From Alternaria dauci (Eukaryota > Ascomycota > Dothideomycetes > Pleosporales > Pleosporaceae): a stretch of 64,000 nt of DNA. Below, piece by piece: positions 1-64,000 of the stretch. Below the pieces are notes generated by a model. That model did not search any database, was not told where the DNA came from, and saw only the letters and a list, made by a program, of their open reading frames with translations. Position numbers and translations under genes: made by a program. Where the stretch lies: contig NC_091280.1 in the NCBI RefSeq assembly GCF_042100115.1, forward strand, positions 1,116,001-1,180,000, in the 5' to 3' direction. Each line of letters starts with the position of its first letter. The stretch's first letter is position 1.

Positions 1-438
1 GGGTGGTAGTGTGTAGTTTGACGATGGCATAAAGTTTGAACTGCTCCGGGCTAAAAGCAGACTAACCTTGTAGCTCGCATCACGCAACGTGACGGACCAG
101 ACAAGTGCCTCACCATGGCGTCCTTTGGCGCCAATATGTCAAACTCGGCTGACAGCGGATTTAGTTTAGACGCACCTGCCGTACGTTTTAGTGGGAACAA
201 GATGCTTGAGAAATGTGCAATTTGATTGATGCACCTATTGCGAAGCCACGTGCTGCAGCAGTGGCTCCACCACTAGTTGCATGATCTGAAAGGCGATCTG
301 CAGATCTTCATTGACTCGTGATGTCTGTGGTGTGAAGAATAGTTCATATCGTGATGTTGATCCTAACGCCTATACCACCCGTGACGCCGTTAATTCATAT
401 GCTAAAGGACTGCCGTTGGCCGAACGGTTGCATCTTCC
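1..438. other. Left edge, no supported gene
   Basis: No protein family is recognisable here. A short plus-strand open frame begins at the ATG near 114 and runs about 22 codons to a GTACGT that could be a splice donor. No continuing exon can be found before the opposite-strand gene, so it is not called. This stretch probably holds the 3' UTR of the PRPP synthetase gene that ends at 439. Confidence 0.5.
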
Positions 439-1951
439 TTAGTCGACAGGCGCGTGCTTGAAGAGAAAACTAACACTCTCGCCATTGTGGGTACGCCTGC
501 AGGCCTCGGCAAGCTGTTTGTTGTTAGAGGGGCAATTGTTAGAGGCATGATGAGTTACGTACAGTAGGACTGATGTCAATCGTCTCGATACGATCGCATA
601 ACTCCTTCTTGTCCTCATGAGGTACGGTATTGGTGACGACAATCTTCTTGAGTTTACTGTTGTTGAGGGCTTCGATGGCGTTGCCACTCAGGATGCCGTG
701 TGTAACAATCGCGAGCGCATCTTTTGCACCCTCGGAGATCAGCACGTCCGCCGCCTTAACGAGTGTGCCGCATGTGTCGGCCATGTCGTCGACCAAGATG
801 GCCGTCTTGCCTCGTACATCTCCAACCAGCACCATTCGCGAAACCTCGTTCGGGCGCGTTCGCTCCTTGTGGATGAGGGCAAAGCCAAGGTTCAAGCCAT
901 CCGCTATCGAAGTTGCCCTGAAAATGCGTTAGTACTAGTACCTTCTCGAAGCTGTGATGCGGAGAGCAGTCCGGCGCTCCAGTATGGTACGAGGGAACAT
1001 CTCAGGGTCTTGACTTTGCACCATTGCATGGTTGCGTATTCTAGTATTCGACACCAAATGATCGAGGCAGCGTTTAGCAAATATATGCGGAGTCATCTTA
1101 CCTCTTTGCACCTCCTGCATCTGGGCTGACAATAACGCAGTCCTTGACGTCCAGGTTTTCACGAATCCATCGGAGCGTGCTCGGTTCCGCGTACAGGTTG
1201 TCTACGGGCACATTGAAGAAGCCCTGGATTTGGCTGGCGTGGAGGTCCATTGTGATGACGTGGTTGCAACCAGCAGTTTGAAGCATGTTTGCCATGAGTT
1301 TTGCTGTGATAGGCGCGCGTGACTTGTCCTTCTTATCCTGTCGAGCATAAGGGAAGTTTGGAATCACAGCAGTAATGCGGCGAGCAGAAGCCGTTTTGCA
1401 CGCATTAATCATGATCAGTAGTTCCATAAGCGCATCGTTGATGTCGCCTGGTGGCGTAGATTGAAGGATGAAGACTACGTTGTGGTAAGCTGAGGAAAGC
1501 CAGACACAATGGTGCTCGCTCCCAGAGTAAGATGATGCATACCATCTTCGTCTCGAACCGACTCTCCGATAGTCACGGAAGTCTCCTGGTTTGAGTATTG
1601 GAGCACGAGGATCTTGGTGAGCTCGATTCCGAGTCTGCGACTCCGTTAGCGATGTTGCTTGAGCATGTGCGCGACAGTCGAGCGCCCTGTCTCGATTCTT
1701 TGAAAAAAAAAAAAAATTGAGAAAAAAAAAGGTAGTCGTCTCGGGACGTGTTGTCGGGGCTTTCACGGTGAGTAATAGCTACATCTGCTGCGTTGTAGTA
1801 GTGATAAAGGCGTGACAGCCGTCGGGTATGCGCATGCCAAGTCATAGCCTCAAAGAGCGTGAAGAAGAACTTGAACGTACCGATCGGCTACGAGAGCTGC
1901 GAGCTCAGGATAGCTGTTGCCGGTGAGTAACTTGATGCTGTTGGTAGCCAT
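439..1951 (-). CDS. Ribose-phosphate pyrophosphokinase (PRPP synthetase)
   Basis: It makes phosphoribosyl pyrophosphate from ribose-5-phosphate and ATP, the precursor of nucleotides, histidine and tryptophan, in the cytosol. Five exons fit: 1951-1881, 1634-1543, 1474-1102, 917-563 and 513-439. They sum to 966 nt and 321 residues, the usual length for the family. The start is the ATG beginning [17 protein letters not shown]. Diagnostic pieces are the conserved block [17 protein letters not shown], the metal/PRPP signature [11 protein letters not shown], and the PRPP-binding loop [11 protein letters not shown]. The C-terminal tail [15 protein letters not shown] lies on the small last exon. The first intron (1635-1880) contains two long runs of A on the plus strand (about 1703-1716 and 1722-1730), which are T-rich tracts in the transcript. 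Fungi carry several PRS paralogues, and I cannot say which one this is. Confidence 0.96.
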
Positions 1952-3406
1952 GGTGGTGAGGGTAATGGCGGGAAATATGTGGATTTCTGAAACTTATCAC
2001 ATTGTCGCCCAAAGAGTGAGCTTTTTCGCGCAAAAACGCGGGCACGGGCCCGTGCGGAGAAGGATCGGAGAAAGGTGGCGCCGGCACAAAGAGCCCTGGA
2101 AAGCCCTACCTGCTACCACGGTAGGTACGGACGAGCCCCACGGATTGCACTTATCGGCGGCACCTCGACCACAATCCACTCCCACGCCTTCAGAGAATGC
2201 TCATCTCTGCTAAACGGCAAATATGCATCTGGTCTTCCAAGCCACATACTTGATGCGTGCCGTGTGGTGGGAAACCAGTCTTCTAGTCGCCTTCTGAAAC
2301 TTGACGGCGGCCATGATCCGTGTCCAGCTCGCGGGGTGTTCTGGGCGTGTCCTCCATCTCCGGGCAAGTCCTCCATCTCCGATGCCATGTGCCTCGCCAA
2401 ACCTGCAAAAGCTGTCTCCAGTCCAGCAAGGGTGAGATCAAGAACATTGATATGATTGCTGCGGGGATGTGCGACTGTGCAGCCTCGCGTAGCACGTATA
2501 GCCCCCCTGGTAACCTGTAGAAACGATGCTCTGGGCAAAGTCCCCTCTCATGTTCTTGCCCCACTGTATCTCCGTTTCATCGAGCACCTTTCAAGACGTT
2601 GCGATGTCCCCGTTGAAACAGGCTATAATGGCCATGTTATCGCAAGGACTCGAGCCTCGCCACGTGGGGTACGCAGTTCAATGAAACAATTTGAGCTCTA
2701 GGATACACAAGTCATGTCGCGCGAAGTACCACTGTTCTCGTGGGCAAATTACTTACTATCGTCGTGACAGTTGCCGTCGCAGCTCTATCCAGAAGAAGAA
2801 AGCTGGACGTCGTACCTACCAGGGTCGTCAGTGTGACATCTCATACCAGGCTCGAGCCGTGTGCTTGAGGCATGGCGATGTCTCGAAACTGGCTCTAGAC
2901 AGGATCGGTGTCACAAGAAATATTGGAAAGAGACTAAACATTTGACCTGAGATGTCATTCATGATTCATCCACCCCTGCAGGTAAGTATCTAGAGACATA
3001 TATGGTGCGCCACAACGGCTTCCTGCCCTTGTCGAAGCTCAAACATGAAACGCCCCCCAGCATGATCATCGCCGTTTTTGACATCGTGATGTAAGAGAAA
3101 GTATTGATGTGCAGAAGAGTACTTGGAGAAACAGAACAGATGGGCAAAAGCTTGGGTATAGATGCCAACGTATACGATAAATCAGAGTGTCGGTGTTAGT
3201 CGTTCTTTTGTGTACACGAACGTCAAGTCGAGTCAGTCGAGAAAGATAGAAGAGATGGCGGTAAGAGGGACAGGTGCTCAAGTCGTTATGGTACAGATAG
3301 GCAAGTCGTGAGATGTCCAGAGGTCGAAATTAATGATAGGCCGTCAAAGGCATGGGAGAGGGTATCGAAGTTGATGGAATAGAAGATGTGTTTCGTGTCA
3401 GGTCCT
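1952..3406. other. Intergenic region between two minus-strand genes
   Basis: This 1.45 kb holds the promoter of the PRPP synthetase gene and the 3' flank of the Uds1 gene. Only short, composition-driven open frames occur, and none resembles a protein family. A short direct repeat of TCCTCCATCTCCG lies near 2352-2381. Nothing else is supported. Confidence 0.5.
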
Positions 3407-5398
3407 TTAGCATGTCTGTTCACACATCTTGCCGATGGCCTTCTCGATGTCAGAGAAGAGATTCAGCACGTGGCCATCAGCGTAAATTTTGATCGACTCG
3501 GTCTCTTTTCGTTGGTGTCGAGAAGGGCTGTCGATCTTTACAGGACTCCGTGGTGGTGTAGTTTCGGCTACCTGGTCCCGAGCACTAGGGTTGAGCACGA
3601 TAGCAGCAGCAACATGCTCGAGTAATTTTTGCCGAAGTCGCAAGCGGCGGTTTTCGGCCTGCTCCAGTTTCAGGATGAACTCGTCGATCGAAATGTCCAG
3701 CTCGGCTAGGGCCTCTTCTTGTTTGAGGAGTGATTCGCGCGAGAAGATGACTGTTTCTCCGCGCCTGAGATAAGCGATCATACGGCCGTGCAGCTTTTGG
3801 CGGCCCGCTCGCAAGGACTTGTAGGTCTTTCGGAGGTAATCGCAACGCTCGTCAAGCGCTCTCAATTCCTGTGGCGGGGTTAGCTTTCGTCATCTTAACC
3901 AGGCTGTAAAGAGCTTACCCTTGATAATGATGCTACATCACGTTTGTGCAGAACTTCGAAATTGCCAGCCTGATCGTATGCTTGCTTGTGAAGAAGCTTC
4001 TTGTCGGCATCACTCATGCGTCGCGCAGCTTCTGATACGCGCATGCCTTCGGGCAGCTTCCATGAGTCCGGGATAGCTTCGGCACCGTCAGCCTCTGAGA
4101 CAGTCCTGCTGCGTTCCCTCTTGCTGTTGCGTCGTTTAGGTCGTCCCCTTTCCATAATCGACGACTCTGACATGTTTCGATTGTGAGCCAACGATTGTGT
4201 CGCGATGGGATCTCTCCTCTCAGTTCGTGGCGAGCCTCGGTTGGATGCAGGTGAGGATGCGTAGAAAGGATTGGTAAAAGTTGATGGTGGTGTAGGAAGT
4301 GGGACGCTCCCATTGGGCGATCGTCGGAGGTCCATTGCACTCAACGGTGTGTTGCCTCCAGAAGTCATGGAGGCGGGCGTTGTCATCTGTGGACGACTTG
4401 TTTTCGAGTTCAGGACCAGTGGGGCTGGTGAAGTTTTACGCTCAGCAGCTGTTGATTTGGGCGGTACTTGTGGGCGAGTCTCTTCGTCCATGATTGCGGT
4501 CTGAACCTTGAGGTAGGGTCTGGGCGTTGCACCGGGGCTGAGGATAGGAGAAAGTGGTCTTCCGGAGGCGTTGGGTAGTTCAGAAGAAGGAGGGGCGTTG
4601 CTGAATTGAGTTGGAACGTGAGAAGGACCTGTTACGCAAGCCATCATTGCATCACCAAAAGGTCCGGTCCTCCAGTTTGTACCCGGAGCACTGCAAGATC
4701 TTTCATGGCCAAAAGCTTCGTATGAGAGCTTGCGGAGAGGTGGCCTCCCTGGGATGGTTGCTGAGGATATTGTAAGCAATCGTTCGAACATTGTGGAAAT
4801 TGAGTAGAAACTTACGGGAGTCGATGGACATCTCTTGTACAGTAGTCATGGTGCTTCCAAGCTCGGGCACACTGACTTTTCTTCTTCTTGACAAGGATCC
4901 AGTCCGTTGCCAAAAAGGTAAACTGCTCTCGGGCAGCACGGCGGTATCACTGAGAGAGGTGGAAGAGCGGCCGGCAGAAAGGGCAGCAAGCTTGTCAGAC
5001 GATTGGTTCGGCTTTGACAATGTTACTGGGCTTTTTGCTGAAGGCCAGAGTTGGTACTTGGATGCAGCAGGCTGATGAAGGGCCGCTAACGAAGAACTCT
5101 TGGTGTGGGAAGAAGCACTTGGCGATTGGGAGTCTCTGGCAGCCTGAATATCTCTGAGTGAGCGTGAACGTCGGGGCAAATGATAGTTCATTGCAGTCGA
5201 GAGTGGAGCTGCGTGGCTTACCATCCTGGAGGACGTTTCTTGAGTTATATAAACAGAAGACACGTCGGAATCAGAGCGCATGCAATTGGCAATGTGTGCC
5301 ATGACGGACGTTTGAGGTTGCCGTGGCTCACTGTCTGAAGTACAAGGTTGGTGAGACTCGGGAGGCGGGCACGTCAAACATGAAGGCTTTCCCTGCAT
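3407..5398 (-). CDS. Uds1-domain protein (up-regulated during septation family)
   Basis: Fungal family of putative septation or cytoskeleton-related proteins; molecular function is not established. Three exons fit: 5398-4816, 4748-3919 and 3868-3407 (624 residues). Both introns have clean GTAAG donors and CAG acceptors. The first two thirds are Ser/Pro/Arg-rich and look disordered. The conserved block begins near 'GMRVSEAARRMSDADKKLLH', continues through 'FEVLHKRDVASLSR' and 'RALDERCDYLRKTYKSLRAG', and is rich in coiled-coil-like charge patterns (LAELDISIDEFILKLEQAE). I recognise this block as the Uds1 domain. The start at 5398 is the first in-frame ATG; the frame stays open upstream to a TTG and a CAG that could be a splice acceptor, so an extra 5' exon is possible. 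The protein ends soon after the domain. Confidence 0.8.
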
Positions 5399-8300
5399 GT
5401 ATGTGGTAAAAAAGACACTGCAGCGGGTTAAGTGTGGCTCACAGGCACTAGTGTTGATACCTGCAGCAGCGAGGGAGCGCCCCTGCAAAGGCAAAGTACC
5501 AATAACAGCAAAAGTATCTAGGCTGTCGGGGCGCGTCCTAGACGGGGTTGGCGGGAGCTGGATGAAACGCGAGCCTAACCTCGCATGTCTGGCGATTCGT
5601 GGGGTAGGCTATACCGTCGCGCAATTAATGCCTAGGATGATCTGCACGATGTGCACAGCGGCACCACCCATGGCATCGAGCACAGCGCATGGTCGCGACG
5701 GATAGTGCCTTTTGGCTGCAACATGTTGATCTGCAGCATAGTGCGGAGGCGAGTAGCAGAGCTGGCGTGAGGCATCAGGTGCTCGCGTCTAGCGCAACGT
5801 GAAGAGGCCCTGGTGCAGCACATCGGCCATCAACATCCATCATTACTCTTACGGACCGGCTGCTCGATTGCCAGGCCGTTAATCAATGCCGGTGGTTTGC
5901 ACCAAAACGGCAGGAAAGCCGGCCCACCAGGCGGGCAGCAGAGGGTCGCTGGCGACTGGATAGTGAGTGGCCCTGGCTGCTGGTGAGGAGGGTGAAGCGC
6001 GCTTGTAGAGGACGTGTTGATGAGAAGAAAACATGTGCCCTGTGCTGGTGTAGTGCAATCGCCGCCATGGTGGTTTGGACGAGGCCGTGTAGGACGGTGC
6101 GCGCCTCTCCGCCATGGCGCGAGAACGTTGGTGAGTTCGGGACAGAAGCGAACAAGGTGCGCCTCAGGAACAAGGCAGATGCGAGGCGAACGTTTAGAAG
6201 CAGCAGGGGTGCGCCATTGGCTGCGGAAGCGGCCTCGTGGCAACCCTGGGCCGGAAACAGGGTCATCACGGCACAGCAGCAGCCGCCACGAGTCGTAAAT
6301 ACTACGAGCTCTTCTAGACGGCCTCGCGCAAAGCTTATCGCATGCGCTGGTGCGACCTATTACCACTGGTAAGAAGCATCTGCTCCACTACTAGCACTCA
6401 ACCCTCAGCTCATACGAGCGGCCAAATGTCGTGACAAAGACGGCATATTCCACCGACACTGCCTCGTCCCCTGTCGACACCCACGTTTGGGCGCCCTCCT
6501 AGCGAACAGTCGAGACGAAGACGATCATGTCTAGTCGTCGTTGCCCTGCCCTCCCTTCCGCCGTCATCTCAGAGGAAGTGTCGGCCAGATGGAGCCATCC
6601 GAGGTCATGTCCCATGCAGTGGGCAGTTATAGGCGAGGTCCAGTCTTATAGGCTTATAGCCTTGCTCCGTCGCATACACTTAAGCGACGGCTGCCCAAGA
6701 ACATCGGTCAGTGTGAAGAAAACATAGCAGAGCGTCGTATGGCGTACGTGCCTCGTGTCAATAATACCGCACTGCTACTAACCCATTCCCTACCAATTCA
6801 CGACGGCGGCGTGGGATCATGAGAGGTCCAAGCTACCTGTGGGCCTTCGACGCTGTCTCTCCATGTTTAAACTTTGCACTATGTATGCTCATGCATGTCT
6901 AGCTCTTCCATTTCTAGACGCGAACGGCGTCTTGACTTGCTTCCGCCATGCCGACACCGACGCCGACGCCATCGCGAGCGCGCATCTGGGAGACCTGCCT
7001 TACGCCTTCTGCCCGCGATCGCTGTCTGCCGCAGGCCGCTCTAGAGTTCCAGCTTCTGCGTACGACTTGCGTACTGTCGTGTCTGCCTCTTTCTCCCGAG
7101 TCTGGTACGCCGTTTCACTCTAGATGCTATCCGTGCGGTGGGCTGGCCGGTTATCACATGCCGTAACCGTGCGGTGGGCCCCCACGAAACATCATGCAAC
7201 GACATTCGTGCCTACCGTCTTTCATACCTGGCCCAGATGATAGCGACGTTGCTGTTCTCAGAGATGAAGCTTCATTACCTCAATATGCATGTAACTATAA
7301 CTAGGTACGCTGCGCTACTCAATTTCGGCTTCCCGCTCCGCTCGCATGCAAGTGCTTTCCGACTTCACGCCAAGCCATGCAGTGAACGGGCTAGTGTCAG
7401 CAAGGGATTGCTGCATGAGAGCCACCAACTTTTTCACAGAGTCATTATCATCCGATTTGCACACATGCGGTTACATTCTTTCCTGTTCCTTATCAAAAGC
7501 AACTCTGGTGTGCGGTTCATCTTGCTGCTCAGACCTTCGCCTGGGCCACCTTTCCTAAAAGGGGTCCGCCTTGGCTTATACTAGTGTGGCTCTTGACTGT
7601 TCTGAGTGGGGACTGCGTCTGGTCACATTCGGTCGGTTCGCGGGCAGCAAACCATGCTCACCGCGCAGCAACAGTTGGCCCATGACGGCTGGGTCATCTT
7701 GCGCAACAGCGCTAGCTGATCGGAAGTAGATGGATTAGTATCAATCCACATCGACGTGCATACGAACACCGAATCCTTCATCGGGATCGCTGGGTCAAGC
7801 CGAAAACTGGTGCATTTGTTTTGGTGGACGTGTGCTGGTTCCGACTGTTTCGAAAGCGCGCCACTCCATCATCTACGGTGCGGCTGTCGGCACGCGTCAC
7901 TTGATCACCAAGGATATACACAAGGCCTGTCTTTGATCAAACATCATATCGACACTGCCCGTCATAGCCTTACGATATTGCGCCGAACCCAAATGATTTG
8001 TCTTGTCGAGTCATTCCATGCCCAGGTGCCCAAACCCGCCGCGAGTTATACCGTAACCGAGATACCAGTTGGATGTAGACGGCATATCGCAATAACAATC
8101 AGGACCACCTTGCTACTGCGGGTCCTCATGACGATCATTTCCGACATGTACATTGAGTAGTTCGGGAATTTCGCGATCTCTAGCAAGGAATGTCTGTGTC
8201 CAGATGTCGTCTAGTGTCTATCTCGAGAGTTATCGTAACGCCGAGTGATACGACACAAGACAGTAGGGTAACATGATTAGCAAGTAGGGTCAAACCAAAC

Positions 8301-10464
8301 AGCTCAACTCTCGTGATTATGTTCATAATCTCTGAGAGGTTACATGCTGGCAACGAGTTGTTGCCTCGCGTCAACTGCAAATCCAGATTCCACACTGCTG
8401 ATATAGAAAAGTAACCTTGGAAACACCGACCCCTTACTGCCGCTCAGCAATTAACAACATACATTCCCTCTGGCGGTTCTCCATTAATGATCTTTCCTTG
8501 CTTTGCGCGAGCTATCCTTTTCGGCACCTTCGGAATCCACGCCGGTGATTGCGTACGCCTCTACTACGATCATCCATGTACAAGACAGGTTCCTGGTGGT
8601 GGCTTACGATATCGATCGCGATCATAGTCTGATCGTCGATCTCCCTTAACAGCCGCTCGGCTATGCTCTATTGTACAACAGATGCAATACGCCATTCCCA
8701 GTGAGTTCAGCAGTCGGCTACTTGAATCGAGCATTCGCATGTACTATTGTATCATCGGATACCCTCATTGTCACGGCATATTGATGTAAACACCTCGTAT
8801 AGGGTACATAGTTTGCAGAAAGGACCCGACAACCTGTCAACACATTTCCTCGTCTCCTATACGCGAAGCTGGCACGAAGAAGGGAATCCCAAGCGGAGCA
8901 TAGGTGGCCATACAGCAAGAAAGGAAAGTCACCAAATCGACGATGTACAAAGCAAACTAGAGCTTAAAGCCGCTTAGCACACCAAAGCACAAGCAAGCTT
9001 ACAACAAACAGCTTCTCGAAGACGCGTCGAAGCCTGAGGCGCAAAAACAACAGCGAAATTGCGCAAGCACCCGCCACACTTTCCCCTGCACCAGTAAGCA
9101 ACCCTTAGAACGCCAAAAAGCCCGCCATGTCAAGACTTGTACGGCCCTTTTTTCTTCTCTTTCTCCGGAGTATACTCCTAGCATCTTGGAACGGCGGCTA
9201 GAAGCTCTTTTCCGCACATCTTCTAGCTTAGGAAATCGGAATTTAGGAGTGTCACTGGTGAGCAAGCTAAGCTTACACCAAACCGGCGCCAAACTTAGAT
9301 GCATAAAACAAGATGTCGTCTTCAGGTCGTTGAGCTAGTTGAGCTAGCGATGTGTTCGATTCCAGAAAGTAAGCAAGCAGCGGGGGCCATGGCAATTAGG
9401 GTTTGGTACTCGGAATTCCGCAACTGACTGCAGGTAACGATGTGTATGTGCATATGGGTAAGTTTGAACGGCGCATGGCGTGTCAAATTTGGTCTTTCTG
9501 GATTGAAGGCTTGCACAGGGTTCGTATGCCCCACCAGCTTGCAGGCTGCAGACACACTGGACTTGACCACTGCAAACCATATCGCTTCCCGCATATTGGG
9601 CGAGCACCTCATGAGACGTGCATTTGCTGGTGTGCTACTATTTTTGCCCCATCGGCGAGATCAAGCGTAGTGTTGGTGTTGTCAAACGTTCATGCGCAAA
9701 AAGACGCCTTTCCTGTGTGTGGAAATAGGATTTTTCCGCACGGTACTTGCGTGCCTACCTTTTTCCCTTCTAAACCGGAATATGCGGGGTGCCGTGCATA
9801 AGGCGTACACCCAGAGAGAACGGTAATGCAGAAAGGAGGCCCCGAGTATGCGAACTAACGGTACCGAGTGTCAGTTGTGAAGATTTAATAATAGATATGG
9901 TTATTGTAGAATTGCATCCGGGTTACATATTTCTACACAAGTATTGTACATCATGGGAGTTTGGAGACGCGACCAAGAAGACGCAAGCACGCAACCGTTG
10001 CCCGCTCCTTCGCTGTGGATGTCAGGCGTGCAGCACGGTCGATGACATCGTAGCTAGGGTTAAAGGATGTGAACGCTGTGCATAGTCTTGCGACTAGAAA
10101 CCACTTGATGCAGCGGACGTTGCCATGAGGAGTGACAGGGTCGATAGCCGACATTAGTTCCCTTCTCTTACACATACACCTACACATTCGGCAGTCGTCC
10201 GTCCGCTCCGTCTTCATTCTTACCACACCCGTACATTCACTCCACTGGAAACTCCACATTGCAATCGAGATCATGTATCCCATCGTCGCCATCCCTACCT
10301 TTCACGTGGCCGTGCTGCCTCTCCTGACATTGCTTTTTCACATTGGCGAGCTCCTTCCCGCACCGTTTTCCAATACCAAAAGGGATTTCCACAAGCTCCG
10401 CCTTCCTCGTCAGTACATCTCAAACTCGTGCCGTATGCCCCGTAATAGTCCTCCATGGCCGACG
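5399..10464. other. 5 kb region without a supported gene
   Basis: Many short open frames exist on both strands (for example 5830-6366 minus, 7138-7584 plus, 7756-8160 plus, 8999-9304 minus, 9322-9612 minus). None has a recognisable domain, a run of conserved-looking sequence, or splice signals that join to a longer product. Base composition is not strikingly AT-rich, so this is not an obvious RIP-mutated repeat block. Weak direct repeats sharing AAGCTTACA lie near 8996 and 9268. The first few hundred bases presumably include the Uds1 promoter. Confidence 0.5.
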
Positions 10465-12197
10465 CTATCTTAGTTCAACGCCCAGCCTCTCCACAAGCAA
10501 GCCCCTCAGCCGCTCATGCAGCTCGTTAGTCTCTTCGTTTGTGAGTGTGCGTTCCAAGCTGCGGTAGTTGATGCGATAGCACAGACTCTTGCGTCCAGTC
10601 TTAGGATGCACGAATTCATCCGTTAGACGCACATCTTCCACAAGATCACCGCAGACTTCTCGCGCGATTTCCATCACATCGTTTTCGTGGAAACTGGATG
10701 ATGACGGGGCAGGAGCCGCCGGTGGAATTGGTGTACCAGACGGTGCTGATGAATTTGATGACTGTGTGGATGATGTTGTGTGCGAATGGTTTGGCACGCC
10801 TCCTGCAGGCGGATGAACTGCTGCAGCTCCACCAGCAGCGTTGGAACTACTCCTCAACCAGAAGCTCACATCCTTGAAACATGCAGGGTGTTTGCTAAAT
10901 GGCACGAAGCGGCGCATGGCTTTCTGCTCGCTGAATTGCGATAAGAAGCGATTGTCCTTTGACCAGAACAGGCGTATGTCCGGGATGGAGTAGAGCAACA
11001 TAGCGATGCGTTCTAGACCTATACCGAAAGCCCAGCCTATGCGCGTGGGGACCGAGGCGTTGTTCAGGATGGGCTGTGAGACGATGCCACAGCCGAGGAC
11101 TTCGAGCCAATCGCCTTGCCAAAAGACCTCGAGTTCCCATGAGGGCGACGTGAAGGGAAAGTAAGCTTCTACCCATCGTATTTTCAGTGGCTTGTTTGGT
11201 GATTCTGTGTCTGTAGCACTCTTTGCAGCATTGAAAACCGTGACTACCATGTCTTCAAGACTGCGCTTAAGGTGTGCTGCCATGGCTTCGGCCTCTTCTG
11301 CTGAATGACCTGTTTGAAGCGGGTTACGCTCAGCATGAAAGGGAGGATTTGGATCTTCAACTGCAACATTGTGCTTGGGAATCTTCTCCACATCATCCCA
11401 AATAACTTGCGCCAGCGTCTTGCCTTCTCTTTCTGCCTGCTGTCGATCCCAAGTTCGCGCTCCCTCCATCTGATGGAACACCGGGTAATGACTTCTGTCG
11501 ATCGCATCTCTTCGGTATACATCGGCACTGATGAGATAGCCCTCACTCTCGTTGTTGCGGAATGTATCGGCTTGATGTGCTGAAGTGTGTGTTCGTAATA
11601 CAGTGTGCTTGTTCAGGTAGTATGTATCCGTCCTGCTACGGCCAATGTGGTCTGACGGAAAGCCGAGCGAGTCGAAGTTTTGTGCGGTTGTTACAATAGG
11701 AAAGAGGTCATTATGGGTCTTGTAACCTGTAAATCGGGACTCGATGAGTTTCCGTGTGATGGTCAACGGGTGATCTGGTTGTAGGTGTAGGCGTCTTGAT
11801 ACAGCGGCAAGGATTGTTGAAGGGGTGTTCATCCACTCGTCAGTTTGGTAAGTCCGGCCTTCTATTTTGATCTCTTTTGGGAATGCTCCTGTTCATACTT
11901 AGACGCTATACAGCTAATCGCTCGAATATAAGCTAAGCATGACGACCAAGCCGAATAAAGGCAGTGTTATTCTTGACACGATAGATCCTGAATCCTGTAT
12001 CGACGGATGCGAGTGTGTTTTGATTCGGTACAGAAAGCTAGGTAGGAGGCGCATCACACAATGGCAAACTCACCAGAAGAATTATGCCTCGCCGCGCTAC
12101 GCAACGGCCAGAGCGACAGTGGGGTCCGTGGTATCCGCAGCGAGGCATTCCAGCTCAATTGACGGCAAAGAGCCGTAGAGGGAAGCGGCATCCGCAT
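10465..12197 (-). CDS. MSF1: Mitochondrial phenylalanyl-tRNA synthetase
   Basis: It charges mitochondrial tRNA-Phe and is a monomeric class II synthetase of the mitochondrial matrix. Exon 1 (12197-12074) encodes an Arg/Ser/Leu-rich targeting peptide (MRMPLPSTALCRQL onward, ending near RSAARHNSS). A 185 bp intron with GTGAG/CAG ends separates it from exon 2 (11888-10465). The joined frame gives 515 residues. Exon 2 shows the N-terminal family block GRTYQTDEW, motif 2 around HQMEGARTWDRQ, motif 3 GIGLERIAMLL, and the C-terminal anticodon-binding FDX-ACB domain ending LLVERLGVELR. An unusual low-complexity Ser/Ala/Pro/Thr insert of about 55 residues (10695-10850) sits between the catalytic core and FDX-ACB. 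The gene is divergent from the dicarboxylate carrier across 243 bp. Confidence 0.96.
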
Positions 12198-12440
12198 CTT
12201 TGGTGGTCATGCTCACTCTTTGCAGTGGCGTCCGCAAAACCGCACCCGACGCCAAGCCCTACGTGCCAGCTCCGGGCTTAAATCCGGAAGCAGTATGTTT
12301 TGCCGATGACGTCCCGCATGCCGAATTCTCGGTCCCTCAACTACCACCGACGCTCGACAAACTTCTTGACTCTTAAGACAGCAGCTTCTCGGCGCCTGCA
12401 AACTACGCATGCTGCCGCTGCGCAGCCCTTCACCTCGAGA
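12198..12440. promoter_or_regulatory. Shared divergent promoter, two mitochondrial genes
   Basis: These 243 bp separate the start codons of the mitochondrial Phe-tRNA synthetase (minus) and the dicarboxylate carrier (plus). They must contain both 5' UTRs and core promoters. No specific factor site is identified. Confidence 0.55.
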
Positions 12441-13533
12441 ATGGCGCACGTCACTAAGCAAGTGAGCGTGCCGGAACTACGGAAGAGCGAGGATGTGAAG
12501 CCTATCAAGAAGACGCCGATACATTATCCCTTCTGGTTTGGTGGCAGCGCAAGTTGTTTTGCGACGTTCTTTACGCACCCGCTGGATCTTGGTAAGCTCC
12601 CCGTAGCTATACACGCAACGCTGCACGCTTGGCTAATTGTCTGAACAGTCAAGGTAGCCTCTCCCACTGTCGCGTGCGCCAATTCGTACATACTCACCTG
12701 TTCAGGTCCGGTTACAAACACAAGCCACCTCTGGCGTACGGTTGAACATGATGCAAATGTTTGGTCATGTCATAAAGACTGATGGCGCACTGGGACTGTA
12801 CAAAGGCGTATGTGGTCTCGTGTCCTTTTTCGCATGTCTTCAGCTAATGCGACACTAGATATCCGCAGCTCAGCTTCGCCAAGGGACCTACAGCATGACG
12901 CGCTTCGGGGTCTACGAGGCCCTCAAAGACCGTATGACCACCGCCGAAACGAAGCCCTCGTTCCTAACACTCGTCGGTATGGCCTCTATATCAGGCTTCC
13001 TCGGAGGCTTCGCTGGCAACCCAGGAGACATCTTGAATGTGCGCATGCAACACGATGCAGCATTACCCAAAGAAAAGCGGCGAGGATACAAGAATGCAAT
13101 CGACGGGATAATACGAATGTCGCGAGAAGAAGGAGTAGCAAGTCTGTGGAAAGGCGTCTGGCCCAACTCGTCAAGAGCTGTGCTCATGACTGTGGGTCAA
13201 CTAGCAACATACGACGGATTCAAGCGCGTGCTGCTGAACTATACGCCACTGCAAGATAACCTCGCAACACACTTCACCGCATCGTTCCTGGCAGGATTCG
13301 TAGCTACAACGATATGCTCGCCGGTAGATGTCATCAAAACCAAAGTAATGAGCTCTAGTGATAATGTTGGACTCATAAAGACCGTTTCAGATACCATGAG
13401 AGCAGAAGGATTCCGTTGGATGTTCAAGGGCTGGGTACCGAGCTTCATCCGCGTTGGACCCCACACCGTGCTCACCTTCTTGTTTTTGGAGCAACACAAG
13501 AAGGTCTATCGGCAATTGAAGAAGCTGGAGTAG
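12441..13533 (+). CDS. DIC1: Mitochondrial dicarboxylate carrier (SLC25 family)
   Basis: Inner-membrane exchanger of malate or succinate for phosphate; specificity is inferred from resemblance to DIC proteins. Four exons fit: 12441-12591, 12649-12653, 12706-12807 and 12859-13533. They sum to 933 nt and 310 residues, typical for the family. The three carrier repeats show PLDLVKVRLQTQ, PGDILNVRMQ and PVDVIKTKV. The second exon is only five nucleotides (TCAAG). It is needed to rebuild the first PxDxxK motif and to keep frame: without it the exons sum to 928 nt. The flanking introns are 57 and 52 bp with standard ends. The frame is open upstream to 12300, but carriers normally lack a presequence, so the ATG of MAHVTKQVSVPEL is chosen. 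Confidence 0.94.
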
Positions 13534-14251
13534 GCAAGGGAGGCTCAGCATTGATATGCATGTGTTTGATATAATCTTGGGGTACGCGACAAGACGAATG
13601 ATACCACATGGGCGGGCGTTTGGCGGTGACAGCATTTTGCGGCGCGAAATCATAGACCACGGTCCGACGCTTCGGCCGGCGTACGTATATACACAATCTG
13701 TTCGTGTCTATACAAAAATCTCAAATTCAAAGAGAAGTTCACATCTCCGCCGCAGTGTTTCTCGACGCGCTGTTGTGCCTTGCAGATGAATATCAACAAC
13801 ATGAAGCTTTCTTGGACGCCAAAGTCTCACTGCTCGGAAGGAAGTCAAGACTTTATATGATTACACAACAGAAGCTTCATGACGTATGCCTTTAAGTGGA
13901 GTAGGTTGTCAGTGGGTCATGTTTCCGTGGTGCCGCCGTCGTGGTGCGTTGACTTACGGCCGTAGAACGCATAGTACATATCGCGGCAGAACCGCAGCCC
14001 GACCAAAACCTTACCGCTGTCCATCTACCTTGCCAAAACACGACACGAACCAACAATCTACTGACCACGCTTCGTACGAGAAGATGTTCAACATGAGATC
14101 CTGGTTGATGTTGCGTCCTATGCAACAACGCCAAGTTCTCTAAGAGGGGGTTATGCAGATCTATTAGTTATCCCTATAAAGCGATGTCACACATCCACAG
14201 TTTGACAGTATTCTTTCCCAATCTGTACACATCCACATGAATCTAAGCAAT
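13534..14251. other. Intergenic region
   Basis: This holds the carrier 3' flank and the P450 promoter. No coding sequence or RNA gene is seen. Confidence 0.5.
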
Positions 14252-16063
14252 CATGACTACCATCGACATCGCCTTCTACTCGTCCTGCGCTGTCACTTTC
14301 ATAATTGTAGACTGCCCAAGTACCCTCGTCGAATGTTTACTGATAGGCTTGTAGATCTCGCAGATAATTTATCGACTCTACTTCCATCCGTTGGCCAAAT
14401 ATCCTGGACCCTTTCTGGCAAAATGCACGTCTTGGTATGGTGCATACCAATCGTGGACGGGAAACATCCATCTGGACGTCCAAAGATGTCATGAGAAATA
14501 CGGTGAGCCACAAATCTTGCGAGCAGATGTCAGCGATACTAACGTGCAGTAGGTGATGTGGTACGCTACAAGCCAAATGGTCTTATTATGAACACTGTCG
14601 AAGGATTGCAAGGTATGTCACCAAGCAATGCTCAGGTCGGATGCGTCTAATCACTACAGACATGTACATGCATCCTTCCAAGACACAGAAAGCAAGAGGC
14701 TATATAGGTCTCAGAGCTGGCCGACCTGCATTCAGCATCATCAATGCGCTTGATCGAGAGGAACACGCGCCAAGGAGGAAGATGCTGAGCCGAGCTTTCT
14801 CTACTGTTGCTCTGAGAAAGTACGAGCCAGTGATCTACAAAATAGCCAAAGAATTCGGCGACAATCTCCTACAGAGTCCAGAATTCGGCGAGAAAGCAAG
14901 ATCTTGGGGTCCCGCAATGGACGTTGGCCATATGAGTATGTCGAGGAGCCCGGTGAAGACCTCATCACAGCACTAATACTCATAGGCTCCTACTTCACCT
15001 TCGATATAATGTCGAACACCGTCTTCTACAGCCCGCAAAATACGATGACTGAACCGCACGCTCGGCCCATAATTGAATTAATCGACAAGAACATGAAGAT
15101 GGCGGGTATGGAAGTAGTACAGCCACGACTGGTCGACTACCGGAAACTTAGAATTCGTCTCGTACCAAAGTTTAGCAAGAAGCTTGATGAATTTATGGAA
15201 CGGATGCAACCACTTGTGATGGGCAGGATAGAACTAGAGAAGAAGCAGCACGTGGATGATATATTTGGAGACCTGATTGCTCAACGAGGCCAGGAAGACT
15301 CCGGACTTACTGACCACGACCTGATGGCTGACGCAATAGTCATGGTAATTGCAGGTAAGATGAACGAGCTTTACCGTGCTTCCAGTGCTTCGTCATGCTA
15401 ACAGCTGCAGGTACCGATACATCTTCAGTTGCCATTTCCAGTTTTTTCTTCTACCTGGCACGTCATCCAGAAGTCTACAAGCGACTAGCCGATGAAATTC
15501 GATCGACTTTCTCGAACCTCGAAGAAATCGCGCCGGGCCCAAAGCTGACGAGTTGCGTATACCTTCTGGCTTGTATTGACGAAGCGATGCGGCTGGCCCC
15601 TCCAGTAGCTGCTCCACTGTGGAGGACTATGAGGATGCAAGAGTCGATAGCTGGACACGTCTTTGCCAAGGGTACGGACCTCGCAAGTTGTCCTTATGCT
15701 ATTCAGCGCAACCCCAACTACTTCCCGAACCCCCACGAGTACATCCCTGAACGATGGCTGCCAGAGAACCAGAGCGAAGAGGCGCTCAAGCTGGCGAAGA
15801 GGGCATTCATACCGTTTTCGTTGGGATCTCGGGGTTGTCTGGGTAAAAATATCGCTTATATGGAGCTTACGACATCACTGGCTCAGATAGTGTTCCGAGC
15901 AGATTGGAAGTGTGCTGAAGGCCCAGTGGGTACAGTCGGGGAGACGCGGATTGGGACAAAGGGAGCTGTGAACTTCGAGATCAAAGCATACTTCACGAGC
16001 GAGAAGCATGGCCCCTTTATCCAGTTTGCTCCTCGAGATCTCGACAGGCAGATATCGGCCTAG
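14252..16063 (+). CDS. Cytochrome P450 monooxygenase
   Basis: ER-bound haem monooxygenase; substrate unknown. About 520 residues in six exons. Exon 1 (from the ATG at 14252) and the start of exon 2 encode an N-terminal membrane anchor (IDIAFYSSCAVTFII) followed by the proline hinge YRLYFHPLAKYPGP. Later introns begin near 14502, 14610, 14939 and 15355. Hallmarks are the I-helix AGTDTSS (its Gly codon is split by the last intron), the K-helix EAMR, the meander region PERWLPE, and the haem-binding FSLGSRGCLG with the Cys ligand. The first donor, GTAGAC, is atypical, but the join is in frame and restores the anchor-hinge region. No tailoring enzyme, PKS, NRPS or terpene synthase flanks it, so nothing here indicates a secondary-metabolite cluster. 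Confidence 0.93.
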
Positions 16064-17291
16064 ATGCCAGAAGCTCTCCAGGGAGTACAGTGTCTTGAAG
16101 GGCTGTTGGGAGTAACAAATCTTTTTGGGGGTATTTTGTGCGTATAAAATAAATTGATTGGGGTCTTCTGGAAAGGCTCTCCCTCATTGTAGTTGGCTAG
16201 TATGTATGGTTGAGAAGCTTGAATAAGATGCGGCAAGATAGTGGTAGTAACCTTGGAAAGGTGCTGATCGCGCAGTGAATCTATTTGCTCTGCGCAAAGT
16301 AGCTCGATGCCTTATCTTGGCGACCTCAGCTTCACGCCTTCAAAAGCCTCAAATCACGCTCTTTCGAATCCTCATTGTCGGGGTCGAACGATGACGTACG
16401 AACACCTGCTCAATCTTTATGTCTCTCTTCCTGAAGTCATGCATAGCCCTGTATTCATCTACCAAGATGACCGCAACCGGACCCATGAGAGACAAATGGA
16501 GAATACAGGTCACTGTCTTGGATAGCAAAAGACTACCTAGGTGTAATCGATGGCGAAACAAATCGGATGTATGCACACCGCTGGCCATGATCGCGACATC
16601 ACATTTTCAACACGTACAAGCAAGCTCCCTCAAAGAGCATTGCATATAGAAAAAGACAATCGTTTTCGTCACTAATGTTTTCTTCAGATGCTTCTGGTGA
16701 GGCGACCCACAACGCGTAGGGCAGGAAGAGCCTACAGTGTATCGTGGATAGTGCGAGGTACACTGAGAAGACTCGGTCGGTACAAGACATTTGCGACGAC
16801 GAACACAGGAAGAAGCTTGACAGATAGGCACCAGCGGCATGCAAGGCCAAAGAAGCCAGGGATAGTGTGTGCAACCAAAAGTTGGTACTCAGCGAAAAGG
16901 TCCGAGCATTCCCTGTATTGCAATGTGAATGGAGGCGAATGCGAGAACCACATGGTGTGAAGCGACTATAGATGACCGATGAGCTGTGGCTAATGCGATA
17001 GAGGGACGGATGAGGCACGGATGAGGTACGTATGTCAATCAGATTTTTGCAGTCACACTAGTTCTGAAAGTGTTCGAGTGGAATACGTGCCGAATACGGA
17101 GGGTTAACGAGCGGTCATGAAGTGTGCAATTGTTTATTGAGACAACTGCCTTAAGCAGTCAGTGGTATGAGAAGCGCCTATTCCCTAGAATGCCCGAAGT
17201 TTTCATTCAGATACAGGAGCCCACACCGTTATTTTCGTGCCGACGCCAATGTAATCATTCCACGACCCAATCATGAACTCATGATAACTCT
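16064..17291. other. Convergent intergenic region
   Basis: This lies between the 3' ends of the P450 gene and RPS6. Open frames of up to about 139 codons (16599-17018 minus) have no recognisable domain, and nothing is supported. Confidence 0.5.
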
Positions 17292-18212
17292 CTAGTGCTT
17301 CATGGAAGACGCCCTCCTCTTGCGGGCCTCGTCGTGTGCGGCCTTGGCGTCGTTGATGCGCTTGGAAAGGATCTGAGCGTACTCGTTCTGTATTGTCATT
17401 AGCAGCTACTCTGTGCGTCGTGGCAGGGTATGAACGTACGGCAGCATCCTTGGAAGCCTCCGCGCGACGGCGCTTGAGTGCCAGCCTGTGACGCTTGTGC
17501 TGGAGACGCTGAGGAGTAACAAGACGCTGGATCTTGGGGGCCTTGGTGTAGGGCTTCGCGCCCTCCTTCTTGGGCTGAACTTCACGGCGGATGACGAACT
17601 TGCGGACCTACACATGCAACGATTAGTCTTCAAACCTTGAAACTTTACTAGCTCACTTCTTGTTGCTCAGACTCAATACGCTGCTTGTAGCAGGACGAGC
17701 GAGACTCAATCCGCTATGCGAAGCAGGATTGGCGAAGAAGCTATGAGGTAACTCACATCATCTTCCTTGCTGAGACCGAAGAAGCGGCGGATCTTGGTGG
17801 CACGCTTGGGACCGAGGCGCTTGGGGTGGACAATGTCGGTCAGGCCGGGAATGTCCTCGTCGCCCTTCTTGACGATGCTGAGAGCAAGGACAGAGAGGTC
17901 CATGCCGACAATGCATCCACGGACGGACTTCCTCTTGCGCTCACCAGTGCGGCGGGGACGGTAGCAGGAGTGGCCATCGGCGAGAAGGAGTCGCACACGG
18001 GTGGGGTGCATGACACCCTGCTTCATCGGGAAACCTTGCTTGTCGTTACCGCCGGTGATCCTGACGATGTAGCCCTTGAACTCGTCGCCGATGCTGTCGG
18101 CAGGGACTTCTTGACCCATGCGGCGGTCCATGAAGACGCGGAGCTTGCGCTCATCGTCGACCTCGATCAACTTCTGGGTTCCATTGTTGGGGTAGGAGAT
18201 GTTGAGCTTCAT
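17292..18212 (-). CDS. RPS6: 40S ribosomal protein S6
   Basis: Structural protein of the small ribosomal subunit and a TOR-pathway phosphorylation target. Exons: 18212-17757, then from 17607 to an intron near 17437-17386, and a last exon ending at the stop at 17292; 239 residues. The N-terminus [15 protein letters not shown], the block [18 protein letters not shown] and the region [19 protein letters not shown] are diagnostic. The C-terminus ends [10 protein letters not shown], keeping the basic RRxSS motif that is phosphorylated in fungi. Just upstream of the ATG the transcript-sense sequence reads ACTAACGTTGCAG, a branch point plus acceptor, so a 5' UTR intron is likely. The 149 bp intron between 'KEDD' and 'VRKF' contains a possible in-frame cassette exon, listed separately. 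Confidence 0.97.
17657..17713 (-). other. Possible 57-nt in-frame cassette exon in an RPS6 intron
   Basis: Inside the 149 bp RPS6 intron a 57-nt block is preceded by TAG and followed by GTGAGC. It would add 19 residues (starting [10 protein letters not shown]) in frame between KEDD and VRKF, with no stop. It contains the near-repeat CG(G/T)ATTGAGTCT twice. Using it would split the intron into parts of 43 and 49 bp. The 43 bp part is very short and has no clear branch point, so it may be only a decoy. The standard RPS6 protein does not have this insert. Confidence 0.3.
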
Positions 18213-18890
18213 CTTGACTGCGGCGTCTCGACGGCGTGTGGAAGCTGCAACGTTAGTAGATTGTCGTGGTGTTGGAGAACAGCAGACGGCTTCATCAATA
18301 CTTTGTTCGCTTAATTTCCACGGTGCGCGCTAATCGGGATTTGGCCTCATCACGTGCTAGCGCGACTTGCAGGCACGGCAATCGCGATCCACAAACTCGA
18401 GGGGGCACTTGCCGTGGCCTGGGCTCTGACTCGCGTGTTCTAATGGCATCGTGGTCTTTGTCCTTCTGGATCGTCGGGTACCTTGTGCAGCGAGAAGCGC
18501 GGGTCCAATCTGCGCAGACATACAAGCAATGCACCGTGTGAAGCACGGCCGAGACAGGTATTGGTCCACACGAGACCAGCAGTGCGTATACACATTCACC
18601 AAATTTCCAGAGCATGCAAAGCAACAGAATGTGCAAGATGTAACGCGTTTATGCTATTCGAGCGGGATATCATTCCATGCCGTGCCGTTTCCTACCCATT
18701 AGACTCGTTGCGACTAGAGTCTTGCCAAAGAAACTCTCGAACCCAAACGCTCCCATTCCCCGGCTCGCAGAGCCGTCCCTAAATCAGCAAACCACCAACG
18801 CCGGAACTATGCATTCGCAATGCCATTACAGACACAAGAAGCTTTTTCGAAAACACAAGGAAAAAATGATTCGCAAGACCACTAGACGGT
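18213..18890. other. RPS6 promoter/5' UTR and calcipressin 3' flank
   Basis: No protein-coding gene is seen. The part next to RPS6 probably includes a 5' UTR exon and intron, judging by the branch point and acceptor just before the RPS6 start codon. Confidence 0.5.
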
Positions 18891-19738
18891 CTAGTGCATG
18901 AGCTCGACCGGCGGCCTTGCGGTGCTGATTGTCATGCCCTGTGCCTTCTGCGACGCGATCGGCCCCTCAATGCCCTCCATCGCATCGATGGGGGTCAAGG
19001 GCTCGGGTGTCTCTGTTGTGTCCTCGACCGAGATAGCCGGCAGATTCGGGGAATCGCCGTGGTCTTCGGGGTGGTAGACTACAGTCGTGCTGCCGGTCCG
19101 CCTCCTCGTGATGGGGGCGCCTCCATGATCGGTCTCGGGTGAGGTCGCCTCATGGTTTGCATGTAACCGCGCCAGCGCTGCTGCGAGATCTTCGGGGTGC
19201 ACAATCTTGTTGGGCGCATCCTCTTCCTTCATCTCCCAGCCCATCGGTGGTGAAGGTGGTGGCGAGATGAAAAATAGCCGGTCTGACTTGGGGAGGGCGA
19301 GGTGCTGGTCTGAGGGGTTCATGGGTGTGTTTACGCCGAAATATACGCGGATGCGATAGCCCATGAGTTGCTCGCCGTCGAGGGCCTGCCGGACTTGTAT
19401 CGCAGAGTCAATGTCGAAGAAGGATACTACGATGCGACGGAAGGACTTGAGCGGCGCCCATGTGTGTACTTTTGCATGTTTGTCGATGGTTTCGCGGATC
19501 TCGGTAAGGGTCGAAAGTTGGAAGATTTCGGGAGCAAGAAGGTTCTGAGTACTGTCAGATGCTGCCGCTGAAGATTTGCGAGCGTGGCACTTACGGTTAT
19601 GATGAGTGTGTTTGAGGGTGGTGATGGCTCGACCAGCGGCGGTAGGTCTGAGAGGTCGAGAGAAAGTGGCGACTTGCTGCCGGATGATGCGCGGGAGCGC
19701 TGTGGTGATGGCAGAGTAGCTTGCATGTTTGCGATCAT
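18891..19738 (-). CDS. RCN1: Calcipressin (regulator of calcineurin)
   Basis: It binds and modulates the Ca2+/calmodulin phosphatase calcineurin. Two exons: exon 1 starts at the ATG at 19738 (MIANMQATLPSPQ..., a second in-frame ATG lies four codons on) and ends at NTLIIT with a GTAAGT donor near 19594. Exon 2 resumes at NLLAPEIFQ and ends at the stop at 18891; about 265 residues. The RRM-like region is followed by the family hallmark PKSDRLFFISPPPSPP, the calcineurin-contact SP repeat. Other conserved pieces are HTWAPLKSFRRIVVSF and RVYFGVNTP. The C-terminal third is acidic and Thr/Pro-rich and probably disordered. Confidence 0.94.
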
Positions 19739-21131
19739 TTGTGTTGCGCAAAGAGTCGTGGGCGCTTGTTGTGGATGAGTTGCTGTGGTGAGTTGAAGGG
19801 CAATGTCTTGACTGCGTGTGTCTTATATCAAAGTTCGCCTTCGCAGCGGCTGGTGGTTCCAGCTTCCGCATGCAAGCAGACTGTTGCTCCGCCTCAATCC
19901 GCCAAGGCTAGAACTTCGGCCATGACATCTCCCGCCTCCATGTCCCATGTTCTGCTACTTTCGCGCCATTTCCTGGGCACTGTTGCACTGCCCCGCCATC
20001 ATTGATTCCCAACGCACTGTGCTGTTAGAGGTCTCCGGACCTCGGCGGACGCGTCAATGACGGGTTCAACTGACGATAGCACAACACGCACAGGAAAGGA
20101 GAGGCCCTCAGCCTCGCTCGTGCTTAGTCGCCCTCAACTCAGCCTCAAGTCGACGAACAAAACATCCATCAGTGTCTCGCTGGTTCCACACAAGATGGTT
20201 TGCAGACTAACTCAAGCACCGAGTCGACTGTTAGTGTCCGGCTTATCCATGTTGGGACCACACGGCATGCACACAATCCCATCAGGGCCGTTGTCTTGTC
20301 CGACTGGGCATGTAATAGGTCATCACTTGGCGGCAGACTCGTCAATCCTCCATCTGCCATATGCTGTGCATGCATGCGACGATACGACGAGGACAACTGT
20401 CAAGATGGTCAGCTCACATTGCAGCACAGCCATAGGCGCTTTGCACCCCGAGACCTTTGTCAGCCGATGGTATCCTCACGTCTTGGTCTTGTTGTCATGC
20501 CGCAAGTAGTCTTGAAGTACATTACCCTACAAGAGTGTCTCATGTGCTCAACAGCAAGGCTGATCAAAGGCCATGCCTTGTCTCGTGACTGTCTCAAGCT
20601 CCGCGCGTGCCGGGCCCACCCGTGGGGCCTGAGAGCATGCATGTACTTGCTTTCTACGTCTTTTGCTTTGCACAAACATCCAACACGTCCGAGGCCATGG
20701 TCGGTTGGCAACTCGGCTTCTGCAAAGTCATGACATATGCCCCTAGTAGGTTTCCGAGTGGATGCCCGCAAACAAGTCGCCAGAACATTGTCGCGTCGCA
20801 AAGTTTTGGTTTAGAAGGAAGTGAGTCTGTGGGCAATCGCGGATCCGGTGCAATTTCGCCGACTGTTGACATGCATGGCGGTGCCCAGAGACATGACAGT
20901 AGAGTGGCTCTGAAGGTGTGGCGCAAATGTGGCGCATGCATCCAGGCGCTAGGCGACGTTCGGCTCCAGACTCACCCCAAAGAATCTCCATCACGACGAC
21001 AGCCCTAGGCAGCACACGCCATACACGTCAACACGTCTTTCTCCGCGTCACAATCTCGTCGCCTTGCCACCTCGGCTCCGCCTCCCCACGCCGCAATCAC
21101 CCAGCCCTCACCTCCCTGAGACGACGACGCG
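19739..21131. other. Divergent intergenic region, calcipressin/RPB3
   Basis: This 1.4 kb between two divergent starts contains several open frames (for example 20057-20509 plus, 20200-20733 plus). They overlap one another in different frames and resemble no family. It is treated as promoter and 5' UTR sequence. Confidence 0.5.
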
Positions 21132-22246
21132 ATGGACTACGACCCAGATGGCGGCGCGATAAACGTCCGCTTCCTCGAGGTACGCCGTCTGCTCTGGCTA
21201 CCTCGCAACACGTCGAACTAACACAGCCATGCGTAGGCAAACAGCCAGCGCGCCAACTTCATCGTCCAGAACTTCAATCTCGAAACCGCAAACTCACTGC
21301 GCCGTGTGATGCTCGCCGAGATTCCCACCCTTGCCATCGACGTCGTAGAAGTCTTCGACAACACATCCGTTCTTGCTGACGAGTTCGTCTGCCACCGTCT
21401 CGGCCTCGTGCCCTTGTGCTCAAAAGGCGTCGAAGACCTGCTATACTCGCGCGACTGCGACTGCGAAGGCTACTGCGACAACTGCGCCGTTGTTCTCACC
21501 CTGAACGCGAAATGCACCGGCAGCGAGATTATGAAAGTGTACGCGCGCGATCTGGTCATAGAGTCTCGGACACCGAATGAGGATGTGGGCAAGCCCGTCA
21601 TCACCGACTCAGAAGAGACGGGTAGTTGCATTGTCAAACTGAGGAGAGGTCAAGCGATCAGCATGAAGTGCATCGCCAAGAAGGGCATTGCAAAAGAGCA
21701 CGCAAAGTGGGCACCTAGTGCGGCCATCGGTTTCGAGTACGATCCGGCGAACAAGCTGCATCATTTGGACTACTGGCACGAGGAGGATGCGGATAAGGAG
21801 TGGTATGTCTAATCCTTTGTTGCGTACTCAATCTCGAGCCCCAGAACATTCTGACAGTGACCAGGCCCAAGGACGAAGCTCGGATAAACCTTGACGGCGG
21901 CCCCCCTAACCCAGACGAACCATTCAACTACGACGCTGTCCCGACCCGCTTCTTCTACGATGTCGAAACCGTCGGTGGTCTTGAACCTGATCAAATCGTC
22001 ACGCAAGGAATCTCCATCCTACAACGAAAACTTGCCGGTATCATCAAAGAACTATCCGGCGGCGTTGGAGGACCCGAGGACTTTGGCGGTGCGCAGAGCC
22101 CAACATTGAATGGTGCTGGGTATGGTGACGCTGGTGGATTTACCCCAGTCGGAGCACCGGGATACGGCGGCGCGAGTTCTTGGGGTGGCGCGGCACAAGG
22201 AGGAGCCACGCCGTACGGTGCTACGCCATACGGACAGAACTGGTAG
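21132..22246 (+). CDS. RPB3: RNA polymerase II subunit RPB3
   Basis: Alpha-like assembly subunit of RNA polymerase II, pairing with RPB11 in the nucleus. Three exons: 21132-21179, 21237-21802 and 21865-22246, total 996 nt and 331 residues. The start MDYDPDGGAINVRFLE joins in frame to ANSQRANFIVQNF. The alpha-motif region NSLRRVMLAEIPTLAID, the zinc-binding cluster CDCEGYCDNC and the sequence VYARDLVIESR are typical. The C-terminus after about residue 270 is a Gly/Ala/Tyr-rich tail with near-repeats such as GGATPYGATPYG. Confidence 0.97.
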
Positions 22247-22760
22247 ACACGCGCGGGCGTGTCTGGGTGTACAACATTGCATGGGCTGGCGTTCTAAAAG
22301 GGTGGGCGTCAACAGACTACAAAACTGCCATGGAACGTGATATCGTATCCTTCGCATTAGCATTGAGCACAGGAGAGGAGATGCAGATTGCTACCAAGAA
22401 TGTGATGAAGCAAATACACTGATACTGCTTTGCTGCTCTTGAGTTTGCTCTTTCGCTCGTAATCTGTCATATCTAATATTACAATACACGCAAAGCCATT
22501 TCATCGTTGTGCTTGCTCAACTTTTCCAAAATGCGTCTGAGAGGGGAATATTTGTACAATGTCCGATTGAAAAACCAAAGTGCAACGTGTGGGTAGCAGG
22601 GAAACGCCATACCTCCAGTGTACCGCCGCGTCAACCAGACAATAGAGCCGAACCGATGTAGTCATACACATGCGAATGAGATGGTAGCGGCCGTGACATG
22701 AGTCATAAACAACACTGTCCGCGTATATCGAACGTCACTCAGCCTCGTTTAATCATGTAT
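22247..22760. other. Convergent 3' flanks of RPB3 and MGE1
   Basis: AT-richer sequence between two stop codons. No gene is seen. Confidence 0.5.
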
Positions 22761-23506
22761 CTAGGCGTTCTTGACGACGCCAACCTTGGCCGGTCGCAGT
22801 GTCCGTCCGTTGAGCTTGAAACCCTTCTGTTGTGTGTGGAAGCAAGTGCCGTCCTCCTTGTCTGGCTGCGGCGCTTGGAAAACGGCCTCGTGGATGTTGG
22901 GGTCGAATTTCTCTCCGGCTTCGCTGGGGTCGAATCGCTCCAAGCCGTGCTTCTTGAGCGTGTTGATGAGGATGGTGTCGGTCATCTTGATACCGTCGTG
23001 GAGAGCAATGAGATCGGTGTTGTCGCCCTTCAGCTTCTCTGCCGGGACAGTGCCCAGGGCGCGGTCCAGGTTGTCGACAGATTCTACAAGGTCGCGGGCG
23101 AAGCGCTGGATGGCGAAGTCTTTGGCAGCCTTGATCTCACGTGCTGTGCGTTCTTGGAGGTTGCGGAAGTCGGCGACTGAGCGGAGGTATTTGTCCTGCA
23201 GCCGGTTGTTATTCTCTTGTTCTTGTGCACCTAACCAGCTCGTATGCATACCTTAAGGTCGACAATTTCCTTGTCCTTCTTCTCCAGCTGCTCCTTCAAT
23301 TCTGTTGCCTCGTTGCTCTCTGCGGGCGCATCCTCCTTCTTCTCGGCGGCCTCTCCCTCTTTTGCGGGCGCAGCATCCGAATACCATCGAATGGCAGGTG
23401 TGGCTACTGCTCTTGTGATGGGTGCTTGCTGACGTAGTGGCGCAAAAACCCGTATTTGGCGGGCAGTCTGCTGTCTTGAGGCGCGGAAGATAGTCCTTTG
23501 CAACAT
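22761..23506 (-). CDS. MGE1: Mitochondrial GrpE, nucleotide exchange factor of Hsp70
   Basis: Matrix co-chaperone that releases ADP from mitochondrial Hsp70 during import and folding. Exons 23506-23252 and 23195-22761 give 229 residues. The N-terminus (MLQRTIFRASRQQTARQIR) is a Arg-rich targeting peptide, followed by an acidic Lys/Glu/Ala linker, the long GrpE helix (ELKEQLEKKDKEIVDLK joined to DKYLRSVADFRNLQERT), and the beta domain (LNGRTLRPAKVGVVKN). The intron falls in the middle of the coiled-coil helix. The gene is divergent from the PrpF-like gene across about 240 bp. Confidence 0.96.
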
Positions 23507-23745
23507 TGTGTTCTGTGTAATGTGAGGAGACGGGAGATGCGAGGTATGTACAAAGGTAAGAGTGCAGTTCAGATGTGTGATGCGATGATGTCGAGCGTGT
23601 TCGAGAAAAATTCGGAGCAGCTGCCTGTGCTCCCAAACAGGGTCCAGTCTTTCCGTCCCGAGGTCGGATCCTTTCCGAACATTGCCCCATCTCTGGGTTA
23701 CACGTCTTTGGCACACTTCTCGACCAGTCCATGTCATGATGCGTA

Positions 23746-25668
23746 ATGCGTCCTTCGCCAGTCTTCTCGCTCCGCATACGCTCCTTCGTCTCTCGACATG
23801 ACGTCGTCCCGCCAGACGCAACGGTCCAAAAGCCCATTGAGGCTGCCTACTACCGTGGAGGCACATCGCGAGCCGTGATTATACAACCACAAGCTCTGCC
23901 CAAGCACCGCGCGAAATGGCCGAACATCTTCCGCCAGATAATGGGCAGCGGCGATCCTTATGGCCGCCAACTTGATGGCATGGGCGCAGGGATTTCGAGT
24001 CTCAGCAAAATATGCCTTGTAGAACCTTACGGAAGGAGGATTGCCTTGCCTGAAAGAGGCACCCGCTTCCGTACTGGGTTTGGTGGCATTGATGCAGCTC
24101 GTGAGAGTGCGCAGGCTGCACAGGCTCAGGAAGAGGCAGAAGTGGCTGGGGAAGAGCAGAAGTTGGACATTGACTACACCTTTGTTGGCTTGGGTATTGA
24201 GAATGACGAAGTCGACGTCGCAGGCAACTGTGGAAACATGATCAGTGCGATTGGTCCCTATGCTTACAACGCTGGTCTTCTCCCGGCCAGAATATATGCC
24301 CAAGGTGATGGAGAAGTCACTGTCAGGATACGGAACACGAATACCGGGAAGCTGATTGACTCTACCTTCGACGTCATTGGAGCCGAGGCTGCCGTGGCGG
24401 GTGAGTACAAAATTGACGGTGTGGCCGGATCCGGCTCTAAGATCAAGTTGGATTTCAAGTACCCATACGGCAGCAAGACCGGAAAAGTGCTACCAACTGG
24501 CAGGAGGATAGACAACGTTGGAGGCTACAGAGTGTCTTGCGTGGACGGTGCAAATCCGTGTATTTTCATCCGAGCAGACGACGTCGGTGTAGATGGCACT
24601 ATACTACCCAATGACTTTAATAAACTCCCGGAAAAGCTTGCATTGCTCGAGAGCATACGCAAGGCCGCTGCCGTTGCCATGGGTATTTCGCCTACCGAAG
24701 ACGAAGTTCCTCGTACCATACCCAAGATTGGTCTCGTATCGCAATCATCTTCGCATCCTGTGTTGTCAGGTCAAACACTCAAGTCATCGCAGATGGATAT
24801 AGTCATCCGATTTCTCTCTGATACACAACCTCATCGAGCAATTCCGTTGACTGCTGCGTTGACGTCAGCGGTCGCTGCACGTATTCCCGGGACCATCGTT
24901 GAGCAGATGCTGGCCCCCGAACCTCTGATGGAGAGCGCCATCACGATAGGTCACGCAAGTGGTCGACTGCAGGTCAACGCCACTATGGACACGAAGAATA
25001 AACTCTACCCTGTCAGTGGCACAGTATTCAGGACTGCGAAGAGACTATTCGAAGGAGAAACATTCTGGTCGGACAAGAGTGATAAGAGGGAAGAGGCTAC
25101 TGAAACCGATAGCCCGTACAGGAGCAATGGTAAACATTCCCTTGGCCTAGCTTTCGTGCTAGAGAGCCGCGGTGGAAGTTCAGCGCGTCTTTTCGAAGAA
25201 GACTCGCAGTCGGCCCTACAACAACAAAAACCAAACGAACCTGACATCGATCAAGGCGCCGCTCAAGAACAAACTCTGGAACAGATTGAGCAGAATGAAC
25301 AATCCGAGCCAGAAGTAAAGGCTCCTATCCTAAGTCATAGACCACTTCCAGATCCGCACAGAAAAAGGCCCGACCTTAGACGACCGACGAATAAAGAAGA
25401 TGCACTCACATTAGCTCTTCAAGGCCTTCATTCAGAACTCTCTACCCTGCTTTCCCACACCGACCTCACGAAAACCGCACAACACTCAACAGTCCTTCTC
25501 ACTGCGGTTCTGAAAGCACACCGCTCTATTCAGATCAATGCTATCGCGCATAAGCGTTTAGCCAAGAAAACTGCAGGCAAAGAAACGAAGATGGACAGAA
25601 AGAAGGCACGGATGAAGAATCTCGCGCAGATACGGTTAGCGAGGAACGCTGCTGCGAAGACAAAGTAG
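23746..25668 (+). CDS. PrpF-like isomerase with a C-terminal extension
   Basis: PrpF-family proteins have a diaminopimelate-epimerase fold and isomerise aconitate-type compounds such as 2-methylaconitate. Substrate here is unknown. Intronless, 640 residues. Residues about 1-20 (MRPSPVFSLRIRSFVSRHDV) look like a mitochondrial presequence. The PrpF domain spans roughly 27-475, with the opening YYRGGTSRAV, the turn GNCGNM holding a catalytic-type Cys, and the later GHASGRLQV. After about residue 480 the character changes: a Gln/Glu-rich linker, then RPLPDPHRKRPDLRRPTNKE, then a helical Leu-rich part and a strongly basic end (KMDRKKARMKNLAQIRL). The domain itself is about 430 residues long, so roughly 160 residues are extra. 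The extension could be a fused small protein or a lineage-specific tail; no frame break separates the parts. Confidence 0.86.
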   Translation: MRPSPVFSLRIRSFVSRHDVVPPDATVQKPIEAAYYRGGTSRAVIIQPQALPKHRAKWPNIFRQIMGSGDPYGRQLDGMGAGISSLSKICLVEPYGRRIALPERGTRFRTGFGGIDAARESAQAAQAQEEAEVAGEEQKLDIDYTFVGLGIENDEVDVAGNCGNMISAIGPYAYNAGLLPARIYAQGDGEVTVRIRNTNTGKLIDSTFDVIGAEAAVAGEYKIDGVAGSGSKIKLDFKYPYGSKTGKVLPTGRRIDNVGGYRVSCVDGANPCIFIRADDVGVDGTILPNDFNKLPEKLALLESIRKAAAVAMGISPTEDEVPRTIPKIGLVSQSSSHPVLSGQTLKSSQMDIVIRFLSDTQPHRAIPLTAALTSAVAARIPGTIVEQMLAPEPLMESAITIGHASGRLQVNATMDTKNKLYPVSGTVFRTAKRLFEGETFWSDKSDKREEATETDSPYRSNGKHSLGLAFVLESRGGSSARLFEEDSQSALQQQKPNEPDIDQGAAQEQTLEQIEQNEQSEPEVKAPILSHRPLPDPHRKRPDLRRPTNKEDALTLALQGLHSELSTLLSHTDLTKTAQHSTVLLTAVLKAHRSIQINAIAHKRLAKKTAGKETKMDRKKARMKNLAQIRLARNAAAKTK

Positions 25669-26163
25669 ATGGAGAAAGACGGTCCATAGTTTGAGGTGAA
25701 CGGTAGAGAAGCGCACCGAAGTAATGACCAGAGGCAAAACGAGTCGCCCAGGCTGAGTAGGTGACCCAGATCAACTCGTCAGCGTAGAGATGATCACGAA
25801 AAAATGGTAGCGATAGGGTAAACGAAAAAAGAAAAGGAGTCGAGGACAAAAATGAGGACAGTGGCGAGGACGTAAGATAAATCCGCAAATCTAAGAATGT
25901 AGCCAAGGCTAGGAGAGGAGCATGTTCAAAGACTTGGAGTAAGCGAAAGAGGAAGTGAGAAGATGAAGGCTTTAGAAGACGGAGAGGATACCATGACATC
26001 ACTGGCACCATCCTCCCCCATGAGCGAAAACTGCTCGGTAACGACACATCAAACACAAAGCCAGTTATGATTCAGAATCAAGATCTTGCGATACCTGGAC
26101 CGAGAAACTATGTTGCTCATACTATGCTATATCCCCGCTCGTTCTTCAAAGACTGACTTATCT
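25669..26163. other. Convergent intergenic region
   Basis: About 0.5 kb between the PrpF-like stop and the stop of the APC/C activator gene. The minus-strand open frame across 25541-26056 has no family resemblance. No gene is supported. Confidence 0.5.
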
Positions 26164-29050
26164 CTATCTGATTACCGTTCCTTGCCGCTCAAGATTACCA
26201 GCATAGGGACCCTCAAGGATGTCACTTCCTCCCAACAAGCCCGTAGCCCCACTGCCCAGCAAACCCCCAGAGCCTACACTTCCCCGTCTGTCACTCCAGA
26301 TTTCATGGAATCGAATCGCCATATCGCTAGCTGCAACGACGATGCAACCTTCCTCGACACCTCTTCTCGACCAGACTCCATCTTCACCCCTGGCCCTTGC
26401 ACCATCACGGTCTCGATCCATGTGCGAACCATTCGTTGGACCACCCGGGTAAGCGACTGCACACAGGGCCCGATTCTCATCGTACCACGGCACGGCAACG
26501 ACTTGTTCGCAACCAGGCCAAGTGAAGACAGCGACACGGTATGGGTGCTCGGGTTGCGCAAATCCGAACGTTGCTGCTATTTCACGGCGAGTCTGGGACC
26601 AGATAAGACTTGTGACTTGAGCTGCACAGTCGATAGTAGCAAGACAAGTGCCTGAGCGTGTGTGGTAAAAGTGGATGCAGCGATCGTTTGAGCCGCCGCC
26701 GATGGCCATGAGTCCGCGTTGCCAGGGGCAGAATGCCATAGCTTTGACAGCTGCATTGAGCGTCCATGTATGTTTTGCTGCTGATTGCGCAAGGTGTAGG
26801 ACGGGATTGTTGTTGCGATTGGTTACAGTGTAGATAGACTCACCACGCGGACCTTCACGCACATCCAATATGGCTGCTGTGTTCTCACTAGCAGGGCTCG
26901 GTCGAAGCAGCTTCTTCGTCTCGAACAGATTACAATTGTTGTCGTTTCCTCCACTGGCAAAGAGCTCGCCGTCCGACGACCATGCTAGACCGCAGATTTG
27001 TTGGCAGTGGATAGATAATCGAGCGAGCAAGGTCATGGCGCCGTTCCAGCCGAAGAGTGCACTGTGTGTCTCCGAAGGCCACTCAACGCTATAGAAGTAG
27101 ATGTGACTAACCTCATCTCCGATGAGTAGTTCTTCGGTTGGTACGTTCATTGCTCTATCTCGAAGTGAAGGTCGCTGCACGACAGTCGGTCTCCAAGACA
27201 CGCATGATACAGGTTTAGGTTGCGTAGCATCGAAACGAGGTTCCGAGTCAAGAGGGCTCCAGAGTAAGATGCGACCATCAGCTCGTCCAACCGCAAGAAT
27301 TGCTTGTCCTCCTGCTGTGGAAGAGAAGTCCAACGACGTAACATGCTGAACATCTGACGGGCCATTTGGCGGGACAGCGTTAAGCGAATCTGGCGTACTC
27401 ACACCGCTTCTTTCGGACCATAGATGTACAGAATCTCCTAGACCAACAGCTAGACACTTGGAAGTGTGGGAGTATGCGAGCAAGGTACAATAGTAGTCGT
27501 CTCGAAGATTAGGAGCGTCGAGAACTGTAGGCTAGATCAGTATCGGAGGACAGCGGTATATTGGAGACATATCTGAAAGGTAGAATGGGCACATGTCTCC
27601 GCTTTGGTGGCGCTTGATGAGCATCTTGAGCCTATGGTCAGCAACAGCATAATGCTGAAAAGTGCACGAGGAATGTAAACAAACTCGAATTGGCTCCGTC
27701 CCTTACCCACGCTCCGTCCCGCCAAACATGCTTAGCCTGTGATATAGGGCCACTATGTGGTGAGCGTGGGGAGGCTGGAGACGAAGAGTGCTGTAGTATT
27801 CGATCGGTTTGATCAATGTCAAGTGCTAGTGCGAGACGCCGTTCATACGCCTCAAGCTCGGCATCTGGATCTGCTCGGTTTAAGAAAGCAGATTTATACA
27901 GTGGCGCGTTCGTTCCACTACCGAGCATCCTACCCCTACCAGTGGAGACTGCAACTACTGTGTCGCTCACAGCAGAAGGCCCGCCAACGTTCCAGATAGC
28001 ACCAGCGCTGATCTGGCGAGCACCCAGGGTTAGAGGATTACGCCTAAAGTTAACGTTCCTTCTACTTGCATTGGCACGCCCTGAAACCACAGAGTGTGCC
28101 TCTCTAAGCCCGCGTAGTTCCTCATTCATGCGACCACTTCTGCGCAGTCGGCGACTAAAAGCATCTGCATCTGTACGAGTACCGCGGTTCATGTTGTGTT
28201 CCTTGTTCCTTCGCTCTGCAGGGCTGTTAAGTTCGAAGCTCTCTCGAGTAACCGCAGGTGGCCGGCGGCCGGCGATGAAGCGATCTGGCGTACTGGCCTG
28301 GTTTGGGCGAGGTGATGCTAAAAGTCCGCCCCGTGCCACCCATTGACTGGGTCTTAAGGGAGAGCTAGCGTAGCGTAGAGGGAGTCGACGAAGCTTAGCT
28401 GACCGAAAGATTTCCTCAGAAGAGGTATCAGTGTAGCGCAGAGGTGTCAAGTTCGAGCTTTCTAATGTAGTGACAGTGTCGGTAAGGTTCGGCGAAGGGG
28501 ATGGTGCGCGGCTCAAGACGTCAACCAAGCTATCCGAAGAGCTGCGATTGCTGCGCCTTGGTTTGCTTGAAAAGGATCCGTCTTGAGTCGGACTGGAGTT
28601 GCAAGCTTTTCTTGGAGGAATGAGATCCTCGTCAACAAGAGGGTATGCGCCTGTAGTAGACGCCGAGGGAATGTTTGGGTGAGCGAGCGCATCAGAGCAA
28701 TTGGAGAAGGAAGGATCGAAGTCATTGGGTCTGCGAGAATCTGGACAAGTCTCGTCATTTGGTTGTATTGGTACGACTTCATGCTTGATCGGACTAAGGT
28801 CCGGGGTAGACAGCGCCTGAAGACGGGAAAGAAACTTTGACTTCCTAGGAGAAGACGGCGAAATCAGACAGGAAGCGGTGATACCACTGTAGTTGTTATC
28901 GCTGAAGAAGAGACAGCTGCGACTTTTGCGAGGAGACTGGGGTGTCCTGGGTGACGCCTAGTCTTCGGTGCTGACAGTCTTGGCAGGTGACAGCGGCGGT
29001 GTAAGATAGCCAGACTGAGATGGAGATACTTCGTCATCAGTATCGCTCAT
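26164..29050 (-). CDS. AMA1: APC/C activator, Cdc20/Cdh1 family, probably Ama1-like
   Basis: Substrate adaptor of the anaphase-promoting complex. The C-terminal WD40 propeller (26164 to about 27530) has the family block FCPWQRGLMAIGGGSNDRCIHF, DGELFASGGNDN, and the propeller entry PTVLDAPNLRDDYY. The protein ends GTVIR, the Ile-Arg tail that docks on APC3. The N-terminal exon (about 28960-27705) has many SP/TP sites and a divergent C-box-like TPDRFIAGRR, where the usual motif is DRFIPxR. A small middle exon near 27640-27570 encodes KRRHVPILPF. The divergent sequence fits the meiotic Ama1/Mfr1 class better than Cdc20 or Cdh1; this is inference. The best start is the ATG at 29050, but an in-frame TAG follows 30 codons later. 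A 72 bp intron (GTATCT..TAG) would remove it. Exact splice sites of the middle exon are uncertain. Confidence 0.8.
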
Positions 29051-29389
29051 GTTGGAGCAGCTTGCGTCAAGATGAGTGAACCGGAGACCTTAGCTGTGAG
29101 TTCCAGCGCATGTGACGTCGTCCGAAGGAAAAGGGCTAGGAGACGTGAAGCACTGCCTGCTGTCCCAGTCTTACCGCTGCGAGGTTAGTAATGCAATGGT
29201 GGGTCAAGGTCTTAGGATGTCTGGAGCACAATGAGAGGTGATAGATGCAGCGAGTGTTGACAACTTGACGGCAACCTTCCGCGCGGGATGACGGAGGGCA
29301 GCAGCTCCACGCGTGGAGTGGGGCAACATCCCGCCGAGGCTGCAGTCTGAGGAAACAACAGCCAAGCCCTGTCAACCGCGCAAGAACAC
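29051..29389. promoter_or_regulatory. Divergent promoter region, APC/C activator and BET4
   Basis: About 340 bp between two divergent start codons. No specific factor site is identified. Confidence 0.45.
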
Positions 29390-30569
29390 ATGGCAAGCGT
29401 ATGTTGGCATGAGGACACGTCGACCATGTTTGCTAACATGTATAGCACGGCATATCGCGCGGGTCAGGCCCGATAGTCCGGTCAGAAGAAGCGCGACAGA
29501 AGGAGCTTCAGCAAATTGCGGATTACAAAGACCTAGCCGATCTGGTGAATACGAAGGTATGGGACTCGAGGTTAGGTTGGCATGTTGCGTGCTGACAGTC
29601 GCTCTTCAGGTTGCAGAGAAGCAGTATACCATCGAGGTTTTGGGCCTTATCACGAAGCTCTTAAACGAGAACCCCGAGTATTACACGATATGGAACCACC
29701 GGAGACGCGTCTTGACAGCGCTCTTAACGTCAGACACGCTTGAGCAGTCACCAGCAGACCTTTTGCAAGGCGACCTGCACCTTACGTTTGCGCTGTTACG
29801 GAAATTCCCCAAATGCTATTGGATATGGAACCACCGAAACTGGCTTCTGCGCGAAGGGGAGGCGCTGATGGGCATGGAAGCATCACATAAGCTTTGGTCG
29901 GGAGAACTGCAACTCATCAACAAAATGCTGCACGCGGACAGCCGCAACTTTCATGCTTGGGGCTATAGACGATTCGTCGTGTCGCAGATTGAACGCCTGG
30001 CCACATCTGAAGACGTCCCCACGACTGGCACTACATCAAACCTCACAGAGTCCGAGTTCGAGTACACAACCAAAATGATCAAGACCAATCTCTCCAACTT
30101 CTCCGCCTGGCACAACCGCAGCCAGCTTATACCTAAGATGCTCCGCGAGCGCCAAGCAGATGCCCAGGCCCGCCGCGCATTCCTCGACTCAGAGCTGGCT
30201 TTGATATGCGAAGCTGTCAACACGGATCCCTTCGACCAGTCTATATGGTTCTACCACCAGTACCTCCTCTCGGTGTTGTCTCCGTCATGTCCAACGGCTT
30301 CGCTTGTTGTCGAGGATCTGACCAATGGCGAGCGACAAAAGTACTACGAGCACGAGATGAAGTATATCAGGGAGATATTGGAGGACGAGGAGGATTGCAA
30401 GTGGATATACGAGGCACTGCTCGGGCTTGCAGAGGCGTACTTGGCGGTAGACGCAGGAACCGGATCGTTTACAACAAAGGACATGAGGTCGTGGTTGGAC
30501 GAGCTGAAGCGTTTGGATCCGCTACGACAGGGGCGGTGGAGCGATCTCGAGCGTCGACTTAATCTTTAA
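29390..30569 (+). CDS. BET4: Rab geranylgeranyltransferase alpha subunit
   Basis: With the beta subunit (Bet2) and the Rab escort protein it prenylates Rab GTPases for membrane attachment. Three exons: 29390-29398 (only nine coding bases, MAS), 29446-29556 and 29610-30569, total 1080 nt and 359 residues. Exon 2 begins HGISRGSGPIVRSEEARQ. The protein-prenyltransferase alpha repeats are plain: IWNHRRRVL, IWNHRNWLL, AWGYRRFVV, AWHNRSQL and IWFYHQYLL. An open frame continues upstream of the true start to 29313 and through the introns, but the spliced product matches the family's N-terminus. The stop lies 18 bp from the stop of the next, convergent gene. Confidence 0.95.
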
Positions 30570-30587
30570 ATGCCAAATACCATGCCA

Positions 30588-30996
30588 TCAGGGCTTGCCC
30601 TTGGAGTTTTCAACGCTGCTAGTCGCAGGCGCACTATTCGTCTTGTTGTCCTTCTTCCATGCCCAGAGTCCGAGCATGTTCGACCACGAGTTATCAGCAG
30701 GCGCAGAAGCGACGGCGTCCTCCTTTTGGGCCTGCAGCTGCGCCGAGGGTGGGGAAGCTGTGCCACTCGAGGTTGCTGGTGTCGTAGTCGCGGTACCCGG
30801 CGAAGCGGCAGCGGCGAGTTCCCTGATATGAGTGTAAGTCAGAGCGAGAAGAGGCGCATGTAGAGCTGGCGTACCGTTTGTACTCTTCCTCCAATCGTGC
30901 TATTCGTTGTTTCTTGAACTCGCCATCGAACGTAGCCACTCCGATTGATACACCGACGATCGTCGCCAGCGCGACTGGAAGAATACGTCCCGCCAT
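30588..30996 (-). CDS. Small single-pass membrane protein, unknown function
   Basis: Two exons join with GTACGC/CAG ends to give about 119 residues. The N-terminus MAGRILPVALATIVGVSIGV is a membrane anchor or uncleaved signal, followed by a charged helix (FKKQRIARLEEEYKR). The second exon is Ala/Thr/Ser-rich linker and then a short conserved-looking SWSNMLGLWAWKKDN. The layout (positive-inside anchor plus charged helix) resembles small inner-mitochondrial-membrane proteins, but I do not recognise the family. It ends 18 bp from the BET4 stop on the other strand and is divergent from MMS22 across 195 bp. Confidence 0.7.
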
Positions 30997-31191
30997 TCTG
31001 TTTGCTCGTTGTGTTGATTGCTGATTGGGGATCGTATGACGCAAGCACTCCCGCGGGCAAAAAGTTCAACCCTCTTCCGCCCCCCGGCACGCGCTAGGCG
31101 GAGCACGGGACGACGCGCCATGCACTCAACCACCACCCAAAACCTCACTCCGCCAGCCTCGAACCCCGGCACGACATGCAGGCACGTCCAA

Positions 31192-34100
31192 ATGTCCAAA
31201 TGGCGACAGAAAGGTTTTGTCCAGGACTCGGATGAGGAAGAAGACGAGTCTCAGCTTGAGAGCCAGGGTTCCAGGCAGAATGGTGGCCTGAGTGGACGCG
31301 TCGAGCGCGTCGAAGAAGTCCTCGACGCGTTCGGACGGCACGAAGAAGACGGCACGGAACAGGGACAGCGAACTGTGCACCAAGGCCCAGAGAACAGTCG
31401 TGCTGTTCAAGGAATCGAAGGCATACAAAAGCAAGAGACGGTCATTTCCACGCCCACCAAACGCAGCTCACCCAGACGTCCTACCCCATCTCCCTTCACA
31501 CCCAGGTCAACGCATAGCCTTCGACGCGAGCTCACCGAGAGTCCCGATCCGCTACTAGGTTCGCACACGCCAAAGAAGCAACAGACTGTACCGCCTCCAT
31601 CCCTACGCTTGGTATCGCCAATCCTCCAACCAAGCTCCGCTGTGTCCGTACCTCGACTGGACGACCATCATGCCGTTCCTGTTCCCGGCAACTCATTCGC
31701 CCCATTCAGCCCAACCAAGGCAGGAGATGTAGGAACGCCCAAGCACACTGCAAGCCTGTTTCATAAGCTCGGCATTGCGCCCTTGTCCGACGATTCTGAT
31801 GATGACATCTCAGATCTCTCAGATCCGCCAACGGATATGGAGTCGCCTCCACTGGCATTTGCTGGGCCTCATCGTCGCACGGCAGTTCAGGTAGTCATAC
31901 CAGCCTCGGTCGCTCTACAGGGGCAGATCGCCGACGACAAGGCAAGACGTGAATTTCGCCAACGGAAGCCTATCCAGGTGCATCCTTATGCGTTAGAGGG
32001 AGAGATGTACCGAAGAGAGGTACAGAGCAGAGGACTTCGACCGGTGCGAGGGGAGCGGTCACGATCACCCCAAAGCCATCGTAAGCAGCGGAATGGCGAA
32101 ACCCAGGAGCAAGAGTTTGAACCGGATCAAAGCCCTGCGAGCAGCCCCCCAGATGCTGAAATATCCGTTTCTAGGCCTGTATTGCCACGACCGACAAAGG
32201 ATCTTCTTCGTCGCCCTACCTCTGCTTCTGCCAGACGCGTTTCGTCTACACAACTCCGTCACCCTCATGCAGCCAAGCGCAGAAAGCTCAATATCTCGTC
32301 CACTCAGGCTACTGCAGCACCCAAAAGTATCTTCGAAGACCGTGACATGCGGCGTGATATCTGGTCGATCCCTCCGAACTCACCTCCGTACTCAAGCAGT
32401 CCGCCGTTAGACGGGAACACTTCGGCTCGCCGTTCAGGCACGCTACGTATAGTGACCCCAGCCCCTAACTTGCCTACACCTTCCACTTCATCAGTCATGC
32501 AAGAAGATCTTCAAATCCCGATAGGATCAGACTCTGAGCAGGCTCCGCGTAGTATGCAGAGGTCTGGAGGACAGCTCCGTCGACCGCTAAGGGTAGTGAT
32601 AACGGACAGCTCATCTTCGGCCGCAGAGTCTGCCAGTGAAGCTGAGAATAGCGACAATGAGATCAGATACGTGAGCAGAAAGATCAAGGGGGTGTTGCCT
32701 GCTTCTTGGTTGCGACAAGATCGTCAGGCACAAGAGCGACGGCAGGCTGAACAGCGCGAGCGAGACCGGGCGCGTATGGATGCAGCTGCCTCCCCTGAGC
32801 CTACTGCACCTGTGCGTGGAGTGGCTCAAAAGATCATAAGACCATCCGGCCGATCACGACAAATCTCAGCTTCTAATACGCCATCAAGGATTCCCATCGT
32901 TATATCAGATGATTCAGATGATGAACCAAGACCTCCTGTAACCCACCATTTGCAAACGGTGCACGATTCCGTGGCTGGTGCTTCTGCACTAGCTGCGTTG
33001 TTTGAGGATCGTTATGCCAACGATAACCTGTCAGACATGGAGCACGACCATCTTCCCCTTCCAACACTTGGTGGAACCGGACCAAAGCGGAAAAGACAGA
33101 CTAAGCTTACAGATGCGTTTGGAAAATCTAAGAAAGCTAGATCCTCGAACGGTGTGGGAAAGAGTGTAGCCAATGAACGACGAGTGTCTACGGGAAAGCC
33201 TGGGAAAAAGAAACCAATCAACCCAAGAAGATCACGCAAGAGTCCTTTGCCTGCCATGAGTGTCATAGACGTTGATCTCTCGCCATCTTGGCGAAGCGAC
33301 AGAATACCGCAATTCCTCCGCATTGCTAGACGACAAGCGCTCCAAAGGCCAGATCTAGCCCGTCAAAAGCCACGAAACAAACAGATACGACTCCAGAATG
33401 CCGAAGATACAGAAGAGGCCAACATCGTTCTCCAACAATGGCGTCGAGGCACAATTAAACCAAAGACAAACGTCGCACCGCAGCAACAGAAGTCACGACA
33501 TGCCTTGATCAGCAGGATCGATAATAACCAGCGTGTAGAAGAGCACTCAGTGAACGATGGAGGATCTTTGAAAGAGTTGGACATGCGATCCGAAACTGCG
33601 ACGGACGTCTCTCGTTCACGCTCACGTAAATCTGTCCCTACAGGCCTTCGTATTTTCCAGCGCTCTGCAACTCAGAACCGGACTAAGACGTCCACACAAA
33701 CAGGGAGGAAACGTGCTCAGACAAACAGGGATCCAGGACGGACTGTACGTCGGGCGCCTCTTCCAATCAGAGCCGCGCAACTCGAAGGCGATGAACAGGA
33801 CTTTGGCCGAAGTCACAGGAAAATCGCATTCGAAAAGGGCCTGTTGCGTGTTGATCAGGAGTTCAGTAATCATCTTCCTAGCGAAGAGTCTTTGGTAAAT
33901 CCACAGTTGGCTCGGTATCTCGCAGACGACAGCACGGAGCTGCCACCCCTACCTTCTGCAAACGATATAGGAGAAGACCAAACAGAAGAGACAAGACAAC
34001 AGCAGCCTCCATCCAAGAGACGATTGAAGCGCAAGGTCCAAGCGCGAAGAATTGATGTCGACGCGCGAGAATTTCGTCAGCCGAGCGAACCGGCAGTTCA

Positions 34101-37100
34101 AGAGATACTGAAGATTGCTGATGTTCTTCAAGTACAGGACGTTGAGACTGACAAAGACTTGCCCATACTCCATGGCCTGGGTCCTTATGGTACTCGGTAC
34201 CCCGTCACGTTCGACGTGTATTCGCTAGCCGCTGATACGTATTTTCATTCGTCTACTTTCATCGGGTCTGACGAATTTCGACGAGCCTTAGTTATTTGCA
34301 AGTCTGACAGTCGCAGCCTCGACGATCCTGCTGGTCATTGCACCATCACCCATGGTGCTCTCTCGATCAGATGTGGCCCATGGAACGATGAGACATTTTC
34401 AAAGTTGCAAGACCTTGTAAAAGCGGCATCAGAGCCTTTGGAGAACGAGGAAGCTGAACTTCATACCTCAACATCAGTCCATGAAGGTTTGACGCAGTTG
34501 GTTCGGTTGGTACGGTCACTGATCAACTGCGTAACCGATCGTCTCAGCTTCTTGGACCCGATCGATCGAAACGACTGTGTGGTTAAGTTGATGCGGCTTT
34601 ATCAATCGCTCTTCGACAGCTTGTCGGTGGCTCAAAGAACTACGAGTGGTCAGGATCCTAGCGGCGCTCATGGTATCATACGTGCCATGGTCTACCTTCT
34701 CGTCGCGAGCTTTCAGCTTCATTGCATTGCTCAACACCCTACTGTTGATGAAAGCAATCGAGTCGAGCTCGTTGGTCTTCTCAAGAGCTTGTCCAAGACT
34801 ATCATCACGCAGTTGGTGCAACATGGTATACCCGATTTAAGCAAATTTCTGGAGCAAAATAAGCGACAGTCCGTACGCGAGAAGGGAATACAAGAGAATG
34901 AAGCTGTTGTCGAGAGTATAGTCATATGCGCTCATGTATTGGACGAGATGGACATGACAGCATATCATTTCTGGGATTTAGTGAGTCAAGATCTTGGCCC
35001 CAAACTCGCCAACGCTACGTCTTTGCGTACCTTCGAAACTACCTGGGCTTCGATATTCACTTTCCTTCCCTACAACGAGATCGATGCATCCGGTATACCG
35101 CTCAAAAGCCGGAGAGAGACCTTCCGAACGGACAATTGGACATGTATCCGAGATATCCTACGTCGATTGTTTGAGCTGTATCCGAATACGTACAGAAAGC
35201 ACAGCGCGTCACTTAACGACTATGTTCGTGCCAACCTCGCACGATGCCACCGGTTGATCACTCACTGGCACTGGCATCGTCCGGAGCTGATGCTCAATGC
35301 CGTATTGGATTTCTTCGGCAAAAATGGCCTCAAGAACCTGCAGCGGGAACCAGGAGACGGATCAGTACCCTTTCTGAACAATCTCGCAACATCACCATTG
35401 TTCACTGTCGAGCAAAACAACAACTCGTTCCACATCGCACTGATATGTCTTGCTTTGGGCCTCCGAGGTATGACGAATGCTTACCCAGAGAAGAAGATTC
35501 GCAGCTTTGTCTTTCGGTCTTTACCTAACCATGGGCGTGCTTATCCAAAAGACCAGCCTCTAGATGAAGAGAATCTGGTAGCACTTCGCAATCATCATGA
35601 TCTACTTTCCACGCTCTATTGGGCTGCGCCGCCAACTTGTCGCCCGAAACTAGATCACATTCGCGATCTTGTCAATCATGAAAGCTCTCACCGCGAGGCT
35701 TGCAGAATCAGTGTTCGAGCCTGGGCCAACCTCGCCACATTCCAACTATCGACCGAGGAGCCGTATACTTCTGCCCGACCATTCGCATTATGGTACAAAG
35801 AAATCATGCACCAAACACTCAGACAGTATAAGTTGGCCAAAACCGAGGCAGATGACTACTTGAAGTCTGGCGTTCTGGATGGTACTACCGATATCTCTGC
35901 AGCCATGGTCCGACAAACAATGGAAAGGAACCAAGAGCAGGTAATTGCGACATTACGAGACTGCATTGCGGGGATGGATAGAGCGATCTGTCATGCACGA
36001 GACCAGTCAAGCATGAGAACCTTCCTCATTGATTCTGACATCATGCGCCTGCTTGAGCTTCCCCATCTAGAAGATCGTCGCCTTATCAGCATCATTCGCG
36101 ACACTATGAAAGTTCTCCAGAGCTTTGCAAAGTTACAAAAAGCCCACGTGAACAGGGACGTGAGTCAACAGGCGAGTGATGAAAGCCAGGACTACGGCGA
36201 CTTCCCTGACATGGATGACTTGGAAGGCATCGACTCTGACGTCCCCGAACAGTCGGTCCAGCAATCAGGCCTCGACTTCATTCAGAGGTCCCTCTGGCAT
36301 CTGCTGTCTAACGCCTTTGGCGCGGAAAATCCACCCGACGACAACCTCCTTATGGACTGCATTGACACGTGGGTTCGGATTGCAGAAGGCCAGGTAGCGT
36401 CAGGTGAAAGGTCGTGGACGTACTACCTGGATTCGTTCAGTCAGGTATCATGGAAACAACTACGGCAAACCGAGCAGACGCGCAAATTCGGCCCATACTT
36501 CATGGCCGCTCTCATCGACAGCGACTCTGTCGCTTACGAAGAGCATCGCCACGAGTTTGTTCAAGCCCTAATGGTATGCTTGGTCGAGCGAGAGTCCTTG
36601 CTCAGGTTCCAGCATCGCCTGCTTCATGCCATCGTACGGACGGACGATCATCACCCACTTTTGCAAAACCTGCCCTTCTTCCGCAGTCCGGAAACCAATG
36701 AGTGGGACATCACCGCCGATACCCTACGCACGCGGCGCCTCGCGCTTATCTCCAGCATTCTGTCTAATATGCGCGACGACGTTCGAACTGCAGCTCAAGC
36801 TGAGCCGGCGCGCCTTGGAAATATGAAGAGATCGTATGCCTCAATGCTGACGGACTTTATGGCAACGATGAAGTACAACTATCAGCAACTTCGTCAGGGT
36901 ACGACAGTAACCGGCGCTTACGTCGAGTTCGTGCAGAAGATCGTTCAGTTCCTCAAGCAGTACACGAACGATATCTGTACCGTTCTACCCTTCTTCACAG
37001 ACTCAGTCGCTTTCCCACTACCAGCTGGGGATCCCACTTATGTCGTGGCCCGCCTTTGTGGGTATGCGCCTAAGCTGTCAGATACAGGAACTGCGAAACA

Positions 37101-37974
37101 ATTATCGGTCTTCATACAGACGGTCGTGGAACGGGCCGCTGCCGATAATGAGCAGATTTACCTTGTCAACCAACTCACGACTGCTCTGTGTACTGATGAG
37201 GCACCAACTGCTGACAGGGTCGCACTTCGATCGGTACTGCTGAAAGGCGTCCTTCCGGCGTACGTGGAAGAAGCGTTCTCATCAGTCACAGCCTTTGCCA
37301 TCGCGAGGCCAATACTGCAAGCGCTGCCCTCGTTCCTGGATACGATGATTTTCGATCTTCGCATCACTCAGCCCGACAGTCTCTTGTCCACACTGGATTG
37401 TATCGTATCGGTTGCGCATGCCTTCATCCGTGGAACAGAGCAACTCAAGGACAGTCAACACTGGCTCCAACAGTCCCATGTCATCGCTGCGCTTACATAT
37501 ATGATGGATGCTATGGAGTCGATTCTTTCACCGTTGGAATACATATGCAGTCGCGCTATGCCCTCTGCATATCTCAGCCAACCGCCGCTCATCACATACA
37601 TCGACCAACTCAGCATCTTCGTCATGGAACTTCTCCAGGGCACAACGCCGGAAACTATTCCCTCTTATGTCGGTGACGCGCATGCGCCAATCCAACAGAA
37701 GCAACACGCAGAACTACTGGCGTTCTGTCGACGCAACTTGGAGGAAGGCATAAGAACAAACTGGAGCGAGAGCACAGGATCCATCTGGTTTGGCCAAGGT
37801 CACGCTCGGAGGGAAGTACCCTTTGACATTGGAAGTGTAGAAGAGGAACGAGCAGCACTAGTAGGAGGGATTCAAAGATTCCAATCTGCGCTAAGAGACG
37901 CATACGGTGATGACGAACAACTATACCATGATTGCAAGGGAGAAGGGGCCTCTACGTACGACTTCATAGTTTAG
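31192..37974 (+). CDS. MMS22: MMS22/Mus7 DNA-repair scaffold
   Basis: Replication-fork protein that in yeasts works with the Rtt101 cullin ligase and is needed for survival of alkylation damage. Intronless, 6783 nt, 2260 residues. The ATG at 31192 gives MSKWRQKGFVQDSDEEE; this opening, Trp/Arg then a Ser-Asp-Glu acidic patch, is how fungal Mus7 proteins begin. The frame is also open upstream to 31018, without support as coding. The first 900 or so residues are low complexity with many SP/TP sites and acidic patches (ISDDSDDEP). A PCNA-box-like QTKLTDAF lies near residues 635-642. The rest is an alpha-helical, conserved-looking region containing LGPYGTRYPVTFDVYSL and the Mus7/MMS22 fold to the end. 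The family call rests on overall pattern and length. Confidence 0.87.
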   Translation: MSKWRQKGFVQDSDEEEDESQLESQGSRQNGGLSGRVERVEEVLDAFGRHEEDGTEQGQRTVHQGPENSRAVQGIEGIQKQETVISTPTKRSSPRRPTPSPFTPRSTHSLRRELTESPDPLLGSHTPKKQQTVPPPSLRLVSPILQPSSAVSVPRLDDHHAVPVPGNSFAPFSPTKAGDVGTPKHTASLFHKLGIAPLSDDSDDDISDLSDPPTDMESPPLAFAGPHRRTAVQVVIPASVALQGQIADDKARREFRQRKPIQVHPYALEGEMYRREVQSRGLRPVRGERSRSPQSHRKQRNGETQEQEFEPDQSPASSPPDAEISVSRPVLPRPTKDLLRRPTSASARRVSSTQLRHPHAAKRRKLNISSTQATAAPKSIFEDRDMRRDIWSIPPNSPPYSSSPPLDGNTSARRSGTLRIVTPAPNLPTPSTSSVMQEDLQIPIGSDSEQAPRSMQRSGGQLRRPLRVVITDSSSSAAESASEAENSDNEIRYVSRKIKGVLPASWLRQDRQAQERRQAEQRERDRARMDAAASPEPTAPVRGVAQKIIRPSGRSRQISASNTPSRIPIVISDDSDDEPRPPVTHHLQTVHDSVAGASALAALFEDRYANDNLSDMEHDHLPLPTLGGTGPKRKRQTKLTDAFGKSKKARSSNGVGKSVANERRVSTGKPGKKKPINPRRSRKSPLPAMSVIDVDLSPSWRSDRIPQFLRIARRQALQRPDLARQKPRNKQIRLQNAEDTEEANIVLQQWRRGTIKPKTNVAPQQQKSRHALISRIDNNQRVEEHSVNDGGSLKELDMRSETATDVSRSRSRKSVPTGLRIFQRSATQNRTKTSTQTGRKRAQTNRDPGRTVRRAPLPIRAAQLEGDEQDFGRSHRKIAFEKGLLRVDQEFSNHLPSEESLVNPQLARYLADDSTELPPLPSANDIGEDQTEETRQQQPPSKRRLKRKVQARRIDVDAREFRQPSEPAVQEILKIADVLQVQDVETDKDLPILHGLGPYGTRYPVTFDVYSLAADTYFHSSTFIGSDEFRRALVICKSDSRSLDDPAGHCTITHGALSIRCGPWNDETFSKLQDLVKAASEPLENEEAELHTSTSVHEGLTQLVRLVRSLINCVTDRLSFLDPIDRNDCVVKLMRLYQSLFDSLSVAQRTTSGQDPSGAHGIIRAMVYLLVASFQLHCIAQHPTVDESNRVELVGLLKSLSKTIITQLVQHGIPDLSKFLEQNKRQSVREKGIQENEAVVESIVICAHVLDEMDMTAYHFWDLVSQDLGPKLANATSLRTFETTWASIFTFLPYNEIDASGIPLKSRRETFRTDNWTCIRDILRRLFELYPNTYRKHSASLNDYVRANLARCHRLITHWHWHRPELMLNAVLDFFGKNGLKNLQREPGDGSVPFLNNLATSPLFTVEQNNNSFHIALICLALGLRGMTNAYPEKKIRSFVFRSLPNHGRAYPKDQPLDEENLVALRNHHDLLSTLYWAAPPTCRPKLDHIRDLVNHESSHREACRISVRAWANLATFQLSTEEPYTSARPFALWYKEIMHQTLRQYKLAKTEADDYLKSGVLDGTTDISAAMVRQTMERNQEQVIATLRDCIAGMDRAICHARDQSSMRTFLIDSDIMRLLELPHLEDRRLISIIRDTMKVLQSFAKLQKAHVNRDVSQQASDESQDYGDFPDMDDLEGIDSDVPEQSVQQSGLDFIQRSLWHLLSNAFGAENPPDDNLLMDCIDTWVRIAEGQVASGERSWTYYLDSFSQVSWKQLRQTEQTRKFGPYFMAALIDSDSVAYEEHRHEFVQALMVCLVERESLLRFQHRLLHAIVRTDDHHPLLQNLPFFRSPETNEWDITADTLRTRRLALISSILSNMRDDVRTAAQAEPARLGNMKRSYASMLTDFMATMKYNYQQLRQGTTVTGAYVEFVQKIVQFLKQYTNDICTVLPFFTDSVAFPLPAGDPTYVVARLCGYAPKLSDTGTAKQLSVFIQTVVERAAADNEQIYLVNQLTTALCTDEAPTADRVALRSVLLKGVLPAYVEEAFSSVTAFAIARPILQALPSFLDTMIFDLRITQPDSLLSTLDCIVSVAHAFIRGTEQLKDSQHWLQQSHVIAALTYMMDAMESILSPLEYICSRAMPSAYLSQPPLITYIDQLSIFVMELLQGTTPETIPSYVGDAHAPIQQKQHAELLAFCRRNLEEGIRTNWSESTGSIWFGQGHARREVPFDIGSVEEERAALVGGIQRFQSALRDAYGDDEQLYHDCKGEGASTYDFIV

Positions 37975-38405
37975 CGGTAGGAACTCATTAGCATGAAATG
38001 ATGTAAACTGGTCTCTTTGGGTTAAAAGAGTCAACACATTAACAGTCGAACGATTACAGTATCTCATTGATGGATGTAATATGTACCTTAATTCATCGCA
38101 TACGGAGTGTTTACCTCGAACATGTTATGTGTTACAACTACCATCTCCTCGGCCATTTCGGTGATGGTGAATGGAGAAGAACGCAGATCAGGGAGCGATT
38201 CGACAAGATGATTCTTAATTACAGCCTTGATAACTGCGATGACAAAGAGTATTGTTCCACTCTTGTAGCCTGTGTGCTGCGATTCATAGAAGGTCTTCAC
38301 GTGGTATGCAACGTTGTCCTGCCATACGCGATTATGGTATATGATATATTTGAAACGAAGACGCTGGCTGGAAACTTGAAGCACGCATGGACAAAAAGGC
38401 AAAGC
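37975..38405. other. Convergent 3' flanks
   Basis: About 430 bp between the MMS22 and acyl-CoA synthetase stop codons. AT-rich, no gene seen. Confidence 0.5.
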
Positions 38406-40591
38406 TCACAGTTTGGCACTACCCTCTACATACACGCTTGCCTTGAGCATATCCCAGTCGGCCATGGTGAAGACGACATATCCGTCGTCACCACCGGCCT
38501 TGCCCTTGCCGGATCCAAGACCAGCAGGGTGCCAGTACATGGTGTCGTACTCGGCCTGTTCTTTCCCTTGCTCCTTGGCCTCCTTGTCCGCCCTTTCCAT
38601 AAGCTTCCTTAGATCGATGCCGTCATTCCTCAACGGAACCTTGTTCTGCTTGTTGTTGTGCATTGTCGTTTGTTGCTTCTGTGTCCTGAGGAAGACAGGT
38701 ACAGCATACTTTGGCAACTTGTTCCTCGCATGCGCAAGTAGCGCTTTGAAGTCGAAGGAGTCTCGCTGAGCAGGGTCGATGTAAAGGGCTGCGCAGCCTG
38801 CTCGGCCATCGAAGCCAGGCACTTCGACGCCATAAACGTTTGCTTCTTGGATTCCTGGGAAGGAGCCAAGTGCTTCGCTGACTTCTGCCGTGCTGACGTT
38901 TTCAGACTTCCAGCGATAGGTGTCACCAAGGCGGTCCATGAAGAACCAGCGGCCATCAGCGTCGCGGCGCAGCGCGTCGCCAGTGCGGTAGTAGAGGTCG
39001 CCCTTCTTGAAGACATTGCGTACGAAGCGTTTCTCGGTGGCCTCGGGATTGTTCCAGTAGCCGACGAAAGTTTGCTCGCTTGGCATATGGACGAGGATCT
39101 CGCTTCCCTCCTCGTACGACTTTCGTTTACAGAAGCCGGTCTTAGGATCACGGAGGAGGTCTCCTGTGACGATATCGACCTCGACGGGGACGTAGGTATT
39201 ATGGGTGCGCCAGCGATCGATGAGACCCTGGTGTCCGACTGACGTGGCGGTGAATGGTCCACGAGAACCGTTGAACAGCGCCATGACGCCTTCTGTGCTG
39301 TTGAAGATTTCACCGACGATCTCGATGCCGAAGCGGTCGACAAATCGCTGCCATACGTCAGGGCGAAGGCCGTTTCCGAACATGGCTCTGACGTTGTGTT
39401 TGCGGTCCAGATCACTGGGAGGGGCGTTGAGGAGGTAACGAGCTGTCTCTCCTACATAAACTATGGCGGTAGACCTCGAGTCGCGTACGTCGGACCAAAA
39501 TTTAGATGTCGAGAACTTGGTGCCGATACAGCATGTGAGACCGGTGACCATGCAGACGAGTGCTGTAGTGCCTCCAGTGCCGTGGTATAGAGGCATACTG
39601 ACATACCACCTGTCGGCGTTGGGCCCGGGCTTCAGTCCCATGGCACGTACACGTTGAGTCAAACCGACGGCTCTCTGGGTTTCGAAAGGACAAGCTTTCG
39701 GGTGTCCAGTAGTGCCACTGTCATAATCAGCATCGCTCCAGCGACAAGATCCACAAGCCTCACTGACCTTGTGTAGAATAGGAAGAGGGGAAATTTCCCC
39801 TTGGCGCCCACCCTAAGCTCATCCTCGGGTCTCGCGGGTTCCAGCCTGGATATCTCTCCTTTCAAAGTGGCATCCAGGACCACGACAGTGATGCCCAGTT
39901 CACTCTCCAGCCTCTCTCTCACAGCCTCAATACGGTCTCTGCACTCTTGATCCTCGTCCACAAGCAAGAGCTTGGCGCCACTTATTTTCAAGCAGTGGAC
40001 CAGCGCATCACCTGCGAGGTTGTAGTTGATCCACGCCGGCGCGCTGCCTATGCTCCAGCTACCGAGATGCGCGAACAAGAACTCGGGTCGGTTCATCATG
40101 TACATGCCGAAGAGCTGGCCGGGGGCAACGCCGTTTTGGCGGAGGTATTGGCCATATCGGCAGGCGTTGGCGTAGGTTTCGGCCCATGTGTAGCAGCCGG
40201 TGCGCGACCAGATGCATTCTTCGGTCGAGGGCAGGCGACGGACCTGGGCTTCAAACTGGTACCATAGCGACTGGCCTTTGCCTTGTGCTGGTGTCGTGTT
40301 AGCGCATGGCAGACGGAAAGACTGTGGGAGCTCGGGCTTACCGTTCCTCTCGAGGTCGCGCGCAGCAGCCTTCAGGACGCGTTGGCTCTTGAGGTCTTTG
40401 GTAATGTGGTATTTGGCGTCGATGTAGGCGGCGGCGGCAGTGACGCCGGCGATTGCGCCTGCTACGGGTGCTTGAAAGCTGCGTTAGTTTGGATGCACGA
40501 CTTGCGTTGGGTAGAGACATGGTTGCGAGTTGTTGTGACGGGCGCGCCGCGGCTGTTGCCGCACGGAATGGGAATACACACCGAGAGCCAT
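38406..40591 (-). CDS. FAT1: Very-long-chain acyl-CoA synthetase / fatty acid transporter (FATP)
   Basis: It activates (very) long-chain fatty acids with CoA at the peroxisome or ER and can couple this to uptake. Four exons: 40591-40582 (ten coding bases, MAL plus one base), 40470-40342, 40281 to about 39768, and about 39702-38406. The assembled N-terminus MALAPVAGAIAGVTAAAAYI is a membrane segment. The third intron splits the AMP-binding signature, which splices to YTSGTTGHPKAC. Further motifs are GNGLRPDVWQRF, GYWNNPEATEKRF and the FATP/VLACS motif RTGDALRRDADG with DRLGDTYRWKSENVST. The C-terminus is SAKL, a match to the peroxisomal PTS1 pattern. Confidence 0.94.
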
Positions 40592-41187
40592 GATGAGATA
40601 TGCTTTCTATGTCTCGTGGTGGAGATTGTACGGACGAAGAGGAACAGAGAAACACACCGAAGAGATAAGTCGCGACAAAAGTAAGCCGAAGTACGCCCAA
40701 TGCTCTTACATAGCCCGCGACATGTTGAACCACAACGTGATCAATTGCCGACGTGCCCTCGGCCTTGAGACCGCCGTTCCACCTGGGCACACGCCAATGC
40801 ACACGGCCCTATCGAGTAACCCCACGGCCAAGAGCCCCACACACTGCTCTCATCCTGCGACGTGCTCAACCACTCTCCATCGGACCTTTTCCACATTGCC
40901 CATATATCCAACCCGTCCATGATGAGTGAACGGCTTGGAAAGTGGCTTGAAAGCGTCAGACAAGCTTCTCCTACGCGTCGCGGGGCATTCCGAGTGTGCC
41001 GTGGGAACGTGTTGAAAGCCGCCAAGGATATGCTCGCAGTGATCTTTTATGATATTGTTCTCATGTCGTAAATTCATATATAGTACTTCCTATCGACATT
41101 ACCAGCCGCGAGACTAAAGCTTCGCCTCAGAACCCCTACCAAACTCAGCATCCGACTCCACGCTTACCCGCAGCTCTAGCATCAAAC
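40592..41187. other. Intergenic region between two minus-strand genes
   Basis: It holds the promoter of the acyl-CoA synthetase gene and the 3' flank of the hydrolase gene. No gene is seen. Confidence 0.5.
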
Positions 41188-42214
41188 TCACATGTGCTTG
41201 TGGAAGAAATCCAACACCAGCTTGTACCCGCGCTCATACTCCTTCCTGACCTTCTCCTGCTCAAGGTCACTGCGCGCAGCCATCCAGCCGTGGATCTGAT
41301 CTGGGAACCATTCCACGACGTGAGGAACCTTGATGCCCTCCTCCCACTTCTTGACATCATCCTTGGGCTCATCGCCAGACGGAAGCATAATGTAGGGGAT
41401 CGTGATGCCGGGGGCGTCGTCGCCAGCAACCATGGCGGGGTGGCACGCTGCTGCGACCTTGAACTTTGTGCCTTCCATGGAAGACAAGTTGACAATCTGT
41501 CCAGTGTTAACGCATCCATCCAGGCTGAATTGGTGTCTTCATACCTTTCCGCCCCAGCAGAAGCCGATGATAGCCCACTTCTCAATACCGTTCTTCTGGC
41601 TGAGCTCATCAACAATCTTCGGAATGCGCGGAAGCGTCTTTGGAGGCGCAGCTTTCGACTGGAAGAATTCGCCCATCTTCTGCTCCTTCTCTTTGGTGTC
41701 TGGCGGCATCCAGGAGATGTCGGCTGGGCTACCCTCGAAGAAATCAGGCATGAAAACTTGGTACTTCTGGCTGTTGGTGTAGGCTAAGATGTCAGCGCCT
41801 TGGAGTGTTTGATTGAAGAATCCGAATATGTCGTAGACGACCAGAATTCCTTGCTTTGCGTCCTTGGGTCCAGTTTGGTCTGTTCAAGTCAATTGGGGCG
41901 TCAAGTCATGTCGCGGTCTTGGACGTACACGTCTTCAGTCCGTCTGCCTCAATGTAATCGCCCTTTGGCTGGTAGCCTTTACTGACCACCGCAGGTGTGT
42001 TGCAGCATGCCTGCGACTGTGTAGATTCGGTCGACATATTGGCGAGGTGTTGTTTTGGAAGTAATCGACGCGTGGGTATTGTTTGGTAGCTTGTGAACAG
42101 TCGCGGTACTGCAACTGAAGCTCTTCTTAAGTGCTGGGGTAGAAGACGAGCCGTTGAGGTTTGTAAAGTTGAGGTTGCTCGGGCAATTACGCGCATTGTG
42201 AGTTGCGACGGCAT
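41188..42214 (-). CDS. Dienelactone hydrolase family protein
   Basis: Alpha/beta hydrolase of the DLH family; physiological substrate unknown. Three exons with introns near 41935-41882 and 41546-41500. The nucleophile region is IGFCWGGK, a Cys nucleophile typical of DLH, and the catalytic His lies in QIHGWMAARSDL. The block GILVVYDIFGFF near the N-terminus of the domain is also typical. Two start codons are in frame. The ATG at 42214 gives a 58-residue leader with many Arg/Ser/Thr and no acidic residue (MPSQLTMRVIARATSTLQTS), resembling a mitochondrial presequence. The ATG at 42038 (MSTESTQSQACC) gives the usual cytosolic form. I annotate the longer form; the shorter may also be made. Confidence 0.9.
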
Positions 42215-42544
42215 TTATCAAGCTATCAACGACCATTTAGTGGGGAGCTGCGCAGTGCACCGAGGCTACCCCACCATGATGTCACCAACAGCTGTAATCG
42301 AGTAGGTTCTACTGATATAGCATCGCATACTACAAACCAGTCCAGCCACCAGCGCCATATATGAAGTAGGTTCGGTTTTATTCTGCTAATGGGGGTCGAC
42401 ACTACACCCGCCTTATGCTCTCCCACTGGCATGCACCCCGGTATGGCTCCAGACTTGCAGGCCCATTTCAGACTCATCTGAAAAGCATTTTCCATTCGCA
42501 TAACGCTACAGTGAAACTACAAAGTGGAGGACCCTTGGAACCTC
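42215..42544. other. Intergenic region, hydrolase promoter
   Basis: About 330 bp upstream of the hydrolase start. No gene is seen apart from the adjoining CBM18 relic. Confidence 0.45.
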
Positions 42545-42742
42545 ATGCAGTGCGTAGCAATTGCGGCTTCGGGGACTGGAGTGTCAAGGTAGCACATTGG
42601 AGAGCTTTTGCAGTTCGGGCGGACTCACCTGCGCTGGTAGGCCTGCGAATGGGCAGTGCTGTTCAAGCGGCGGGTTCTGTGGAACCGCCGAATGGTCACT
42701 GTCAAACTGGGTGCCAAAAGGGCTACAGTTTATGCAAGTGAA
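42545..42742 (+). pseudogene. Chitin-binding type 1 (CBM18/hevein-like) relic, frame broken
   Basis: In the frame opened at 42561 the sequence reads FCSSGGLTCAGRPANGQCC then SSGGFCGTAEW, the first five cysteines of a hevein-type chitin-binding domain. The last three appear one frame over in HCQTGCQKGYSLC followed by a stop. The two parts abut at about 42698 and are offset by exactly one extra base after the TGG codon. The full eight-cysteine pattern is otherwise present. No intron fits, because the homologous parts are contiguous. A separate frame gives a short signal-peptide-like MQCVAIAASG at 42545 that soon stops, so the upstream part is also damaged. A sequencing error cannot be excluded. 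Confidence 0.6.
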
Positions 42743-42863
42743 TTTGCAATGATGGGTACGCATCACATTCGTGATGTGATCACTTTTTTCATCTCTGCCG
42801 GCTCTGTCAAGCACATGCAAATTCCATGCTTCGTTTAGTACGGAACTGGGTTGGATTCTCTAT

Positions 42864-44879
42864 CTAAGCATCCAAGTTCAGCTTCTCAAGCAATGCATCT
42901 ATCTTTCCCAGCAAGATTTGATAATTCATCGCATCCTGGGCAAACTCATCGCCAACTTCCTCGCCATCCAGATTTCTAATGACACCAGCAGCAATCTGCT
43001 GCTCGACCGACGCAATGTTCTCATCTTGCTGCACCTGGTCGGGTATACCGTCCTCTAGCGCAAAATCGCCCATGGCATCAACAAGATCTCCCTTGGAGCT
43101 GGCTTGCATAGCTGCGTTCTCGTCCATCATCTCGTCTAGCCCGCTGTCCTCGAAGCGAAGCCTGAATCGTTCCGAGAGATAGTATCGGATATCGTCGACA
43201 AGTTCGACAGTGTCGGTCTCTTGACGTGCCTTGACACGATTCGCAGATTCTTGGACTAGCTCTGCAAACTCGGGTTGGTCTATATAGTGTTCCAGCCGGT
43301 AGGCAATGTATCGCGCAGCAAATTCCTCAAGGCGCTGCACTCTTGTGTCCCACCCGGCTCGGATAACTTCATAGATATCGACGGCTTCATCTGCGTCTGT
43401 AGCACCCCGTGGGTTGTCAGACTCGACTGCTGAGGTTGCACCGTTGCCCAATGCGGAAATGATGATAGCAGCGCGTTGCTTCAGCTTCTCAATGAAGAGC
43501 TGATCTGCCGCAAAGAGCACATCGATTGCAATATCCAGACCAAAGTCAGCACGCTCGGTGTACATGAAGGTGAGTATAGTCTCCAAAACTGCTGGCGAGC
43601 AGTCGATGGTCACAATCTGCAAATGCGGCGTGTCGTGTGCTTCCTTGAATTGTGAGCTGAACATGGTCAGGAAGTACTCGGAGCGCAATAGCATGGCGCG
43701 ATGGGCCGGGAAAATAGTTGATTTACGAGGTGCTCGTTGACGCGAAGGCGACCTCGAACGTGAGCGACCTGGTCCGACTGGAATTCCCAAAAGGGGACCT
43801 GGAGTGTTTCTCACAGGTGGCGTGGATGACTCTGATGGCCCTGGTGACTGATCAGTGGCCTCGGAACCTTGGTCTTCGTCGTCATCGTCGGCACGGAGCA
43901 GTATGTCGGCGAAGATGGAGTTCTCCCGGTCCCATTGTATGCTGTCCACTTTTGCAGTGTCGACGACCCTCTTGTGCCTGATGACGTTGTTCTTGAACCA
44001 ACTTTCTAGTTGGTCCCTGCCACGTTCCAGTTCCTCAGCTCGCCGCTGACGCAATAATCTTCGGTCCGAGACTTCTGTAATGTCTTCAAACAAGCGTTCT
44101 ATCTCCAGCTGCCTGCCGATCTTATCTATGCCATTTAGCACCACCAGCTCCTGCTCATCACTCAAGCCGTGTAGTGCTCGCCGTATTGAGACTTCCTGGA
44201 AGTAGAGATACTGCAATGCGACACCTAGCGACTCTGCGGGTATGGTGCTTGGTAGCTTCCACGACGCCGTGTTTGGTGCCGCTTCCAGCTTCTTCGCAAA
44301 GTACGGTGATCGTGCCGCGAGGAGGAACTTATGGAGATGGAATTCTTGGCCATAGGCTGTGATTGTGATATCCGTCGTCTTCGGCGAGGGTCTCGTGAGG
44401 AGTGAAGTGATGTGTGCCGCCAGCGGTTGGAGGGGGTTGGAAGCTTTCGCGTAATCGTAGGACAGTAGCAGGTTGCGTATGCGGTCGTTGAGGGCGTTGT
44501 ACAGGCACCGCTCCCCTTGAAAAGTGTCTCTTTCACAGAGTGCGCCGTTTTCAAGGAGAAGTCTTATGACTTCGTAGTGACCACAAAGACTAGCCTTCAG
44601 CGGTCAGCGCGCTGCTCTTGTTCAGGTAACGGAATGCCCAGAAGTGTGTCATACTAAGATAAGAGGGGTATAATCGAACTTGTCCCTGGCGTTGATGTTT
44701 ACACCCGTGGAGATGAGCTCCTGGCAAACCTTCAGGTCCCCCCTCCGACATGCTTCGCAAAAGACCCTGAAATCATCGCTTAGGTCTAGCGGGTTCTCTT
44801 CCTTGAGCTGGCCTGACGAGATGGCCTGGGCTTCTGTCGCGAGGGCCGCCTCGATCTCGTACTTCTTCTTGACGTCCAT
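42864..44879 (-). CDS. Ankyrin-repeat and BTB/POZ domain protein
   Basis: It resembles fungal and animal ankyrin-BTB proteins (ABTB1, S. pombe Btb3 type), which can act as cullin-3 adaptors; this role is inferred. Exons 44879-44655 and 44594-42864 give 651 residues. Residues about 36-100 carry two ankyrin repeats (GVNINARDKFDYTPLIL then ASLCGHYEVIRLLLENGA); the intron falls between them. A first BTB-like unit follows (TDITITAYGQEFHLHKFLLA), then a charged linker with SRSRSPSRQR. A second BTB has STIFPAHRAMLLRSEYF. The C-terminus is acidic and helical. An in-frame TTG upstream is not used; the first ATG (MDVKKKYEIEAA) is chosen. The gene is divergent from the NIMA kinase across 353 bp. Confidence 0.9.
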
Positions 44880-45232
44880 GGCTGGCTGTGGCAAAAAGTG
44901 GATCTGGATTCACCTGCGGGCGCCGACATATTGCGACAGTGACTACTGATTGTTATGCGATGACGAGTGGCGGCGTGGATCGGAGTGCTATCGATAAGGG
45001 CGATGACAGGGGTGCGTCCCACCTGGCAACTGCAAAACGTGGGCGTTGCTGGGTTGACGGGCGCTAGCGTAAACAGGCCCAAACACCAAGGAAACCTGGC
45101 TTCTATCCCACCCATTCATTGTACATAATCTACACCCGTCACTACCTTCGACCTCTACTAACCCAGCAGCTTGCTACCCTTCGCCACATTCCCATACTTG
45201 CATGTCTTTTGAGCAATAGCAATACCTTCACC
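44880..45232. promoter_or_regulatory. Divergent promoter, ankyrin-BTB and NIMA kinase genes
   Basis: 353 bp between two start codons. No specific factor site is identified. Confidence 0.45.
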
Positions 45233-47617
45233 ATGCCCGAGGAAGAAAAGTACGACGTGCTCGAGAAGATTGGTACGGCCAGACGTTGGGATGTGACAGG
45301 CGACGCGTGCTGACATTGTATAGGCCATGGGTCTTTTGGTATCATTCGCAAGGTCAAGCGAAAGTCGGATGGCTATGTATGCAACCACGGCAACGCCTGC
45401 GCGCGCGACTTTGCTAACGGCCACCTAGATCCTCTGCCGCAAGGAAATCAGCTATCTTAAGATGTCGCAGAAGGAACGCGAGCAACTGCAGGCCGAGCTG
45501 TCTATCCTGAAGGAGCTTCGACACCCCAACATTGTCGCCTACTTCGAGCGCGACCACATCAAGGCATCGCAAGACCTCCACCTCTACATGGAATACTGCG
45601 GAAACGGCGACCTCGGACGCGTCATTCGAGACCTCAAGAACAAGAACCAGATGTGCGAGGAGGAGTTTGTCTGGAGCATCTTCAGCCAGATCGTCAGCGC
45701 CTTGTACCGCTGCCATTATGGCGAAGACCCCCCTGCAGCAGGCCGCAACGTCATGGGCCTGGTTGGCAATGCGAAGCCAGTCCGTGACCCACGCAAGCCC
45801 ATGATTCTCCACAGAGATCTCAAGCCCGAGAACAGTCAGTACTTGGTCATCTCGCCCCTGCTTGATTGTACTAACAACCCGCAGTCTTCCTCGGAGATGA
45901 CAACAGCGTCAAGCTGGGCGACTTCGGTCTGTCCAAAATCCTCCAGTCACACGACTTCGCCTCTACCTACGTCGGCACGCCTTTCTACATGTCGCCCGAG
46001 ATCTGCAAGGCGGAGCAATATGGGCCTCATTCCGACATTTGGGCACTCGGGTGCATCATATACGAGATGTGCACCAAGTCCCCACCCTTCAACGCGAAGA
46101 CTCACTTCGAACTCATCTCCAAGATCAAGCTGGGTCGATATCCTGACATACCTGCCTGCTACTCAGCAGAGCTCCGCAAAGTCATCGCCAGCTGCCTCAA
46201 CACAACGCCCGACCACAGGCCAGATACTGCCGCCCTTCTCAACCTGCCCATTGTCAAGCTCATGCGCAAAGAGCAGGAGGTGGTCAAACTGGGGCAAGAT
46301 CTCCGAGAGCAACGTATGCTCACCGCGAAGCGAGAGAAGGAAGCAAGCGAGGCCATTTCGCGCATACGCAAGGAGCTGGACGACCAATTGCGACGAGAAT
46401 GGGAAGTCAAGGCACAATTGGAGATCGAGCGACAAGTAAAGCTCCAGACAGAGCAGCGGGTGCAAAAGGAGCTGGCGCACCTCCAGGCGACGTTCGAAGG
46501 GGAGGTCAACAGGCGAGTAGAGCGGGCTCTGAAGATGTACCCCAACCGTCTGAGCACATCACCAAAGCTGGCTCCTCGTTCAAACACACCCACCATGGCG
46601 GCAACCGAACCTTCAGCTTTGTTCTCAGCAGACGCCGAAGGCGCCGTTGCGAATGCTTCCCAGAACACGCTCAACACAGATTCCGACTTCGCAAGTGGAA
46701 CAGACCTTTCGTCACTCTCTCTAGACGATCACACCGAAGATGTCGCCATCGCATCCAAACCAAAGGCAAAGCGACCGTCTCGGGGCCCTCTCGTTCGCGC
46801 ACGCACAATGTTCTCCCAGCCTTCCACCACGCAAGTGCCGGATTCTCCCATGGATGTTCAGATGGCCGAGCCATCGCCCGCGCCTGCATCACTCAAGGGG
46901 CTGTCCCTTTCCCCTCGTCGCAACCAACAACCTAAGCAAAACATCTTCGCTGCGGCCAAGGAAGGGGCCAAGAAGTGGGAAGCTGATGTTCCTCCCTCGC
47001 CAACTGAGGCTGAGTGGAATGCCGACTTCGACGATGACGACGACCTTCCCGTGCTGCCGTCACCAACTCGCGCACGAAGCGCTTCTGGCGGTCGTCCTAT
47101 GAGTGAAGACCCCTTCAAGGTGCTCGCAAACGCGCAAGCACCACTACTCAAGGCAAATGCCCGACTCGGAAGCACACCAAACCTGCTGGGTCCCAGAACT
47201 ACGAAGCCTCGCCCCGTTTCCGCCGTACCCATTGTCGCTGCATCACCATCTCGACAGAAGGCCAGGTCCACCGACAACCCATCAACGTCGCCGCGCAAGA
47301 CCGGCGCCACAACAAAGTCTATACCATTTGCTGGTCTCCCATCAAAGAAGGGCAACGAGGCGTTCCGTGTGCAAGCGATGCGCAACAACGGTGGTGTTCA
47401 GGGTCGCACATTGGTCGAACTTCAACAAGCGCGCGGTATTCCTGTGCATACTATGAGCGAGGACGAGGGTGGCGCTAAGAAAGGCTTCGGGTATGGCGGC
47501 CGAAGGAGTCCTGTCAAGAGGACTGGCGGCGTCAGTCCGCCTGCAGTATGGGACCCCGAAACCGAGCCGGAGATGCCTTCTCCCTTCATTGTCCGCAGCA
47601 AGCGCATGGTCCGGTAG
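45233..47617 (+). CDS. nimA: NIMA-family mitotic protein kinase
   Basis: Ser/Thr kinase that promotes mitotic entry and chromosome condensation in filamentous fungi. Four exons: 45233-45272, 45324-45376, 45429-45834 and 45885-47617, total 2232 nt and 743 residues. The kinase domain starts at once (KYDVLEKIG), with the glycine loop GHGSFG formed across the first intron, the catalytic loop HRDLKPEN, the metal-binding GDFGLSK, the T-loop STYVGTPFYMSPE, and the NIMA-type insertion before HRDLKPEN. A coiled coil follows (about residues 325-430, rich in Glu/Lys/Arg/Gln). The tail has many SP/TP sites, basic patches and acidic DDDDD stretches, as in NIMA degradation and localisation regions. Confidence 0.95.
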
Positions 47618-48084
47618 GACGGACGATCTGTGACAGCTCCGGAACGATTACGACATGTACAATGACACGAAGAGGAGTGAATAATGGGGTATATTGGTTA
47701 ACACTTTCCATGGCGTTGGAAAACTGGAGGACAGATACCATTTCCTTTGTTTGTCAAACGGAGTGGTGTTTCGGCGTTGATGATTGTGGATTGAAAGCGA
47801 ACCATCGCGTCGCGTCTCATCTACCGTCTCTTCCCTTTGTCATCATTGCATCTGCGTTTGTTTTTCATTATCCCATTTTCCCATCAGCATACTGGCATCT
47901 TTTGGGCGATATTGTGGATTGAATTGGGTAGGCGTTGAGGCGTTGCACTGTCATGAGACGCTGTGCATCTGTACTCTTATTTTATCTCTTCGCAACGAAT
48001 GTTACTACTACCATACTTTATGAAGAGATGAGAACTTGAACACTGTGATGGGGTAAATGAACAATTTATTATGTGCCGCGGGTA
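47618..48084. other. Convergent 3' flanks
   Basis: About 470 bp of T-rich sequence between the kinase and metalloreductase stops. No gene is seen. Confidence 0.5.
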
Positions 48085-50211
48085 TCACCAGCCAAAGCTC
48101 TCGGTATGTAGGTATACACCTTGCGCTCCCGTTCCTTTATGTATCGCCCTTTCATCACTCAAGCAAACGACGTCTTGCTTCACATCCGCCACTAAGCCCT
48201 GCGGCCCGCACACCACCACAGCACTTTCTCCTAGCGCCTGTTCCAATGACCGACGTATGATCTCGCGTGTTTTTGGTCGACCCGAGTATACCCCTATCGC
48301 AGGATGGACGACTACTTTCTGACTTGGCTCAATAGAAGATGGAGTAGATGGTACTAGGGAAGTGGGACGAGATGATGTATCAGCTTTGGGTTTCGAGCAT
48401 TCACATACGGTTTTACCGGCCGAAGGAGAATCCGACTCGTCGATGGCAGCGCGGCAACAGCATATGCCATTCGGACTACAGGATGTTTGTTGGACATCGA
48501 GGTTTTCAGAATTGAGAGATGCGACTTCTTGGTAGCCTTCCTTCTTTGTCGCGCTACCCTGTACTGTCGTTTGTTGAAGTGATCTATACTGGACTGCGCC
48601 GTGCTTGACCTCATTCTGCTGCTGTGCCGCGTTTGTCGTGGGTGCTGTCACACCGGAGAGTAAGGAATTGTGCTCTTCGGTAAGGGATTCGTCGCAGGTG
48701 ATGTAAATCGTCATCTCGAGCTTGACGTCGCGAAGTGATTCTTGTAGCGTTTGGAATTCGTTGTATATGGAAGAGAGTTGCTCGGAAAACCAACTGAGTT
48801 GGCCTCTACTCTTGACGACCCACACGAAACGAATGTGTCGTGTGACGGCGCCTGTCGGCGTTTTCAAGAACAAGGTGCTACCTGGGCTGCCACGAGCATT
48901 CTCTTTCCAGCCTTGGAGTAGATCGCGTAGGAGCGGAAGGGTGAAGGTTCCACCGGTGCTTCCTGCAAGGAGAACGACGCTGTCGAATTGACGAAGTGGT
49001 CTCAAGGTGCCGTAGGGACCTTCTATGGCCACGGTTCTGGCTTTCTCGGTTCGTCCGACCAGACGGCTGGATTTCTCCCCGTGCCTGAAGAAACGTTCTG
49101 TCCCACCTTTTTCAGCCTTGACATAGAATTCCATCCTTCCATCTTCTGGAATCGATGCCACGGTGAACGGGTGGCTTTGAAGTGGTACTAGGGAATGACA
49201 AGATAGGTATACATGCTGGCCAGGGGTCCAGTTGATAGGAGGATTGGGGATGACGATTCGTGTTGTGTTGTGTGGAAGAGGTGTAAATTCGGCTTTGCAA
49301 GTCCAGAAGCCATCGATCTGGCCTCGTTTCTTCAATGAAGGATGGAACAGGGACGTGTTGATGTATACTAGTCGGAGCGCGCGGAAGACGCGGTCAAATA
49401 CGAAAAAGGCAACAGGTGCCCAAATATAGCCGTGCATTTCGATAGGGGTATGGATGTAAATGAACGCAAGGAATACCGCAAATGAAATGATGTGTTGGAT
49501 AACAAATATCTCGTAGTTCCAGCCACGGATCGGTGTCATGGAACTGAAGACGATCCACGCCAGCGAACACCAGGCGGCGAGGCCTTTCCATACAATCTTG
49601 TTATTCTTGAGTTGATAGCCGATGTAGTCATACGGTGCCCAGGCACTGAAAAAGTACCCCATGTGCATAGTAGCTGTGAGAAGCATACATCGAGCGCACC
49701 ACCGGTGTAGCCAATTCAGTCGTTCGTAGCTGACACCGCTGAGATACCCAATAACATTATTCTTGCCCGCTAGCAGGATGATTATAGGTAGTTGGGCGAT
49801 TGTAACGACACCGCAACGGAACCCAATATTTTCCATACTGAACTGGTCCGTCACGTCGAAGCCGTACAAACATAGAACGACTAGGACTACCACGTTTGCT
49901 GCAACTAGAGATGTTCGGCCGACTGTTGGTAATCTGAGTATGCGGCCCTTTAGTGGTATGCGTATGGAGAAATTGGATGCTTCGCGCATTAATGCGAAGA
50001 GTGTCGCGTTTCCGAGAGCGAACCATGACCTCGGCTTTGCTGGTGTCTGCGAACCGTCTCTTATTGCAAGCATTCTTTGGCGGTACAGCACGTAGCTGTA
50101 GACGTTGAAGAGTGTTGCGATGCCGACTGCTGCACCTACTACTGCGTAGTAAAAATCTGGCCATTCTTCGAGCACGGGCAACATGCTCATCGACATGTGA
50201 TTGTGACTCAT
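48085..50211 (-). CDS. Ferric/cupric reductase, FRE family
   Basis: Plasma-membrane haem and flavin reductase that passes electrons from NADPH to Fe(III) or Cu(II) outside the cell. Intronless, 708 residues. The N-terminus MSHNHMSMSML is Met/His-rich. A membrane region of about seven segments contains the haem-ligand helices NWLHRWCARCMLLTATMHMGY and VIQHIISFAVFLAFIYIH. The FAD site is HPFTVASIPEDG, the NADPH site is LLAGSTGGTFTLPLL, and VVVCGPQGLV lies near the end. Within the NADPH domain, about residues 580-630, there is an extra Ser/Gln-rich stretch with clustered cysteines (SCSPNGICCC, then TVCECSK). It is divergent from a Ctr copper transporter across 990 bp, so cupric reductase activity is a reasonable inference. 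Confidence 0.94.
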   Translation of the reverse strand: MSHNHMSMSMLPVLEEWPDFYYAVVGAAVGIATLFNVYSYVLYRQRMLAIRDGSQTPAKPRSWFALGNATLFALMREASNFSIRIPLKGRILRLPTVGRTSLVAANVVVLVVLCLYGFDVTDQFSMENIGFRCGVVTIAQLPIIILLAGKNNVIGYLSGVSYERLNWLHRWCARCMLLTATMHMGYFFSAWAPYDYIGYQLKNNKIVWKGLAAWCSLAWIVFSSMTPIRGWNYEIFVIQHIISFAVFLAFIYIHTPIEMHGYIWAPVAFFVFDRVFRALRLVYINTSLFHPSLKKRGQIDGFWTCKAEFTPLPHNTTRIVIPNPPINWTPGQHVYLSCHSLVPLQSHPFTVASIPEDGRMEFYVKAEKGGTERFFRHGEKSSRLVGRTEKARTVAIEGPYGTLRPLRQFDSVVLLAGSTGGTFTLPLLRDLLQGWKENARGSPGSTLFLKTPTGAVTRHIRFVWVVKSRGQLSWFSEQLSSIYNEFQTLQESLRDVKLEMTIYITCDESLTEEHNSLLSGVTAPTTNAAQQQNEVKHGAVQYRSLQQTTVQGSATKKEGYQEVASLNSENLDVQQTSCSPNGICCCRAAIDESDSPSAGKTVCECSKPKADTSSRPTSLVPSTPSSIEPSQKVVVHPAIGVYSGRPKTREIIRRSLEQALGESAVVVCGPQGLVADVKQDVVCLSDERAIHKGTGAQGVYLHTESFGW

Positions 50212-51201
50212 GATGTGCGCCGCTGTGACCTTGCAACCCTTGTTTGACTGCTAATTTCAGGCCTGTAGTAAATGCGAAGTTGGGTGTTTGCGAATGACGA
50301 ACAGGCGAAAGCCCAGCCTTGGTATTTATCGCATGCTGGCTCGGTCGAAACCAAGTCTAAGATGTAGATAGGGCGATGGCTCCTTTGGCTGCTGAGTGAC
50401 GGGTGCGACAATACAGTCTAGTACATTGGAAGGTGGAAAAGATGTGACAGGGCCATAGGAGTAACGAAGAACGATAGTGATTTAGAAGGAGTGTCACACA
50501 TGGAGCAACTCCAGACACGCTTCTGGAAATAATCAACATGCTTTGCTAGTGCCGAGTGTAATCAATCGCCCTCAGATGCAGGCTCGATGCACTGCGGGGC
50601 TTGGATTACCAGTGGGCACTCTGCTGGCCGTGGCGTAGATTAAGCTTCACGCGCTAACCGAGTGCGGCTAATTATGCTCAAAGTCGCTCCTTGGAACTTA
50701 CGGCTCTCCGAACGTCGCCCATTCGTTTGCAGTCACTTGCAGCGCGCGCCGTGACCCATTGAAGGTGCAGGTGCATCGCTGCAGGCCGTCCGTGGCTTCG
50801 AGATTACTCTCTCTTACTCGTAGTCGGGAAGCCGTTGCCGAGAAATGTGCTCACATGCCCTGACGCTTCACGCATCAGCCCAGACTTGACATTTTCTTGG
50901 GTGTCGCAAGATCCTACTCAATCACCCAACTCGCATGTACTGCAACACGAAACCAACTCCTCCAGGCCGAGTGTTCATGCTCAAATCTCTTCACGCGCGC
51001 AATCGGAACCAGTGAATGTGTAACCCCCCACAACGTACCAAGGACTCTTAAGCGATCATCTTCCCAGTACCGAGTTGGCAGTCTGGAACTCAATATTTAA
51101 TTTTTGCTACCTAATCTCCCCGCATCACCTAGACGCACGCTTTCCTAAACCTCGTCGCCAGAAATATTCTCATCGGTTACACGCACACCCAACTTGGCAC
51201 C
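50212..51201. promoter_or_regulatory. Shared promoter region of the metalloreductase and copper transporter
   Basis: 990 bp between two divergent start codons, with no coding sequence supported. The hexamer TGCTCA occurs three times on the plus strand: 50675-50680, 50848-50853 and 50978-50983. The core resembles the Mac1-type copper-response element (TTTGCTCA in budding yeast). A role in copper control is inferred. Confidence 0.5.
50846..50853 (+). promoter_or_regulatory. Candidate copper-response element TGTGCTCA
   Basis: An exact TGTGCTCA, 349 bp upstream of the copper transporter start. As I recall, this octamer is the site reported for the Aspergillus copper factor AfMac1; that recollection should be checked. 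Binding here is inferred. Confidence 0.4.
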
Positions 51202-51840
51202 ATGGTCGCTCACGAGGGTCACGATACGGCTACCAGTTCGATGGACATGGGCGGCATGGATATGGGCACATCGTCACATGGCAGCATGGCAATGGCATTC
51301 TTCACAGCGACGAATACCCCGCTATACTCCGAGACATGGACGCCTACAACTGCTGGTCAATACGCTGGGACATGCATCTTCCTTATCTTCCTCTCTATTC
51401 TCCTCCGTGCAGTCTTTGCGGCAAAAACCTTCCTTGAGGTCAGGGCAGTCAAGAGCGCCTTGAAGCGACGATATGTTGTCGTTGCTGGCGAAAAAGCGGT
51501 TGTCGACAAAGCTACGGACGACGCCAACTCGATGACGGGTATTCTTACAACAAATGGTGTTCAAGAGGATGTGCGGGTTGTCTCAGCGCCGGTATCTCAT
51601 ATCCAACCCTGGAGGTTCAGTGTGGATTTGCCCAGGGCACTCCTAATGACGGTTGCAGCTGGTGTCGGGTACCTCCTGTAAGTGATACACATGCCTGTAC
51701 ATTGCTTTGGTCGAAACTGACTCCTCAACAGCATGCTGGCAATTATGACATACAACGTGGGATACTTCTTGTCTGTGTTGGCAGGTGCTTTTGTCGGCGA
51801 ACTGGCATTTGGCAGGTTCAACCACGTTACGGACCATTGA
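51202..51840 (+). CDS. Ctr-family copper transporter
   Basis: Trimeric high-affinity Cu(I) importer, probably of the plasma membrane. Exons 51202-51677 and 51732-51840 give 194 residues. The extracellular N-terminus is a Met/His-rich copper-binding segment (SSMDMGGMDMGTSSHGSMAM). TM1 is AGTCIFLIFLSILLRAVF, followed by a long cytosolic loop. The intron splits TM2 and splicing restores the MxxxM selectivity motif as MLAIM. TM3 contains the GxxxG packing motif as GAFVG (VLAGAFVGELAF). A start at 51075, in another frame, is a shadow. It lies between a metalloreductase and a BIM1-like gene, which suggests a joint role in copper uptake. Confidence 0.95.
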
Positions 51841-52560
51841 GCCTTGGACTCACAACCGCACAAATGTGTTCATAGGGAAAGCTGTCATGACAACCTTGCT
51901 CGTTCACATAAGCGCTCCAATTGATCCATGATTCACGGAACCTTCTTCATCGCTCCATGTTTGGCCAAATGTCTTGAATCATAAAGTGCTCACGTTGTCG
52001 TTGGATCCACAAACCTATTTCCACACGAGGTCCCAGCATGCGATTCGTGAACATGTTATTCCCATGATTCTGATCTTCACAGCCGGTGCAGAACCCAATG
52101 CAGGCTTCGGCGTGTGACGGGAATCCTCACGGGTGGAATGGATCCATGTTCGACGCTAGTCGCTTCGGCAGTAGAGCCACTGCTTTGGGAATAAACTTGC
52201 TCACCCAGCGTGCCACAACATACCGTACCCTGATAACTTGCACATTAGCGAGTGCCGCCGCCGATGCATAATACCTCTCACTTACTGTTCTCTGCTTAGA
52301 TCGTCAGCCTATTTGAAACCAAGGTTAAATGCATGTGGCCATCAGTGCTAACGCGTGAGGCAAGTGGTTCATTGGACGGAATGCACGGAATGACAAGATG
52401 CATTCCAAACTAAGCTGCAATAAATACGGCAGGGCCTCCCAGCACTCACTTGCTGTCTGTTGTTGCATTCTTGGCTTTCTCGCGCTCCTCTATACAAAGT
52501 CAGCCGCATCTTCCTCTCTATCTTGACACCGATACCTACATCCACGTCCAAACAGTCAAC
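51841..52560. promoter_or_regulatory. Promoter region of the BIM1-like gene, with two TGCTCA copies
   Basis: 720 bp between the copper transporter stop and the BIM1-like start. Two plus-strand TGCTCA copies lie at 51987-51992 (AGTGCTCA) and 52198-52203 (CTTGCTCA, one base from TTTGCTCA). They are about 570 and 360 bp before the start codon. No coding sequence is seen. Confidence 0.45.
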
Positions 52561-53272
52561 ATGCTCTCCAACAGCGTCCTCGCGCTCGCGTTCCTACCTC
52601 TCGCCCTCGCCCATTTTCAACTCGAGTTCCCTGCGTCGCGTGGGTTCACCGACGACACCCAGGGAAACTTCCCCTGTGGTGGTTTTAACGATGTTCAACA
52701 ACAACGCACCGACTTCCCCATTGGCGGTGGCCCGATACAACTGCACATGGAGCATCCGCAAACAAATGTCGCTGTGTACATGGCCATTGGCGATAACCCA
52801 GGAGATGGGTTCAACATTGTCGCACAACAGCAGCTTCAGGTCTCAGGACTTGGAGATTTTTGCTTGGGTTCGGTTGCTGTACCAGCGGGATTGAACGTTT
52901 CGGACGGCACCAGGGCCACAATACAAGTGGTTACCAACAACCACGAGGCGGGTGGTCTATATCAGGTAAGCCTACCATGCATCGAATTCGTTGTTGCTGC
53001 GCAATTACTAATAGCCTCAGTGCGCGGATGTGACTTTGGTCAACAATGCCCAGATCAACTTCAATGATAACTGCAAGAACCAAACAGGCATGAGTGTTAC
53101 CCAGGAAAACATATCTGGCAACCCCAATGGAACATCGACCGACGAAAGCCCCAGTTCGGCCACCAGTGGAGCTGCAGCATCGTCCACACCGACTACCGGC
53201 GCAGCGACACAAGCGAAGGCCGCCTCGTGGGCTTTGGGTGCTGTTGGCTTAGCTGGAATGGCGATGCTTTAG
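52561..53272 (+). CDS. BIM1-like (X325, LPMO-fold) GPI-anchored copper protein
   Basis: BIM1-like proteins share the LPMO fold but bind copper for acquisition (Cryptococcus Bim1, working with Ctr1) or other cell-surface roles rather than cutting polysaccharide. Exons 52561-52965 and 53021-53272 give 218 residues. The signal peptide MLSNSVLALAFLPLALA ends so that the mature protein begins HFQLEFPASRGF, with the N-terminal His needed for the copper histidine brace. Four cysteines (FPCGGF, DFCLGS, QCADV, DNCKN) can form two disulfides. A Ser/Thr/Ala-rich stretch precedes a hydrophobic C-terminus (ALGAVGLAGMAML), a GPI-anchor signal. A 5' part of the frame is open from 52450 but lies before the start. 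It is the third gene of the copper-related trio. Confidence 0.9.
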
Positions 53273-53776
53273 ATAGTGGCGCGTTGAGGTAGAGAGCTGT
53301 ATACCACTGTTAACTGTTCCCTTGCGTGCCTTGCGTCTTCCTGCCACCAAGTGAGGTATGCATTTTACATCTCGCAAGAACCAGACGAGAAAGCCGTTGT
53401 GCATAAATGCGCTGCGAGTGACAAATGACGTCCGTCGTGAGCCGATGGTTAGTGTTGAGATGCGAGTTGGATGACGGGCGTGTTGCGCCCATGTGTGGAA
53501 GGAGTCTCTGATGTTGCGGGGATCTAGAGCTTCCAACAAGCGAGGCATGCACACAATCGGCGCTTCCGTAGAGTTTCGCCGATGGCCGCAACAACTTCAC
53601 CAGCAACACCACACTCCAAGTCTCGGCCACGATCCCGAATTTAGGTGCGTACCGGTCCCGCCTTCACTCTAAGCTCCAGCCCTCGCTCGAATCTGCGAAG
53701 AAATCGGACCCGACCGCTGACGTCCACTTGCACAGCTCTCCCCACCTAGTCATCCCTCGTCCTCAACACCGCAAAT
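53273..53776. other. Intergenic region
   Basis: About 500 bp containing the BIM1-like 3' flank and the NAC-beta promoter. No gene is seen. Confidence 0.5.
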
Positions 53777-54644
53777 ATGGATCAAGCAAAGTTGGCGCGC
53801 ATGCAAGCGTCAGTGCGCATTGGTATGTACGCCTTTTCTGGGCTGGAATTACCTTGAGGGGGACAGTTGGCCACATCAATCGACGTCTCCATTGCTAACC
53901 TGTGCGTGTTTAGGGTAAGCAAGCCTCTTCTCCTCGAATTTTGACAGCCCCGCACCACAAAATATCTAGAGTCCGCGAAACCACCACCACGACCACCCCC
54001 CACTAGCGAGCGGCATAACAGCGCTGAGATGGACACGAGGGAATCGAGGCTAACTCGATATATAGCGGCAAGGGTACTCCCCGCAGGAAGGTCAAGAAGG
54101 TCCACAGGGCTGCTGGTACCGACGACAAGAAGCTCCAGACCGCGCTGAAGAAGCTCAACGTCCAGCCCATCCAGGCCATTGAGGAGGTCAACATGTTCAA
54201 GAGCGACGGAAACGTCATCCACTTCTCGGCACCAAAGGGTACGTCATCCTGAAGCTCCGTAGTATGAGGGGTTGGGAGGGGAGCTTGGATGCACAGCAGA
54301 CATGCTTCTATCTGAACCCGCTCCCCCAATACCTCCCCGACATTCGCACTATGCCATGTACTAACGCGCGCACTTGTATAGTCCACGCCTCAGTACCTGC
54401 CAACACCTTCGCCATCTACGGACACGGTGAGGACAAGGAGCTGACAGAGCTCGTCCCCGGCATCCTCAACCAGCTCGGCCCAGATTCGCTCGCATCGCTA
54501 CGCAAACTTGCCGAATCCTACCAGAGCATGCAGAAGGAGAAGGGCGAGGATGGCGAGAAGAAGGACGACGACGATGAGGACGACGATGACATCCCCGACC
54601 TTGTCGCTGGCGAGAACTTCGAGTCCAAGGCTGAGGTCGAGTAA
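53777..54644 (+). CDS. EGD1: Nascent polypeptide-associated complex subunit beta
   Basis: With NAC-alpha it binds nascent chains at the ribosome exit. Four coding exons fit: 53777-53822, a single base at 53914, 54066-54238 and 54382-54644. They sum to 483 nt and 160 residues. The one-base exon G is needed: exon 1 ends at the first base of a Gly codon and exon 3 begins with its last base. Splicing yields [11 protein letters not shown], the invariant NAC-beta ribosome-binding region. Without the single base the sum is 482 and the frame is lost. Both flanking introns have strong signals: GTATGT...GCTAAC...TTTAG and GTAAGC...GCTAAC...ATAG. The NAC domain ([32 protein letters not shown]) is normal, and the tail is acidic. 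Confidence 0.95.
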
Positions 54645-55535
54645 GAAGTTACACAAAAGTAGCTTAACAACGACTGGAAAGGGCCAGGGAAGAGCCATGT
54701 GCAATGACAGCCTGCCGCATGTATATTGATATGGAGGACTTCATGGATGCAACGACCGTGACGGTCAGCAGTCGCGGTGGGTCTTGCATTCAGATACCGG
54801 ACTGGCGTTATGTCTCGGAACAGATATGAATGAAAATCTTCTAGCACGCTCCCCATGTCATGACTGCGCACCAAACACAGGATGGGAGCATACACGCCTT
54901 TGACTTTGCGGGTTTCCGAGGCCTCCGACTGCGCATACTAGGGGTCGCCGAAGATTCATGAGTCAGCAGCTGTAACGAATCTGTCTAGCGTCAGAGCTTG
55001 TGATTTGGCATTTGGCGCCAGAGGGACGGAAAACGCCCGCGATTGTTAGGACCTCATAAGCACGCATCTGTTTGCTGCCATAGTTTAGGCATCCGTGTTG
55101 TTGTCAGCAAGGCTTCGGCGACAACGGGTTCCGTGATTAAGCGTAAAATAGCTAGGACGCGCTCCCTAGCTTCCTTTTCCCAAGCCTCCAACACTGGCAA
55201 TGAGAATAAGCAGGGCGTTCATGGTTGCGATTCATAAGCCCAAGCATAAGCAATGTCTCAGGCCGGCTAAAATACCGATGAGGCAACTTGAAGAACTATA
55301 TATCAAGGACTAACGATGCGCTTGCAATAATGAAACGTCTCAGTCGCTCGGTTCAGCCTCGACCTGACGATTCGGCGGCTCCCCACCTACGGCGTCCCTC
55401 AGGCTTGAAGCGCGCCTGAAGTCTATTACCAACGCGTCTCCCAAACATTTTGTTTTTGCGACGTATTTGTTCCTCTCATAATCTTCACTTCACCCAGTAT
55501 ACCCAATTTAAGCGGATCTTTAATCATTATTCAAC
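54645..55535. other. Intergenic region
   Basis: About 0.9 kb: the NAC-beta 3' flank and the oxidoreductase promoter. No gene is supported. Confidence 0.5.
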
Positions 55536-56816
55536 ATGAGCACCGAAACCATCCTTATCCTTGGGGGTTCCTTTGCAGGAATCAGCGCCGCGCATTACGC
55601 CCTCAAACATGTCCTCCCACAACTACCGAAGAAGGACGGGGTGACCTACAATGTTGCACTCGTCAACCCTTCTAAAGACTTCTGGTGGCGCGTCGCAGCA
55701 CCCAGAGAAAGCGTTTCCAAACAGATGATGCCTTCAGAGAAGACCTTCTATCCAATCGAACCCGCTTTCACCTACGCGTTCCCAAAGTTCAAGTTCATCC
55801 AGGGAACCGCCACACATGTCGACCCCACCAGTCAGACAGTCGGCGTTGAAACCGCGTCAGGCGAGCAACAGAACGTCGAATACGCTGCGCTTGTGATCGC
55901 GACTGGATTCACCACACCAAGTCCCCTGTTCACACAGGCTACCGATCGCGAGGCTCTCGAAAAGGTACATACCGCCTTCCAGGAGGGCTTGAAGAGCGCA
56001 AAGACGGTGGTGATTGGCGGTGGTGGCCCTGTGGGTGTCGAGACCGCTGGAGAGATTGCTGAGATTTTGAACGGAAGACCTGGTTTCATGGCGTCTGCGC
56101 CTAAGAACCCAAAAGCAAAGGTCACTCTTATCTGCGGCGACAAGAAGCTTTTGCCTCTACTCCGCCCAGCCATTGGACAAACTGCTGAGCAGTTCTTGAA
56201 GCGGCTGGGGTGCGATGTCACTTATAATACCAGGGTTGTTGCGTCGACCAAAGTGGGTGAAGAAGAAGGCGCGAAGACGAAAGTGGAGCTTAGCAATGGT
56301 GAAACGATCGAAGCGGATGTCTACATTGACGCGACCGGCTCTCGGCCAAACACTGGCTTCCTTCCCAAGGAGTGGCTCGATACACGCAATCGCGTAGCGT
56401 GCAACGACAAGACGCTCCGCGTCGAACACGAATCCGCCGGTCCTCGTGTCTACGTCGTCGGCGATGCAGGCTCATACACCCGTGGAGGAATCATGGACAT
56501 GTACGATGCTATACCTGCTGCCATGACCAACCTCAAGAACGATCTTCTTGCGCACTTGACCGGGGAGCCTCACAAAGGCGACCGTCACTACACGGCGAAC
56601 CTAAAGGAGCAGCAGATCTGCCCCATCGGGACTCAGAAGGGTGTGGGCGCATTCAATGGGTTCAGGGTCCCCAGCCAGATGGTATGGATGATCAAGGGCA
56701 GAGATTACATGATCAGCCAGCTTGCTGAGGGCACGCTGAGGGGCGATCAGTTCAAGAAGGAGGGAAAGTGGACGCCTGTACAACAGGTCGGCAAGGCTGG
56801 ACTCAGCTCAGGATAG
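55536..56816 (+). CDS. AIFM2/FSP1-like FAD-dependent NAD(P)H oxidoreductase
   Basis: Pyridine-nucleotide-disulfide-oxidoreductase fold; relatives are AMID/AIFM2/FSP1-type NAD(P)H quinone reductases. Substrate unknown here. Intronless, 426 residues, the family length. The N-terminal FAD motif is ILGGSFAGISAAHYA, the second Rossmann motif VIGGGGPVGVETAGEI lies near residue 155, and the FAD-closing motif is VYVVGDAGSY. ATGFTT and ATGSRPN are the usual linker motifs. I see no mitochondrial presequence or membrane segment, so a cytosolic or lipid-associated protein is likely. Confidence 0.92.
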   Translation: MSTETILILGGSFAGISAAHYALKHVLPQLPKKDGVTYNVALVNPSKDFWWRVAAPRESVSKQMMPSEKTFYPIEPAFTYAFPKFKFIQGTATHVDPTSQTVGVETASGEQQNVEYAALVIATGFTTPSPLFTQATDREALEKVHTAFQEGLKSAKTVVIGGGGPVGVETAGEIAEILNGRPGFMASAPKNPKAKVTLICGDKKLLPLLRPAIGQTAEQFLKRLGCDVTYNTRVVASTKVGEEEGAKTKVELSNGETIEADVYIDATGSRPNTGFLPKEWLDTRNRVACNDKTLRVEHESAGPRVYVVGDAGSYTRGGIMDMYDAIPAAMTNLKNDLLAHLTGEPHKGDRHYTANLKEQQICPIGTQKGVGAFNGFRVPSQMVWMIKGRDYMISQLAEGTLRGDQFKKEGKWTPVQQVGKAGLSSG

Positions 56817-57127
56817 AGTCGAAGCTTTAGGAGCTACAACTGCGTTCATTCATAGCGGATAAGAATACCCCGGGGTATAGCGCGTGGGTTATATAGTCTT
56901 AATTTCATGTCAAGGTGGATTGATTGCTATGCTCACCTAACGTGGGTGTCTGATGAATGCGACGATCAGATTGTGCTAAGATCTCCAGGCCCCACCCATT
57001 AAGCTCAACCTTAGCGCGTCATAGCTCAGAGCTCCAAAATTTCCCAGCGTTAACAAAGGTGCTCACGACTCGCGCCTCGAATATCCCACCAGCGCCCAAG
57101 TGCAGGTTACCGTCCACTGTTCTCGAC
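56817..57127. other. Short intergenic region
   Basis: About 310 bp: the oxidoreductase 3' flank and the RRP43 5' flank. The RRP43 frame is open upstream to 56957, but it lacks a better start. Confidence 0.45.
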
Positions 57128-58156
57128 ATGGCCACTGCAACTCAGCCCTCACCAGCCCTCACGTTCCCTCGCCCCATCTTCGCCGCTGTCTCGCCGCACC
57201 CGTTTCTTCAAGCGCATCTCTCCGCCGAGAAGAAGAAGCCAATCCGCGCCAATGGCCGTACCGCAAACGAATTTCGCACACCCGGAATCAACACCGGGAG
57301 TCTAACTCACTGCAACGGCAGTGCGGTTGTGCGGCTCGGAAACACAAGTGTTGTTTGCGGGGTGCGCGCGGAGATCTTGAAAGAGGATGACATACCAGGT
57401 GCCTACAAGTACCCAGGACAGAGTGCAGACGACGACGAAGATGACGAAGAAGTGGAAGAGCTGAGACTGTTGGTTCCAAACGTGGAACTGTCTACAGGAA
57501 GCACGCCCTCTCACATCCCCGGGAATGCACCGTCCACATACGCGCAAACACTCATAACCCGCATACGTTCTCTCCTCAATTCAACACACCTTCTTCGCGC
57601 CTCAGATCTCCGCATACTATACAAGCCATCAACAAACCCCGAAGATCCAGATACCGAAGCCGAGACACAACTGAAAGGATATTGGGTCCTCTATCTCGAC
57701 GTCTTCTTCATCAGCATTGATGGCAACGCATTCGACGCTGCTTGGATATCCATACTCGCCGCACTCCGCGATACACTTCTTCCACACGCATACTATGACG
57801 AAGAGTACGAGGGAATATTATGCTCGGACGAACCAAAAGAGGCGCATCGGCTTCAGCTACGCGGTCTACCAATACCCAGCACATTCGCAGTATTCGAAGG
57901 CAGGAGAGAGGAGGAAGAGGATGCAGTGGATTTTGTTCTCAGTGATCCGGATGCATTCGAGGAGGGCGTATGTAGAGAAACGGTCAGCGTGATGGTGGAT
58001 TGCGCGGACGGAAAGAAAGGTACAAAAGACTTGGTCATCAGGCGAGTGGAGAAGAGCGGCGGAGGCGTCGTGGGGAGGGAGATGATGGGAGCTCTGGTCA
58101 AGAGAAGCATCGATCGGTGGGGCGTTGTCGAAAGTGTGTTCAGTGGGAAAGCTTGA
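57128..58156 (+). CDS. RRP43: Exosome complex subunit RRP43 (RNase PH-like)
   Basis: Catalytically inactive RNase PH-domain subunit of the RNA exosome ring, in nucleus and cytoplasm. Intronless, 342 residues from the ATG of MATATQPSPALTFPRPIF. Family features: HPFLQAHLSAEKKKPIRANG near the start, FRTPGINTGSLTHCNGSAVVRLGNTSVVCGVRAEI, and GYWVLYLDVFFISIDGNAFDAAWISILAAL in the RNase PH fold (quoted here only as landmarks). An acidic loop ADDDEDDEEVEEL is inserted near residue 100. RRP43 is the best match among RRP42/43/45; the choice rests on the N-terminal arrangement. Confidence 0.88.
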   Translation: MATATQPSPALTFPRPIFAAVSPHPFLQAHLSAEKKKPIRANGRTANEFRTPGINTGSLTHCNGSAVVRLGNTSVVCGVRAEILKEDDIPGAYKYPGQSADDDEDDEEVEELRLLVPNVELSTGSTPSHIPGNAPSTYAQTLITRIRSLLNSTHLLRASDLRILYKPSTNPEDPDTEAETQLKGYWVLYLDVFFISIDGNAFDAAWISILAALRDTLLPHAYYDEEYEGILCSDEPKEAHRLQLRGLPIPSTFAVFEGRREEEEDAVDFVLSDPDAFEEGVCRETVSVMVDCADGKKGTKDLVIRRVEKSGGGVVGREMMGALVKRSIDRWGVVESVFSGKA

Positions 58157-60458
58157 GTTGGATGACATGCACTTGGCGCCCATCCAAGATTGCGACGAAC
58201 CCAAAAACCTTCAGGCGAGTTCGAGAGAACATCATGAAGCGCAGCCCATTTGCGTGACCGAATCAAGGTTGACCCAGCAAATAGGGCTTCGTTGGACTAA
58301 CAGCCCAGAGCGACATACGTTTCGTCCGCGAAGAGCGCTTGTACGTTTGGCCAATCTCATTATGCACAGCTGTGATAAAAACGATAATACACAAAGTTGG
58401 TCAAGTCGACGTCCATGTTGCTCGTGGATCAAATACTTTACGAGCATAAGGTGCAAAGAGAAGATATTGTGCATACAGAGTGCCAGTACAACTATCTAGG
58501 CATTGTTTGTATGCACATAACCCAAGTCGAGATGCAATAAGTCTTCTTCCACTCTGTGACTTTCCATTCATGGGGTTCCGCCAAGTCGTCTTTCCGCGTA
58601 TGTCGCCCCCTTTCCTAGATACTGGGGACGTATGGCAACTTCCAAAAACGAAGCGCTCTGCTACTCCGTCAAAACTTTGTTTTGATCTTCCGCGGCACAT
58701 TGCCGCTCTGCTGTACCCGGTCGCTTCGTTCCGCGGACGCTCAACAACTGTGGTTTTCTTAGACCCATCATATGCTAACACAAGCGCGAAGTGTACGGAG
58801 CCTCAAGTACAGGGATGCTCCACAGCGTATCACAGGCCAAGTTCTCGCAAGCTTTGGTTACGCGCCTTCTTCGCCCACGTCCTATTCATGGCGTTGCAAT
58901 ATCGTACGGGAAACATTGTGCTATCGAGAGATAATGTCTGTCGTTGGGCATTCCGATGCCGCCCCCATTCTTGCAAATCATGACGACAACGGAATTCCTC
59001 AGCGGCAACATGTGATATGTGGATCAAGCCTGGTCCAGACCACACGTACTGTGTGTTTCAAAAATAGTAGGGAGGGTAATCTCCCTATCGATACCGGCCG
59101 TGTCTTGTGCTGTCGTTGAGACGTCAGGCATCGGGCTAAATGGCAAAAAGCCTACGCTCCGACTACTGCGAACTTGTTGAATGGTGGCCGCTCTCTACCG
59201 GACGGAGACATCTGCCAGGTACGCGCGCAGGAACACGTATCTTGCAGGCTTAGTCTTGAGCTAAAGGCGAGCTGCATCGGTTTTCCCGATTGCTAAACTC
59301 GGTGTGCAGGTCATCATAAACTTGTGATTCGACGCCACACACATGTTGTGCTCAGGTACGAAGTGTCATCCTTGACTGTGCCGTGCAGAGTGACGACGAG
59401 TTGAGCAAGTCCGTGTGCAGTTCTTATCGATTTCCTTCCACATACAGGAAATGACAGGTCGTCAAAATGACCACTGCCCTGGTTCATGTCCCTAAAGACA
59501 GCAAGCGGCCCTTGCGAAGATCTCGTTTCCAGTGCCCGGGCGATCCTTTGAGTGACTCCCGTTGCGGCCCAGCGGTAAAAGTACACAGCTCCACATTGGG
59601 TGGGTTCGCTGTAAGAAAGCATCTTTGCCGGATCGTCTTCGTTATCAGAGCCCTTGTCTCGAGGCCCAAAAAGAAACTTTTGCAGCAAATCGAAGCGCGT
59701 GCGGACATTAATCTTAGGCAGGGGGAGTCGGCACCGTTTGAAGATCAGCCACCAACGCCTCGCGTCCGGCGATCGTGACGCTAAGCGCCCCGAACACCGT
59801 CGTGAACGGGATGTATGTTTCTGTCCTATCGATAGGCTGGCTGTCGTCCAGACTCCGGGAAGCAAACAACGGGCGTCGCGTGGACTGTATATCGGTTTGT
59901 TTCAGACAACGGCGGCATACCTACTGCAAGCCTCGCTGCACACTAAAGGGACTCGGGCGTTACTGCTAAGTATTTTTGCGACTCGCGGAATGGGATCCTC
60001 TCATCCTACCCCTGATACCCGCGCCGTCTTCCCACTGCGCGCGGCTCCCCTGGCTTAGATCTCCACCTGGAAACCACTACGCACATACGCGAATCTAGTC
60101 ACATCAGTCAAACTTTTGGAAGCCCTAGCTAATCTCGTCCAGGAATGGGGCGCCTCAAGCGTGGGCTGGCCACAGCAGGCTGCATGCAATTCCAGGTGCA
60201 GGCGGGCGTTGATGTATATTTACCCAGCATCCTGCTTATCGTTTCTTGCTCTTGTCGCTTGCCCCCCATCGCTCTCTTTGGCTTCCGGTACGGGAATACC
60301 ATTCTTCCATTCTTTTGACTCTTCATACACACTCCTTTGACATCAAGAGCATCTAGAGTCTGTGACTCGGTCCTTTCATTAACAAACAGCTCACTCTTTT
60401 CGCTGTCTTACAATTGAGATCCACTTCCCATATACCCGAGCATCACCAACAAGCAGCC
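58157..60458. other. 2.3 kb region without a supported gene
   Basis: Open frames of 124-183 codons exist (58125-58499 plus, 58480-58983 plus, 59314-59865 minus), but none resembles a protein family or joins by good splice signals. The last few hundred bases are pyrimidine-rich and are probably the promoter and 5' UTR of the DUF1996 gene. Confidence 0.5.
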
Positions 60459-61957
60459 ATGCGTTTCGATATCGTCTCCCTCACGGCCGGCTTTGCCGCA
60501 ACTGCCTCCGCTCAGTGCGTTGGCAACTACTTCAGCTTCTACAACCGCGCTGGCAATGCCATGAGCTACCAGCGTCTCGACCCCGGTCTTTTCCCTGGAA
60601 CTGAGAGCCCACATCTTCACTCCTTCGATGGAGGAAACGGACTTTCCAAGGCGATGGGCTTTGCTGATACTCAGGCCTCGGACTGCACTACTGCTCGTGT
60701 CAAGACCGACAAGTCCTTATACTGGCGCCCCACTCTATTCTTCACCAACGGAACCAAATTCTACCGTGTACCCGAGCTATCAACCAAGATTTACTACAAG
60801 TACGGCGATGGCAACAACTGGGCAAATGTCACGGCGTACCCAGAAGACTTTAACATGATTGCTGGTAGCCCGCTCAAGCGCTCGGATGGCGACAACCCAG
60901 CCGGTGTTCGTTGGGGCTGCCACGAGCCCGACGGTGGCTCGACAGCCATTTTCGCCAATGGGTTCCCCAAGGGCTTCAGCACTTGCAAGTACGGCTTCGC
61001 GTCCGAAGTCACCTTCCCTTCCTGCTGGAACGGTGAGAAGATGGACCCCAAGAACCCTAGTGCGCACATGGCCTACCCCAACGGCAACGCTGGGATTGGA
61101 ATCGAGAACTGCCCGACTACTCACAGGGCTGCGCGCTTCCCGACTCTCTTCATCGAGTACTGGTGGGACGTTACCAGCTTTACCTTTGGTCCTAACGAGG
61201 CTCCTTGGATCTTGTCCAATGGTGACCCAACTGGCTATGGCTTCCACGGCGACTTTGTACGTTCTTTTGTACCTCTCTCGTACCTTTACTAACATGACGA
61301 TAGATGAACGGTTGGGAGTCCGGTGTCCTCGAGAAGGCTGTAAGCGAGAACGACGGCTGCAAGTGCGGTTGCGGATGTGGACAGGCAGAAATGGAACAGT
61401 GCTTCGGTTCCGAGAACGTCAACAAGGACAGCGACGAGTCCTGGGCAAGCTGCTCTGCCATGGAGACATACGGTGGCGATGATGGAAGCGTCCTCGATGC
61501 TCTCCCTGGCTGCAACCCCATCCAGTCCGGTCCTGCTTCTGCTACCTCAGCATCCGGACTAGGCTGCACCGCTGCTCCTGCGCCTGCTGGCAACAGCAGT
61601 GCTACTTATTCCGCCACCGTACGCCCTACTTCCATGGCTGTCATCTCATCTGCATACGGGGCTGCCCCGTCCGGCGCCTACTCTGCGGCCCTACCCCACG
61701 TCTCTTCTGGAACGTCGGTAGTCAGCGAGGCCGCGACCCCTCTCCCCATGAGCGCTTTCCCATCATACACCGCCGTGCTTCCTGAGAAGCAGGTTGACAA
61801 GCCAACTGGTTATGATGCTGCGCAGCCTACCCTGATTGCGTCCGAGGCTGCAGATGCTACTACCTGCACTAGCGGAGCTACTGTGACTGAGACGGTGAAG
61901 GCAACTGTTACCGTCACCGTCGATGGACATGCCGCTGTGAGCACTGGCTCTTACTAA
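60459..61957 (+). CDS. Secreted DUF1996 domain protein
   Basis: Fungal secreted family of unknown activity. Exons 60459-61256 and 61304-61957 give 483 residues. Residues 1-19 (MRFDIVSLTAGFAATASAQ) are a signal peptide. The DUF1996 domain follows, with the typical HLHSFDGGNGLS, YWRPTLFF and NCPTTHRAARFPTLFIEYWW. After the domain comes a compact cysteine cluster CKCGCGCGQAEMEQCFG, then a long Ala/Ser/Thr/Pro-rich, probably O-glycosylated tail ending in Thr/Val repeats and no GPI signal. The intron has a CTAAC branch point just before its acceptor. Confidence 0.92.
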
Positions 61958-62547
61958 TCCGTGCTTGAAACCAGATGACGATTTTTCCACACATTGCTCT
62001 GACGTATCCATCCCATTGAGCTTCCCTGCAATAAAAAATCGAATCGTACATTCTTACGTTTCATGTACATACTTTTCCAGTTTCAGGAACACAAAGACCA
62101 TAAAGGATAGATGAAATTTCCTCAACCGTTCGTTTATCGAGAAAATTTTGCTGTTTTCCAATGACACAATTCTATGTATCGCGTGATTCACGAGTGCTCC
62201 AAAAATGCTGGGCGTGGTACAAAAGTATAGACGTTGATCCGTTGTGAGCCTTATACAACGTGCCCCATCCCTATGTTGTTATCAGCACTAACCTGTTGCT
62301 CAGGATACATGCTGAGAATGCAAATTGGGACCGTCTGAGGAGAAAGTGGGAATAAATGTGTCGACTGTTAACGCTGAAGCAGTCCATGTGTATGTCATGC
62401 ATCAAAAACGCGGCAGGCCAGCGAAAGCGTGAAAAATCCTCCAAAGTCCCGTCTTGCAACTGCCACTGTCTCCGTGACGGCAAAATGGTAGTCCGCAGAG
62501 GCTCCGCCTGCAAAAAAGGAGAAGTGCGCTCTCACGAACGCCGATGA
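61958..62547. other. Intergenic region
   Basis: 3' flank of the DUF1996 gene up to the tRNA gene. AT-rich; nothing else is supported. Confidence 0.5.
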
Positions 62548-62646
62548 TGACTCATCGGAGGTTTGAACTCCGGACCTTCAGTGTCCTAACTGAGCTTGTT
62601 AAAGCTATTGTTAGACTGACGTGATAACCAACTACACCAACGAGCC
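62548..62646 (-). tRNA. tRNA-Val (anticodon AAC), with intron
   Basis: The minus strand folds as a tRNA: acceptor GGCTCGT pairs with ATGAGTC, D-arm GTGTAGTTGGTTATCAC, anticodon stem TCAGT/ACTGA with loop CTAACA, and T-arm CGGAG-TTCAAAC-CTCCG. The anticodon is AAC. About 25 extra bases follow the anticodon loop and contain CAGTTAG, which can pair with the anticodon region as in nuclear tRNA introns. Length is 99, or about 74 after splicing; CCA is not encoded. Confidence 0.9.
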
Positions 62647-64000
62647 CTGTTTGATGACATGAGGTCCGGACAGCCGGATAATATCGTAAAACAAAACCGT
62701 CCCACTCGTTTGTTGGGTGTGGAAAAGGGGCAATGGTTGTAGTGGTTGTAAGAGCGGGGCAGTGCAAAACTTGAGATGGGCCGGACATTGAATTATTGGG
62801 CCACATCCACGAATCAGACGAGGTCCACAAACGCCTAGCTTAGCTCGCTATTGATAACTGGTCGACCGCCATCAATTACCAGATCGGCTGCTGCCAACGT
62901 CGAGATATCGAGAAAGAGACACATCGACCTTGGGGCTGGGCCCTGAGGTTTAGTCGAGATGCTGATTGGGCAGTTCGAACTGAAATTCGCTTCTGTCGTA
63001 GCCTGCTAGTAGCACCCATTGCTAATTCACATTCAACTTCGGGAAGCCTGGCTCTGGAGATATGATTACGTATCGTCCAAGCACAAAGGTGTGTTGGCAG
63101 TGTTGAGTTCGTATGGCAGTGGTGGGCGACAGGCTGGCCCTCTAGCAGTAGATGCGCGCCCGTACCGCTGACCTGCAAGTCTCACTCCGTTAAGCATCGC
63201 CATAGGGTGTAACATCTCCAACGCTTAGAAACGAGTGGATCAAGCTGGGAAAGAAGAGAATTCCGACTGTTCTACGCGTGACAGTCCTGGTGTGTTTCGA
63301 TTGCGGCATGGCATGGCATGGGCAATAGTGTCCTAGGCGCGGCCTGCCTTTGCCAGAATGGGCGCTCATAATTTGCTTGCAACGTGAATCGGACGCCGCG
63401 AGGTACTGGCGCAAGTAACGCGTATGCCGCGTTCGTCCCGTTCCGAACGTGGTCTTCGCAGATACGAAGGCAAAGGTCAATTTGGAAATGTCGGCAGGAA
63501 TGTAGACAAAGATTAGTTGGTGTTGCGTGAACAAGAGGTTGCGTTAGAGTTTTCTTGCGATCGCAAAGAGCAGTCATCGCTGGTGACTGGTGACTGCCTC
63601 TTCAGGCGCGTCTGAGCGCGCAGCCGACGCGAGATGGAAGGAGCCCAACCCATCCGCTACGATCATTGGTTGGCATTGGTCCTCCGATACCACTGATCCA
63701 AAAATAAAAAGAATACCCGTCGAACGTCACGTTGTCACCGTTTGCCAATCTTGTCTACAAAAGTCGCACATCAAACATCTACGCGACATCCAGATCCCGT
63801 CGCTTCGCCGGCACAGCGTTGTCCACTTCGGCAGCGAAGCGAACCCCAGCAGCACCACAGCCACATGCTGCCGTCGACCCACTCACAACGCTCCCTCAAC
63901 GCATCCGTGCCAGGGTAAGCGGCAGCGCGACATGCGATTCGATCAAGAATGCCATCCGGACTGTGGCTAGTGAGGGGCGAATCTGCAGGTGCGCGACCTC
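62647..64000. other. Right edge, no supported gene
   Basis: No recognisable gene. A plus-strand frame is open from about 63715 to the window end, but it has no ATG. Another frame has an ATG near 63866 followed by a GTAAGC donor. Either could be the start of a gene continuing outside the window, with no homology to support it. Confidence 0.4.

Follow-up and report, generated by a model that had tools for sequence, protein, structure and literature searches.

The segment 48085–53272 of the analysed window (64,000 nucleotides of contig NC_091280.1 of the plant-associated fungus Alternaria dauci; all coordinates refer to this window) contains three intact neighbouring genes. Their products are a metalloreductase of the FRE type, a copper channel of the Ctr family and a BIM1-like protein. 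The gene identities, the conserved functional residues, the conserved neighbourhood and the candidate promoter sites described below lead us to regard it, with a probability of about 85%, as a copper-starvation uptake locus. The interval delimited earlier by a sequence-only reading corresponds exactly to the outer coding ends, and all three genes proposed by that reading are present. The organization of the locus is as follows:

48085–50211, minus strand: FRE-type metalloreductase, probable cupric reductase (708 aa, intronless; Pfam)
50212–51201, no strand: divergent FRE/CTR promoter, 990 bp, with three TGCTCA sites (50675, 50848, 50978)
51202–51840, plus strand: Ctr copper channel (194 aa; exons 51202–51677 and 51732–51840; Pfam Ctr)
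51841–52560, no strand: CTR–BIM1 intergenic region with two TGCTCA sites (51987, 52198)
52561–53272, plus strand: BIM1-like/X325 histidine-brace protein (218 aa; exons 52561–52965 and 53021–53272; PF20238)
53777–54644, plus strand: NAC beta subunit (EGD1-like), the next gene downstream, read by eye from the sequence and its end codons

The FRE-type reductase

The assignment of the first gene to the FRE family is borne out by three Pfam domains (E-values: Ferric_reduct 6.2e-27, FAD_binding_8 7.7e-19, NAD_binding_6 2.6e-17) together with invariant haem-ligand candidates and FAD and NAD motifs. H169/H183, H240/H254, H347-P348-F349-T350 and C668-G669-P670 are identical in all 50 aligned rows (query included); we take the two His pairs to be the bis-haem ligands, HPFT to be the FAD motif and CGP to be the NAD motif. 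FRE enzymes can reduce both copper and iron, and many homologues of this protein are named ferric-chelate reductases, which would fit a chiefly ferric reductase in a locus that serves iron as much as copper. We consider this improbable, as neither an iron permease nor a ferroxidase was detected among the five large flanking frames of the window that were scanned (a BTB protein, a kinase, a pyridine-nucleotide oxidoreductase, an RNase PH-type protein and one frame with no match), the corresponding triple deletion in A. fumigatus grows normally on low iron (according to the accessible part of PMC2481287), and two features of the reductase itself suit Cu(I). The protein is predicted to be a cupric reductase, probably with specificity for copper. 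The two features are:

48397–48480, minus strand: Cys motif C578 x5 CCC(584–586) x16 C603xC605 in a variable loop of the NAD domain (positions checked)
50182–50211, minus strand: Met/His-rich N-terminal tail (MSHNHMSMSM), evaluated by Met/His counts in homologues

The loop, located in the cytosolic domain, reads CGPDGTCCC...CxC. C584, C586 and C605 are invariant in 50/50 rows and C603 is conserved in at least 90%; over 93 rows, identity to the query amounts to 85% in the Cys columns vs 31% for the non-Cys residues of the loop. The structural model has pLDDT <50 at residues 513–583 and 596–632. As for the tail, 76 of 93 rows (92 homologues and the query) have at least three Met or His among the first 15 residues; the mean for random 15-mers from the same proteins is 0.65. 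The Cys loop resembles a Cu(I)-thiolate site, with a possible role as a feedback sensor. We tentatively propose, as a speculation rather than an expectation, a reductase with its own copper sensor, in which the metallothionein-like Cys cluster would bind incoming Cu(I) and damp or uncouple FRE, and the outer tail would collect copper for the channel; since loop-bound Cu(I) would act on FRE, the feedback would target the enzyme and not the channel. A search of the open-licence literature found no report of a Cys-rich FRE loop combined with a Met/His-rich N-terminal tail.

The Ctr channel

The second protein matches Pfam Ctr over the whole profile (E-value 7.3e-40, positions 1–151 of 151). Its single intron (51678–51731, GT-AG, GTAAGT..CAG) was chosen by reading frame, not from cDNA. 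Both motifs reported by the sequence-only reading, MLAIM (MxxxM) and GAFVG (GxxxG), were found; the arrangement MxxxM..GxxxG occurs in 52/54 full-length homologues and in 69/120 among the matches listed, which include shorter proteins. The N-terminal tail is Met-rich, and the hydropathy peaks (55–73 and 146–186, with TM2 and TM3 poorly separated) agree, along with the two motifs, with the three-segment pattern of the family, in which MxxxM lies in TM2 and GxxxG in TM3. Comparison with the Ctr1 chimera (6m97) gave an E-value of 9e-4 over the whole sequence, with no single stretch significant by itself. The C-terminal Cys pair (CC) of the C1 and C7 Ctr paralogues, the two with readable ends, is missing from the window Ctr.

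The BIM1-like protein and its NAC neighbour

The third protein, encoded by a gene with one intron (52966–53020), belongs to PF20238 (E-value 3.9e-39). H18 and H65 are invariant in 39/39 aligned homologues, and H18, which follows the signal peptide, corresponds to the N-terminal brace His that had been read from the sequence; cleavage is predicted to occur directly before it. The sequence is related to LaX325 of Laetisaria arvalis (6ibh, 4.2e-13), which is also the best fold match (E 3.3e-11, TM-score 0.79, target length) for the model of P0003, a homologue 91% identical to the A. dauci protein. LaX325 (PDB 6ibh, 6ibi) is ~35% identical to the modelled homologue and has the same fold, and both of its brace His positions align with those of the BIM1-like protein. 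D138, conserved in at least 90% of homologues, aligns in sequence with an Asp of 6ibh, a candidate for the fourth copper ligand. The GPI-type tail comprises a Ser/Thr/Ala-rich stem and a C-terminal helix (a low-confidence region of the model), which suggests that the protein may be GPI-anchored.

The LPMO-like fold of X325 raises the question of whether the chief role of this family member is to shape the cell wall (chitin/chitosan), with an indirect link to copper, so that the locus would join uptake and wall remodelling. In C. neoformans, cells that lose Cbi1 have altered wall integrity and show effects that do not depend on Ctr1; however, the purified protein does not show the redox activity that most sugar-modifying enzymes have (accessible text of PMC9258870). 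The fourth copper ligand of X325 is an Asp, the conserved D138 is aligned with an Asp of LaX325 that may be this ligand, and in other Pleosporales the BIM1 gene has CTR and FRE close by. We therefore judge a primary wall function unlikely, if somewhat less so than a role in iron acquisition, and favour copper uptake as the main function of the locus.

The adjacent NAC gene serves as a syntenic marker beside BIM1 and lies outside the copper set; its last frame alone yields no Pfam match. Chimeric gene models combining BIM1 with NAC (PF01849) make up 8/120 BIM1 rows among the matches listed, including that of A. dauci itself. A real fusion protein was rejected in favour of an annotation chimera (these are gene models, not transcripts), because the end of BIM1 (tail and stop) and the normal start of NAC are both missing from the fused model. 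In several genomes such merging with the neighbour hides the BIM1 gene.

Conservation of the neighbourhood

Among the Dothideomycete species open to assessment, most retain the adjacency; by locus tags it is seen in 8 of 9 that allow comparison, with one exception, and in Didymella heteroderae the BIM1 and FRE locus tags are 117 apart. In the three lists of homologues, 71 exact contig sizes in bp are common to at least two lists and 23 to all three, and the shared sizes include 7,153, 14,989, 62,925, 65,494 and 69,010 bp; 16 of the 51 BIM1 contigs of at least 100 kb match neither other list. Other Pleosporales thus have the same neighbourhood, as judged from locus tags and shared contig sizes.

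A six-frame search of the 34.9 Mb genome, whose counts are lower bounds for large families, identified at least 4 Ctr genes (5 exon matches), at least 3 BIM1-like genes and at least 14 Ferric_reduct loci (16 matches). Two of the four Ctr genes found are head-to-head with a FRE gene. The second divergent pair is located on C1 and its FRE is only 23% identical to the window FRE; given this value, and because the window Ctr does not end in CC as the C1 and C7 proteins do, recent duplication was rejected as the source of the two pairs. That intergenic regions are short in fungi is the only argument for a chance adjacency of three unrelated genes, and this explanation is extremely improbable, because the neighbourhood recurs in many genera and a separate, distantly related Ctr/FRE pair exists in the same genome.

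Candidate regulatory sites

Positions 50846–50853 in the FRE/CTR promoter are an exact copy of TGTGCTCA of A. fumigatus MacA (Mac1-type and MacA motifs as given in the accessible parts of PMC6514546 and PMC11563359). The exact motif alone was rejected as an enrichment signal in the window and is not informative, because its 7 occurrences (3.6 expected) were equalled or exceeded in 9/100 shuffles; a one-mismatch scan gave 123 vs 125. The Mac1-type TGCTCA site occurs 5 times in the 1,710 bp of both gaps vs 1.6 expected (P 0.023), with weak enrichment in each gap taken singly (P 0.056 and 0.163). Pooling of four promoters, picked by the analyst as those of copper genes, gave 11 sites vs 2.9 expected (P 0.00025), and the control promoter of one BIM1 paralogue contains 3 sites (P 0.169). 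Candidate Mac1-type sites thus appear modestly enriched at the locus.

Relation to known systems

The three-gene arrangement is not new: the hint that it might be undescribed in ascomycetes was wrong, as an A. fumigatus trio has been in print since 2008. According to the accessible part of that paper (Sugui et al. 2008, PMC2481287), Afu6g02800 (GPI protein), Afu6g02810 (CtrA2) and Afu6g02820 (metalloreductase) are adjacent, co-induced and were deleted jointly; the mutant is sensitive to menadione and has no defect with peroxide, low iron or neutrophils. The same adjacency of GPI protein, Ctr and metalloreductase is found in the window, where the GPI anchor is a prediction, and in both the transporter is central (by locus number in A. 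fumigatus); the likeness concerns description and locus numbers. In that text the trio is discussed as an oxidative-stress and iron/copper set and its GPI protein is not called BIM1. Afu6g02800 is nonetheless probably BIM1-like, because a P. destructans table, in its available portion, gives A. fumigatus homologues for BIM1 (XP_747797.1) and FRE (XP_747795.1) whose numbers flank one gene. For Afu6g02820, the accessible text of one A. fumigatus study lists stronger up-regulation by high copper in the wild type than when aceA is mutated, which is not expected of a gene that responds to starvation alone.

Other systems contain parts of the set. In A. nidulans, AnctrA and AnfreC share a Mac1-bound promoter, and such divergent Ctr/FRE pairs lie side by side in 110/127 species with AnctrA; the word bim1 is absent from the available text (PMC7705104). 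AnctrA is related to Ctr3/CtrC and ends in CC, like the Ctr of the second A. dauci pair (C1) and unlike the window Ctr (PMC7705104). The F. oxysporum pairs ctr3/fre9 and ctr1b/fre12 are divergent, direct Mac1 targets, and no BIM1 member is reported for them (the word bim1 does not occur in the accessible text of PMC11563359). The available P. destructans data give BLP2 and FRE consecutive locus tags and show induction of both when copper is withheld; the Ctr genes there have distant tags. Single members of the trio are copper-regulated in A. fumigatus and Pseudogymnoascus, according to the parts of the reports at hand. In the basidiomycete C. neoformans, Cbi1/Bim1 is a GPI-anchored histidine-brace protein that interacts with Ctr1 (PMC9258870, accessible text), a partnership of the kind proposed here. 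No report placing BIM1 in a FRE/Ctr trio across Dothideomycetes was found in the open-licence literature searched; this membership and the FRE Cys loop are the unreported elements within that literature.

Proposed mechanism and implications

Assignment of the three genes to one copper pathway is supported by the adjacency in Dothideomycetes and by co-induction of the A. fumigatus trio, and suggests that they also function jointly in A. dauci. FRE in the plasma membrane would draw electrons from cytosolic NADPH and pass them via FAD and two haems to Cu(II) at the surface, which would become Cu(I). At the wall–membrane interface, copper would be bound by the histidine brace of the BIM1-like protein, which is predicted to be GPI-anchored, and then passed on, presumably to Ctr, whose trimer would conduct Cu(I) through a methionine filter. 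At low copper, a regulator of the Mac1 type would turn the set on from the FRE/CTR promoter and the CTR–BIM1 gap, so that the three genes would be co-regulated in A. dauci.

The locus ties a histidine-brace protein, whose role is largely open outside Cryptococcus, to a Ctr and reductase partnership that recurs in many ascomycetes, and the trio is a natural unit for testing the passage of copper from BIM1 to Ctr. The conserved Cys loop makes it possible to test, in concrete terms, whether reduction is the point of control in copper uptake.

The copper gene trio

The interval 48085-53272, read from sequence alone as a copper-uptake cluster, is filled by three intact genes, and every Pfam match of their products exceeds its curated cut-off. 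The window belongs to a contig of 2,642,276 bases (C9) in a genome of 34.9 Mb and 10 contigs.

FRE, - strand, metalloreductase: 708 codons, no intron (Pfam Ferric_reduct/FAD_binding_8/NAD_binding_6)
CTR, + strand, Ctr copper channel: 194 codons, one intron (Pfam Ctr)
BIM1-like, + strand, X325 histidine-brace protein: 218 codons, one intron (Pfam BIM1-like_dom)

FRE and CTR are divergent, with 990 bp between them, and CTR is followed after 720 bp by BIM1. Pfam matches were found for four of the five flanking frames scanned (BTB, protein kinase, pyridine-nucleotide oxidoreductase, RNase_PH). Directly downstream of BIM1 we read by eye a NAC beta gene; its last frame, scanned alone, gave no Pfam match, and PF01849 is present in chimeric BIM1+NAC gene models. 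The best BIM1 homologue is A. dauci ACET3X_009076 (100% identity over 94% of the query). The A. dauci database model P0002 (348 aa, 52561-54644) joins BIM1 to the NAC beta gene, losing both the tail of BIM1 and the usual start of NAC. Both domains occur together in 8 of the 120 BIM1 matches listed. At least 15 of these matches lack a NAC domain and still bear the name "nascent polypeptide-associated complex subunit beta", apparently because the error has spread through annotation.

The functional residues are retained in all three proteins. In FRE, 50 aligned rows show no variation at H169, H183, H240, H254, the HPFT residues or CGP. The Ctr motifs noticed in the sequence, MLAIM and GAFVG, are both present, together with a Met-rich N-tail, and MxxxM..GxxxG is kept in 52 of 54 full-length homologues. 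The brace histidine expected of the BIM1-like protein was borne out: H18, which should become the N-terminus once the predicted signal peptide is cleaved, and H65 are invariant in 39 homologues, in which D138 is at least 90% conserved. The AlphaFold2 model of P0003, a 91% identical BIM1 homologue, has a mean pLDDT of 73 (76–95 on average in ten-residue blocks from 21 to 170), and its top fold match is the copper protein LaX325 (E 3.3e-11, TM-score 0.79 by target, 35% identity), also the sole match of a PDB sequence search with the BIM1-like protein at E 0.01.

Conservation of the neighbourhood

Locus tags could be compared in nine species, in which two or more members of the trio among the matches listed bear tags of the sequential type with a shared prefix; in eight of them the tags are consecutive or one gene apart, as expected if the adjacency is conserved in related fungi. 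The exception is Didymella heteroderae (E8E12_005723 and E8E12_005606, 117 apart).

Locus tags of trio members in eight species
Plenodomus lindquistii: NX059_008450/51/52 (all three proteins)
Alternaria panax: G6011_07213/15
Curvularia clavata: yc1106_08340/42
Coniothyrium glycines: ACN47E_007701/02
Ascochyta rabiei: EKO05_0006550/51
Kalmusia: N0V90_005888/89
Pleosporales sp.: ACEQ8H_003149/50
Plenodomus biglobosus: J1614_004829/30

Eleven species with JGI-style numbers were left out of this count, because such numbers are not known to track gene order; their trio proteins lie on contigs of equal size. Among the matches listed, 71 exact contig sizes are common to at least two of the three homologue lists and 23 to all three. 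Contigs of 100 kb or less account for 26 of the 71 sizes, and five of these are common to all three proteins, the shortest being 7,153 bp; one of the 26, at 918 bp, must be chance, being too short for both genes. Of the 51 BIM1 contigs of at least 100 kb among the matches listed, 35 have a counterpart of equal size in the FRE or Ctr list, 18 of them in both lists; on long contigs equal size indicates at most the same contig and not adjacency. The remaining 16 may be real losses or an effect of comparing only the 120 matches listed.

Known trios and pairs

The supposition that this arrangement was undescribed in ascomycetes did not hold. According to the sections seen of Sugui et al. 2008 (PMC2481287), Afu6g02800 (putative GPI-anchored protein), Afu6g02810 (copper transporter, named CtrA2 in a table of PMC6514546) and Afu6g02820 (metalloreductase) adjoin on A. 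fumigatus chromosome 6 and are expressed more highly in hyphae with normal neutrophils than in those with CGD neutrophils (log2 11, 8, 3). Mutants with the three jointly deleted did not grow with menadione, while peroxide and neutrophil susceptibility were not raised and low-iron growth was normal (PMC2481287). Those sections do not label Afu6g02800 BIM1-like; we infer this from PMC13208438, where a table pairs P. destructans BIM1 (VC83_03095) and FRE (VC83_03096) with the A. fumigatus homologues XP_747797.1 and XP_747795.1. The two P. destructans tags are consecutive, and both genes are reported as induced by copper withholding (PMC12113139). Pairs are likewise on record in the portions seen of two further papers: AnctrA/AnfreC share a Mac1-bound promoter and are neighbours in 110 of the 127 species that have AnctrA (PMC7705104), and F. 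oxysporum has ctr3/fre9 and ctr1b/fre12 (PMC11563359). In view of the A. fumigatus trio and these Ctr/FRE and BIM1/FRE pairs, the A. dauci trio is another case of a known arrangement. The A. fumigatus response fits less well for Afu6g02820, reported as up-regulated by high copper, the aceA mutant responding less strongly than wild type, in a study where copper down-regulates ctrA2 (PMC8425704).

Paralogues and TGCTCA sites

In the genome, at least four Ctr genes (5 exon matches), three that are BIM1-like and 14 loci with Ferric_reduct (16 matches) were found; for large families these counts are lower bounds. There are also two copper-fist genes. Besides the trio, a second Ctr/FRE pair stands head to head:

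C1 5037843-5040986 (extract L027 3344-6487), Ctr -, FRE +: divergent pair, 606 bp between start codons

The Ctr of this pair has a CCA end, as in the CtrC/Ctr3 type. With FREs only 23% identical over the aligned part, this pair and that in the window are not recent copies of each other; among extracts of 13 other FREs, 12 match the window FRE at 22–27% and one does not match. The Ctr proteins on C1 and C7 end in CCA and CCG, whereas CC is absent from the last 25 residues of all 54 full-length homologues of the window Ctr, four of which have any Cys there. The large frames near the two BIM1 paralogues (C2, C1) showed no Ctr or FRE by sight; of four scanned with Pfam, one was a purine-synthesis enzyme, one a kinase, and two had no match. 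At the site where signal cleavage is expected, these two BIM1-like genes (L030, L031) read AHT or AHF; they are otherwise diverged.

A. fumigatus MacA binds TGTGCTCA (PMC6514546, in the part seen), and the F. oxysporum Mac1 motif is given as DHNTGCTCA (PMC11563359). The two gaps of the trio hold five TGCTCA sites against 1.6 in dinucleotide shuffles (P 0.023), all fitting DHNTGCTCA by eye. Across the window, 73 sliding stretches of 1,710 bp all held fewer than five. All five sites of the two gaps (within 50212-52560) are on the + strand, as are CTR and BIM1. The C1 gap has two sites, and the C7 Ctr gene has four in its upstream kilobase (L028 3560-4559). Taken singly, the promoters give P 0.056 and 0.163 (trio gaps), 0.052 (C1) and 0.016 (C7, in shuffles); pooled, 11 sites stand against 2.9 (P 0.00025). 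Four control stretches have 3, 1, 0 and 0, the three lying upstream of the C1 BIM1 paralogue (P 0.169). This enrichment is no more than suggestive.

A Cys-rich loop in FRE

48397-48480, - strand: Cys-rich motif in the variable loop of the FRE NAD domain

The loop is hypervariable and mostly disordered (pLDDT below 50 at residues 513-583 and 596-632; whole-model mean 69), yet it contains a motif with the consensus CGPxGTCCCRTTVDE...CCC. Over 93 FRE rows, identity to the query is 85% in the Cys columns, 31% in other loop residues and 71% in residues 310-500. The C.C..C.C pattern is present in 115 of 121 FRE sequences, i.e. the query and 114 of the 120 homologues among the matches listed; those without it are P0143, P0160, P0171, P0191, P0200 and P0231, three of the six being shorter than 620 aa. 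It extends to FREs of Neofusicoccum, Cryomyces, Rhizodiscina and Lophium, which we take to be outside Pleosporales. The pattern was not seen in 14 extracts of 13 other A. dauci FRE loci, an absence only partly supported because the longest frame reaches at least 588 aa in only five. The N-tail of FRE is rich in Met/His (three or more) in 76 of 93 rows; wrong start calls may lie behind some of the other 17. We propose that the reductase could carry, in the Cys motif, a Cu(I)-thiolate site for feedback; among the papers listed on this point none describes such a site in its title or abstract start, and the motif and the Met/His N-tail are possibly new details.

The A. dauci trio is real, conserved and functionally coherent, and its arrangement is not new; what it may add is the Cys loop of FRE and the place of BIM1 in a conserved trio.
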